Below, in pieces: positions 1 to 64,000 of a stretch of 64,000 nucleotides of DNA. A program made the position numbers and the translations under genes. How positions within the stretch are numbered: position 1 is the first letter of the stretch; the number at the start of each line of letters is the position of its first letter. The DNA is from Bryum argenteum (lineage: Eukaryota; Streptophyta; Bryopsida; Bryales; Bryaceae), in NCBI GenBank assembly GCA_037043015.1, contig CM073324.1, positions 8,143,013 through 8,207,012 on the forward strand, read 5' to 3'. The notes beneath the pieces are model-generated. The model saw only the letters and a list, made by a program, of their open reading frames with translations, was not told the origin of the DNA and did not search any database.

Positions 1-1280
1 CACTTGTGTAAGAAAATTCATGTAAAAGAATTTCTTGATACAAAAAAAGGGATTGGAATAGTAAAATATGCCACATGTTTCAAAAAGCAAAAACTAATAT
101 AACTATCACAAGAATTCATGACATAAGCCTATATCATCTCAAAGTAGGATATAGCTCCAACTACAAGAAATTAGACTTCATATGGAATCCAACCCAACGG
201 CCCGGGCCAGAGCACAAGGTTGGACATGCTCTAAGTATAGAATCATCATTGCAAATCCTACCTAATACCCTAAGCAAAAATCTTCCAACTACAATATTCT
301 AGAATTTCATCTTGAGCTCATATTGAAGCAAAGAAATAAATCATAACAAAGCAAATTGAATTTCACATAATTGGTTAGCAAGGATAAAACATTTCCCATG
401 TTTGAAATCCCAAAAACATGAGATGCCTTTACTAAAATGCATGCCATATATATATATATATTCTCATGTATGGGTCTCAAATTTCACCACACAAACTAAA
501 CTCCATTTGGCACCTAACCCAAGTGATTTCATCAAAAAAAAACTTTGGATGAAAAAAGCTATAATGGCTCTTCAAAGCATGGTTACTTGAGTGCATGGAG
601 AATGTTATATTTGTTTCATAAATCTTTCAGATACATACAAATTCTTTGTACTTCTATACTATCATGAATCTCTTGATGATGGGTATTTAGAAGTACAAAA
701 AATAGTTTGTAAGTACGTTTGAATTTGGCCAAAAGTACGTAGCCAAATTTTGCAAATATAGAATTATTCCCAAACTCCGGTAACCTTGCTTCAAAGTTGT
801 TGCCTTTCATCCAAAATGTCATTTTTTCTACATTTGCGGTGTTTAGGGGTTACAGTGAGGTAAATACACCTATAGTAATAGCAAATTCACGTGTGTTGCT
901 AAGGGAGAGTGCCCAAAACTGAAGCAGTACCAATATTAACCCTTAATTGACATCACTGTTTTGAGAAAAGTGTGACCTCACTGTCCTTTGACCATATTTT
1001 AGCATAGATAATTAAATAAACTCGAAAATCCGAAATGGTGAGTGTCGAGCTAATTTGATTTTGTAAATATTTTTTAAAAAAACGACCACATCGGGTAAAA
1101 TCTCAAAATTTGCCACCGTTGAGAGTATGGAAGTTCTTTTTCAGATTCGGGGACCAATTTGGTCGCATGTGTCAATAAAGGGTTAAAACAGTAGGCTTCT
1201 TCACCCAGGGATACATAATAACTCCTTGACTCAAGAGTAGCATGTACTCACGACAAACATAATAGGGTGCAGAACTCAGG
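1..1280. other. AT-rich intergenic region with dispersed repeat
   Basis: No gene is supported; the short ORFs have no recognisable content. The segment at about 345-600 is a diverged inverted copy of sequence at about 22200-22470. Both copies share the stretches around 'ATGCATGCCAT', 'ACATGAGATG'-like and the Ala-Ile-Met-free run near 'GGCTCTTCAAAGC', so this is a dispersed repeat. The 'ccctaaac...ggttacagtgagg' type sequence around 850-970 is also repeat-like. Confidence 0.5.
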
Positions 1281-1302
1281 TGACTTGACCCAACCCATGC
1301 AA

Positions 1303-1340
1303 CATCCGCGTCGGCGGCCACGTCAGTGCTGACGGCCAGC
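1303..1340. promoter_or_regulatory. Candidate bZIP-type CGTCA/TGACG palindrome upstream of the ABCD gene
   Basis: A GC-rich stretch about 460 bp upstream of the proposed ABCD start contains CCACGTCA followed closely by TGACGG, giving an inverted CGTCAGTGCTGACG. Plant bZIP factors bind such ACGT/TGACG cores. The location in a GC-rich island just ahead of the CT-rich 5' leader (about 1380-1600) fits a promoter, but this is inference from motif and position only. Confidence 0.3.
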
Positions 1341-1792
1341 GGCGGCACTTTGAGTTACTTTTCCAGCTCTCGACGGCCGCCTTCTCTTTCACCGATCACC
1401 GAACACGGAACATCCAGAACACCTCAAATCCCCCGAATTCCTCGTTGATCCTTCGGAGTAGTAATCTCCACTTTCAATCCCCCACAGCACCCATCTCGCC
1501 CCTTCTCACCTCTCTACTCTCTCGCTATGCCCTTCCCCTCCAATTCCTGCCCTCTCTTCCTTAGCTCAATTTCCCTTACCTCGCACTACCACTTTCCACT
1601 TTCTTGAACATCCGTCGTAAGCGTGCACAACGTGAGTGCCTCATTAAAGGATCGCAAGAATCTCATCCCTTCGTCAATTAGGTCAAATTCGAAACACATC
1701 ACTCTTTCCGAAAGCCAAACATATGGTTGAAATTAGCGAAGAGGGAATTTAAGCATGTGGAGCTTTTAGTTGGAGGGAGACAGGGGTTAGCG

Positions 1793-4700
1793 ATGGCGGT
1801 GCTCAGCAAGCACCAGCAACGAGTAGTGGGGTTAGTAGTGTTGGGAGGAGGTGCGCTTGTAGGCGGGAAGGTTTTACAATTCAATATCACAAGATTTCAG
1901 AAGGAGCAACTCGCTTTGTGCGAAATTCATAATCGATCAGCTGCTCAACAAGCTTTGCAGCCTCGGAAGCCCAAGGTTCGTCTCTTTCCGAGGTGATCTA
2001 CTACTTTACTGTTTGTTGGATTCTCTGTTTTTTTTCTTTTTTTTCAAAATTCTCTTTCTGTTGGTGCAGGTTGCAGTGAATGCTCTTTTTGCAAAGCGGC
2101 TACAGGAGATTATCAGAATATGTGTTCCTTCATTATATTCCAAGGAAGCTTTCTTAGTTATCGTGCAGTCTTGCCTTCTGGTCAGCCGCACCCTTTTAAC
2201 AGGTTCGTCCTTGCTTTTCTCTCTATTTCCTGTTTATGTGCTTTCAAGGATTGTTTGTGTTGCTCGGAGTCAAGTCTCAATCGTGTTAAAGAGACAAGGC
2301 CTTTAGGGTTGAATAAGTAGCCATCATCATAGATCAGATGTGTTTTTTGTTTGGCAGATTACATCTCGGCTTTGGAAGGTGTATCCGGTCAATCATGTAT
2401 CAACAAGGTGCGTTTTTTTTGTGAATGTTTCGTGGGTCTACGGTAGAGTCACGTAAATTGGTGACTTTTGCCAAGGCGGTATTATAGTCGAAGCTATTCT
2501 TGTAGGAAAGTGCAAGGGGATCGCAATGCACCAAAGAACATAGGATTTGGATTTGCATGTAAATTCAAAGTCTGTCTTGAGTACATTTTGAAATTTTCAC
2601 GCATGGCGTTGATTCACATTCCAAATTTCTCATTACAACTGGGTTAGAAAGTACATTTTGAAATTTTCACGCATGGCGTTGATTCACATTCCAAATTTCT
2701 CATTACAACTGGGTTAGAAATCAAATTAGGTGCGCCACCGAATTACGTGCCTAAATTAGCAGCATGTATCTCTTAATATGAAATTATTTCTTGTTATGGG
2801 AGCAGGATTGGCCCTTGTTCAGGTCGAATCTTGCAGCGTTTGCGAGGGCAGCTGTTCCAGCAGCTTTAGTCAACAGTGGCTTGAAATACATGCAGGTAAG
2901 TGTTGATTACTCTGCCACAACAACTGGTAATTTTCTTCTAATGAAAGATATTAAGCTGGTGAATTGCTTGATTAATGTTTGTGTTTCGTGTGCAGGCGTT
3001 GATCAGTCTTGCTTTCCAGCAAAGGCTCACTCAGTACTTGCACGAGTGCTATTTATCAAATCGTGTGTATTATGTGGCATCCACTTTGCGTGGCCTTTCA
3101 AATGCAGATCAAGTATGAAAAATCCGTTTGAGTTCATTTTCGGTTCTATCATTATGTTGAGCCCACTGAGGTTTGCAATGTATGGCTTTTTAACAATGGT
3201 AGGCCTTTGTGTATGCAGCGTATTACTGAGGATGTACAGAAATTTGCCTCGGCAGTTAGCGAACTTTTCTCTTACACGTTCAAGCCTATATTGGATATTG
3301 TACTATTTACACGCTCTTTAGCTAAAACCATAGGGTAAGCTTTCTCTCATCGCCATTTTTTGAATCAACGAGTGACACCGCAGGACGTATCTTGCCATGC
3401 GTAGGATTATTGGAACCTCGTCTTTTGGTAAAAGCGTTATTTTTGACAACATTTGTAAGCCAGTAATTTTTACTTTGTTCAATTGCAAGGACTTTGAATA
3501 AATGAAGTATGTGGTATTACTTGCGTGCAGGTACAAGGGCCAGTTCTTTTTGTACGCTTATTTCCTATTTACATCAGCATTCTTACGCTCTATTAGCCCT
3601 CCACTAGCTTTAATGACGGCACAAGAGGCAGCTCTTGCGGGGAATTTTCGAAGTGCACATCAAAGGTATGATTACAGTACAGTGAGAGTAAATATATTCA
3701 TGAAATCTGCTATGTGTTTTCTTTTTTGTAAGTTTTATCCGCTATCGTTGTGTTACGATATATTTGCCGCTATACATTCAAATTTCTAGTGCTTTGTATC
3801 CTCATTTCTGGATTTGTACTTTGGATGGTCAGGATTGTTAGCCATGCGGAGGAGATAGCATTCAATGACCCACCCGGTGGAGATACTGAGCGGATGATTC
3901 TAAACGACCATTTGAATCGATATATGCGCCATTCTCGACTGTCTTCATTCCAAAAATTCGTTCAGCAGGTATTCTGCTATGAATGATTACATCGTAATTG
4001 AAAGGACCATGCAGAATGTTTTCAAAGTTTCAACGTTGCCATCATTAAAACGACGTTTTTATGAAGCAAACGATGAGTTGCGAGCAACATCATTATGAAT
4101 AAGCTTCTGACATGGGATGAGCTCGTGATGTAGGTGGCAGATGGATACACCATCAAGTATACCGCCTCTGTTATAGGACTTTGCGTTTATGCTGCTCCTA
4201 TCTACTTCAGCAAAGAGGTGAGCATCATTTTTGATTTCAGGGGTGCTAGAATATTGATTCGAATTGCATCTAACACTCTCACATTCTTTGCAGACAACCG
4301 ACAGCAAACAGCTGACTGGTGATTATATCCGTTCAATGCGTCTTATGATGGTAAGTAGTAGTGTTTTTCGCCATAAATTATGGTTATGTTAAACTACCTT
4401 TCTCATTTCTTATTCACGAGTTGGATTGTTTGTGCAGAACACATCTTCAGCAATAGGGCAGCTCGTCTTGGTATACAAAAGAGTAACAGCCCTCGCTGGT
4501 TTCACATCGAGGGTCTCCGAGCTTCTTGAATCTGTAAGCTTTACTTTTTCCTACTATTGATAGATTTGTAAGGATCAATCGATTTGATGGATCTATGAGG
4601 ATTAATCGGTTGCTTCCAATTTGGATAAATAGGTGAAGCAATTGAGCACGAAGGAGGGCCAACAGCAACGGGCAGCTGCTCTACAGAAGTTGGTGGAGAC

Positions 4701-6572
4701 CAGCGATGTTACCAAAATGACAACATATACTGCACCGGTTCTGAAGTTTGGCCCTTCGATAGAGTACGTATATCAATCTTTGAATGGATTGCTCATGTAG
4801 CACACTTCAGGAAAGTCATAATGATAAGCTTCTGATCGCTGCAGATTCAAGAATGTATCTCTTTACTCTCCCGATGGGTCGCTGTTGGTTCGGGATTTGA
4901 GCTTTGAGGTGGTGTCTGGCCAGTCCGTGATCATAATGGGTCCTAACGGCAGGTACTACTCGAATCAACCACTCTCTTTGTTTATCGTTAGCTATCGCAA
5001 TGGTCATCGAACTCATTATCTTAAACTCAGTTTTAAGTGGCAAGTTTGTTGCAATCATCTGCTTGAGTGATGAGCATTGTACTTTTTGCTTCAAAAACAT
5101 CTGAAGATGAAAACTTCATGGAAACCGCTCTCCTTGAAAACCAAGCCCGAGGGGCTTGTTGTTTACTTAAATAGGATCGAGAACCAGAAAGATGGGTTGC
5201 ATGCTAGTATTTCTAAGTTGGAAGATAATGAGGGTTTCTGAGAAAGGGTGATGTATAGTAGTAGTTAAAGGATGCAGCTGAATCGTGGTGCATTGTACAG
5301 TGGCAAGTCGTCACTATTTCGCGTTCTTGCGGAGCTTTGGCCTCTACAGAGTGGTGAAATTACCCGACCGCCTCGAGAGGACATTTTCTACCTTTCTCAG
5401 GTGAGCTAGTAGTACAAAATTCTCTTTGGAAGCTTCAGCTATTATTGAGTACATATAGTGTTCTTAAAGTTCTCCACTACAACTTTCATGCATGTAGAAG
5501 CAGCGTATTTCTGTAGAAAAATTCCAATCTTCGAGAAGTCTGTTCTAATGCATAGGTTGCAGAAAAAGCAGTTAATTTGACATGTACTTTTCACTTGTTG
5601 CAGAGGCCATACCTTGTGCGAGGATCACTTAGAGATCAAGTGCGGTACCCAAAACCCCCGTTGTCTGTTTCAAGAGCCACGCAAGGAAAGAAATGGTCCA
5701 GCTCTGCGTCGTTGAATACTATTAAACACATGAAGCATTCGGATGACGATCGAGTGTTGGAAGCTCTAGATGCAACGGAGATTGGTTACCTCGTTCATCG
5801 TGGAGATGGCCTTGACCAAGTGCAGGTGCCTACAAATCTTCTTTTCCTTACCACGCTTGTATAAGGTTCATGACCAACAGAAGATGTCATTCGTTTGTCT
5901 CTGACTTTTGGAATCTGCGAACCAGAACTGGGAAGAGACTCTGTCTGGAGGTGAAAAACAGCGGATGGCCGTTGCCCGTGTCTTGTTTCATAACCCGAGG
6001 TATGGATTGCTCCAACTCTGCTTGGTGCCTGTCTTTTTTTCATATGCCAACACTTTCCTTTGTGGTTGGTCCTTCTTTTCACTTAGTTGCTATTTATGGT
6101 ATTAGGTTCGCCGTGCTGGACGAGTGCACATCAGCAGTAAGTGCAGATGGGGAAGAAAATTTGTACAAGAATTTGCAGGAAAGTGGAATCACGTTGCTTT
6201 CCATAGCCCACCGTCCCGCTCTTAAGAAGTAAGCATTTCCAACATGACCACATTTGTGACGTTCTGAGTCCTAGTGGATGCTACACATTCCACCCTTCCT
6301 TCTTACTCATCAGTTGAGGTTGAGCTAGTGCAGTTTCAGTAATATTTTAGTCTCAAACTTTCCATTTCTTCTTATGTCAACAAATATTGGTTGTTTGGAT
6401 TCTCAGCCTTCAACAAATGCTCCACATTCATGTCGATTGTAACAGGGTTAGTGATCGGACATTGGTTGTTTGGGGGTGCAGGTATCACTCGGCTGTTTTG
6501 TATCTGGATGGTAGCAATTCTGGACACGGCTGGAAGTACGAGAAGCTTGAGTCAGAGAATGCAGTGTTCTAG
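1793..6572 (+). CDS. Half-size peroxisomal-type ABC transporter, subfamily D
   Basis: Eighteen exons can be joined in frame: 1793-1975, 2070-2202, 2358-2407, 2806-2895, 2996-3112, 3219-3334, 3531-3665, 3833-3968, 4134-4217, 4294-4350, 4438-4533, 4633-4763, 4845-4952, 5301-5400, 5604-5825, 5926-5999, 6106-6228 and 6482-6572. The product is about 681 aa, the usual length of an ABCD half-transporter. The order is a basic/hydrophobic N-terminus, the membrane domain (about residues 60-400, with [11 protein letters not shown] and the EAA-like HAEEIAF near 280), Walker A GPNGSGKSS (near 478), signature LSGGEKQR (near 592), Walker B FAVLDE (near 615) and the H-loop SIAHRP. The end, [10 protein letters not shown] then GHGWKYEKL, is typical of ALDP/PXA proteins. 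The family moves acyl-CoAs or fatty acids into peroxisomes; flowering-plant CTS/PXA1 is full-size, whereas this one is a half unit that must dimerise. The start at 1793 is the first in-frame ATG. No disruption is seen. Confidence 0.93.
2581..2720. repeat. Perfect 70-bp tandem duplication in ABCD intron 3
   Basis: Bases 2581-2650 and 2651-2720 are identical 70-bp units starting GTACATTTTG and ending GGGTTAGAAA. They lie wholly within the intron between the exons ending at 2407 and starting at 2806. The perfect identity points to a recent duplication. Confidence 0.95.
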
Positions 6573-7130
6573 GAGATTGACATGTTTCCAGCAAGGGTCG
6601 TGATGGATTTTGAGTTTTCAAGGAGACATGGCATATCAAGGTTGCCTCCTCCACAAGATTCTTACATCACAATCTAATCACCTTGTACATGATAGAAATC
6701 GGAAAGCATTCTTTTATTAGGTAGTGGAGACAGTGTTCACATTCATTGAAGTACCATCTTTGTAAATTTCGTGGGCTGGAAGTGGTCTCAATGTGGAACG
6801 CTTTTTCTAATAACATCAACCGTTGCATGGTGGGGTGGGTATATTGATGGAACGCATTCTAAGTTGCGGATGTTCCACGCTGAAGTGCAGGTGTCCATTA
6901 TTCTTATGATGGTGTTCACATATCGCTCTTGAAGCTGTAACTGGGTTTGCACTTGAATAAATATCGGAATTCAAAATGTTGAAAAGTGCTTCTTGATGAA
7001 TTATCTGGTGGTCGGGAACTTGACAAACTGAAGCATTCATGTCAGTTTGAACATTATATGACCAAGAGTCCTCTTGTAAGTCATGTTTTGAGTCCTCCGA
7101 GTGCTTTAGGTCGATCCCGAATTTTGAGGA
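6573..7130 (+). other. 3' UTR and downstream spacer of the ABCD gene
   Basis: No ORF of interest lies between the ABCD stop codon and the (AT)n tract. The sequence is likely to include the 3' untranslated region. AATAAA-like signals occur (for example near 6955), but the polyadenylation site cannot be fixed. Confidence 0.4.
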
Positions 7131-7148
7131 GCTGTACCCAGAGGAAAA

Positions 7149-7149
<1 letters not shown>

Positions 7150-7230
<81 letters not shown>
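7150..7230. repeat. (AT)n microsatellite
   Basis: About 80 bp of uninterrupted TA dinucleotide follows the ABCD 3' region. ORFs of alternating Ile-Tyr across it are artefacts of the repeat. Confidence 0.97.
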
Positions 7231-7236
<6 letters not shown>

Positions 7237-7873
7237 GACCCATCCAATTTATAGAACCTTGGTTGGACTTTTACGTTGTTTACAATAAAACCGTTAAAAT
7301 AGGGCAAGGTTTTCTTGGTGTAAGAAAACTTACTATTTGGGAAACTATTGAGGTTCGTCAAACATTACCTGTGGTCTCTCTCCATTTTATTATATATGTA
7401 ATTTTATCCAATCATATTTATTTCCAACTACTAATAGTAGAAAGTACATTTCATATTGATATTCAAAGTACATTTCATATGATATTTTGAGCGGTTTGGT
7501 TCGTGCATTACTGGAAAAATTGTTTGGAACTATTGTTTAGAATAATGTGTCTGAAATGACACAAGAAATCCATGTTGGAAATGACTTAGACTTGTGTCAT
7601 CATAAACATAGTGATGTCACTAAAGACTACTCGTGATGTCACTTTTAGCCAACTACAAGATGACTGTATCACATATTTTCTTTGAAGTTATCATTAATGT
7701 ACTAAATGGAGGTGCATGTTATTTTTTAACATGAGATAGTATTGTGGAGCTTGGTAAACATTGTTTCATACAATATTGGAAGAAAGAATCCTTAATTGTC
7801 TGGGATATCAATTAATTATATTGGATATGTGAACTTAGGATACGCGAGATTAAGAGCAACTATAATCATCTTC
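7231..7873. other. AT-rich spacer between the ABCD gene and the large TIR element
   Basis: No gene is visible. The stretch near 7290-7345 (GCAAGGTTTTCTTGGTG followed by AAAACTTACTAT) recurs in diverged form near 35800-35840, so part of this spacer is a dispersed repeat. Confidence 0.5.
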
Positions 7874-7910
7874 ATTATAAAACGGATATTTAACTAATTA
7901 TGGACAAATT
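7874..7910. repeat. Left terminal inverted repeat of the 14.3-kb element
   Basis: The sequence running through AACGGATATTTAACTAATTA and TGGACAAATT pairs with the reverse complement of 22109-22144, which reads AACGGGTATTTAACTATTTA then TGGACAATTT. The two ends therefore match at about 30 of 33 positions after a 2-base gap near the outer edge. Confidence 0.8.
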
Positions 7911-8079
7911 CCAAACTTATGGATAATTTCACTAAAAAAATAAGTATAAAAATGTATGGAAGATTAATAAATAATAGAAAACCAAGCAAGATATATTGAA
8001 AATCAAGCAAGATATATTGAAAAGTGCATGTAAAGTAATAAAACTATCTAAATTACCCCCAAAAAAAAAAATGAAATTA

Positions 8080-9001
8080 TATCGGCTGAAGGCCAATACA
8101 AGGAAAACCGCTGAACCCTAAACCCTAGACCCTAAACCCTATACTGTAGACCCTAGACCCTAAACCCTAGACCGTAGACCGTCTACAGCATTTCCCGTCT
8201 CCAACCCACATTAGCTGAAATGCTGTATCGGACGGCCGCCGATAGAAGCCCCAGGAATATGACGAAGTAGTAGTAACAAATTATCAGATCTCAGCTCAGA
8301 AACGGAATCCTAAAGGTTGCTCACTCATTCATACACAGATCAGTTCAATACGATTGAGAGGAATACAGTAATATAATGTCATGAATAGCAAAGTCCAATA
8401 TCGGCCGCCAGCCGAGAAACGCGAGAACAATGAAAGAAGAGGAGTACATTGTAAGTGTAAATTACAATGATCGCTACAGTAAAGACAAAGTAGGATATAC
8501 TGTATCGGAAAGCCATAGGAAGCTCAGACTTGATCAGCCGCCAGCCGAGAAACAGTAAACTAGAGAAATGGAGGGAGCACAACGAAGCAACCAAGAACGC
8601 TACATTGTCAAAAACGATGTATATATTGCAATCAAAAGTCATGGATAGCTAAATCCGGTATCGGCCGCCAGCTGAGAAAATGTAAACCAGAGTAATGGGA
8701 TGAGAAGAGCCGATGTGATAAAAGAGCTCTAGCACATTGATAATGCAGAGTATGCCGTAGCGAAATTACAACAGGTACACAGAGACTATAGACATGGAAC
8801 GCACTAGTAAGGTGAGTCGGATATGAACCAGCGGGTATAGCGTCGTGTCGGCCGCGGCGATAGGAGGTCGGAGTTGCTGGTGCGAAAGCATATGAGTGAT
8901 GATAAGTATCGGCCGGCAGCCGACAAGTGCAGAGCAGGGACGTCATAGCGTGGGAGGATGCGAGGGAGGCTCACATGAAGCGTGTCGGCCGGGAGCCGAT
9001 A
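8080..9001. repeat. Cluster of eight 19-bp palindromes, left subterminal block
   Basis: Palindromes related to TATCGGCTGGCAGCCGATA lie at 8080, 8226, 8399, 8532, 8659, 8847, 8907 and 8983, on the left flank outside the main exons. Several here end CCGAGA instead of CCGATA, so this block is more diverged. Spacing is irregular (about 60-190 bp). Confidence 0.88.
8108..8182. repeat. Degenerate plant-telomere-type repeat near the element's left end
   Basis: The stretch holds several CCCTAAA/CCCTAGA units (AACCCTAAACCCTAGACCC, then related copies with CCGTAGA variants). CCCTAAA is the plant telomere unit; this is an interstitial, diverged copy inside the large element. A short TTTAGGG pair also occurs at 14289-14304, just before the start codon of the plus-strand gene. 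Confidence 0.8.
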
Positions 9002-9020
9002 CAAATGTATACAGATTAGC

Positions 9021-12000
9021 TTAGAGAACAGCTCCAGCGGCCTCAAGGTTAGACATTGCAGCTGCAGCGGCCTGCTCGAGAATGATATGTGTAGCTGGTG
9101 GACCTTTCCTTGCATGTGACGGCATCCTATGAGAGAACAGAACAATGTTCACATTCACAATCTGAGGAAGACAAGGCTCCTTATGCCAGCGGCGAGTCCA
9201 GCAATCCCTAGCGATGATTGATTTTCCTTGCTTCTTAGCTCGCATAGGGGTCTACCATTCGATCTTGAAATTTCCGTAGGTAGGACTAGGCGTCAGATCA
9301 ACACACTCAAGGACACGCCCCAGCCAGTCAGGAAGGAAATGGTCGTCGCAGGGGCGGCATAGGACGAAGTCTCCAAGAAGAACATCACGGAATGGATTAA
9401 AGTTGAGCCTCGGTCGGTCTTTAGCAGGACCACAGTAAGGATAAGCATCTGCATCATCCTCAGGCGTAATGTCCTGTGGCTGAGAGGAGCTCGATCCAAA
9501 ATCAAACGAGGCACGAGAATGATCACGAGTCCAGTCTGAAATAGGCCAAAATCCTTCGACAAGAACGTCAGGGGTAGACGGTAATGGTGAATTGATCTCC
9601 CGGTTGATACGCTCCCAGTAGCCAACAGGTCCAGCCATCTCCTCGCAGTAACGCCTATTACGCGCCATACCGGTCTTCCAAAACTCAATGAATTTAGAAA
9701 TACCGTGCTTGATGAAACCCTGTTTGTGATTGCACTCCGAGGCACAAGCTTGCTCCTTCACGGAGTTCAACTTGTTGGGGTTAACCTCCGTGACGCCCCA
9801 TAATGGCTTAAACGGAACAGGACGTGGGTCGCCATGTGGAATTCTAGGTGTCCCTTGCTTGTCAGAAGTCCACATCTTGACGGGGGGACCAGGTGGGAGC
9901 CAAGAAGAATCAGTCGATTTTCTCTTATACCTCATGACAGGCCAGCCACGATCGTCACCGTCCTCTTCGACCCAGAACTTGAAAAGATGCATATCATTAA
10001 GTCCAACAATTTTGTTGACACCGTCGTGATGAAAGTCCTTGACGTAGGATTTGAAATCCGCGACCTCTTGAACGAATTCAGGGATGAAGGCAACTGTCTT
10101 CTGCGAGTCCATGAAAGCCTTCATGAGATCGCCTAGAACGTATGTGTTCTTTCGCTTGATGAGCTTGGAAAGGTAACTGAAATGGACATCAATATCCTCG
10201 TGAGTGTGGCCAACAATCAGGAACCCAACAGTGACCTCCTTGAATGTACGCCGAGCGGTCAGCAAAGAGCAGAAGGCCATCACAAATCTGTTCTTGTTGT
10301 CCTTGGCGGAATTATCAAGCTGCAAGAATAGCTTATGCGGAAGCGGAACAAGCGGACGTCCAGGTTCTGAAGGACCGAACTGAGACCCGGTGGCGGGTGG
10401 GATAGTAGCGAAACACCTAGACTTTCCATGTAGCAAAGCTTGGAAGAAGCTGTTTTGTGGAGGTGTGGGAAAGAGCTCCCAAGATTCACGTACGGATGGC
10501 TTCTCAAGCGCTCGCAGTACACGACACAAGGAAGAGATTGTGAAGTTGGAATCCCCCGGCCAGAGCGCAGTGGAGTAGTGTGTGTACGCACCATCACCGT
10601 GGCCGTGTGTCAACATGCCGCAATGTAAACCGAATTTGTCCAAGGCCAACAGTGGCTTTCGTAATCCTCTGCATTCTGGGAATGGCCGTCTTCGTGGTAT
10701 CCATCTTGTCATGGATTATACATAGAAACTCAGAGGGGTTCTCGCAGGACTAGGAATTCCAGCCACCATATATATGGCGGCAGGCACGCTGGTAGTTGAG
10801 ATGGCGATTCCGGTCATCGACTAATGCCTGCCATTCATCACAGCCCCTTGGGTACTTGGATATGCACTCCACAAGGAAGTCACACTCAGTACACTTAGAC
10901 AAGCTGCTCCCAACAACTTTAAGCTCGACGTTCTTGAAGTGGTTCTTTCGAAGCTGACTGATGGTGGACTGAGAGACCGGCTTATGGTGGCATTTGATGT
11001 TCACCTGGAAGGAGGAGATAAGGAAGGATGTTAACATCCTGGTTGACACCTCCTATCGGCCGGCAGCCGACAGAACTGCACTGACATAAGCACGAACTAA
11101 TCGCTAACGGAGTATCGGCTGCCAGCCGACAAGTAGCACAGCGACGACTAGATAAGCCACGACGGAATTGACAGCAGAAGAAAAAGAAGAATGGTCTAAT
11201 TAGAAACATCCGAAACATAGCAACCTAGTGTATCGGTCGGTACCCGGCATCGAGGACGAAGAGGAAATAACAATGGTTTTACTTGATTCACTTGCTCGCG
11301 CATGGTGTCCCAATTGAGAGCAGATGGAACAACCTTCAGATTGTCAACTCGCTTATTTCCAACAAGCCTGAACTCGTTAGGCATCTGGTCCGCATTCTCG
11401 TCAATAATCTTCTGCAGGGTTGCTCTGGCCTGAATCGTATGCGGACGTGGACGGACAGCTCCAGAATTGCCATGCGATCCGCTCACTGATCCACCCATTG
11501 CTGCAGCTTTGTAGACGTGGTAAGCTGATCTAGAGACAGCGTGAATGATATACCAAGCGTTCTCGCAGACCTCAACATTCTCAAGCGTGATGAATTTCCT
11601 GCCTCCCGGTTCATGTACATGAAGTTGACTTTGAACGGCATACGTTGTCTCTCTTCTAATTTCAAAAGAGCGAGCATAGTACTTACGACGAAGGATTTGA
11701 GTAGACTCCCATGGAAACGTCTGACAGCACCTACTCTTGCAGCACAGCTGAGAACTAACCTTGCGAATTTCATCATCCGAGGTCTTCGATTTAAGCCTAG
11801 ACCTAGCGGGCTGCTCCTTTGACAAGAGTCTACGACGAACGGACATGTGGGGATTCCGAGGGACGCCCTGAAGTCCCGGATGTTCGAAGGTAGAATTCTG
11901 AGCGGCCTCAGAGCATAGCATGACTGACAGGAGTTGACCGCCTTCAAGTCGAGTCCGCGAAAGAGGCCATCTCATGGTCGTGAGCTGTAGGGTATCGTGC

Positions 12001-13115
12001 TCTGAAATGAACATTACTCCAACATCTGTATTGCCAAGAAGGTCCTCATCGCAGGCTTCATCCGGAAGACATACTTGAATGATCGCCTGCCCAAAAAAGG
12101 TAAGATCCTCGTTAAGTAGGTCGCAACAATTGTTCCTCCAGTCGGGCCGATCCAGGACTGCTTGAGCTTCCGATGGCAATTCTTCAGTTTCGTGTGAGAT
12201 AGAGGGGCGAAAGTTGATTGCGCTATTGCCGCCAGAATTATCCGAAGAGGGCTGCGAGAAGATACCGTTGTCAAACGGCGTAGCATGAAGATCATTAGCA
12301 GATTCATTTCCTTGAGAGGAGAGGACATCGACCCGAGTTGGCGGATTTGTCCCGGACCCACAGTCGTCGCTGCCCTCAAAATGAGAAAGACCAGTTGAAT
12401 GATGCGGGTAACCTGAACTACCACAGCAGTCAGTAGAGGGTGAGTCCTTGCCACCGTCATCGCTGGGGGGTTCAACCTTGACACTCCTCAGAGTGGGGTG
12501 TATCGGCTGCCGGCCGATAGAGTTGCCATTCAGCAGCGTAGCGTCGAGGGGACGAAGTTTGTAACCGCTCCAAAGGATTTCGTACCCAAGGCACTCACCA
12601 AACAGAGTGAGAGAAGGATTCTCACAGTACGCTACCAGACCAACAAAGTCCTTATACACCGTAGTGAGCTTGACAACTGCAAAGAAGCTATGGGGGACGC
12701 GAAAACCCTCCCAGGTGCCCTTAGGCAAGCACTCAACGATGACGCCCACTCCGACACAGTGATGATCGGTCCCATCAACATGCAATAGAGCAACCTCCAT
12801 GTTAACAGAGAGAGTGAGAAACTGATTTATGGGCTTCTCATCTAATGGCCTCGGTGTCGGCTGGCAGCCGATAGGCTCGGATGATTCATCGAGGTTATCA
12901 GTGAAGGGTCTCACGTCATTCACCTCCCATGTAATGTTGTTACCATGACACTGACTAAGAAACTTTATGCTAGGAGTGAGAAACGGAATGATCATCTCAA
13001 TATTTGGAGCGACGTCAAGAACGTGGACGTCTAAAAGAAATGGCTTTCGCAAGATAATTCGGTTGATAGAAGCGATGCCAAAGATAGTAAAATTTTGCGA
13101 ATGATAGAGCGACAA
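9021..13115 (-). pseudogene. DUF7869-like transposon protein, disrupted
   Basis: Exons read 13115-11283 and 11004-9021; the intron between them (11005-11282) holds three palindromes. The N-terminal 340 residues are unfamiliar. From about 11760 down come a basic helix-rich region, VCENAWYIIHAVSRSAYHVY, and MPNEFRLVGNKRVDNLKVVP. The second exon has a CTEC...H putative zinc site (residues KCTECDFLVEC), then CIIHDKMD, HGHGDGAYTHYSTALWP, LQLDNSAKDNKNRFVMAF and GHTHEDIDVHFSYL. These blocks resemble proteins annotated DUF7869 in plants and protists. The Asp residues in KMD, LQLDN and HEDID could be a DDE-type catalytic set; that is inference. It is broken by in-frame TAG codons at 10750-10752 (WNS*SCENP) and about 9252 (KIEW*TPMRA), and by one frameshift near 10610-10625. 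No ATG opens the first ORF, so the true start is unknown. Confidence 0.72.
11054..11250. repeat. Three palindromes within the DUF7869-like intron
   Basis: Copies lie at 11054-11072 (TATCGGCCGGCAGCCGACA), 11113-11131 (TATCGGCTGCCAGCCGACA) and a degenerate one at 11231-11250. All three fall between the donor at 11281-11282 and the acceptor at 11005-11007 of the minus-strand gene. Confidence 0.88.
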
Positions 13116-13328
13116 CTGTGCCCTGTTCTATACGCCATCTCCCGGAACCGCCGTTCTTGAGAAAGCTGTTAATCGGTTCGGTTTCCAGCATCATGGAGCA
13201 TGATCTCTTCATTGATCTATCGGCTGCCGGCCGACACAACTGCGAATCTAAAAGGTTGAAGAGATGTAGGAAATAATGAGACAGGTGCAATAGACACAAC
13301 CACCTGAGGTATCGGCTGCCGGCCGATA
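12501..13328. repeat. Four palindromes in the 5' half of the DUF7869-like gene, two in frame in coding sequence
   Basis: Copies are at 12501-12519, 12855-12873, 13218-13236 and 13310-13328. The first two lie inside the long open frame and are read as S-I-G-R-Q-P and P-I-G-C-Q-P. The last two are upstream of the frame, in the presumed 5' leader. Confidence 0.88.
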
Positions 13329-13399
13329 CCTTGTTCTGCAAAACCCGGGAGACAAGACAATGAGGGACACGTGATAGTTACAGACGGCGGGGCGGCCGA

Positions 13400-14310
13400 T
13401 ATAAAGAGATCCGACTGATTCCTAAGGAATCGTATCGGCTGGTGTCATTCACTATGTCGGATGGCGTCTAATATCAGGGTATTGAGCCTCTAGCTATTAA
13501 ATCGTGCTAATTGAAGTAATAAAAGGCTGCTATCTACCGCTCTATATATAGAAAGAAGCGCACTAACACGGGGAACACAATGACGCAATTCTTGACTATT
13601 TCTGGCCAGGGAAAACTACAAAAACAGCAAAGCAAATCGCTCAGAGCGCCAGGAAACACGCGAGAAATGAAATGGAATGTCGAAAATGATTGGAAAAAAG
13701 GATAGCCATCTGAAACGCCAGAGCGTGGATGGCGCTCAAATCAAGAAGATTTCAAACTCAAATTTCAAATGATTTTGAATTTTCGGAGGGCTAATTGCTA
13801 GGTAGGATGAAAAGCAATGATGAAATGGATGAAAAGATTTGAAATGACGTTTTGGCGGCTCGAGCTTCAGAAAATTTTGGCGGGCGGGCAAGCGGTTGCG
13901 AAAGCGGGCAAGCCGATTGAAAAGCGGGCAAGGCGCAAATCGGCGGGCAGCCGATAGCCATCATTGCGAAAATTCCGGAGGGGGTAAACCTTTCACCCTC
14001 CCTCATTTGCTCTCATTTGTAATTTGCTCTCCTCTCGTCTCTCACTTTTTTTTGCGCTCTCTCACTCACTTTTGCTCTCTCCCTCACACTTTCGCTCTCT
14101 CCTCTCTTCTCTCATTTTCATTTCTCTCCTCTCATTTGCTACTAGCTCTCTCCTCTCCATCGCTACTTGCTCTCTTATCTCTCCTTTCTTTGTCAGTCTT
14201 TTCTCCTCTCTCGCTTTCACGCTCTCACCTTTTCTTCTCTCGCTTTCTTGCCTTAGCTGTTTCTCTCGGGCGGTGATAGTTTTTAGTTTTAGGGTTTAGG
14301 GTTTCTAGCA
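13400..14310. promoter_or_regulatory. Divergent promoter region with CT-rich leader
   Basis: The minus-strand gene runs left and the plus-strand gene runs right from this interval, so it should hold both promoters. A pyrimidine-rich tract (about 14010-14265, mostly CTCTCT/TTCTC) and a TTTAGGG-type telo-box (14289-14304) precede the first ATG at 14311; both are common in plant 5' leaders. One palindrome lies at 13938-13956. ORFs across the CT tract are low-complexity artefacts. Confidence 0.5.
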
Positions 14311-14753
14311 ATGCCGACATTTCTTACGCTCCACCCGGCGACCTTGCATGAGCGAGAGAGCGGCAAGAATGACATTCCTTACGCACCCGGCCGACAAACT
14401 TTGACGGGAGCGGAGGCAATTTACGCACCAGCCGACATCGAGCACTCGCCAGCCGATACACCTCCGATGGCGTCGTCGAAGAGGTAAGCCGATTTAGCTC
14501 TTTTGTGACGTTTCAGTATGCGCCGTTTCAATTGGCGTCGTTTCATTTGCATCTTTTCGTCATCTTCTTGTACCTTGTGTGTCAGTTTGCCCGGATAGAT
14601 AGCTTGTGAAAATTGTCGGTACGCCAACCTATAGATTGTGAGTTGTCGGTTGCCCGATAGCTTGTGAGTCGTCGGTGGCGGTGATAGCTCACAAGCTATC
14701 GGGTCGCGAACGACAACCAGTGTTGTATCTACTTACATTACACTGCTTAGTGT

Positions 14754-15036
14754 GTTGGCTGGCAACCGATAGCCCTTATGCTGAAGCCTGTTCTCTTGTA
14801 ATGCTTAGTGTACTCGCTGGCTGTTAATAGCTCCTATGCTTTAGCGCGTTACATTGCCTTGTGTATCGGCTGGCAGCCGATAGCTTCTATTCTGTCGGCT
14901 GGCAGCCGATAGCATGCTATTTGCTATAGGTCATTAGACTATCACCGTAACTAATGCATGTCAGCACTGATTAATTGTGCATCGTCGCTATCGGCTGGCA
15001 GCCGATACCATGGTTGTTATCGGCTGGCAGCCGATA
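14754..15036. repeat. Five palindromes in intron 1 of the plus-strand element gene
   Basis: Copies are at 14754-14771, 14864-14882, 14893-14911, 14989-15007 and 15018-15036. Three are the exact form TATCGGCTGGCAGCCGATA. They lie between the donor after 14483 and the acceptor before 15116. Confidence 0.92.
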
Positions 15037-16010
15037 AGATATGCATTTACTAATATACACTAATGTACGTTTACTGGCGTTTACTAATATACTCTCACAT
15101 GACTTTATCTTGCAGAAAACCACCAGTCCTAGCTAGACTGCTTGGTGTTGAGCTTGCACACACGGATGTCAAGCATGGAGACATCGTCCCGCTGCGGTAT
15201 GAAACGGCTAATCCAACCATTCAAAGAATGGGGACTATCTTTGGAGAGTCCTTCCTGCCAAATAATTGAGATTGCTTGTTCGTACCTCTACAAAGGTAAT
15301 ATGATCCCTGGGTTTGGTGATGTGCTAGAAATTTTGGAGAATGTGGAGCACGTCGACATTCTTATAAGCCTACCGGCCCTTAGGGATCCCTCTGCCCCGA
15401 CCGACTACATCGCCGTATCACTGCCGTGGGCAACATGCACTAAGGCGGTTTGCGGAGAGCCGGCGGTTCAGCAGGGCATGATCTTCAACGGAGCTGCGCC
15501 TGCGACCATCGAGGAGTTCATGGACGCGTGGTCCGCTATAGATTACGCTAGGTTGGCAATTAACAACGCCATCGATGCAGCAGCGGCTGCGGCTCCATCG
15601 TCGTCGAAGAGGAAGCCAACTCCTTCGAAGAAGAAGCGACCTGCAGCAGAGATGGTTGATCTTGGCGATGACGACGATGAAAACGTCCAGGGGTCACAAG
15701 ATCCCAGCAAGCCCAAGAGACGGGCGAAGTCGTCTAAGAATGCCATCGAGTATTCCCTAAACGAGGCCCTGACTAAGGGCAACCAAATGACATCCAAGAT
15801 GAAGGACGTCGGGATCGACGCAATTTACAAGGCATTGGAGACTGGTCTTGGTTACCTGTTTCCCTACAAGAAGCGGAGGCTGCCGGGGGTTATTCCTAGC
15901 GAGAAGCTGCACATCGCTCCGGACGAGCTCAAGTACAGACGCATCGCGAAAGAACGTCTGGGCCAGGTATTTTGTTTTTCTCACCTTCTCTTATGAAGTA
16001 CTGCTCTATG

Positions 16011-16660
16011 TATCGGCTGGCAGCCGATACATCCTCTGTGAATCTCTGATTCATGATTGTTCATTTGTTTTGTTCTTTGCAGGTGAAGGCCATCTACAGG
16101 GGCTACGGGGCGATCCGGAAGAAGCCTGAGATCCATGGAATTCCGCTAAAACGGGAACCACTTGATTCCGATACCGGGATGATGGCTGTCATGGATTCGA
16201 TGCCAGGAGAGTTGGATATGTGGAAGCTAAACGACACAGACCCCGACATCGCCCCGAAAATTCCGTGGTGGCAGCATCCTACTGTCCACTGGTATATCAT
16301 CGGTGGTCAGCATACAGTGACAGCCTACCGTGAGTTGGCGGACGAGTATCCCGAAGGCTTGGATGCCAAGAAGGAGCTTCTCGAATTCGAGATCATCCCA
16401 GTGTTCTCGAGGGACCCCATCGATCTTGTGAGGGTATCAAACGCCCTGAACCTGAATATCGCAGAGAAGGTCGCCAAGGAGTCCTTTCGTTCATGCGCGG
16501 AGCTCGGGAGGGCAGCATGGAAGCGACTCGGGTGCCCTGAGCCACATAAGGGAGGCGGGAAGCCGTCACCAGCCTTCGAGGTAACGTTACCCTCTGCCAT
16601 TCCTATCGGCCGGCAGCCGACACATTGCATCCATCTCCACCTATCGGATGCCAGCCGACA
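16011..16660. repeat. Palindromes in introns 2 and 3 of the plus-strand element gene
   Basis: One exact copy lies at 16011-16029 in intron 2 (15967-16082). Two lie at 16604-16622 and 16642-16660 in intron 3 (16581-16709). Confidence 0.9.
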
Positions 16661-18037
16661 ATTCTTCTGCTTGCGTTCATTCATTTAAATTTGTGTCGTT
16701 GATCTTCAGGCTGCAAAGGCGCAAGTTATGGCGCACTTCGTGAACGAGAAGGTGTCTTCCAAGCTCCCCTTGGTATTCGTCGGTGACAAGGCCTGGAATA
16801 CGTGGATCGAGGTCTTCAATGTCTGGGAAGCAGGTGAGCTAATTGGGGACGACGGCAAGGAGTCGGGACTGATCAAGCGGTCTCCAATCTTGAACATTAC
16901 GAAGACTGGGTCTCCGTGACTGCGATCTCGAAGAGCTTGCAGCGGAGGTCATTGCGAATCGCGTCTGCATCAAGGCTAACAGCAGGACAAAGGACAGACT
17001 CACACTGCCTGACTGGTGCCGCGACAAGAAGCTCGACCGGGTCATCATGAATGAGCTCATGTATCAGCTGAAGAGGTATCCGCTTCCTTGCAAGGATGCG
17101 AACTGGTCGCCTTACCCAGATGCTGAGTGGGACAAGTTGGCGAAAGAGCACCATTTCACCGCGAGTGTCGTGCGCAACATATGGACCGACCTGCGGAAAT
17201 ACACGGACGGGAATGAGTGGCTAAATGGCCGCGCGAGCGCAATGAATCAGACGACTGACAAATCGAAGAACGGGGTTGCGCCGCCCATATTCAGCACTAT
17301 CCTGCAGACGTATTCTCCGGTCCAGGTCACGACGGAGGAGGTCGATGCCGAGAAGGCGTATTTCGAGTGCAAATTCGCGGACACAGTTGCTGATGTCTTG
17401 CAGGAGATCGACGCAGCTGTTGGCCATACCGGCATAGAAAAGGACCCACTTCTTATCGTCTACTTCGGGTACAGTGTTGGCGGAGTCTCGGTTCCAATTA
17501 GTAGAGCGGATCTTTGTGCGCTCGCGGAGCGGTCGAAGGTCCCACTCACGGATGACGACCTCACGATGGACGATGACGACGTCACTCCGACTCGGCCGCT
17601 TTACCCAATCCCGATGTTGTTCATAACGAGCGCGAAGCAACGGGATCTTCTTTCTGCTCTCTGGACAACCGAAGATACTGAATGGTATGTTCAGACGGTG
17701 TATTACAAGTCGTGTCTTTGGGGGGGGGTTCAAGAAGACAATGACGGAATCTTTGCCGCTTGTTACGCTCAGCATGACGTACCCAAAGGTACGCGGGATG
17801 TTGATCGGTGGACGACATTCAGGAAGTATACAGGAATCGTGAAGCCAGTCGATTGGTTCCAGGCATCTCCTGAAGGTGCTGTCGACTGGAATGGGGGATT
17901 CTGCGGTGTCGACCATGAGACGCTCAAGAAGTTCCTAAAGCCAACTCTCACCGTGAAAAAGGTCACCGTCATCAACGTTTGGGGTGGCGGAAACGTCACC
18001 GAGCTTGGATTGGTAAGGCATCCTCTCCTTTGCTTTG

Positions 18038-18678
18038 TATCGGCTGCCGGCCGACACCTTCTGATATTGGTTTATTTTACCTTATTCGTTTTCCAGTACT
18101 TTTTTGGTTCCCTTGGGTCTCGGCTGCCAGTCGACATTCTCTTACTCTTGTTCATGGTCTTGCAGAGAAATGGGAGGTCCGTGATCGAGTTTGTCAGAAG
18201 TCAGGACCATGTCAAGTTGGCAGTCCAACGTGCGAAGGGACTCAACCTCGATAGGGTCGAGCTTCCACCGTCGTCTTCCGAGGATATGAAGACCGACGCT
18301 GGTCCCTCAGTCTCGTCTCGCGAGCCTGTCAACCCTGGACGTCGTCCCGCCTCTGGTGTTAGGATTCAGGAAGTGGTGGAAGAGATAGATCTTACTCCAA
18401 TGTCTCTCACACCTGCAACCACGCCGACGGCTCCCCCTGAATCGACTGCCACACTCATCCCTCCGCCTGTATCGGCTGCCGGCCGACACATTGTCACCGT
18501 GTCAGCACCGCCTCCTGATACTAGAGCAGATCTGCCTTCTTGTGTTGCGACCACGTTGCAGCTTGATTTGCAACATGCCCCGGAGGACGAGGTGATTGTT
18601 CTTGAGCAGGTGCCACCGTCTCGTCGCCCTCACAGGCCTTCCCAGTCTGTTCCTGCCCCTATCGGCCGACAGCCGACA
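18038..18678. repeat. Palindromes in intron 4 and in frame in the following exon
   Basis: Copies at 18038-18056 and 18118-18136 fall in the 153-bp intron 18013-18165. Copies at 18470-18488 and 18660-18678 are within coding sequence, read as V-S-A-A-G-R-H and P-I-G-R-Q-P in the Pro-rich linker. Confidence 0.9.
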
Positions 18679-19107
18679 ACTCCGGCTTCTTCCTCTAGGG
18701 AACTTCAGAGGGCTCAATCGTTAGTGGAGGCGTTTTATACTCATAGGGAGGACGCAGTTGATTCGGCGGCTCCTTTGGAAGAAGATGCCTACGACATTAA
18801 CGCCACAGACGAGGAGGCTCTCTACGAGGAGGACGACGTATATGATATCAACGCTCCAAATGAGGCGACCCTCGTGGACGACAACGTATACGCTATTGAT
18901 GCCCCGAACGAGGCTTTGTCTCCAGCAGCGTCGGAACATAATTCCCCGCAGCAACAACAATTACCTGAAGGTTTGTCCTAGACGACGACGCTTCTTGTAT
19001 ATAGTCTCTTTTCACCATTGCATCAGCATTTTGGGTTCTAGAATGGTTCTGCTATATGAGTTTCCTGGTTGCAACGTGCTCGGCGAGTTCGTTCCCTTGT
19101 ACTACTG

Positions 19108-19404
19108 TATCGGCTGCCAGCCGACTCCCTATTATCGTTTCACGTTTTTGCCTTCATCCCTTGTCTCCTCTGTCGATATCTCTCAACCGTGTTCTCTCAG
19201 CTTATCGGCTCCCAGCCGACAAGTCGTTATGTCAATTTTTTGCACTATTCCTCTCCCTTTCATCATGGAGTTGGATCTTATGTGTTTTTACTCCCACCAT
19301 TCTCACTTTCTGTGATTCGTCTCATTCACATTGTGTGATTTGTTGGGTTGGTCATCTGTCGGCTGCCAGCCGACAGATGTTCCCTTGTCGGCTGCCAGCT
19401 GATA
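19108..19404. repeat. Four palindromes in intron 5 of the plus-strand element gene
   Basis: Copies are at 19108, 19203, 19357 and 19386. The one at 19357-19375 is extended by its flanks to a 27-bp palindrome (about 19353-19379, CATCTGTCGG...CCGACAGATG). All lie in the intron 18971-19519. Confidence 0.9.
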
Positions 19405-20375
19405 CACTCTCATCCCTGTAGTCTTTAGCCACACTCCTTTAGCCTCGCTCTTACCTCACTCTTTTGCATACACCTTGCTTCTCTTTTGCTTATTGTACAA
19501 ATGCTCTAATCTCATGCAGAGGTAGGTGAGTCTGCGAACGAGGAGATCGTGGACTCCGCTTTTCATGGATCGCAGCCGGGCACCTCCATTGCGACTCATC
19601 TCTCACCTCGAGGGCAGGTAGCCCCGCTTAAATATTTCATTCTCTTCGACGTGAATGGCACTCTCATTCACTTCGTTCCTCGTAGGGTCGTTCCCGGTGG
19701 GGATCGTCCCCCTTGGTTGAAGCAGGAGGCAAGGGCAAGACCCGGCCTTGCAGAGTTGATAACCTTCTGCTTGAATGCAAAGTTTGAAATTTGATTCTGG
19801 TCCTCGGTATACGAGAAGAACCTTACTCCGAGGATTGATTTTATTCAGAAAATTTGTCCCAATCTCCCTAAGGACATCTTGGTGTTTGATCAGAGATATT
19901 GTTTCCGGAGTTGCTACCGGGACACTTATAATCCTGACCGGCCCTACTTTCTAAAGTCAATTACTCATCTCCTTGAAATGAGTCCTGAGTTGGTTCGTCG
20001 TGGTGCCAATCCCGATAACATGCTTCTCATTGACGACTCCCCCTACAAGAACGTTCTGAACAATCCGTATAATGCGTTCCACCCCTCCACCTGCACTTTG
20101 ACCTCGGAGATGAATTTGAGTGGGAAGCCTTACTTTCAGAGGATTTTGCAGCCTCTATTGTACGAACTCTATTCCTCCGGAAAAACTATTCATCAGTTTT
20201 TTCAGGAGCACCCAAGGTTAGGGCAACACCGTATGTTCCCGACTCATCCGCTGTACGAGAAGTACAAGAAGATTGATTTTGGAAGGAGGGAGTAATCATA
20301 AATTGATTACTCCTCCTCCTCTTTTTTTGCCTTCGAGGTGTTCAAGATGTTGGAGCAAGTTCAAGAGGCTCTAGT

Positions 20376-22093
20376 TGTCGGCTGCCGACCGATACACCTC
20401 TTGTTAGCCTACATAGAATACCATCTTAATACAGGTCCTTAGCGTGGGTGTATAGATTTTGATATCATGATCTAGGGAACTAGAGTTTATAGATCACTTA
20501 GATTTTCTTCTAGTTCTGTACATTTTCTAGGGATCTACTCCAGACTTTTTCTTGACTGTATATTATGAGGTTGTTTAATATGCGAAGAATTTCTTTATCT
20601 CAACATATAGAGTTTTCTATCATATTCCCTTTCTTGGTGTTGGTTCTTATATTTGGTGTTTGCTGATTTATTCTTTTTAGCTTAAGGATCCATGGCTTCT
20701 CCTGGTCATTGTTTCGGTGATGTTTCTACTCATGGACAGTCTAGTTTGTTTTCTTCTCGTGTCAGCTGCCATCCGACACCTCAATGTTTATATTGTTTTT
20801 GTCTTCTTGTCATTTCGCCGCCGATACGCCCGCCTCATTCTATTCTATTGTGAATGCCATTTCTATCCTTCGATCCGACTTTTTTTTAGGCGAATCTGCT
20901 TGGGGGATTGCCGTTTCGATTATGACATTGCCGGTACTTCTTCCTCCAAGAAGTGTATCATTCTATGCGATCTGGATTGCTTTGCTATATCAACCCCAAT
21001 ATTCTGACGGATCGTTGGAATGCTCACCGTAATGTTATCAAGCGGCCAGGTCTAACGAAATTATTTGCCATGTTGTTGGAGCGCTTCCATGTTGGTCTCT
21101 GGTGTACGATGCCGATCCGTGACTTGACGACTCTCCTATCTTATATTCTACCTTCTGGCGTCATGGACAGGCTATCATTTGTTTTTGGTAGAGAATATTG
21201 TGATCGTCCTATGAATTTTCCGTGGTGTTACAAGCTCCTGAAGACTCTCTATTGCAAGCGGCGTTCTCGTGAGGTGTGCAGGCCCGACCAGCTTCTCCTC
21301 GTTGATGTTTCTCCACTGGCGTTAAGGTTGGCGCCGGATGCTGCGTGCTACATGCCCTATCCTTTTCGAGGTGATTTAACGTCTTCAAGTACTACTATTC
21401 CGAATGTAGCTACAGATATCCTTCCGTTTATCTACCCCTTATACCAGTTCGAATCTGTTAGTGAATATATGAATCTTTCTAATAGACCGGGTGAACTTCA
21501 TTATGAAGTTGCTCATTCCCTCAAGTACGGTGTTCCTCTCAGATTGCAGTGTTCCTAGGTTTTACTTATTCTGCAAGCCTATCGACTGCGAGCCGGCACT
21601 TCAAGCGATGAGCTGGTGCAGCAGAACTTGCGATGAGCCGGTCACCACTCGCACTCGTCGACTTCTCGCATTCGGTCTTCAAATTGAGATTTGCCAAGGA
21701 ATTGTATCATGGATTGTTGAACATGGAGCGCCAGAATGGAGGAAGCTGATGATGGAGTCGTGTTGCTGCTTATCGGCTGCGAGCCGACACCACTGCAGTT
21801 CACCTATGCTATATCTATGTTCTGCTTCAATACCTGGTGTTGCTGTATTTTGTATACGGTGTTGTAATATTTATTGATGCGAAGTTAGTGCAGTCGGTTG
21901 CGCGCCGATACCACATGCTAGTGGGTCGAGCTTCGTTTGGAATATTCGTTTATTCTTTTAATGAAATGGATTTGTTTCCTACTCTAATAGTGTATTCATC
22001 TTTAATTTCTGCGAATTGCTAATATATTCAATCATTCTGTTTTTTTGCCTTGCCTTGTTTGCGCCTTTGAGGTGTGTCGGACGGAAGCCGATT
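20376..22093. repeat. Six palindromes in the right part of the element
   Basis: Copies lie at 20376-20394, 20760-20778 (degenerate), 21580-21598 (degenerate), 21771-21789, 21892-21910 and 22075-22093. They are spread downstream of the fusion gene, around and beyond the second FCP1-like ORF. Confidence 0.82.
20692..21558 (+). pseudogene. Second FCP1-like HAD ORF, frameshifted
   Basis: A second, diverged FCP1-like sequence follows the fusion gene by about 400 bp. In one frame it reads SSSKKCIILCDLDCFAI (the D-x-D motif); after a one-base frame change near 20990-21005 it goes on as NILTDRWNAHRNVIKRPGL, FHVGLWCTMPI, DQLLLVDVSPLALRLAPDA and ends at 21558. The layout matches the first copy block for block (D-x-D; RPGL; WC/WS; LLLIDDSP), so it probably arose by duplication. 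A possible start is ATG 20692, with an intron carrying the degenerate palindrome at 20760. The second HAD aspartate pair reads VDVS rather than DDS, so activity is doubtful. I cannot tell whether it was a separate gene or a further exon set of the fusion gene. Confidence 0.5.
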
Positions 22094-22108
22094 GATTTCT
22101 GGACTTCC

Positions 22109-22144
22109 AAATTGTCCATAAATAGTTAAATACCCGTTATAATT
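22109..22144. repeat. Right terminal inverted repeat of the 14.3-kb element
   Basis: This is the inverted partner of 7874-7910. It lies 15 bp outside the last palindrome (22075-22093) and marks the return to AT-rich host sequence. Confidence 0.8.
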
Positions 22145-24650
22145 GTTACTAGGGAAGGTCAACATTTTCCACCGAGTAATTAGATTAATTTAACCCCTAA
22201 ATGTCTTCTATGGTTTTCTACATTTTTGGATGAAGGACACAAAACTTTGAAGAGCCATAACTTCTTCATTTGGACTTTCTTTTCAACATAATCACATGGG
22301 TTGGGTCCCAAATCAAGTCTAGTTTGTGTGGTAAAAATTGCAGACCCGTACATTACAATATGAATTAATGGCATGCATTTTAGTGATGGCAGCTTCGATT
22401 TTGGAATTTCAAACATATGGCATGTTTTACCATGACAAGCCAATTATGTGAAATCAAATATATTTTTGATTAAGTTCTTTTTACAATTTCTTGATCTTAT
22501 GATGAAATTTAAGAACTTTCTAGTTGGAAGATTACTTGTGATCTAAATACATTTGGTATTAGATTCGTAATGATGTTTTTACCATAAGGGAAGTGAAAAA
22601 ATGGATGATTTTGAAGGAGCTATATCTCCTTCATCCATTGTTAGATTTCAACTTTATTTTTGGGAATGGATTCCAATTAGAGTCTAACTTTACTCATGGA
22701 AAGCTCGAAAAGATAAAAAATGTATCCAATTTAAGGCATGAATTTCAATTAGTGCAAAGGGTCTAGTTTTGGACTATATTTCCTCTGTAAAATCTTTGAC
22801 CATTTTCACCATTGCAAGGCTATTATATAAGCAAATAATATAATTTTTCTTGGATTTTATTTTATTTTGTACAATGATGTTATTGAGATGAAGATAAACA
22901 ACTTCTTAGTTGGTAATTTTTGGATTGCGATTAATTTGTTGGTAGAATTTTCATCCTAAAGTAGAATTGATGAAATTATGCAATTTAGTTTTGGTACTAA
23001 TACGTTATGATCTTGCAAACAAGTGAGGCATCTTAACTCATATTTTGGTTCACACGACGTACAATATGACATTGTAAGGTTGAGGTTTTAAGAACTTACA
23101 TTCATTTTTATCTATGAGACTTTTTTTAAAAGTGTGTTTTTTTTGGCTTAAAAATAGGTTGGGACGTTGAGAGGTTAATAGAGTGAAATGGTAATGCTTT
23201 CAACTTGTTTCAAGAAGGGTAGCCCAGAGAGGGGTTCAACGTTCTGTGCAAATCTATGCGGCCACGTCAATCATGTTCTAGTCATGTTCCCATCATTCAT
23301 ATCTCAATCGTCTAAATATGTGCGGCCACGTTCGTCCGCGTTCCCCCTTCCTTCACGTGCTTCCGCTTCCCGTTTCTCCTTTGACTTTTTCTTTTTCTTT
23401 TTTTTCCTTTATTCTATTTCTGCTTCTCTCTTCTCCTTTTCCTATAATTGATGTATTCTATGAATCTATTTTAATAACCTACTCGAAGATTTTGCTTCCA
23501 TATTGTTGTGAATCAATCCTCATTCTTATTTATGAGATCTAATTCAAGTAACAAAGCTATGCTAAGTAGGACACATTTTTGTCAAACCAATTTTACGTGT
23601 CGTTCACACATTTACTAATCCACAAGCTAGCTTCATTTAGCTATTAATTTTGTTTTCAAATATTGGTAAGCAGATTTTGAATTTTTTGTACATTTGCTTG
23701 ACACATTTACTAATCCACAAGCTAGCTTCATTTAGCTATTAATTTTTTTTTCAAATATTGGTAACCAGATTTTGAATTTTTTGTACATATTTGCTTGACA
23801 AATTTACTAATCCACAATCTAGCTTCATTTAGCTATTAATTTTGTTTTCAAATATTGGTAAGCAAATTTTGAATTTTTTGCACATATTTGCTTGACTGTG
23901 TCAATGTGCCTAATTGTCTGTGGGTGATTGTGGTGGTTGTCAATGAGTGGTTGAGTTTCCATAATGAAATTAAAGTTGATCTTTTTATTGAAATCTTGTG
24001 TACTTCATGGTTCCATATTTGATGAGATTATTCTTTATTTGTAGGGTTTGATTTCTAACTAAGTGATAGCAGAATTAGGCACAAGTTTCTATACAAGAAG
24101 AGGTACATGTAATTGAGATTAATGGAAAATCCAATTATGAGTTGTTTGATGCATATGGGAAACGTTGTACTTTAGTATGTTTACAGCTCTAGTTATAGGT
24201 ATAACATGGTAAATCATTGACCCTACATATGGATTTAGATTTTACACTTAACATTGTTTTGTTGGTATTACTTTTGAGCTTAGTAAAATCAAAATATAAC
24301 CTAGATAGGTACAAGTGTATATCATCAAACGGTTTGAGGATATATAATTGTGCACCCCTCCACATGAATAATGAAGTCAAAAGCTAATAAGGGCAATCTA
24401 ATTAGTGCTCCTCTATGCGGTATATTGCATGCAATTTTATTCTTAATTTCTTGCAACTAGTCAGTGGGGCCTAACGGACGACTATGTTAGTGGGAGGAAG
24501 GTAGCGTAAGTTCAATGAAATATATAATTAGTAAAATCACTGTCATTCATAATTACTTATAATTGTGTTGAGATATTAATCATTTGATATTTGAAAATAT
24601 TCTCTATAATCACCCTGAAGTGCTCAGAATCAAACGAGCACTCTATTCAC
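22145..24650. other. AT-rich spacer with dispersed repeats
   Basis: No gene is visible. About 22200-22470 is an inverted, diverged copy of about 345-600. The interval 23607-23897 is a triplicated unit listed separately. The rest is AT-rich with short unsupported ORFs. Confidence 0.5.
23607..23897. repeat. Three tandem copies of a ~97-bp unit
   Basis: Units beginning ACATTTACTAATCCACAAGC recur at about 23607, 23703 and 23800, each running through TTCATTTAGCTATTAATTTT and CAAATATTGGTAA. They differ at only a few bases and by short indels. Confidence 0.9.
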
Positions 24651-25662
24651 GCCGACCTCTAAATAGGTTGGAGTTTCTCTTCTTCTTCTTCACTAGAGCC
24701 CACAATCCTGTGTAGGAGTGTGGTATCAACCACAAATCTCGGTGACTCATTCCACCCAAGCTTGGTGGGAATGAGACATCTTGATGTAAAAGTTGAGAGC
24801 TTTCAGGAAGTACTTCACTTTTTGACTAATGCTCAAAGCCATTACACAAAGATTGCAAAATTCTTTATGGAAGATCATCAGAAGGAAATTTCCATGAAAG
24901 AACATTGGTATGAGTACAAAATCAGGGATGACGAATATGTCGACAATTCGCTCCGAAACGACGCTTTGTACTTTGAATCCACTCGTTTTCCAACCACTGG
25001 CTCCGAGTCCAAGCTGCACTCTAGTCTCTAGAGCTAGATTCGCACACCGGACTGTACAGATTGGCAGATTAATGGCAGCAGCCAAAAGAAGATAAGAAAA
25101 GCACGTTACGTCCGGCCCGCTTGGGACCCAGTTACCACCCGCATTTGTTTGTTGCCAAGCCAGAATTGGAGCATCCTATTAACTGCTGCTACATTTGGAG
25201 CTACAGGCAGACTTTCACCCAATTCACAGCATCGACACCGAGGATGCATGGCTTCTCACACATCATGTCAGGAACTCTCAACAACTTCCAAAAACTGCAA
25301 CGGCACGCGCTACGACCCTAACTTACACTCCACCTTTGCAATATCGCCGCACTGGTCACTGCTTGATCTCGCCCGGATTGCTGTGGACCCTGGCGGTGTC
25401 GGATCTGAACGAGCTCTAGAATTTGTTACGGAATTTGCGATGATGTTGTTGCAGGCAGCTTCTAGTGACGGACTGCTGATAGTGAGCGGGGAAGAATGTG
25501 GCATCTCCGTTGGTGCGAGTGTGTTCCTGAGGTGATGGTTTCGATTGGAAGTTCAGTTTTCGTCCGGAGGTTTGATTCCGGGGCTACGGGATGTATCGAC
25601 CAGCTAGTTCGTTTTCACCTGGAGGGTTGGGAGATGAATGGGCAGATTCGAGATAGCTAGAG

Positions 25663-27832
25663 ATGGGATCTTCTGTCGCTACCGTAGGTGTGATGGCAAG
25701 CGAGGAGAGACTGTCGGGATTCTATGGGGAGATCGAAGAGCAGAACGAGCGAATTGAGTGTGCTGCATCCAACGTCCCTGATGCGTCCGTGACAGGGCGC
25801 GTCAACATGTTTCTGTTTCAGGGGCGCTCAGTCTACGACGCCTGGTTCAGCGCTGCCTCCAGTCAGGTTTGCAATCTGTCACTTTCGATCGCCATTGCTG
25901 CGAACAAATTAGGGTTCCAGGTGTGAAGGATCATCGATTGAGAGGAGGGATTTGAACATTGCAGATAGCGCAAGTGCTGTTGACGTTACCGACGTCGTTC
26001 GCCCAGCTGGGGTACGCGTCCGGAGTGGCTCTGCAAATCATCTACGGCATCGTCGGCTGTTGGTCATGCTACATGATCACATGGCTGTACATGGAGTACC
26101 GGACCCGCATGGAGCGTGAGGGCCATACTTTCAAAACCCATGTCATACAGGTTCGAGAATCCACCATCTCTCATCTGCCCTAAGATGTTGTGCGTACCAT
26201 TTCGCGAAATTGATGGGAAATTGGCTGTCAGTGGTTTGAGGTGCTGGATGGCTTACTGGGCCGGAAATGGAAATACATCGGCCTCGCGTTCAATTGCGTA
26301 TATCTACTGTTCGCGGCCATCACACAACTTATTGCTTGTGGAAGGTGAATGATGCTTACACAATCTTGCTTTAATCGATTCTAAGAGACAAGTAGCAGGG
26401 AATCGGACTAGACAGACAATGCCCTGAAAGTTGTGACTGAGCATGCATTTCTGGTGTGCAGCAACATATTTTTGCTCAACGATGACCTAGATAAGCGAGA
26501 GTGGACATACGTATTTGGTGCGTGTTGTTTGGTGACGATCTTCATTCCGTCGTTCCGTAACTACCGACTGTATTCGTGTTTCGGCGTGGTGGCGATCACC
26601 TACACATCGTGGTATATGACAGTAGCTGCCCTTGCATACGGTCAGGTAATCAATCAATCAAGCAACATCATTCTGTTGTGTCCTCTTGATCAACAACCTT
26701 GGATCCTGATTGCTTCTGTTTGGCCAGGTTCTGATTCTGTGGTACTCCTGTCGGTGATAGGCGCCAGGAGCAACTCACAATGGGCCGAACTCGTTGGTGC
26801 TCTACTTCACCGGCGCCACCAACATTCTCTACACCTTCGGCAGCCATGCCGTCACCGTGTATGTAACAAACAACTCACCTGCCACTTGAATCGCACATGC
26901 TTCAAGATCTGATCGAGAACGGATTGAGTTGCAGGGAAATCATGCACGCGATGCACAGACCCGTGAAGTTCAAGTACGTCTACTTGTTCGCCACACTCTA
27001 CATCTTCACGTTGACCATCCCCTCGTCCATGGCGGTCTACTGGGCCTTCGGAGATGCTCTCCTAGAGAATGCCAATGCGCTGCAGTTGCTGCCGAAGTCT
27101 CCTGCTCGCGATGTGGCCGTGATCCTCATGCTCATCCACCAGGTACATTATTCCACCGGGGAAACGATTATACTGTTAGCATCACTGATCGTACATGGCT
27201 GACTGTGGTGGTTTGTGGGGATCAGTTTGTGACGGTGGGGTTCGCGGTGACGCCGTTGTATTTCGTGTGGGAGAAGATCCTGGGAGTGCACCAAGTGAAC
27301 AACATGCTGCTGCGAGCGTCGTGCCGAGTGCCCATCCTGCTACCCATCTGGTTCCTGGCTATCGCGTTCCCGTTCTTCGGCTCCATAAACTCCGTCGTCG
27401 GTTGCTTGCTCGTCACCGTCACTGTGTACATAATTCCCTGCCTCGCGCACATGGTGTACTTCTGCAAGCCCTCGCTGCGAGCGGTAAATTCCCACCCTCG
27501 CACCATCTTCGTTAGTCGATTCAAACACCGACTAGAATGATCACTAGAAAAACGGTCGCCATGGCTGGTCATAAACTGTCACAAGAGCTCTAGCTGACAA
27601 TGCATGCATGGATTGGAATGGTATGGTATGGCAGCCGTCAGTAGAGAAGCCGCCATTCTTCCTGCCCACATGGACGGCCGTGTACGTGGTGAACATCGTG
27701 GTGATTGCATGGACGGTGGCGGTGGGCATGGGCTTCGGAGGCTGGGCGAGTGTGACCACATTCATCAGGCAGATTCGGACCTTCGGCGTCTTCACCGCGT
27801 GCTATCAATGTCCAACAGTGTCCACTACGTAG
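25663..27832 (+). CDS. AUX1/LAX-type auxin influx carrier
   Basis: Eight exons (25663-25866, 25965-26150, 26232-26344, 26462-26645, 26761-26858, 26935-27142, 27226-27483, 27635-27832) join in frame to 482 aa, the normal LAX length. The family is a proton-coupled amino-acid/auxin permease of the plasma membrane with about 11 membrane helices. Diagnostic blocks are VYDAWFSAASSQIAQVLLTL, YGIVGCWSCYMI, WFEVLDGLLGRKWKYIGLAF, LVLYFTGATNILYTFGSHAV, EIMHAMHRPVKFKYVYL, TIPSSMAVYWAFGD, VAVILMLIHQFVTVGFA, VWEKILGVH and the C-terminal KPPFFLPTWTAVYVVN then FGFGGWAS-like GMGFGGWASVT. The N-terminal about 50 residues are acidic, as usual, but not conserved. The start is the first ATG of an open exon. Intron 4 uses the acceptor at 26759-26760; the alternative at 26727-26728 would bring a stop into frame. 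No break is seen. Confidence 0.95.
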
Positions 27833-29379
27833 CACATTCTTATACCCAGGCTAGACTCGAAGCTTGGGCTGCCACAACTATACTCCATATCCACCATGAC
27901 TATTTTTTCTACAGGCACGAAAACGTGGTTGGCACACATGATTACATCAAGCACTTTCCACTCTAATTTTGTTCTCCTTCGTATTGAGATTTATCAAGAT
28001 ATCAACCGCTTATTTTAGCTCGTTCATAACTCGTGGTGTCTCCTGACTTCCCTGCTGTCTCATCGTTGTCCTCGTGCCAAGGTTACCAGAGGTTTTGTCA
28101 TATTTGGCTATTGAAGTGCTTGAAGCAGTGTTCACCTTCTCACATCTTTTAGAATATCTGTGTTCCACAGTGGATACAACTTGCAAAAGCTGGATTCACG
28201 TATGTGAAAATTCTTGTCAAGAAAAGGGGTAAATCCAACTACTTGACTGGAATTTTGTTGTTAAGATACAATTGATTATTTTTGGTTGATGCAAAAAGTT
28301 CTTAAGCTTCGCAGTACTTAATAACATTCATCTCAAAAAGTTCATTTGTCATTTTTGGTGCAAACCAAGTTTTGACCCTCAAGATGAATTCATAATTTTC
28401 ATGTGAGTAGTACTTAGTCTCAAAGAAGAAATATTAATTTCATTACTAATTTATTTTGGCCATTTTCCATTCAACACCTAAAAATCTAAGAAAGCTATAT
28501 TGGCTTTTTCCTCTTGCGAGCAATCTAGATGAAGGGGTTAAGAGTAATATTATTTCCTAGAATTTTACTATGTGCTCCCTATACTGCGAAGTGTATGGGG
28601 TAAGATTTGCAAAACCAAATTCCAATTTTTAGAAATTTTGAGTTTAAGTGCAAACATGATATTTAATTTTATAATTTTTTAAAAATTTTTAAAGTGAAAT
28701 GTTCATAACCAATCACTACACAATAGTTGTGAATTGGTGTTATGAAAGATTAGTGTAACGGGTAACTTCTGGTTAATTACACTATCTCATGAATCTATTA
28801 AGATTAGTGTTCACTTTGGGTCGCCATTGCAATTAGTGTCCCTTGTCTTTTCTTCAAGTCACATATTGCATCATTTCCAATAATTACTTCCACTTGCAAG
28901 TAAGTGTGCATTCTCTCACATTTATTGTTTTTGACAATTAGTGTTGTAACACTATGGTGATGTGTGACACTTAGTGCTATGGTTTGTAATTAACGTTTGT
29001 GATACTAATTAAAAACCCTTGTGTACTCAAGTTTCTAAGTGACCTAAGTCAAAAAGTTTACCAATATTACAAGGGTAGCCTCAATTCCTTACAAAACAAT
29101 CTTAAAAGTTTTTGATGTTTTCTAAAGAATTTCTTGCAAAATTTGTCAAAATTCGAAAATTTATCATTTTGCCAAATAATTTTCCTCAAAATTCACAAAC
29201 TCATGAAGGCACCTACTCACCTACTCATAATGTGCATGAAAGTCAAAAAAATAGAATTTTCTTTTGCATGAACATACCCAACTTGACTACTTGTTCGAAA
29301 AAAAGTTCTCAAATGACCCTCATGCCCTCTACTACACAAAAACAATAAAGATTCTCAAATCAGTACAATGGCTCTCTTC
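27833..29379. other. AT-rich spacer downstream of the auxin carrier
   Basis: No gene is supported. The first few hundred bases probably include the 3' UTR. The rest is AT-rich, with scattered direct-repeat fragments such as the recurring 'TTAGTGT' phrase at 28740-29000. Confidence 0.4.
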
Positions 29380-30510
29380 AGGGCCGGTTTACACTATGGT
29401 GGAGAAGGCCTCCGATCGGTCAAGAATGCTTGGTCAAGACATGGTTAATTGAGGCAAATGGTGAATGTGCCGGAGAAGAATTAAATACAATATATAATTT
29501 CTTAAGGAGTCTTGACCTGTTGTAGTCTAAACACCTAGAGGAGAAGTTAAGCGGTGATGTCCACCGGAGAAGTCCACTGGTGAAAAGAACCTCACCTAAT
29601 GGTGAAGACTTTTTGTGATACAAAATCATAATTTTCTACATTCACATTGTATGAAGGTACACCAAAAAAAATTCTTTTCATAAAAATCAATATGCATATG
29701 TATGGCAAATTGAGTAAACTTCAAATTGAATTTTATAATAAATTTGTGTAGTAGACTTATGATTTCTATGGTTCATTTTTACTTAAAATAGTATTGAAAC
29801 ATACCATGGTCATTTTATGTTCACTGTCATTCAAAAATAGTATTGCAAAGCTTGGTTTTGAAAGTTGTTCTTCTTTGAGGCACTTGATGATGCAGATTGA
29901 ATGGTAGTAACCGGTTGAGTTTCATCTTCAACAGCATTTGTTAAGTTTTCTTGTCCTTACACACTAGTGTTGTCCACTCACGTGTTTCATAACGAAACTA
30001 GCTTGATGCTACCAATGATCAATCGAATCATAGAACTTACATTCATGGTGGTCATTCCATGTAATCAAGTTAGCAAGTTTGTCCTCCTTGTAATGTTGAA
30101 AATTATCTCAAATTTCTTTCAACATACCTTGACCATATGTGAAAATCCAAGAATTGTCGCTATTATTTGTGCCTAAACTCAAACCCATATATCAACACCT
30201 AATAAATATCAATTTTTGTATTCCACTTGCCCATGTGCAAGAAAAGATGATAAAATGCCGAAAAAATGAGCTTTAAGCCTTCAAAATGGTTTTGAAAAGT
30301 TTATTACAGCATGTGGAGCTAAAATAGCAAGTGTATATATACAATAGTACTGTAATGTGAAGACATCGAGAAGGTGGGGATGGATGGCTACCTTAGGGAG
30401 CTTGATTAGTTGTCATGAGGTGCAAGGTTCAAGTCACTGATATCTTCGGTTCTTGAAAGTCAGATCTATGGTGGAGATTCAATTTTGAAATTAATTTTTT
30501 TATTGACGAG

Positions 30511-30594
30511 AGTTTCTCCGGAGTAGTGCTTTCTTGTCCGGCCTCAAAAGGTCGGACAAGAAGGCCGGACAAGAAATCACTGTTCCGGAGAACA
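30511..30594. repeat. Long imperfect hairpin with nested CCGGCC/TTGTCCG repeats
   Basis: The left arm TTTCTCCGGAGTAGTG then TTTCTTGTCCGGCC pairs with the right arm GGCCGGACAAGAAATCACTG then TTCCGGAGAA. A third copy (GGTCGGACAAGAA) lies in the loop. It sits within the TIR element. Confidence 0.85.
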
Positions 30595-30693
30595 TCTTGA
30601 GCAAAAAGTACCACCACCTAATCGGCCATGTTATTTTTTCATCCCTGACAAAAGTTCTCCACCTTTGGTTTTTTCACCAAGTGTTAACACCCA

Positions 30694-30773
30694 TCGGTCA
30701 AGAATGGCATTTTCGACCAATCACAATGGAGAATCGGTCAAGAATGGCATTTTCAACCAATCACAATGGAGAA
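30694..30773. repeat. Two ~40-bp direct repeats
   Basis: CGGTCAAGAATGGCATTTTC followed by GACCAATCACAATGGAGAA occurs at about 30694 and again, nearly identical, at about 30733. The unit lies just inside the right TIR. Confidence 0.9.
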
Positions 30774-31129
30774 ACGTCCTTTTTATTCCTTGAACGGTGG
30801 ACTTCTCCACCGTAGTGTAAACCGGCCCTCATATGACCTTCCAAGACAACTTCCTTCAAGAATCTTCGAAAACGAAGTATGAAAACGAAGAATCAATGGC
30901 TCTCCCTGCCAATTCACCCAAGAGCGCCACATCCGCGGAAACAATCGCCACTTCGCCAGCCGCTGTGTAATCAGGCAGCTTTCCAAGACTGTTCCGTGTC
31001 CAACATAATAACGCCACAATCATTGCATTCTCGTACACGAAAACGGGTGATCAAAGAGCCCGTCAAAACAATCAATCCGCGCACCTGCTGAATGTGCGAT
31101 AGTTCGATCTCTCTGACCGAGGCGCAGCT

Positions 31130-32879
<1,750 letters not shown>

Positions 32880-33970
32880 AGCTACCCTATCGTCCTTTTG
32901 AATGGAAGAAACTGGTCTCGATCCTTGACTCAATACCTGAACTTTGTAGACATTGCGAATGCACGCCTTATTTAGGTGATTGTGATACTCAAATTTGTTC
33001 ATGTTCATTGATACAATCATACCAAATACACTTCTCTGTCAAAAATGTGAATCTAGATTGTTAACAAGATGCAAGGGTTACTTGACTTGAGTGTGAAGCA
33101 GTCACATATCATTAGTGCTCATGTACAGCAACGGTGGTGGTAACTGACTTGCAATTTTGTTCATTATCTTCCTCAATTGATTCTCTCTCTATGGATTGGA
33201 TTCAATTAAAGTCAAACTGACATTCCCTTCCTATCCATGATGCATATCCTCCCGGATCCTCTCGGTTGTTGTTTGCGTATGCAGGTTTGAAGTTCCAAAT
33301 TCGAGGTACAATAGTATGCTATGACTGATGCAGACAGGAGAGCACTGTATGGGTTTCATTTATCTTAGTCTCCACCTTTGGTAGGTGATGAATACATGAC
33401 ATGCTGGCCATTTCATGAGTTCTAATCAGTAAAATCTGAAGCGGCGCAGTTCTAACTATTGGCATATTGGGCAAGGAAAGCAAACAGGGAATACAAGCAT
33501 GCATGCATTTGTGTTGATGTAGCCTCCAGAAAGACGGCGATCGTCAGGTAATACTCTTTATACATGATAATTGGACATTACGCTCAAGGATATACTATCA
33601 TATTATCTGATGTTAACTGCTTTCTTGTTGTCGGATCAGCTTTCTGTTGTGAGATTCAGATCCCAGTGGCAGCGGTGGTGGAGAATTTTACTACTCCACA
33701 GGAGAGAAACCAACATTGTTTGTTCATGCGGAGGAGTTTGGACATGCGGTAAGTCACCGATCTAGCACTGAGTATGCATAAGCTGTCGAAATGCATGCCT
33801 TAAGAATCAAGACGTTCAACACAAGTGCCTTTGCGCTGGAACGACTTCTGTATAAATTCAATAACTAATGATTATCGATCACGCGTTGTCGTATGACATG
33901 TGCCGGCCTAACGCACCAATACCGCCACTGATCGTCGTTCGTTAAATCGCCGCCGAAGTCCGCTACCGTC
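32880..33970. other. Spacer downstream of the aldo-keto reductase
   Basis: No gene is supported. It probably contains the reductase 3' UTR. Short ORFs in this interval have no recognisable content. Confidence 0.4.
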
Positions 33971-33989
33971 ATGAATGGGTCATCGGTTC

Positions 33990-34720
33990 GAATTGTCGTG
34001 TCGTCGGTTGTCGCCTGGGTCGGTGTCTGTGCTTGGTCTGTGTGCTTGGGTCTGTCTGTGTGCTTGGGTCTGTCTGCTTGGTCCTTGTGCTTGGTTCTTG
34101 TGCTTGGGTCTGTCTGTGTGCTTGGGTCTGTCTGCTTGGTCCTTGTACTTGGGTCTGTCTGTGTGCTTGGGTCTGTCTGCTTGGTCCTTTTACTTGGGTC
34201 TGTCTGCTTGGTCCTTGTGCTTGGATTTGTCTACTTGGTCCTTGTGCTTGGTCTTTGTGCTTGGGTCTGTCTGTGTGCTTGGGTCTGTATGCTTGGGTCT
34301 GTCTGCTTGGTCCTTGTGCTTGGTCCTTGTGTTTGGTCCTTGTGTTTGGTCCTTGTGCTTGGGTCTGTTTGCTTGGTCCTTGTGCTTGGGTATGTCTGCT
34401 TGGTCCTTGTGCTTGGGTCTGTTTGCTTGGTCCTTGTGCTTGGGTCTGTTTGCTTGGTCCTTGTGCTTGGGTCTGTTTGCTTGGTCCTTGTGCTTGGGTC
34501 TGTCTGCTTGGTCCTTGTGCTTGGGTCTGTTTGCTTGGTCCTTGTGCTTGGGTCTGTTTGCTTGGTCCTTGTGCTTGGGTCTGTCTGCTTGGTCCTTATG
34601 CTTGGGTCTGTCTGTGTGCTTGGTCTTTGCTTGGGTTAGTCTGGGTGTTTGGTCCTAGTCTATGTGTAGGTATGGTGTTTATGGGTCGATCTGTATGCTT
34701 GGTCCTTGTTTAGGTCCGTC
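33990..34720. repeat. GT/CT-rich minisatellite with a 27-bp unit
   Basis: The unit TGCTTGGGTCTGTCTGCTTG followed by GTCCTTG (27 bp) repeats over about 700 bp, with shorter variants at the 5' side and a run of nearly identical units at 34330-34600. Because 27 is a multiple of three and no unit frame contains a stop, all three forward frames are open for over 220 codons. These ORFs are not treated as genes. Confidence 0.95.
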
Positions 34721-37640
34721 CGTGTGCATTGTTTGTACGTAGTTTGTGTTGGGATAAGTACTTTCAACATTCTTATCAATAGCTTCACTATTTGATCATT
34801 ACAGATAATCATATCTGCAGTTGCGGATTCTTACAAATTTTTAGGATGTCAAGAGGAGATTATGTGGAGGCACCCAACAAGATGCTCAAAAACTGGAAGA
34901 ATGGCTATAAGTGTGTTTAGGTAGGTCGTTCTATGTATTGTCGGTAGTGCTTGATTCTGATTTCCATTGTTGTTCTTGTTTCACATAATGGAATCCTGAT
35001 CTGCTCTATATTACTCTCAAGTGTTTATAAAGAGCCTCTTAAAAGATAACGAATGGTACATATTATCATTTGTCTCATCAGTCAATAGTCTCAACTATGT
35101 TTTGTGACAATTTTAAGCGTGAATGTCTCCTCACATTTTCGGGATTTAGTTGCAGGATGCATGCAGATTAACCTTCACCTTTGGATATATGTGAAGGAAG
35201 GTCTATGAAGAAAATGCGTGCGTATGCCGGCCCTCTCACCATACGGCAGTTACTTGCATCACCTTCTACTTTCAACGACATTTTCTTCTGTATCTGTAGA
35301 GGTTCATTAATTTGTGGTAGAGAATTGTTTTTTTTTTTTTTTTTTTTTTTTGTCTTGGAAGGTGTCAATACACATGCGAGACAAAGCGGAGACGGCTGCA
35401 TTACTGAAAACCTGACACCTAAGTTTTCAACCTCCTTCATCACACTTCATTCAGTAGAGATATGATATGACCATATTACCGTATAGCCATGATGTTGTGT
35501 CCATTGACTACCATTACATGGACAGGTGATGGAGGGACTTCCTATGCTGGAGGTTATTGATTTCAGTGCATCGTAAATAAGCATCCAAATTCAGTATTTA
35601 TTTTCTTTCCATTTAATTCAAGAACTACAGTATCGCTTTGTATATAACAATGATCCAATATGAAGAGAAGCCTCCTTGTTAATTTTATTATTTTTATTTT
35701 TTTTTTCCACCAAAAAAATTTGCTAAAATGAAAACCACGTTTAATTTACAAAATCTTGTTTGGAATTATAGATTGTTCACAACAAGCCTTTAAACACAAT
35801 CATGGCGAGGTTTTCTTGGTGTTGTAAAACTTACTATCTTGAGAACCAACAAGACCATTTATGCTTTGAAATTCCACACACTTAAGGAAATTTTCACTCT
35901 AAATATTTGAAAACCCTATTATGGTATGCTGAAATTTGCCCAAATCTACATGTATGTCTCATAATCTGTCCAAAATCAATTGAATGAAAGTGTAAATAGT
36001 TCAAAAATCCACCAAGGGTTGAGATTTTATCTCTTTTGAAGTTTTGTTTTTGTAAACATAGACAATGTTGTAGGGTGTCATTTCTCTGTCCAGATTTTCA
36101 ATTCTCTGTTTATGTGCCTTTTTATTATCAAATACCTCCTTTGTACTTCAATTTCAACATACCTCCATTTGAGAAATCATGCATTTCATTAGGTTTCATA
36201 GGTCATATAAGGGTAAAAATTTCATCAACATATTCCTAACCTATCTAAGAAGAAGAGCCTCATATCAAATTTACTTTCAAAATTGGTTATTTTGGTTCCT
36301 AAAACATTTTAAACCCATTTTTCAAGAAGAAATAATAATTCTAATTTTCTAATTTTGAATGTTGTGATGTCACTATCAATAAGGAATTTCATTTTAAGAT
36401 TTGGAGTAAATATACATGTACACGTAAGGTACTAGATTTCATAGTTATATCCCTCAAAGTATGTCAAAATTTGAAAGTTTTGCACCTTGTACTGAAAAAA
36501 GACAATCTTAAAAGGTTGTCGCAATTTTAAGGCCTTTCAACTTTAAGTGTAATGTACTACAATGTATTATGGATGAATACTATCCTTGTGAGTGGATGAC
36601 GATTTACCATAGTGTAAGCTAACAACAACCTTAGATTGAGAACATATGCACTGCAGTTAGACAACTTCATATCTAGTGCTGAAGAGGATGGAGTCAGACA
36701 ACACCAAGATAAGTTTATGAGAACTTGAGTTAGACAACTTGAGGACATAATAGGCACTAGAAAACACCAAATTAAGAAAATGTGAACTAGAGTTGGACAA
36801 CTCTATTATTAGAAGTGCCTCATAGTTTAGTGCCAAGGTGGCGAAGATGCCCTTGAGTTTACTTGAATATGGAAAGTATGTATGGCGAGGAACTTGTTCC
36901 TTGGTCGATCACTAGCACCCTACCAAGGAACCTTAAGGCGTCAATGTATGACCTATCCGTCTACTACTGATGCACATGCTAATGAGTAGGGGAGGGGCTA
37001 TTTAAAAGGGATATGTGGCAGCTGGTGGCTTAGCCATAGCACATGTTGTGCCAAAGCTAGTGTATTCATGCTATACTAGCAATCTCTTGTATATCCACTT
37101 GAGGAGTAAAGCATCAGTGGTACCAACCACTGGAGTCAACGAGTCATGATGTGACATGAGTTTTGATTGAATTTTTGTATTCAATCTTTATAAATACCAT
37201 GCACTGTACAATATATACAATCCACTGACACCCACACCCACGAAGAATGTTTTTTTGTATGTCTTGCTATTCATATGCGAGTACAACAAGTATGACAAAC
37301 CAGACGTAAACTCGAAGGCACAAAAACCCACCATTGTCTTCCAAAGTTGACAAAAATCCGTTGCAAATAATCAAATTTCTAATATACTATCTCAACAATA
37401 CAACTAGAAAATTTCATCATAACGCCTGTGAGTCACGCACACAGCACCTGTAACCATGTAGACCTCACTCACCACCAACCACTTGTCCACTTTATATGAT
37501 CCTAATCCAAACAAGAGTACCCATGATTAGCAAAAATTTGAAAATTTTCTCTCTTTCACATACTTCTAAGAATGATATCATAAGATTTTGGTACTTTATT
37601 TAAACTTATGTGTAGTATAAGCGGATGAGGAAGACCATGG
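34721..37640. other. AT-rich spacer with dispersed repeats
   Basis: No gene is supported. There is a poly(T) tract at about 35327-35351. About 35990-36330 is a diverged copy of about 44860-45170 (shared phrases include TTTCAATTT, CATACCTCCAT, CATTTC, AGGTTT, ATAGGTC and ATA-AGGG-TAAA). The segment about 36830-37230 ends in GGTACCAACCACTGG, reminiscent of an LTR retrotransposon primer-binding region, but no coding part was found. Confidence 0.4.
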
Positions 37641-37649
37641 CTATAAAAT

Positions 37650-38965
37650 TAACATAACTTTAGAATCACTTCCATTACTACGCCCAACTCTCGGCCGTTA
37701 GGAAGCTCCATCACTCTGGTTCCCAGCAGAGCATGTTTGTACTCTGCCCGAATCTCGTTCACGAACTTCTTGATGAGTGAGATCATGTTGAGAATCATCA
37801 CCTTGTGGAGTGTTCCGCAGCTGCACTTGTAGAAGGAGGATTTCATACCTTTGAATCGAAAAGACACACATACTTCACTAGTTTAGAACATGCATGCTCC
37901 AACGTTCAGAATGTTTCATTTGATGTTTCATTTGATGTTGCATTTAACATTACACAATTCAATTACAAGTGTGCAACGAGTGGCAAACTACAAGTCAACT
38001 CACCAGTTTGAACATATTGACTTAAATAAAGCTCCATGTTTCTCAAAGTACACTCGGTGTGCACATGGCGGTGGCAAGACGAGCACTCCATCTTCTTGAA
38101 CAAGACAAACTCCTCTTTCCGGGATTCTTCCATAAATGACATATTTAACTAAATATGGACAGTCCATGGTCTACAATTAAGAACAATAGTTGCAAAATGA
38201 TTTCTAGAATTTAGGTTCTATGAAGATACTCTTGAAATATGTAGATTTTAAGGTCGTGGATGGAGGGATCTCCCCATGTTTTAAAGTCCATAAATAAGCC
38301 CAAAGTCCATATTTAGTTAAATGATGCATATAACCTGCATGTTCAAGGAATAAGAAAATTAATCTGAAATAGAAGAATAGGATTCCCAACCTCGATCTGA
38401 ATATTTACCTTGAGCTAAAAGTGATGCAGTGTTTGAAAGTGGAATAGAAACACACCTTACAACAGCTGTAGTACTTCTTGATGACGGAAGGCTTCTTAGA
38501 TGTACTCTTTGCAGTAGGTACATCACGTAGTGTGGATTGGGCGCTCATGAGGCTATGCATATCTAGGTTTAAGAAGGTTTGAGGGGAGGCTCCCATCTTT
38601 GTGACATAGAGTTTGATTGTTTTTGCAAAGTCAACCTTACAAGCAAGAAGGGCCGCTTTTATCTCACTTACATCTTGCAATGTAGCACACTCACCTAAAT
38701 TGATCCCAAAGCTTCTTGACTTTGTGGAGCGAAGCAAGACGTTGAACTTCTCGTTCTGTGGTTCAACCACATACTCCACTTCTGATAGCCAAAGGTGCAG
38801 AGCTTTGCTCAAGCCAAGCGGAGAACCTTGGAGCCCTTCCCACAAAGCCAACTTAGATAATTGTTGTCCTTGGCGTATGTTGGAGGTGCGTGCCATGAGC
38901 TCCATATGTCTTGGTTGTGTGTTGGAGTTGCCTTCCACATCATCCATAATGCATAAACATTTCAA
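37650..38965 (-). pseudogene. Possible zinc-finger (PHD-like) gene fragment, uncertain
   Basis: The minus strand has one long open exon (about 38965-38455; LWLSEVEYVVEPQNEKFNVL then INLGECATLQDVSEIKAALL, ending KKYYSCCK). A short exon at about 38100-38040 reads KKMECSSCHRHVHTECTLRN, and a further open stretch at about 37867-37655 reads FYKCSCGTLHKVMILNM. The cysteine/histidine spacing C-x2-C, then C-x2-C-x3-H-x-H-x2-C, resembles a PHD-type zinc finger. Splice sites joining the parts are plausible but not proven, and no full domain is complete. It could be the tail of a chromatin protein or a remnant. A MITE sits in the presumed intron. Confidence 0.35.
38136..38326. mobile_element. ~190-bp MITE with TIRs like the 14.3-kb element
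   Basis: The left end (38140-38160, CATATTTAACTAAATATGGAC) is inverted at 38305-38325 (GTCCATATTTAGTTAAATG). The core ATATTTAACTA then ATATGGAC is nearly the same as the terminal repeat of the large element (GATATTTAACTA then TTATGGAC). No ORF lies inside. It may be a non-autonomous derivative moved by the same transposase. Confidence 0.7.
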
Positions 38966-39199
38966 TTATGAAAAGAATAAAGTTTAGTAGTAGAGTTGCA
39001 ATCCTTCTCTAACTTGCTTCCCACATGAGAAGTTTGAGGTGTAATGGATTGAGTTGAAGTCATTTGAGTGACCTTTTGAACTACATGAAAGTTCATATTT
39101 GCTCTCTACAATACAAATCTGAAACAACACAAGACTTGAAGATTTAACCAGTTGCTCTACTCCAAAGTCATACAAGTTATACATCTAAATAGTAACTGT

Positions 39200-40980
39200 G
39201 AGCATGTGCTTACTATAGTAGCTTCACCCTGATGAAGAGAAAGGTTTTCGAGTACAACTATCATATAGAACACAACAACCAAAACTGCTTACAAATTTCA
39301 AAGTGTTGATTAGGGTTTACCTACTTCTATAATCCGCCTACTTTGTGATGCGAAGTCTTTTGCCACTTCAATAGCTCTATCCGCCTCCTCGATCAAGCCG
39401 GCTTGCCACTCCAACACTTGTTAAGCCTACTTCATCGAACCCTTTTGACACTCCAATAGTCGCTACACCGACTTCATCAAACCCTCTTACCACTCGTAGA
39501 GCCGACTTCTTCAAACCCTCTTGCCACCACAATACTTGCTACGCCGACTTCATCAATTATTAGTTCAACAATTTGTGCATTGCCGCTACTCCCTACTTCG
39601 ATTTAAGCCCTATTTCGCCACTCCCGGCCCACTTCATCAAGCTCTCGCCACTCTCTAATCTCCCCGTCTACTCTCTACTCTTCTCACCTATTCACTACTC
39701 TACCCACCGACTCCCTACTCGTGACTTCACTCTCCCACTCTTTACTATGCCTACACACTCCTACTCCCTACTTTGCTCACGTGCCTTCTACTTTATCCAC
39801 CGACTTTAATTCTACTTTACCTACTCTTCCAAATATAAGTTATACCAATCAAAGCAAGGTCTCATATACATTCTAACTGCATTCGTAGGCCTTTCATTTT
39901 TTTTCTTCCGGTGCAAGGCAACCCCAACTTACCTTCAGTTGGTGTTGGAGTCATTGTTGGAAGAGCAACTCCGATTAGTTGTAGCATGGATTGCCTGTAA
40001 TTTAGGTGTGTGTAGGTCCTCTAATCTTTACATATCATTAACTAGCATTTGGAAAGAATTCTGAATACTATTGGCTAATTTCTTATATGTTCCCATATTT
40101 AATAGGTTATTTTACAAACCTTTATAGGCTAATTCTTTCATTTATATTGTGAATAATTATTTTTTAGTAATTTTCATTTTTTTTCCCTAAAGTTTTAAGA
40201 ACTAATTGACTATTTGGTCATTTAACCCCTAATGTAGGTTGAGGCCAGATATATGTCAATTTTAGCCACCAATCTATTGATTTTTACACTCTCCAATTCA
40301 AACCTTTGGTAGGTTGTGGAGGTTTTTCATACCTTCCCAAAAAGACCATTCACGTTCCAAAATTCATCATACTTTAGTTGATATTTATAGTCAAAACACT
40401 ATTAGGGCATGCTTTAGAAAAATTTCCAAGATTGGGATATATGTCCATGTATTCTCAAAATCTGCCCAAAACTCATTTGAAATGCAAAAACTTTAAAAAA
40501 TCACCAAAATTGGGATTCTACTTATTTTCACATTTTGATCTTTGTGTATGTAATGAAGGTTCTAAGGCATGACGTCACCATTTGATTTACAATTCAATAA
40601 TTCTTTGTATTGAATTTTAGTTGGAATTTGAATTCTTGCATACCTCCATGGGAAAAATTCAACCATGAGACATGTTTTACCATTGTGAGGCAAATAGGGG
40701 AAATTATCATATGTTTTCACAGAAAAAGTTTATATGGTCATCGTCTTAACCTCTAAAGGTCTGAGCGTGCCGTGGCGACCAGTAGAATACGGTGTATTTT
40801 AGTTGTGTTTGGAGTGAATGCACACCTTTAATGGGTTACTTTGAGTTCAAAGAAGAAGTTGACATTTGAATTAATGGGGTTCTAGTGAGCTATTACAATT
40901 CTAGTTTAATGTTTCTTGTTGGTAGCAAATCCTAATTATACGACAGCGTACATACTATCCCCAAGGAACTTTTAAGGGTT
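39200..40980. other. Spacer with degenerate CT/AC-rich tandem repeats
   Basis: About 39350-39830 is a degenerate repeat around phrases such as CGACTTCATCAAACCCTC and TTGCCACTCCAATA (period about 40 bp), shading into a C/T-rich tract. About 40230-40700 shows weak similarity to the dispersed family at 36.0 and 45.0 kb. No gene is supported. Confidence 0.4.
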
Positions 40981-41017
40981 AAGATGAAGGCTAACAACTT
41001 CTTAATAGTCATAAATA

Positions 41018-41029
41018 GTGACACGTCAC
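41018..41029. promoter_or_regulatory. ACGT-core palindrome upstream of the LEA-like gene
   Basis: GTGACACGTCAC, a near-palindrome with the ACGT core bound by plant bZIP (ABRE/G-box) factors, lies about 300 bp before the ATG at 41328. This fits abscisic-acid or stress control of an LEA-like gene, but it is motif-based inference. Confidence 0.3.
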
Positions 41030-41327
41030 AAATAAAATGGATTATCCACCATCTAGATAACCGTAGGTGCCAGCATGGAAGCGGAACTCCTGGAAGATGG
41101 ACCACCTGGCACAAGGCCTCTCTCTGTCAAGCTCACACTTGGCGCCATAATAGCACCCGCCCAGCCACTCACAAAACCTTGACAATCGCCATTTCCCATC
41201 ACTTCTGGCGTCGACCATTCTTCACTCGCAATTTTCCCACAGAGCCTTTTTGACAGATTGTGTAAGCTTAGAATTCAGTCGCAATTTTGTTGCAGAGCCG
41301 GATTTGCAAGCTTAGAATTTCATCATC

Positions 41328-42134
41328 ATGGCCTCAGGAGTACCGCACAGCACGGGCACGGGCGACTACGTGAAAGCGCCCGAAACTTATCAGGTCATCA
41401 TCTCTCACACATGCACTCATTTCCTTCCATTGACACTGGCTATCACGAGTAAACTGACGGCAGATTGATTGTATCAGCGCGAGATGCCGATCTCAGAGCA
41501 ACTCCTTCAAGTGAAGGAGTCTGCTAAGGGCAAGTTGAACGAGTTCGCCGATCAAGCTAATCTCAAGTACGAGCAATCCAAGAACGATCCCTCCAACAGG
41601 TCTCGCTCTAACCTCAAACACTTGCATGTAACATACACAAGCATTTCGGTCACTCTCTCTTTCAATATTTCGGGGGAGTTCGATTTGTGTGCTGATTTTA
41701 AGCAATGCACGGTTTGAGCCAGGGCATCGGATGAGAGGCTGCAGCGGGACTTGGACACGACGGCGGCGGATGCGAAGAACAGCACGAATCAAGCGATCAA
41801 TCAAGTGAGCAGTGTATTTAACGCCATGAAGGGAGCGTTTCAGTCCACCAAGAATGAAGGCACGGCGACGCCGACCTCCACGCCCGCCATGTCGGAGACC
41901 GCTCCTGCGCGGCCCGCGCATTCGGTGTCCGAGAGCTTGGGGCAGACGGCGGCCGCTATCACGGACGCTGTGAAGAACGCCGTCACTCCACGGCGGGTGA
42001 CGGCGCCCAATTCTCAACCTGGACTGGATAACACCGCCACCAACGTGCCGCAGGGTGTCGTCGGGACACAGCCAGCCGCCGCCGCCGCCACCACCAACAT
42101 GCCGCAGGACGTCCCTCGTCGCGCCCCTCAGTAA
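41328..42134 (+). CDS. Small hydrophilic LEA-like protein
   Basis: Three exons (41328-41393, 41478-41599, 41723-42134) join in frame to 199 aa. The protein is hydrophilic, rich in Ala, Thr, Gln, Asn and Pro, with no cysteine and no clear membrane segment. The N-terminal part (residues about 23-110: QLLQVKESAKGKLNEFADQA, DERLQRDLDTTAADAKNSTN, VFNAMKGAFQSTKNEG) should form amphipathic helices. The C-terminus is disordered (TATPTSTPAMSETAPARPAH; PQGVVGTQPAAAAATTNMPQ). This composition resembles late-embryogenesis-abundant or plastid/lipid-associated stress proteins; I do not recognise the exact family. A long antisense ORF over 41493-42017 is a shadow of this gene. The start is the first ATG, 50 bp after a possible 5' leader. 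Confidence 0.6.
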
Positions 42135-44038
42135 TTTATTGATTGATTCATGTTGTGCTGTGATGAGACTTTGATTTGTAAATATAGAATCACTTTTCCA
42201 TTTATGCAGCGTGTGTAAATTTTCATGAATGAAAGGTGGTGAAATGGTGAAAGAGCTTTTTAAGCTTTTTTAGGTTGTTAAAAAGCTGTAAGACAACAAA
42301 GTTAGGTTCATAATTTTTTATATGTTTGGTGTGTGGATGTATGTTCATGTGCAGTGAGAATCTTGGCCTTAAGTAAATTCATACAGATTCATTGATGTAC
42401 CTCAAGAATGAAGGAATGCCTTATTAATGTAACTCAATAATTGGAGTTATTACATTATCCTTCTCTTCCATGTTGCATCGACTAACTGAGATTCTAGAAC
42501 GCAATAGATCATGTGAGGCTCAGAATGACTTGGATATGTTCTGCAACACACAAGTACTTGCCCTGGAAGCTTTCTGCTTGAAAGTCAGTATCATATGTGA
42601 GATTGGAAGTAATTGTCATTACCAAATTGCTACATTTAACTAGGAGATAGGAGCTATATATTCAAATTTAGACCCTCTTATAGTCCACATCCTTCCTTAC
42701 GGTGCTTTGTACCAGAAGTGAAGAGAAATAACACTTGAGCCGATCAAGGGCCTAAATGAAAAGCCAAAGAATTGATACTTTACACTCAACACTTTTCAAG
42801 TTTAAGGGAAATGAGGAGGAAAATGACATGTCCTCCACCATGGCAATAGAAGTGCACAATGATGAAGGCCTCCAAAGTTGTAGTCAGGCTTACTTCAATG
42901 AATTGGGCCTAACTGTGAAAAAAACCACGGGACCATTGGTTTAAAAAAACCTGTACCAATTAAATATTGTATTTGAAGATAGTTTTAGAAAAAGCCCCAC
43001 ATGGGAGCTTTTGTCCTTCTCTCACTTTATAGTACACTTAAACTAGAGGTGCCATTAAAACATCCCCCGACCCGTGAGCTCAACTCTTCTTGGTAGCCTT
43101 GGTGCAAGAAGAGTCATTCCTTTGGTGGTGTAGCCAAGCAGTGTCATGGGTAGTAATTGCGTTGAGTCATGGAAACATGGAAACGTGAGTTTGAATTATG
43201 AGACTGACATGTTTTTACAATACCAATGCCTCGTCGGCACCTCTCATTGGACGTACGGGCTTAGCAGAGAGTGTAGGCATACTCAGACCTAGTGAGATTG
43301 CACATGAGTGCTTTTCAAAATTATGTACTATACCACCAAACCGAGGGAGGTTAGGTATGTGAAGCAAGTGTGGGCAAACAGAAGGTGTTACACCTCCCTT
43401 TTATATCAGCACCCCCAGTTTAAGGGTCATAGCTTATCAAGCATTGACCTCTCAAGTATGGGCTAGGGCCCAAGTAGAGTTTGGCCGGAGGCTTCTCATT
43501 TGTGATGTTACACGAGCTTTAGTGATTCCTATCAAGTTTTCCTCTTGCACTATATATCTCCCTATGCTTCACTTCACATTACAACAACTCTCTAAATATC
43601 GTTTTAAAAAATTCAAGTGAAAATGACATCCAATACGAGGTTACACTTCTTTTCCTAAAAGATATTGTAAAAAAAGCTCATGATGAGTGACTCGAATGAA
43701 AATTAAAATAAAACTCTTAGAAAGTCACTTTATGTCTAAAAGATCAAGAGAATAAATCTGATGCGCAGTGATTGAGAAGGTACCTATGTGAAATTTAGAT
43801 ATCAGCTATTGTTTGTCAAATTTAGCAAGTTCATTAAGAGTTTCTTATTCATCTACTTACGAGGCATTCGGTACTTTATAAATTACGTACCCATAAGTTA
43901 TTCAAATATCCAACTTTAACTAAGCATTAAAAATGTTTACATTATTAGTTTCAACAAACTTATATACCAATGAGTCAAATTAGATTCACACACTATACTC
44001 AAAATTTATTATCTTAGCATATTCTCAAATACAACTAA
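42135..44038. other. AT-rich spacer downstream of the LEA-like gene
   Basis: This includes the likely 3' UTR (to about 42400). The remainder, including a denser segment at about 42950-43560, holds no ORF I can support and looks like old transposon sequence. Confidence 0.35.
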
Positions 44039-44555
44039 CCCCAATTCCGTTAAAATGGCATTATTCTGGTAAAATGGCACACCTCAACTTTCTGAACTGT
44101 AGTTCAAAAACCATTTGATATAACAGAATTTTAAGGTGATATTAGGGAGAATGAGTGACAATGTATATAAAGAAGTGATATTACAAAAAAGAATTGTGAT
44201 ATTATCCCCGATTCCATTAAAATGGCGTTATGCCGCTAAAATGGCACACCTCAACTTTCTGAACTGCAGTCCAAAAACATGTGATATAACAGAATATGAA
44301 GGTGATATTATAGAAAATGAGTGACAATATATACAAAGGAGTGATATTATTAAAGGAATCGTGATATTACAGAATACACCATTCCATGTAAGCACATATG
44401 TAAGATTTGGTGTGACAAAATGGCACATGGCGTAGTGCCATTTTAACGGAATTGAGGTTTATTACATAATATATACCATTTTATATGAGCACAAATGTAA
44501 GATCTAGTGTGACGAAATGGCACATGGCATAGTGCCATTTTAACGGAATTGGGGT
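44039..44555. mobile_element. ~0.5-kb TIR element flanked by TA
   Basis: The ends are inverted repeats: ACCCCAATTCCGTTAAAATG then GCA at 44039 and its complement ending at 44555. TA directly flanks both ends, as expected for a Tc1/mariner-type insertion. The interior has two diverged tandem copies of about 175 bp (44045-44215 and 44216-44390) and two of about 95 bp (44380-44460 and 44470-44555), each ending in the GCCATTTTAACGGAATT end motif. No ORF is present. Confidence 0.82.
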
Positions 44556-46034
44556 TAACTGTGATTATTCTTAAAAAGGCCACAACAAGTACAAAGTGTG
44601 GTGACAACAACCCTTAACCCCTAAAGTCAAGGCCGACCCAAAAAATATCGGTTTGCCTTTGGTCACATCGACTAAATATACATCTCATGAAGTTGAAACC
44701 CTAGGGAGGAGTTTATCTATATCTTTCCGAAAAGTCATCTCGTGCTTCCAAATTCCTCATACAGTCAAAGTTTTAAAAGACTATTTGAAATCTGCCCAAA
44801 TTGCCGAAATCGCATTTCCTCATTTATTTTCAGAATCTCCTAAAATTGAGTAGAACGAGAAACTTCAAAAAATTACAAGAAATTGAGATTTTGACTTTTC
44901 TTCAAGTTTTTATTTTTTGTACATGGAGAAAACATGCTTGCACCGTTCAAATTTTTAATCCAATGATTTTCCATATGCCGTTTTGATGGTAAAAAAGGGG
45001 CCTTTCTATTTCAATTTGAGCATACCTCCATGTGAACTCAAGCATTTCCATAGGTTTTATAGGTCCTATAGGGATAAACATCATGTATACATATTTTTGA
45101 CTCATAGGAGAGTAGGGATGTGAAGAGCTTCATTTCAAAAATGGTTACTTTGGCCCTCAAAACATTGATGCCCCTTTTCACAACAAGTGAAAAAAACTTC
45201 TTTTGAACTATGAAGGTTATGATCTCACAAACACTGAGGAATGTGAGTCTCAGAAATGGTATAAATGATCTTGTACAAGTCTGAGTACCAAATTCTACAT
45301 TTACATACTTCAAAATTCATATTAGTTCAAAAAAACTCACTTTGCAGTAAAAGAGAGCAATTTTGAGGGTAAAGCATGCAAATAGTGTCTTCAAACCTTA
45401 AGGGTTAACCTACCACCTCTTGAGACTCCCTCCCCCAAACAACCTTACATTGCATAATACCCCTCTACCTTGCACAATACTATCTCCACTACTAACTCAC
45501 GAGATCTTTTTGTCCAAAGAGGAAGATGTACTATACATCAAATAGCTTCGAAAGTATTTTCGTAAACTAGCTATGAAAAGACATGATGATGTGCAAGAGT
45601 GAATGTAAGGCAACAACTTGAGTAGAAGTTAATAGAAGTGTTGATGTCACTACATGCACCAGGGGGTTTCATACCCAATGTTCCCCTTCGACACAGACAA
45701 GGATGACAATTTATAGTTATCATAGGTAAACTCACAAAAGTTTGTGAAAGTTGACCTCTGAAGCCTAGAACTAGTATCCTTTTCTTGCTAGTGAAAGCAA
45801 AAACGAACTCCACGTTCTTATACGCACAAAAAATAAAGGGTCCCTTCAAATAGAGCCCTCACACAACATGAGGAAACCTTAATTCTATTCCACTCGCTAA
45901 CAAAAACATATTAAACTTGTAAGATCAAAAATCCTTTGCATCTTTCAAATTTGAATTTGAATTCATGGTCAATAGGAAACAATGACCAAAAGAATCTCAA
46001 AACACGATGGAGAGTTGATGATCATGTAATGCAA
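44556..46034. other. Spacer between the TIR element and the DCD-kelch gene
   Basis: About 44620-45340 is a member of the dispersed repeat also seen near 36.0 kb. The 3' end of the minus-strand DCD-kelch gene and its 3' UTR should fall around 45500-46034. No other gene is supported. Confidence 0.4.
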
Positions 46035-49000
46035 TTATATTGCTGCGGCCGCAACAAAATTCCTGTTGCTCATGTTGCCCATTGGGACAGATTGCCAACC
46101 ACTAGCTTCACTGAAGACTTCCATCTGCAACCGAAACCGAGATCAAACCCATCAACAAGTCGGATTGAACATGTATTCCATGTGCGTGATGCTCACGGAA
46201 GTCAAAAGATGTATGCTGCGTAACTTGGTGTAAAATTGAAGAATTAAATATACTCAGAAATGGCTTACCTTCATTTTACTTGTGTGAAAGGATTGCTTAA
46301 AAAATTCCATTCCACCCAGCGTGTATATTGCATCACCGAAACTCACAGACGCTCCATAAGCGCGTGCAGTGATCATAGGAGGTCCCTGCAAGATAATCAA
46401 ACAAGCCTCAGTAACTGGAGGCTAATCTGCAACTACAAACACATTTTTCTGGTTTGTAATATTCTGCATGTAAACATATGCTATTCTCCAGTCGGCACAT
46501 TTGTATCTGCGAACTACCTGGGATACATTTGATTTACTTCCTCACTCATGTAATTCTTACTGTCTTCTCATTAGTTATAGTGCCTAGAATTAGACGCAAA
46601 AATGACACTCAATTAATGTTGACATGTAAAAGCCTCCGTTTCGTTTCTCTCCGTACATACTTGCTCGTGTTTAAGTTCTCAAGAGGTTGCCTTAGATCTA
46701 TTCTTTTTGTTTGAGTACCAATTTCGCACTTATATCTTGTATGACTGCCGATCAGAGGGAAGATATTAAGAGTTATACCACCCTTAATGAAGGGAAGGAA
46801 CTCTTTGATTCAGTTCCTCTTAGTAATTGGTGCATAGTAATTGGTGCATGAGAGACAAGAGATATGTCATTTCGAAGAACTACGAGTATACCCATATAAT
46901 AAGGTTCATGAACTGCATTAGATTATGAGGGTATCCGTACAACAAGGTTCATGAACCTCACTGGACTCTGAGGGTATCCATGCAACAAAGTTCATGAACC
47001 CCACTGTAGTTACGGTACATGACTGGGGCAATGAGCACCATGCCAGCATGGGAAACAAACCCCAACCACCTTAATGAAGGCCATGAGTCTCAACAATGAC
47101 ACCTGTGGTGCCTCGTTTTTTGCTCACATGAATACCTCAAGGCAAGAGTCCAAGTATTTGAGAAGCGGATTCTTACCGGCATCCACCTATTTGCACGTGG
47201 GTCGTAGACTTCTACTGAGTTCAGGAATCCTAAACCGCCATCAAATCCTCCAAGGGCATACCTAAGGAGCAATCCACACAAGTGATATGAATAAGCAATC
47301 CGAGAAATTCACTCAGGATGGGCATTGCTTAAAAAAAATCACGGAGCTGAGTGTCTCTTACAAATTATCGTTGAGACAAGCTGCTGTTAAACTCCCTCGT
47401 CGAACACTCATGGGAGCAATTTCTCTCCATATACCTTCTCTAGGATCAAACCTTTCCCCACTCCTGTACTCACAAGCGGAACATGTAAATGCAACATCCA
47501 GACACAAAAAAACAGCATAAATACGATCGAGAATGATTACGTTGAGATAGTCATGAACATACGTCAAGTAATTTACTCCATCAAAGCCACCGAGTGCGTA
47601 AATGGCGCCATTGAGCTCCGTTGACGCCACACAGAAACGCTGATCAAAAACGAAAAGTCGATATTGAAATTAAGATACGATAGGTCCTATGAGATGGAAT
47701 AGAATGCGCCACACTGTAATGGACGAGACTTACTTTTTCGAGCATCTTTGTTGAAGGAGTCCAAATACCAACGATTGGGTCATAGCATTCTGTATCATTG
47801 AACGATGAAGCACCATTTCCGCCACCGAGGGCATAAATCTTTCCACGAACAGTTGCCCCTCCTAAACTACCACGCTTGATAGCCATAGGAGGACACAACT
47901 CCCACTTATCAGTGGCGGTATCGTAACGCTCAACTGCAACCACAAAAGAGTATCACGTGAGATGCAGCTTTGGTGTGGCACACGAAGAAGTCTGAAGGTG
48001 AGGATTCGCACCAACATCCGACCATGATGCACCATCTCCACCTCCATACAAGTATATGGAGCCTTGGCAGAAACTTGTGGCTGCGTAGGCCCGGCATCCA
48101 AGTAAAGAAGCAACGTTTCTTAACTGATTTGATAGTGGCGAATATGCCACAACAGTGTCAAGCCAATCTTCAGATAATCCTCCTATTATGAACAGTTCTT
48201 GCGGGACACGCCGCGTTGGTGCGACAGGGTACTGGTCCGCATAAAATCCTAGAGAGGAAAGATACAGCAGCTTGTTGCTGTGATCCTGTCCTTGCGAGTT
48301 TAATGTGTTAACTTGCAGTTTTAGTTCATTCATTTCCGATCTCACTTTTGCAAGTTCAGCAGCCATATCCATCTGCGCACCCAACCAAATGTGATACCCA
48401 CTGCCCTGGCTGTTGTCAATGCTCTTGACATTCCAGTGATGCCACTAACAGAGTAACTGAACAATCTCCAAGTAAACAAGGTATGACTAAGCCTCTCAGC
48501 ATTGCAGCAAAACTTTCTCCAAGCACTTACAAAAACCACACTACCTACTTTTGATTGTTCTAGCATTGCGTTTGTTGTTTGTAGCTTCTCAAGAGCCTTC
48601 TGTTGTTCAAGTTGCTGCTCGGTGCGTGCCCGCAACTCAAGCATTAAGCGGTGTGACTCGATAGAATCTTGTCGCATCTGTCCAACGACAAGCTTTTCAG
48701 AGTAAGTACTGCTGTCCCAAACATCACTGTTGCGATTGTCAAATGAATACGATTCTTAGTATTGAGCTTGGGCACTTAGGATGGTACCTGGGCAATAGTA
48801 TTAGCGGAGGCTTCTAAGATTCGCTTGAAGACTGTAGCTGTTTTCAAATCCACTGCACTACTTGTAACCCAAAGCTTCTCCCGGTCTTCTCTAAGCAAGT
48901 TTTGCTCCATGGCGACCCTCTCCTTAGCTTGGAGCTCCCAATCGGCACCAGACATTCGCTTAGGGGTAAGAGCAACAACCATTTCACTCAAGGGATCAAC

Positions 49001-50222
49001 TTCATTGTATGGAAATCCACCTTGCATCGAAGTATCTCTTTGCTGAGAATCAATTCCACTGGAAATGTCGAGTCCTTGAAACCTCTCTAGTACCATAGAG
49101 GATTGCTTTTCCTGCTGCGGCGCAACTTTCTGCACTTTCTCTACAACTTGGCTAAACTGATCGGCTTTATCCAATTCGTGCCTATCGTTATTTGGAATAT
49201 CTACCTCTGGGCTATCTTCTACAGTGTTGTCAGCAACCTGTTTTAAGACATTGAAAATATTTTCAGATGCTTCCTGCTTAGCTTTACCATGATTAGAGAT
49301 ACTAGATTTCACGTCATTCGCAGTTTTCTTCGCTGTCTCTACCTTTTGCCAAGCATTACCTACGGCCGAATTGAACGTCTTCGGCTTCACTGGACCTGCA
49401 GCTTTCGCAGGAATAGACTTCACAGGGCCATGCATGTTCTTCATAAAAAGTGATACCAAATGATCTTTCTGAGAAATTGTCAGCTCAAACGTAAACTTCC
49501 CTTCAGCAAAGTAATTATCGGCAATGGCATCTCTAAAAATTCCCTCTGGAAGTGGATAACAACTTTGTCGTATATTGAATTTAACCTGCAATTTAGAATA
49601 CCCTTGCATCAGTGATGTATATCAAATTTAGTCGCCGCATTAAAAACGAAATGACTTTATAACACAAACTTGAGCCCCAAACAATATCCGCGATTGTATT
49701 AAAGTTGAAACACTTGACAACCCAACGACTACTGTGGCTACGAAATAGATAATATCAACTTCGGAAGAAAAAAACCTGAGCCGGGAACTGCGTCTTGCCT
49801 CGGCCCTCGGTCCAAGCACTGGGGTCTATGTTGGCAGCACCATCTCCAGCTGCCTCGTAGATTCCATGAAGTAAGCGTCCCGAGTAATTGAATAGGAATA
49901 GGGTCAATCCTGGTCGAATGTGTTGCACATACCTAATATGCTGCATCGGCAAACCTGCAATAAAACATCAAAGGTGTGATACATACAAAGAAAACATGAC
50001 CAGAAGCTATCAAAGAAGTATTTAGAACAAGGAGAGAGATCGCTTACCGAAGAGATTCTTATTCAAGCATTCGTTCATGGTAACATGAGTACATCCAAAA
50101 ATGACTCCGCCTAGTTCCGCTTTCCCCAAATTCCGCTGCGGTGGGGGTCCTATAGCTCCACCTCCACTCGGACCAGCACCTGCAGGAGTGAGGAACGTCT
50201 GCGTCTGCCTCCCTGCCCCCAT
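46035..50222 (-). CDS. DCD-domain kelch-repeat protein
   Basis: Eleven exons on the minus strand join in frame (50222-50048, 49954-49776, 49585-48788, 48677-48549, 48372-48012, 47933-47734, 47639-47563, 47463-47362, 47261-47177, 46385-46269, 46124-46035), giving about 770 aa. A Gly/Pro-rich N-terminus is followed by the DCD domain (about residues 33-170: GGVIFGCTHVTMNECLNKNLFGLP, GLTLFLFNYSGRLLHGIYEA, FPAQVKFNI, LPEGIFRDAI). Then comes a Lys-rich linker, a coiled coil (about 390-450, SHRLMLELRARTEQQLEQQKA) and five or six kelch repeats (from about 478: ELFIIGGLSEDW, SIYLYGGGDG, KIYALGGGNGASSF, AIYALGGFDGVNYL, YALGGFDGGLGFLNS, AIYTLGGM). DCD proteins act in plant stress and development; kelch propellers bind partner proteins. 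No break is seen. A 5' UTR intron acceptor lies near 50280. Confidence 0.93.
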
Positions 50223-51146
50223 TGTACGAGCTCGACAATGTCCCCTTCAGAACTACTGCATTACGATTTGTGTCTGCAGACAAACATGAAATTCCGGCAT
50301 TCATTAATTGTTCAAGCTTGAGCCTATACTGTCACAAATGCAGCAAGCCATTCACGAAGAAGCTAAACTAATCCTTGCACACAGATTCAAGTGCTACTGG
50401 GAACCCTAAGAACAGAGCAATTTACAGCTATATCCAATCGCCTCGTGAACATACAAGAATGGCTTGACGAACAAGCTCTTCCTGATTCAACAAGGAGAGA
50501 TTACACGAAACTTCGTCCACATTCTAGACCTACTCGAAAAAAACCTGATTCACTGTACAGGTGTTTTTCATGATGTACAATAATTGCAGCTCGCAGGTGA
50601 GCACATGCTTAAGCAAGCCGTTAGAAGAATCCTCGACGACAATTCGAAAGTACAAATCTAATGTCGGCTACTATGATGATGAATGGTCATTGCCAACCAG
50701 ACGTACCATGCCATTCAGAATCGAAAACCTCAAGTACAGACCTAAAACAAGACATGTACAGCAAAAATCAGCTACAGTTTATTGAACTCAAACCTCTGCT
50801 AATCAGAAATCACTTAATTATGGAAATCACCGAGTCGAAGCAAAACCTCAAATATAACTCTCACTAAAAACTGAAACAATACAAACATAATTTCCTTCTC
50901 GATCAGTGATCGTAATCCCTAATCGCGCCTGCAAACAGGAAATGACTATACTGTAGAGAACTGATACCATGCAATCTATAATCCTACAAAATTCCGACGA
51001 TTGAGCAGAATAATGTATTCGGTAATAACGTTTACTACAGTACATTTCATCTCGCTAGCTAGGAAGACATTGCTTACTTGCTCGAAATTCTTAAATCTCG
51101 AGTAGGCAGAGTAATCCAAACACGGAATACATCAAAGAATAAGGTT
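50223..51146. other. 5' leader and promoter region of the DCD-kelch gene
   Basis: A TTTGTCTGCAG acceptor-like site near 50275-50285 suggests a spliced 5' leader. No other gene is supported here. Confidence 0.35.
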
Positions 51147-51347
51147 CTACAGCACCTGGGAGTGTGTAAGGAATTCTCCGATGGGCGGCCCTTTAAGAGC
51201 GAGCACGCCGGCGATCAGAGAAATGAGAGATGATGTGAGGAGAGTGACGAGTTCTCCTGTTGCATCTGCTGCAGTGGAATTAAGCAAAATAATCGTGGGG
51301 CTCATTGCTCCATCTTCACCTTCTTCTCCACGTCTAAAAGGAAGCAT
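51147..51347 (-). CDS. Possible small single-membrane-span protein
   Basis: A 66-aa ORF starts at an ATG (51347) and ends with TAG. It reads MLPFRRGEEGEDGAMSPTII then a hydrophobic span (about residues 33-52, LVTLLTSSLISLIAGVLALK) and GPPIGEFLTHSQ. The local GC content is higher than the surroundings, and no stop interrupts a plausible membrane protein. I do not recognise a family. A CAG/GTGCTG donor-like site at the end leaves open that it continues by splicing. It lies about 0.9 kb upstream of, and on the same strand as, the DCD-kelch gene, so it could also be part of that transcript's leader. Confidence 0.35.
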   Translation of the reverse strand: MLPFRRGEEGEDGAMSPTIILLNSTAADATGELVTLLTSSLISLIAGVLALKGPPIGEFLTHSQVL

Positions 51348-51349
51348 AC

Positions 51350-52560
51350 CACCGGGTGCCTCCCATCCTCTCTTGGTTAAACCCTACCACCTGCTTTGCT
51401 TTGTGGCACTGTTACCGACAATGGTTGAATGCGACTCACTGTCGAACAGAAGATTCATCCAATGTATTGCTCCATTAATTAGTACTTTATTGTTAATTTT
51501 TTTATATTATATATATTTTTTATTTGTTTATATATATATTTTAAAAAAGAAAAGAAAAGAGGAAGTTGTTTTAGCAATTTTTGTAGTAAGATTTATAAAA
51601 TAACATTCCCTCACAAATTCAATGAACATGCAAGTTGGATAATGGATGAGAATAAATAGAATGGTTAGGATAGTCTACTCCTATTGATATGAAGGAATGT
51701 GGTGACGCAATTGGATGATATGATTGAGTGACATCATCTATTAATATGATTGAGTGACATGATCTGTTAATATGATTGAGTGACAAACTCGCACCAATAT
51801 GGAGGAATATGGAAGTGTGATCCATTGATGTGATCACACCTAATGGTAATATTGTTTACTAAAGAATGATTATAGTTGTCTTATTAGGTCATGTGATGAG
51901 GCTATGATGTAATTGCAGAATGAGTTGCGAAAGGCTATCCCTATCTCACATTCGTATTGCCATGTTTTTCATTTTTCAAATCTAAACTTTACATACAGAT
52001 TGCATAAATGTGATTCTTTTTTAATATGTAGTTTTGAGGTAACTGCAACTATGCCCCATAGGCAGATTTCTTTACCATAGTACTCAATTGATTCCTATTT
52101 ATATTGCTTGTGTCACTCATTCCTTGATGTTATGGAAAATTTTCTGATTACAACAAGTATAATGGAGAAAAGTTTTACAATAGATTTTAGCTATTAATAA
52201 AATTCCAATAGTAGATCAAATTTGTTCGCAGGGAGGAGCAATGATTTTGGCAATTCTATGGTAATACTATGTTGGCTCCACTAATATTTATGGCCTATGC
52301 ACAACTGAAGGATTGGAAATAGAACCATAGTTTCTCAAATGGATGGAATAAACTTAATAATTAATATGATAAAGCAATGGAAATACTTATCGTGTATGGA
52401 TATGTCTATTGCTTCATCTTTGTCTACTTCTCAATTGATTTTGTTTGTCATCCTTGCATTCTCCTGTGGCAACTGCTATCTTTATATTACATTCCATTTT
52501 TGCATGATTCAATCCGGTACACAATTTGCAATTCGAATTCTTCTTCGTTAACTCTATTGC
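51350..52560. other. AT-rich spacer with a short tandem repeat
   Basis: At about 51718-51790 the phrase ATGATTGAGTGACAT occurs three times with a period of about 28 bp. Otherwise the spacer is AT-rich with no gene I can support. Some of the ORFs at 52340-52560 may be the decayed start of the region that follows. Confidence 0.4.
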
Positions 52561-53752
52561 TTCTTTAGTATTCTCCATCACATCAACCGCTATTATATAT
52601 AGCTGAAGAGGAATATAAAGACATAGTAAACACGATGGAGACTTGGATGTGTGATACAGAACGCTGGAACGCTATATTTATGTTTCCATCCGAAGAAAGT
52701 GCAGAAGTTGTGATTCGTTTGCTAAATATTCCAGCAGAATCAGGTTGGACTATTATTACAGGTACTTATTTATTTGCTCCATAATCAGGCGCAAAAGGTC
52801 AAGTGATAAAGGGAGGGGGAAACTAGTGGCAACTTATAAACCAATGGGCCCATTATTATTGTAACGCAATATCCTTGGACGGTAGATGTGACGGAGAATT
52901 TTGCCGAAGGTGTGAAAAATTGTGATTCAGTATCCATGGAGCCTGCAGTTGGTTGGGACTTATGTGCAAAGTACCACGAGGCACGTTGCCCAAGGATTGT
53001 GGATGAGATTATCAAATCTTATTTTTGTCTTGAGAAATTGATGATTGTGGCTATTGGATTTATGCATATGACAGATGCATTATGTCGTCAAACCAAAGAA
53101 CTCGTACTATTTGAGCATGATGAAAATATGATAATATGGCTTCTATGATACTATGAGAGAATCCTCCGACGGATCCAACAGGAGATTTCACCGAATCTGA
53201 TGATGGTAATAACCATTCGAATTCTACAACAGATTTTCAGGGTTTTGGATATGAAGATAATGATAGACTTGGCGGTCCTCGAAAGAGAATGCGTTTGGAA
53301 GTTTGATTATCTAAGGGAAAGAAAAATTTGGAATACATTTGAGTGAAGACAATGAGTCTATGGATTTTTCAAGTCCTAGTACTTATCATGTTCCGCCTAC
53401 GCAAAAAATATCACAATTGAACGAAGAGGGCTATTATTATAATGCCCTCTTAGATCGTTGAAATGACGACATGACATGGTACATTCGGGAAGAAATTGCG
53501 AGTGATATTATAGGTGGAAAACCTATGTATAAGTATATTGCTTCAGATATTCGAGAACTTCAACAAATAATACCAGAGACTTCAACTGACGAGGGAAATT
53601 TGACAATAACGGAGGTGAATGAAGTAAATGCAAGTGTAATTACAGCTACAAATTTTGCAGAGAATGCATTAGTGCATCCATCTCTTCAAAACCCTTATAG
53701 TTTAGGGTTAGGCCTTTCTGATTTTGTAAAATCAATTAGAAGAATTTGTTAG
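52560..53752 (+). pseudogene. Decayed methyltransferase-like gene related to the 14.3-kb element's fusion gene
   Basis: Several open stretches in shifting frames read as one broken protein: LLYIAEEEYKDIVNTMETWM then DTERWNAIFMFPSEESAEVV (52595-52760); PIIIVTQYPWTVDVTENFAE, VGWDLCAKYHEARCPRIVDE, LMIVAIGFMHMTDALCRQTK and ELVLFEHDENM (52845-53148); an acidic stretch (53180-53310); and MTWYIREEIASDIIGGKPMY to SLGLGLSDFVKSIRR (53471-53752). LYIAEEEYKDIVNTMETWM aligns with LFITSAKQRDLLSALWTTE of the large element, and the IVAIGFMHMTDA...VLFEHDENM block aligns with VINVWGGGNVTE...VIEFVRSQD, the motif I-like part. Stops and frame changes at about 52785, 53149, 53305 and 53460 mark it as a relic. Confidence 0.45.
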
Positions 53753-54656
53753 TTATAGTAGTATGTGATGAGAAGTGATTATAATGTTATTGATATATAA
53801 AAGACTTGAGAGAATGTGATGGTTTTGCTTCTCTTGTATATGTGCACCTCATAGAAAATGAATTGCATTTATGAGTCTATTTTCGTTAAATGTGTATTGT
53901 GCGAATTGAAGTAACTAGGAAGAAATGAATTTTGTTACAATACTGAGATATCTTGTAAAATTCAACATGAAGCATCAACCCCTGAGGGTCCCTAGCTTTT
54001 TGGGCGTGATATCATCATTACTTTTGATGCTTTGTAAATTTAAATGTGAGTAAGGTATAGAAATCTCAAATGTTCAATCTAGTAACATAACTATTGTAGA
54101 TCATATGTATGAATTTTGGGATCATTAGGCCATGTAGATTGCAAGAGCACAATGTTTTAGTGCTAAAAAGGATGCTAAACTTTTCTTATCAACAAAGTAA
54201 GAGGTGAAATTTGTTTTCAATATTACTCAAATATAACACCTTTGAATTATAAAGTAGTTCCAAATCATTGCATAAACACATTGGTACCAAAAATGCCTCA
54301 TGAAAAATATACCGTAGTAGGAAGGCAGGGTCGGCACTTTTGTGCCGAATAATTAATTAAAGTTCGAAAAGTAGGGGTTGGAAAAATTTAAAAAAATTAT
54401 TAAAAAATCGGCTATTTATAGCCATCATTAATTTTTTCCGGCGGCTAACGAACTGTTTTGTTTGATTTTTGTTCATACTATTCATTGAATGCTCGATTTT
54501 CATCCATTTTCGCTGAAAATGGTTCAATTTGAAACATGCGTCGAACGTGCATTTCTCCTTCTATGAGTGTTTGTTTCAATGAGCTCTTTCTTTTTTTGAG
54601 AGTTTTGAATCATCACTGTGATTTAGAGTCTTCTTGGTAGTTTTTATGTTGTGGCA

Positions 54657-56439
54657 ATGGCTCCTACTCAAAAACGGATAGATTTGGGGTTTTTTGCCCC
54701 AATTAGCAAGGAGGAAATGGAGAGGAGATCGGAGCTGGAGTTTGTCGTTTTGAGTTCCAAGTTGGAGAAAGAACGATCTGTATCCAAGCATGTTGTTCCT
54801 AAACGACCAGTGGAAAGGCCAAAGAAGGAGGGCACCGCTCCATTTCTGAAGCCAAAAGTTGAGCGAATGAAGCCGCTCGTTTCAAAACCAAGGGGCAGCT
54901 ATAAAAATTGGTTTACTCCTTCTCTTTGGCCTCCTATTTTCAAAGCAATGCAACAAGCTAGGAATATTACAAATGCTTTGATGTACTTGAGGGCAGCCTA
55001 TAGACTAACCGGGATCTTTGCATAGCCCTTATGACTATCTTGCAAGGGGAACAATGTATGAGTGGTTCCATCCTAATGGAGACTTCAAAGATAACTACAA
55101 GAGGTGTGTGGAACTTGGCATGTATTTTGTTAAGGCTTCACAACACTGTCCTATACTCACCGATTATCCCATCCTTAGAGATGAGATATGCAATGTGCTA
55201 AGAAAGCAACGTGTAGGAGGTCAGCCACTATCCGCTGTCATTATGCAACCGTTGATAAAAGCCATTATTCAAAAGCGAGAACCCCAATTGCTTGAGGATG
55301 AAAAGTTCAAAGTTTCTACCAAGTGGACAAAGACTTTTGTCAAGTCTGAACTAAATTGGAGTTATCGTGCTGCAACAACGGCTGCTGGAAAACTACCGAC
55401 CGACTTTGAATTGCAAGGTTTGACAATGGCGCAAATGTGTGCTTATTTGATTAAGGTTCACAATATTCCTTCTTCTCTTGTTGTGAATAGTGATCAAACC
55501 GGTATTCATTTAGTACCTACAGGAGGCGCACGAACATGGGATACTAAGGGTATCAAGCAAGTAAATGTTCATGGACTAGAGAACAAAAGGCAATTGACTG
55601 TAGTTGTATCCTCTACAGCTACGGGTGAAGTTTTACCTTTTCAAGTTGTTTTCCAAGGACTTACTTCTCGATCTTTGCCACCATTGAACGATGGTCGCCG
55701 AGAATGCACTGATTGTGGATGGGATTTGACATATAGTCAGAATCATTGGTCCACTTTGGAGACATGCAAGAATTCTGTCAAGACAATTCTATCAAGTTAT
55801 CTCCGGTTACAAATTACTCTCTTAAGCTTGCCTAAGACACAAGAGATGATTTGGTTAATCGATTGTTGGAGCGTACACATCTCTAAAGATTTTAGAGAGT
55901 GGATGAAAGAGTTCTATCCACAAATCCATATGTTATACGTTCCGGCCAACTGTACCAGCATCTATCAACCAGCAGATGTGATACTACAACGTCCCTTCAA
56001 GCATGCTTTTCGCCAAGAATTCAACAAGTATACGATGAGTATGATTACAAGTCAAATTGATGCAAACTGCAAGATCAAAGTTGATTTCAAGATGTCTACT
56101 CTAAAGCCTTTTCTTTGCTCTTGGTTATTCTCTTCATGGTTATCTATATGCAACAAGCAGAATATGGTTAAGGTAGGATGGAGCAAGTGTGGCCTACTTC
56201 GTTCATTCGATGCAGAGTTTCAAAAAAATGCCATGATACAACACATGAAGTCCCCTTTGTTCAAAGTGGATACAAACATTCAACTGGAAACAAACAAAAA
56301 TGTAGAAGGTGAGGACATGGATGTTGAGGACAGTTTGGACGTGGTGATGGAAGACACACTTTCAAGAGTTGAGAATCTCTTTACTTCTCATGGTACAACT
56401 TCCATGGCTTCACTCCGTGGAAGGGCTAGAAAGAAATAA
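54657..56439 (+). pseudogene. Tc1/mariner-superfamily pogo-like transposase, one frameshift
   Basis: The first part (54657-55020) reads MAPTQKRIDLGFFAPISKEE and a basic, DNA-binding-like stretch ending AAYRLTG. A one-base frame change near 55015-55025 leads into the 473-codon frame (stop at 56437-56439). That frame carries a helix-turn-helix-like N-terminus (MQPLIKAIIQKREPQLL, then WTKTFVKSELNWSYRA) and the DDE catalytic domain: first Asp in VVNSDQTGIHLVPTGG, second in IWLIDCWSVHISKDF and third in STSIYQPADV-like CTSIYQPADVILQ. RTWDTKGIKQV and TVVVSSTATGEVLPFQVVF are typical of DDE_1 endonucleases. The order and motifs fit the pogo/jerky branch. Confidence 0.88.
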
Positions 56440-57069
56440 GTCTGCAAACAACAACATTCTTGGTAAGTATCAACTCCACATTTCTTTTGCTCTAATATAG
56501 TCATTGCTATAATTTTTATTATACCATTGAGATTCAAAAGTAATATTCAAAAAACTTACCAATCCTAGTGATTTTGATACATCTTTGCAGATTCCCATCC
56601 CAATGACCTGCAACAAGGAGTGAAATCATCAATGGGGAGAACAGATTGCATGATGACATTTCAACTTGACATGGTAGAAAACATCTTTATCATCTTCAAT
56701 TCCGCTACGGAGTAATATATTTGTCTACATTTTGCTAGAATGTTTTTGATCAACTCTTTTTTTCCCCCTCATTTTCTTTCTTTTTTCATTACAAGATACA
56801 TTATGTTTCACTCATATTGTGTAAGTCATTTCGCAGAAGTTATAAAGGTTCATTTTCTTTCATTTTGTTTATGGTGACATCAATACATGGAAAGTTATGA
56901 ATCCTTGAGAAGTTAAAAGTCAAATATGATTGCTTAATTCTTCCATGTTACAAGTCCCTTGAGAAGACTCAGCTAAGTGACGAGGAACATGTTATTACTC
57001 ACTATACATGAATACCCACTGAAGTTACATTTCAGTATGCGGAGCGAACAGAGAGTGTTGAGATCTTAC

Positions 57070-57870
57070 CCTTTCTCGGCGTTCTTTTCCGAGAGCAAGT
57101 CGTTCAGGAGCTGGACATTTTCAAACTCGCCATTATAAGTCGACCCGAGGATCGCACAAACGCAGATCGTGTTCTCGTCACAAAGCTCCACAGCTTTCTT
57201 TGGGTCCATGATGTAGTAGTCTTCTTTCAGCTTCACTTCCCGAAGCTCCACCCCGAAGTACCTTGCAAATTTCTCCCAACAAACCTAGAAAACAGAATTC
57301 CAAACATCATTAGTCCCTGATGGTTCGGAACAACGATTGCATTGTTCGAACGAGAGAGAGAGCGATAAAGAGAGTTCTATGCACCTGAACGTTGGCACCG
57401 GTAACCATGTTGGGCTTATCCCACGGCAACCCAGCGGCCTTGTGCTCGTTCTGCCATTTCCTCTTGAATGCAAGACCAGCAAGCATGATAGCCTCCGAGG
57501 ATCCCACTGTGCCTGCACCGATTGCTTGCTCGCCTTCGTCAATTGGCGCATTGAACAACCGAGCTACCATGTTCACGCATCGATCCTGCAAAAGCAAGTG
57601 CTCAAATCAGTCTCTCGAGATCGAACAACTAGATGATCGGGGTAAAAGCATCAAGATAGAATGCGGCGATCGAACCTAAAGCTCCGTGGTGATTGGGTAC
57701 TCGTCCATGTCGATGTAATTCTTGTTGAGAGCCGACATGATGAGCTTGTCGCACTCTGGCTCCATCCATGTCGTCACGAATGAAGCCAAGTTCAATCGTG
57801 GGTTGCCGTCTAACATAAGCTCATCGCTGATAATCTGGTATGCCGCATCCTTTGGCGTGGAAGCATGGAA
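57070..57870 (-). pseudogene. Glutamate decarboxylase gene fragment captured by the pogo element
   Basis: Three exons with their introns are preserved on the minus strand: about 57870-57676 ([50 protein letters not shown]), 57585-57385 ([34 protein letters not shown]) and 57284-57070 ([40 protein letters not shown]). This is the plant GAD sequence from the family's second quarter to its middle; the PLP-lysine region and the C-terminal calmodulin site are absent. The first exon ends in TAG at the splice site, where the family has Gln (CAG). Retained introns show capture at the DNA level, not by reverse transcription. Confidence 0.88.
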
Positions 57871-58188
57871 GCATGGGAGTCAAGTGGAGAGAGCCTGAGA
57901 AGCGGTAAATCTTATACCAAAGAGATAAGGACTCGGCTGCGGTTGCTCGTCAGCTGATTTTGAGGAGGTGATGAGTTGTGCATTATTTTTGTCAACGCAT
58001 AATAAGGGCTTCTCCTACAACTGTAATTTTGAAGATTCCGACTTGTAGACTTTTTTTTCTTCTTTTTCGGCTTTTCATTGAATTAATTTTTGTTGACTTC
58101 GACAAATTACTTCATTAATTTATTTTATTTTTCGACAACTTTTTTTTGGGAATTATTTTTTGCCGACCCTGCCTTCCTAATACGGTAT

Positions 58189-59972
58189 TCATGTGAGGTG
58201 TATCATTCTTACAAAAATTAGAACTTGAATGAAGATTTCTTATAGGTTATGCATTTATATACATGATATTGACAAGGAGAATGCAATATTCATTTTATTT
58301 TGATGCATTATGCATAATTTATGTTTTTAATATTGAAATCCATTTCCACATTCATTTCAAGTTAAAAATTCATAGAATTGAGACTGTTTGTTAAAAACTT
58401 TCTTTTCATTAAGATTGACATGGTTTAGTTTATGATTTATGATCTATATGAAACTACTTATGATTTACGTGTTTTTTCCATAGTGTATGTACTCCTACTC
58501 ACCGTGTATAATTATGTTGATTATTCCTATGTGTTTATTCTATGGATATACATCAATTTTCAAAAAGATAATATAAAATAATCAGATTTTAGGTAAATTT
58601 AAAAATTACAATATAGATACTGAAAATTAAATTTGATTTATTTTTTCCATATGTATACACTTTTGCATTGCATGTCATTATGTTTGACGTCTTCAAACAA
58701 ATAAAACTAGTGTATACGAATGTGGGCTCTCTTTTACATCATATTGAGCCAATCTTACAATTAACCCAAAACAATAGTGCACATGGCTATGTGCACTTTT
58801 AACGAATCAAGTGTTTATAGCTCTTATTCACTTCAACACATTCTCCAATCATGCGCTTTCCCAGTTCAATTGACTAATGATCATCCATTCTAACTGCCTC
58901 AATATTCTCTCCATGGATTTGCACATATGTGTTCCGATCCCACTGCACTGATTATCTCACCATAGAATTTTCACTTCTTCTATATCACATCCTTACATCT
59001 CATGTTCAATGGATCTTTCTTTTACAGTTATTTCACTCTCTATAAAATCTCTATCTATCTCAATCTACGTATAGGCAGTGCAATAAATAATAACACACTT
59101 TCATTCTGGAACATTGAAATTTACAATTGACTGCACTTCACAGAAACTGCACACAATATTTAGCAATGGAATACAATCCGCACTACTCTAAACTCAGATC
59201 TTTGATTATATTCAATGGATTTACAATCACATAATTACACAACCTCAATTGCAGAAAGTACATTGTCCAGTATCACACAATTACAAACTATCGCAAACAA
59301 ATTGTTGATCTCTTCGACGTAGGCACTATGGACTACAAGCCGAAATTTGAAGTTCCATTGATCTTCTCTTTCCTTTTCACGTGCATTATCGATCAACCGT
59401 TTTTCTCATTTACTCCATTCATCTCACAATTGTATCCCATTCATCCATTGTTCATATTATGAAAAGTGCTTTAGTAGGTTAGCATTGTAATCTCCTGAAC
59501 TATACCTAGATTTTGCTCAAAATGTTCTGCAATTACTCAAATAGCAGCTATAGACTCATACTACAGTATAGCCCAAAGCTTTACGGTCAAACCTTATGAT
59601 TCCTCAAAACTCTCCATTCCTCCAAGCATATAACCCAAATTCACTAATTACTAAGCTATGTTCAAGCTAATTAGTAAACTATAGTCAAATAGTCAAAATT
59701 GTGTAAAAAAATTAAAAATCAATCACTGTTGTACGTCTGAGTAGATCCAATGAGCTCAAAGATTTAGGTATTCATAATTACAAAAAGAACAAAATGTGAA
59801 AAACATCTAAACCCAAATTCTACATTGAAAACAAAAGATAATTGCACATTAAATTAGTATCATGTTGAGTGTGTATGTTATCATAATAAATACAAACCAA
59901 AATCTTAAAAAAACCACTAGAATTGAGCATATGTTTTTACATGTAGAAAATGCATGCAAGAACCTATTACTA

Positions 59973-60062
<90 letters not shown>

Positions 60063-61563
60063 CACATCGATATATTTTAAAGGTTCATACATTTTGAGGA
60101 TTCTCAATCATAACTACTGGAACCCTCTACAAGTCTTAAGCCATTATATCCATGAGCCAATCATAGAAAGAGTTGAATATCACTAGAGATGGTGAGCTAG
60201 CAAGCCCTACATATATTGAAAAGTACAGATATTGATATTCAAGTTTAAATACATGACACTTTGCTACTAATGCTATTGTAGTTTCTTGAGTGGTGTATGG
60301 TATTAAATGCTAAGACATAGATTGGAAGGTTGACAAGGAGAACCTTTGATACACTTGAAATTCCTAAAGGCATTCTCCGTGTGAACAATGATAAATCTTT
60401 GTCTTGCAACTATGGAGTCCTTCATATCAATAGCTTGCAAGATGATCCACGTAACATAGATTATGATTCATCTTTTCACCATGCATAGTATCTCATTCCT
60501 AGCTCTTTGAAGCTGTCTATAGTACTAGTGCATGGCCTCATCTATTAACTTAAGTTTGAATATATGGTTTTCTAACTATGTTAAGTTCTAATGAATTGAA
60601 GCTCCAATGAGCTAGTTTGTAGGACCCGTGTGCTCTAAACACATCAACAAAAATTTAAACCACGTTCTCTTCACGTTCCTCTTGTTCGCAGGTTCTGTTC
60701 CCCATACGTTCCCGATATTGGGAGCGTAGTAGTGTTCTAGAGGTCTCATAAAAAAAGAAAATTGCACTTCTTTTTCTTTATTATGACGAACAAAAGAGAG
60801 AAAAGAACAATGCTCTAATTTGAAGTAATATAGCTTTAGGCTTTCTCTCCCATAGGTTTATAATAGTTTTGCAATTCAACAATACCATGTACTCATAGTG
60901 AACATTATAGGGTGCTATTTGAAGGCACTCTTTTTCAAAGCATAATAGAATCCAACTTGAAAAACTCATTGCAAATTGTAGAATAGTAAAGATAAAAGAA
61001 CAAAAAATGATATATCATAGTATCTTTCCACTCACTTTATTCATGCACAAATAACGCTTACATTGTTGAAATCACCACATAAGTTTCCATGCTAAAAAAA
61101 TTGAGCCATCTAAAGCACCTAGAATATCACAATTCAATCACTCATTCTCAACTCTCTCTTCGAACATCTGGATGTAAAGTAAGCAACGATGTTTATCTAA
61201 TTTGGTGGTGTGTACCAATCCACCTTCGAGAGAGAGGGGAAGTAGTGTTGTTCCAATTTCCCCTTGTCCGATGGCCATCGCGATATTAGCATTACAAACA
61301 GAGTTCCTATAATGTAATATAGGTGTACCGAACAAGATCCAATGAGATTAGGGCTTTGTTTACATTGCCCCACGAATTTGGGGTTAATATCTGATTTAGT
61401 AAATCTAAACTAATATGGTTGCGGATTAGTGAAAATGAAACTTACTAATTCGTGTACGCAAAACTTCAATTGGAAGCAAGCAGGCCGACAGTTGTTCATG
61501 GAATGCAAATGGGGCAACTGAGAGATTGACAAGAATGAAATTGTAGAAATCGACGGGTATTCG
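58189..61563. other. AT-rich spacer upstream of the ZDP-like gene
   Basis: No gene is supported over 3.3 kb. An (AT)n tract occupies 59973-60062. A GC-richer segment at about 61340-61560 ahead of the next gene is the likely promoter and 5' leader. Confidence 0.45.
59973..60062. repeat. (AT)n microsatellite
   Basis: About 90 bp of uninterrupted AT dinucleotide. The overlapping Ile-Tyr ORFs on both strands are artefacts. Confidence 0.97.
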
Positions 61564-64000
61564 ATGTTGCAGCAAGCTCTGACAAGAATCATCGCAACGA
61601 CGACCGGAGGACGAGCAGCGTTTGCGATTGTTGCAATGGCGCCGCGGCATTCCGTGGAGTATGCCAAGTCGGAACGATCGGAGTGCAAGCTGTGCGGCAA
61701 GAAGATCGCCAAAGGAGTCGTGCGCCTCGGCTTCACCACACGCATCAAAGGCTACGATACCACCAAGTGGTACCTCTTTTATCCCTTCTCATTCCCCATT
61801 CTTCTATAAATGGTACTCGCTTAAATAAAATTCCAATACCATCTCCCGCCTAATGTCACCAGATTAAGGATTGAGAGAACTGGATACTCTTGGAAATTCG
61901 AGCAACGATTTGTGATGCTATCCATTCTCATAATCAAATTTTGGAGCAATGTATTCCGCAAGTTGTTGCGAGGTGTGATTATGTCACTACTTCAGCGAAA
62001 ATGCAGTCCTTGTGTGTTCTTATTTTTAAAATTTTATTTTGTTATTCTTGTTGTTTTCGCATTGCCAATCGTATGCCTCGTCTCGTTTTTGATGAAGAAA
62101 ATGTAGTCGGAATTTACAATCTTCATCTTCGCACTTGTGGTTTTTTATTAGCTGGTGGGATTAGGTTTTAGTTAGAAATTTGAGTCTGAGTATTTAAGTT
62201 TATGGATGAGCTGATTATGGCGTTTGGTTTTTCACAGGCATCATCCTGATAGTTATCTGACTTTTTCTTGTTTTCTTATAATTCTTGATATTCTTATTGT
62301 TTTTGCAATGCCAATCTTATGCCTCTTCTTCTCTTCATGGTGAAGAAATTGAAGTTGGAATACACAATCTTCATTTTCACGCTTGTGGTTTCAATTAGCT
62401 GTCGTGACGAGGGTTTAGGGTTTAGGAGTTGAGTAATTGAGTTGATGGATGAGCTGATTATGGCGTTTGCTTTTTACAGGCATCATCCTGATTGTTATTT
62501 GACTACGGATAGCAATGCAGCAGCAGTAGCAGTGGCTGTGGGTGAAGACAAATTAGAAGGCTTTCCGACTCTTAAAGTGAGTTTTGAATCAATTTTGTGC
62601 TTTTGATGGTGGTGAGATGAAATGCAGTAATGAGAGGCTGCCATTGGATGCAGGCTTCGGATCAAGCTGCGTTGAAAGCGTTGACAGCACGTGCCGACGC
62701 TGAAGAAACCCCGATCGAAGACACTTCTGATAGCAGAAGCACCAAGAATATGAAAGATATGGAGGGTTCTGCTTTGGGAACTACGTCTCAGGTAATCCCA
62801 TTTCCTGCTTCTCTAGCACTAGTAGAAACCCTAAACCCTGCCAGTGGAGTATCGGAGACATCGAAGAATAGAATTGGTATCAGGCGGATGAGCAATATGT
62901 ATGACATACGATTTGAATCAGCGGATAGTATATTGCTGCAGTCAGAGTATATCTCCCATCCTGTTATTTGTTATACCAGGATAATGAGAAGTTGGTATGC
63001 TGCCTTTCCTAAATGGTTTTCGATTGTTAACTCATCAGGTTCTTACTGAGAGTCCAGACAGGAAGAGGAAAGTGACCCCGGGTATTGCATCAAAGCTGAA
63101 CCAAGATGAAAAAGAGCAGGTAGTCAGAGTAGGAGATGAAGTTTATTGTTAATTATTTTTTTATATGGACTGTGTCTCATCGAGTTTATTCACCTTGGAC
63201 AGTAAGCAAGTACTTTATATTCCGATTGAGTAGCGTTTGCAGAGCTTATTCAGAAACATTGCTAGGAAATGATTTCCCTTTTGGTTATGGTGTCCCATAG
63301 GTAGTGCGATATGATCCAGAGTTATGGGAGGCTACTCTTAAAGGATTCAGCTCCTCTGCACTCGCAACTTCTTACAAGGTATTGATCTCCACCTCTTGGT
63401 TACTAGAAGTGTTTCATGGGTTTTAGCTTGTGAACATTCTTATCGTCTCCGAATAGTTACGCTCTGGGGTTCATCTGGACATGCTGTGGATTGTGGTTCG
63501 CTGTTCAGGGTGCAAGGTTACCTCAAGGTTGGAAAGCCTTCTCTTCTGTTATCTTCACCGAGGTGAACTATCCCTTGCACCATGTTCTCTGTTATGTGAA
63601 TCTCCTTAGAATGTGTTTATGTTGGAGCGTCTCATTACTTGCATGCAATGTAGGTTGTCTTCTTAGCATGCATTTGCATCTCGTAAGGACGTTAATCTGG
63701 CTCCCTCTGAACGTTGGGGGTTGAATGCCAGTCAGATGTGCAACCCTCGGAGAAGATAGCGGCGTTTGACTTTGATGGCTGTCTGGCCAATACAAATGTC
63801 CGCAGGTACATACCTGTTATGCATTTGAGACGAACTTGATTGTTTCTGAGAATCGTTTCGTTAACCTTACGGAAGGGTAATCTCTCAGGTTCTGGGATGT
63901 TGTAGCAGCAATTGACTAACGTGGTGTATAACAGTCCACTTCATCTCTCAAAAACTGATTGCATTATATGCGCCTGTGAATATCTTTTCATGGTTGGTGC
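61564..64000 (+). CDS. ZDP-like DNA 3'-phosphatase with PARP-type zinc finger (partial, 3' end outside window)
   Basis: Seven exons are visible: 61564-61769, 62480-62576, 62654-62791, 63039-63119, 63301-63378, 63509-63562 and 63732-63805; the rest lies beyond the window. The N-terminal PARP-type zinc finger reads HSVEYAKSERSECKLCGKKI, then GVVRLGF and TKWHHPDCYLTT, with Cys, Cys, His, Cys zinc ligands in place. A middle region (SPDRKRKVTPGIASKLNQDE, YDPELWEATLKGF) leads to the phosphatase domain start, KIAAFDFDGCLANTNVR, the D-x-D-G-x-L HAD motif of polynucleotide 3'-phosphatases. Plant ZDP proteins clean blocked 3' ends during single-strand break repair and active DNA demethylation. ATG 61636 (MAPRHSVEYAKSE) is the likelier start; ATG 61564 adds a 24-residue hydrophobic/basic lead, possibly a targeting peptide. 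Confidence 0.9.
62030..62505. repeat. Tandem duplication of intron 1 end plus exon 2 start in the ZDP-like gene
   Basis: About 62030-62262 and about 62275-62505 are diverged copies. Shared phrases are GCATTGCCAATC.TATGCCTC, GGATGAGCTGATTATGGCG and TTTTTCACAGGCATCATCCTGA versus TTTTTACAGGCATCATCCTGA. Both copies therefore end in a splice acceptor followed by the HHPD codons of the zinc finger. Only the second copy continues as the open exon; the first runs into stops. Confidence 0.88.

Follow-up and report, generated by a model that had tools for sequence, protein, structure and literature searches.

Palindromes repeated through a Bryum argenteum transposon family as likely protein-binding sites

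Why should a single stretch of DNA carry some 38 copies of one 19-bp palindrome? The question is raised by 64,000 nucleotides of Bryum argenteum contig CM073324.1 (the whole stretch analysed, here called the window), whose preliminary description assigned all copies to one element and offered three readings: binding sites for an element-encoded protein, RNA processing or silencing hairpins, and tiny self-spreading hairpins. Judged from sequence, the first is likely: the palindromes would be bound by a protein acting on a transposon family, most likely a dimer that the element itself encodes. The observations that bear on this are the distribution and conservation of the sites, the independence of their half-sites, their subterminal position, their presence in MITEs and their tandem arrays.

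The element and the distribution of its palindromes

Homology break-points among copies, together with paired flanks, place the ends of the element at 7881 and 22138, outside the span of 8080–22093 first proposed (Table 1). Its terminal inverted repeats are ~30 bp long and start with AACGGATATTTAACTA, and a 4-bp target duplication is found in 7 of 8 paired copies; with inverted termini and fixed-length target duplications both present, it is a class II TIR DNA transposon. An assignment to CACTA/EnSpm was rejected on the termini, which are AACGG with a 4-bp duplication here and CACTA with 3 bp in the consulted portion of PMC2613891. A Pfam scan of 7 window pieces and, from a diverged family (family B), 2 left-gene stretches and right-gene exons 1–3, leaving out parts of the family B left gene, found no tnp2 transposase domain. 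The left gene carries DUF7869 (PF25273), which also occurs in family B in a 661-aa open frame (E 5.6e-42), and its product is the presumed transposase.

We defined a site as a match to TRTCGGCYGSCRGCCGAYA with at most 3 mismatches, and scanned more widely with a degenerate consensus at up to 4 mismatches. The first definition gives 35 sites inside the element against 0 in the remaining 49,742 bp of the window; the second gives 40 places, 39 of them within 8080–22093 and one, at 27622, weak and chance-like, in agreement with the original count and confinement. For the exact 19-mer with at most 3 mismatches, 54 strand-matches fall in the window, with 0.01 expected from 100 dinucleotide shuffles. 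The scan also bore out the absence of palindromes from 9002–11053, while some regional counts shifted: at the 3-mismatch threshold the left flank (8080–9001) holds 7 sites rather than 8, and 9 rather than 6 lie right of 19000. The statement that every intron of the main genes holds one to five sites stands for the right gene, all 4 of whose introns contain sites (5, 1, 2 and 2; 10 sites per 1,030 intron bp against 2 per 3,485 exon bp, in a model drawn by eye), but four sites (12501, 12855, 18470 and 18660) lie within coding linkers.

Table 1. Features of the element (window positions). "Both" denotes detection in the exact-19-mer and consensus scans, "consensus" in the consensus scan; mm, mismatches; fractions count the aligned copies (n = 31) in which the site passes threshold, unless stated otherwise.
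Feature	Position	Strand	Remark
Whole DNA transposon, 14,258 bp	7881..22138		homology break-points among copies, paired flanks
Left target duplication ATAA, 4 bp	7877..7880
Left terminal inverted repeat AACGGATATTTAACTAATTATGGACAAATT	7881..7911	+
Site	8080..8098		degenerate consensus, <=3 mm
Site	8226..8244		both
Site	8399..8417		both
Site	8532..8550		consensus
Site	8659..8677		both
Site	8907..8925		both
Site	8983..9001		both
Left gene, DUF7869 exon	9027..10981	-	PF25273, E 8e-40; no sites inside
Site, putative left-gene intron	11054..11072		both
Site, putative left-gene intron	11113..11131		both
Marginal site, 4 mm	11231..11249		consensus
Left gene, middle coding stretch	11278..12155	-	conserved in family B
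Left gene, upstream coding stretch	12417..13212	-	2 palindromes embedded
Site, coding linker	12501..12519		consensus; orthologous site in family B
Site, coding linker	12855..12873		consensus; orthologous site in family B
Site	13218..13236		both
Site	13310..13328		both
Marginal site, 4 mm	13455..13473		consensus
Site	13938..13956		both
Right gene, putative short first coding exon	14467..14483	+	by-eye model
Right gene, intron 1	14484..15115	+	palindrome arrays (28/29 bp) at this place in relatives
Marginal site, 4 mm	14697..14715		consensus
Site, right-gene intron 1	14753..14771		both
Site, right-gene intron 1	14864..14882		both; next site 29 bp on
Site, right-gene intron 1	14893..14911		both
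Site, right-gene intron 1	14989..15007		both; next site 29 bp on
Site, right-gene intron 1	15018..15036		both
Right gene, exon 1	15116..15966	+	frame broken in window copy (by-eye reading), open in family B
Site, right-gene intron 2	16011..16029		23/31
Right gene, exon 2, motif IIGGQHTVTA	16083..16580	+	DGQH/ParB-like by motif only
Site, right-gene intron 3	16604..16622		28/31
Site, right-gene intron 3	16642..16660		27/31
Right gene, exon 3	16710..18012	+	frameshifted in window copy
Site, right-gene intron 4	18038..18056		30/31
Site, right-gene intron 4	18118..18136		clean 20-bp gap in 17/31 aligned rows
Right gene, exon 4, low-complexity coding linker	18166..18981	+	2 palindromes embedded
Site, right-gene coding exon 4	18470..18488		28/31
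Site, right-gene coding exon 4	18660..18678		28/31
Site	19108..19126		22/31
Site	19203..19221		24/31
Site	19357..19375		11/31, most others without aligned stretch; next site 29 bp on
Site	19386..19404		11/31
Third gene region	19720..21537	+	NIF-like phosphatase fragments below Pfam cut-off; conserved in family B
Site	20376..20394		both
Site	20760..20778		consensus
Site	21580..21598		consensus
Site	21771..21789		both
Marginal site, 4 mm	21892..21910		consensus
Subterminal site, 3-mm variant	22075..22093		45 bp from right terminus; same place in family B and MITE
Right terminal inverted repeat	22108..22138	-
Right target duplication ATAA, 4 bp	22139..22142

The genome-wide count points the same way, with 2566/2583 strand matches against 4/2 for the reversed control, and 635 exact occurrences of TATCGGCN5GCCGATA against 0 of the reversed pattern. 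The palindromes do not belong to one element, as had been supposed; as far as examined, they are found across a family of elements and MITEs. All loci examined are on C1, and 33 of 33 lie within element-derived DNA: 30 exact-match loci (the first 30 among the matches listed, in 15 clusters) can all be aligned with element A or B once the palindromes are masked, and the 3 isolated sites selected there all fall in element remnants or a MITE. The 17,735 bp to the left of 13 copies contain 3 sites, all of them next to L067, which has a second element in inverted orientation there. Apparently not every DUF7869 element carries the palindrome: the 2.5 kb beside another DUF7869 gene (L158) has none and, by eye among the matches listed, no exact TATCGGCN5GCCGATA lies within 80 kb of 4 DUF7869 matches on C1 below 5.33 Mb.

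These results bear on whether a host transcription factor or silencing protein binds the sites, used or suffered by the element. The enrichment of sites in introns and the lack of a proven DNA-binding domain in the element proteins fit such a factor, and the binder could be a host protein; but the absence of the motif from the rest of the window and the element origin of the isolated sites examined would be unusual for a host factor, and the subterminal position is fixed. We regard this as unlikely.

Fixed positions and independent half-sites

Several lines of evidence favour sites recognized by a protein. First, position is kept among relatives. Family B carries the same palindrome sites, and so does a non-coding, 343-bp MITE family with 541 candidates in the genome: every one of the 21 MITE copies read has one palindrome near each end, 18 of them have perfect 4-bp target duplications, and the left-site signature has 535 genomic matches at up to 3 mismatches (control, 0). 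The right-most site lies 45, 46 and 46 bp from the right terminus in the window element, family B and the MITE, respectively; the left palindrome of the MITE is at 73 bp.

The subterminal site of the window element is itself weak (3 mismatches), and the long elements, unlike the MITE, have no site within ~200 bp of the left end. After insertion, the two palindromes of the MITE have been preserved no better than other parts of the copy (conservation 0.950 and 0.945 versus 0.965). We count these observations against the binding-site reading.

Second, in family B, L024, L021 and L011 the coding-linker sites at 12855 and 12501 retain 14–17 of their 19 bases, against 64–67% identity for the other aligned DNA, and the 354-bp spacing between the two is preserved across the diverged families. 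Elsewhere in relatives of the element, the number of sites is raised in the form of tandem arrays that vary from one relative to another.

Such fixity can be set against the proposal that the palindromes are tiny self-spreading hairpins, inserting into the transposon and tolerated in its introns and linkers. Among the aligned copies (n = 31) most sites at 18038–18678 are kept, but the one at 18118 differs between groups of copies, some of which lack it as a clean 20-bp gap (13 rows carry it, 17 lack it and 1 cannot be aligned there); this leaves self-spreading barely alive. The avoidance of conserved exons also fits it. However, no target duplication was seen at 18118, positions are fixed in the MITEs and in the spacing shared by diverged families, none of the 33 C1 loci examined lies in unrelated DNA, and the arrays are explained by tandem duplication with spacers. 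Because the loci examined are element-derived and the palindromes multiply through tandem duplication and travel with the transposons, we consider self-spreading highly improbable.

Third, the arms are free to differ. Each site consists of two half-sites, TRTCGGCYG, around a central G/C, and across 334 distinct sites mixed pairs number 165 at positions 2/18 (128.5 expected) and 138 at positions 8/12 (123.5 expected), so that a compensatory-change test finds no covariation between arms at either pair. The two arms thus vary independently, which argues for the half-sites of a dimer and against a pairing constraint; the earlier remark that many variants keep pairing does not amount to one.

The same data address RNA hairpins, post-transcriptional structures that would guide how element transcripts are spliced, processed or silenced by small RNAs. 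Folded as RNA, the perfect 19-mer reaches -9.6 kcal/mol (z -3.4), and 10 of the 12 right-gene sites are intronic. On the sense strand, pairing U.G (23) is slightly commoner than C.A (18) at positions 8/12, but pair-breaking A.C (20) exceeds G.U (9) at positions 2/18; the two run in opposite directions and the strand test is mixed. Sites also lie near the terminus, in gene-less MITEs and in coding DNA. Since covariation is absent, hairpins acting as RNA seem very unlikely.

A putative element-encoded binder

Binding sites for an element protein are therefore the reading supported by the retained subterminal position in two families and the MITE, the independent half-sites, and conservation above that of surrounding DNA. 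The end-proximal sites would probably help to assemble a transposition complex, because MITEs retain them. The extra sites in introns, intergenic DNA and coding linkers, which tandem duplication has amplified in places, would probably draw the same protein over the whole element; by analogy with TnpA and VANC, such recruitment would probably control expression or lift silencing.

No recognised DNA-binding domain was found in the pieces of element proteins scanned. For the right-gene protein, the best sub-threshold matches are TOP_N (E 0.0094) and a RecT-like PHROG (E 0.016), and further Pfam matches are insignificant (TOP_N 0.055, GmrSD_N 0.13, DHFR_1 0.14, DUF1015 0.17, DUF6551 0.18 and FPN1 0.36). 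Searches with a few peptide patterns found no relatives of its exon 3 in viral contigs, or of the protein alignment in genome contigs. Literature searches returned nothing for DUF7869 and, for core strings of the 19-mer, three chance matches, none concerning transposons.

The exon 2 motif was first likened to ParB by eye. A ParB identity found no significant support: comparisons with Pfam, NCBIfam, PHROGs and PDB sequences gave nothing significant, hhalign against P1 ParB was unsuccessful, and hhalign against the YbdM family gave a weak, non-significant match (E 0.01, probability 4%) with GGQH opposite DGFHR. Bacterial ParB–parS partition is alike in combining a palindromic site with an element protein, in which a GGQH/DGQH motif is here recognised by eye; the difference is that the ParB N-terminal domain, PF02195, has no match above cut-off in this genome or in Pfam scans of the right-gene protein. 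That a eukaryotic transposon superfamily encodes its own ParB/DGQH-fold protein, which loads at dozens of parS-like palindromes of element and MITEs, spreads along the element, and keeps it active or assembles transposition, is unlikely. To our knowledge, no clamp-type addressing system has been described in eukaryotic transposons.

Comparison with known self-recognition systems

Two autonomous families that have diverged from each other share one palindrome with several hundred MITEs of the same genome. This is a clean natural case for studying how such elements mark DNA as their own, and the 19-mer with its half-site rule is directly testable. If an element protein does bind, this DUF7869 element would join TnpA and VANC as a further, independent example of sequence-specific self-recognition.

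In Arabidopsis VANDAL21 (PMC5735166 and PMC10398659, in the portions consulted), VANC21 binds a short motif of 9 bases repeated in non-coding regions, and the word 'palindrome' is absent from the main text of PMC5735166 as consulted. In both systems a multicopy DNA transposon carries many repeats of a short motif in its non-coding DNA, with tandem arrays that differ in number between relatives; the present motif differs in being a 19-bp palindrome that also occurs in coding linkers and MITE ends, alongside other genes. In CACTA (En/Spm) elements, according to the excerpts of PMC2613891, TNPA recognises subterminal repeats that are cis-determinants of transposition, can form palindromes in soybean Tgmt and are retained by non-autonomous derivatives, and the element encodes a transposase and a binding protein. 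The Bryum element resembles these in its repeated sites near the ends, their retention in MITEs and its putative binder, and differs in its AACGG ends, its 4-bp duplication, the lack of tnp2 in the pieces scanned and the spread of sites along the entire element.

Palindrome counts and the carrier transposon

The palindromes form a genuine, strongly enriched and conserved feature. In the window, the exact 19-mer TATCGGCTGGCAGCCGATA has 54 matches at ≤3 mismatches, counted on both strands so that most sites are entered twice, against 0.01 expected in shuffles. The degenerate consensus TRTCGGCYGSCRGCCGAYA matches 40 places at ≤4 mismatches, 39 of them within 8080–22093, which bears out the roughly 38 copies of the preliminary description. 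At ≤3 mismatches it finds 35 sites inside the window element and none in the remaining 49,742 bp, so the claimed confinement to the element also holds within the window. The genome-wide count proposed there (258.8 Mb, 25 contigs) gave 2566 forward and 2583 reverse matches, mostly the same places, whereas the reversed pattern gave 4 and 2; exact TATCGGCN5GCCGATA occurs 635 times, and 0 times in the control.

After palindrome masking, all 30 palindrome-match loci taken (the first among the matches listed, all on contig C1, in 15 clusters) align to the window element's family, A, or to its diverged relative, B. Three of three isolated sites examined are likewise element-derived. The 17,735 bp left of 13 copies contain 3 sites, all of them beside one copy, L067. 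Directly left of that copy's left end is a stretch of a second, inverted element, the elements having inserted in or beside each other.

Homology among copies stops sharply at 7881 and 22138, with inverted repeats, AACGGATATTTAACTAATTATGGACAAATT, at the termini. Eight copies could be paired, the window's included: in seven the 4-bp duplication is identical on both sides, and the remaining pair, its ends 24 kb apart, may join two copies. The carrier is therefore a class II transposon of 14,258 bp. Queried with exon 16894–18010, the genome yielded 85 candidates, and the 40 scored include 39 non-window copies at 85–98% identity. The right gene is frameshifted in the window copy. In family B, whose long exon matches are 68–77% identical to the window element and whose representative carries 58 sites at ≤3 mismatches, DUF7869 is a 661-aa open frame (E 5.6e-42).

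Features of the window element and its relatives
Feature	Position	Strand	Description
Left gene		minus	contains DUF7869 exon, E 8e-40
Right gene		plus	database searches gave no significant match
Third gene region	19720–21537		NIF-phosphatase-like stretch, under Pfam cut-off
Site 12855	12855		coding linker; reads EPIGCQPTP
Site 12501	12501		coding linker; reads SIGRQPI
MITE reference	L083:755–1097		related ends; TAAA duplication
Family B representative	C1:1604635–1619150		same kind of ends; TCAT duplication at both sides

Within the third gene region, two stretches resembling NIF/HAD phosphatases (E 0.027 and 0.0036, neither reaching the cut-off) are conserved in the elements of both families. 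TTTAGGG-like repeats of the plant telomere type occur at 8105–8180, near the left end, and at 14283–14310; at its own left end, family B has a longer stretch of them. A long AT microsatellite (7151–7231) lies ~650 bp left of the element. DUF7869 is hugely amplified genome-wide (1811 first-look candidates, 150 scored), and the palindrome is absent from the few other DUF7869 families looked at. C1 holds 18 of the 40 scored long copies though only 17% of the genome, as against 2 of 40 scored MITEs; slow recombination or sex linkage of this chromosome may be the background.

Site placement within genes, arrays and termini

The right gene has 10 sites in 1,030 bp of intron against 2 in 3,485 bp of exon, with exon borders set by eye and all four introns GT..AG. 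Introns 1–4 hold 5, 1, 2 and 2 sites, as expected from the one to five per intron reported earlier, and the conserved exons hold none, including the DUF7869 exon, whose core had been described as palindrome-free. Four sites (12855, 12501, 18470 and 18660) read in frame within coding linker regions. In family B the corresponding introns also carry sites, as do linkers of the same kinds, its exon-4 linker holding three.

Neighbour spacings were taken from 18 of the 30 palindrome-match loci, picked to limit overlap although slight overlap persists for a few. Of the 179 spacings, 59 measure 28 or 29 bp and another 24 measure 55–58 bp; family B has further runs at 46, 56 and 65–67 bp. Spacers within several runs are similar, so these runs arose by tandem duplication, but the spacers of the window element's three 29-bp pairs are dissimilar. 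A general 28.5-bp phase was not borne out, with short spacings within 2 bp of a multiple in 4 of 12 cases in the window and 16 of 37 in family B.

One isolated exact site lies in a 343-bp MITE, a non-coding relative of the element with one palindrome near each end, between which its centre forms a long inverted repeat. A first look gave 541 MITE candidates genome-wide, of which 40, reference included, scored at 89–100%; the left-site signature has 535 genomic matches at ≤3 mismatches (270 + 265 by strand) versus 0 for the control. Twenty-one copies were aligned, namely the reference plus 20 of the 39 others scored. Perfect 4-bp duplications flank 18 of them, and all 21 retain both palindromes, altered in many and no more conserved than the rest of the MITE. 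The first palindrome from the right terminus lies at 45 bp in the window element, where it is a 3-mismatch variant, and at 46 bp in both family B and the MITE. Because so small an element should retain what the transposition machinery needs, a part in transposition is best supported by this position. At the left end of the long elements, no site lies within ~200 bp.

Conservation and independence of the half-sites

The preliminary description had asked whether individual palindromes are fixed or variably present; the alignment examined has 31 rows (the window and 30 loci, with L031 repeating the window). Sites 16604, 16642, 18038, 18470 and 18660 score above threshold in 27–30 rows, 16011 in 23, 19108 in 22 and 19203 in 24; 19357 and 19386 do so in 11, the aligned sequence of most remaining rows being without that stretch. 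Thirteen rows carry site 18118, 17 show a clean 20-bp gap at its place, and one could not be aligned there. The 354-bp spacing of 12501 and 12855 is identical in family B and loci L011, L021 and L024/L025 (the last two overlap), where 14–17 of 19 bases are as in the window and the surrounding DNA is 64–67% identical. Of 24 differences, read by eye with L024 entered once and a gap counted as one, 17 affect one of the five degenerate positions (2, 8, 10, 12 and 18).

Pairing between the arms, which the same description took to be kept in many variants, predicts joint change at positions 2/18 and 8/12. Among 334 distinct sites with ≤1 mismatch at 14 fixed positions, related by descent and hence given no p-value, the mixed state occurs 165 times against 128.5 expected under independence at 2/18 (n=303) and 138 against 123.5 at 8/12 (n=317). 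The corresponding figures are 17 against 12.1 and 13 against 9.9 for window sites alone, and 13 against 12.8 and 29 against 24.9 for family B alone. Mixed states thus equal or exceed expectation, the positions do not change together, and this argues against a hairpin pairing constraint. The transcribed-strand test over the window element and family B is mixed: at 2/18, pair-breaking A.C outnumbers wobble G.U by 20 to 9 (9/8 in the window, 11/1 in family B), and 8/12 leans slightly the other way (wobble U.G 23, C.A 18), so the argument rests on the covariation test. The pattern is most naturally taken as two half-sites, TRTCGGCYG, recognised independently around a central G/C, as a dimer would bind.

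A candidate binder and known systems

The palindromes most likely serve a transposon family as sites for protein binding; what the internal sites do and which protein would bind are matters of inference. The right-gene protein has lysine/arginine-rich stretches and an exon-2 domain containing IIGGQHTVTA, and its closer genomic relatives are members of families A and B. Among the matches listed, 35 further loci match it at 27–36%; all eight of these that were read (L159–L166) have a DGQHS or GGQH motif. They form a distant open-frame family sharing the GGQH/DGQH domain at 27–36% identity, and five scanned against Pfam and NCBIfam gave no significant name. The motif is reminiscent of ParB/DGQHR proteins, but every test of this relationship was negative or weak, and the apparent likeness is a lead only.

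Our literature search returned no paper on DUF7869 or on this 19-mer in a transposon. According to PMC5735166 and PMC10398659, a nine-base motif in the non-coding regions of VANDAL21 is bound by VANC21, target motifs often form tandem repeats, and VANC causes the whole element to lose DNA methylation. Passages of PMC2613891 describe CACTA subterminal repeats as recognised by TNPA and as cis-determinants of transposition, and, in soybean Tgmt, as able to form palindromes. The window transposon is similar in anatomy to both systems, but its ends, duplication and domains differ from those of CACTA and a VANC-like function is putative, so we file it under neither.
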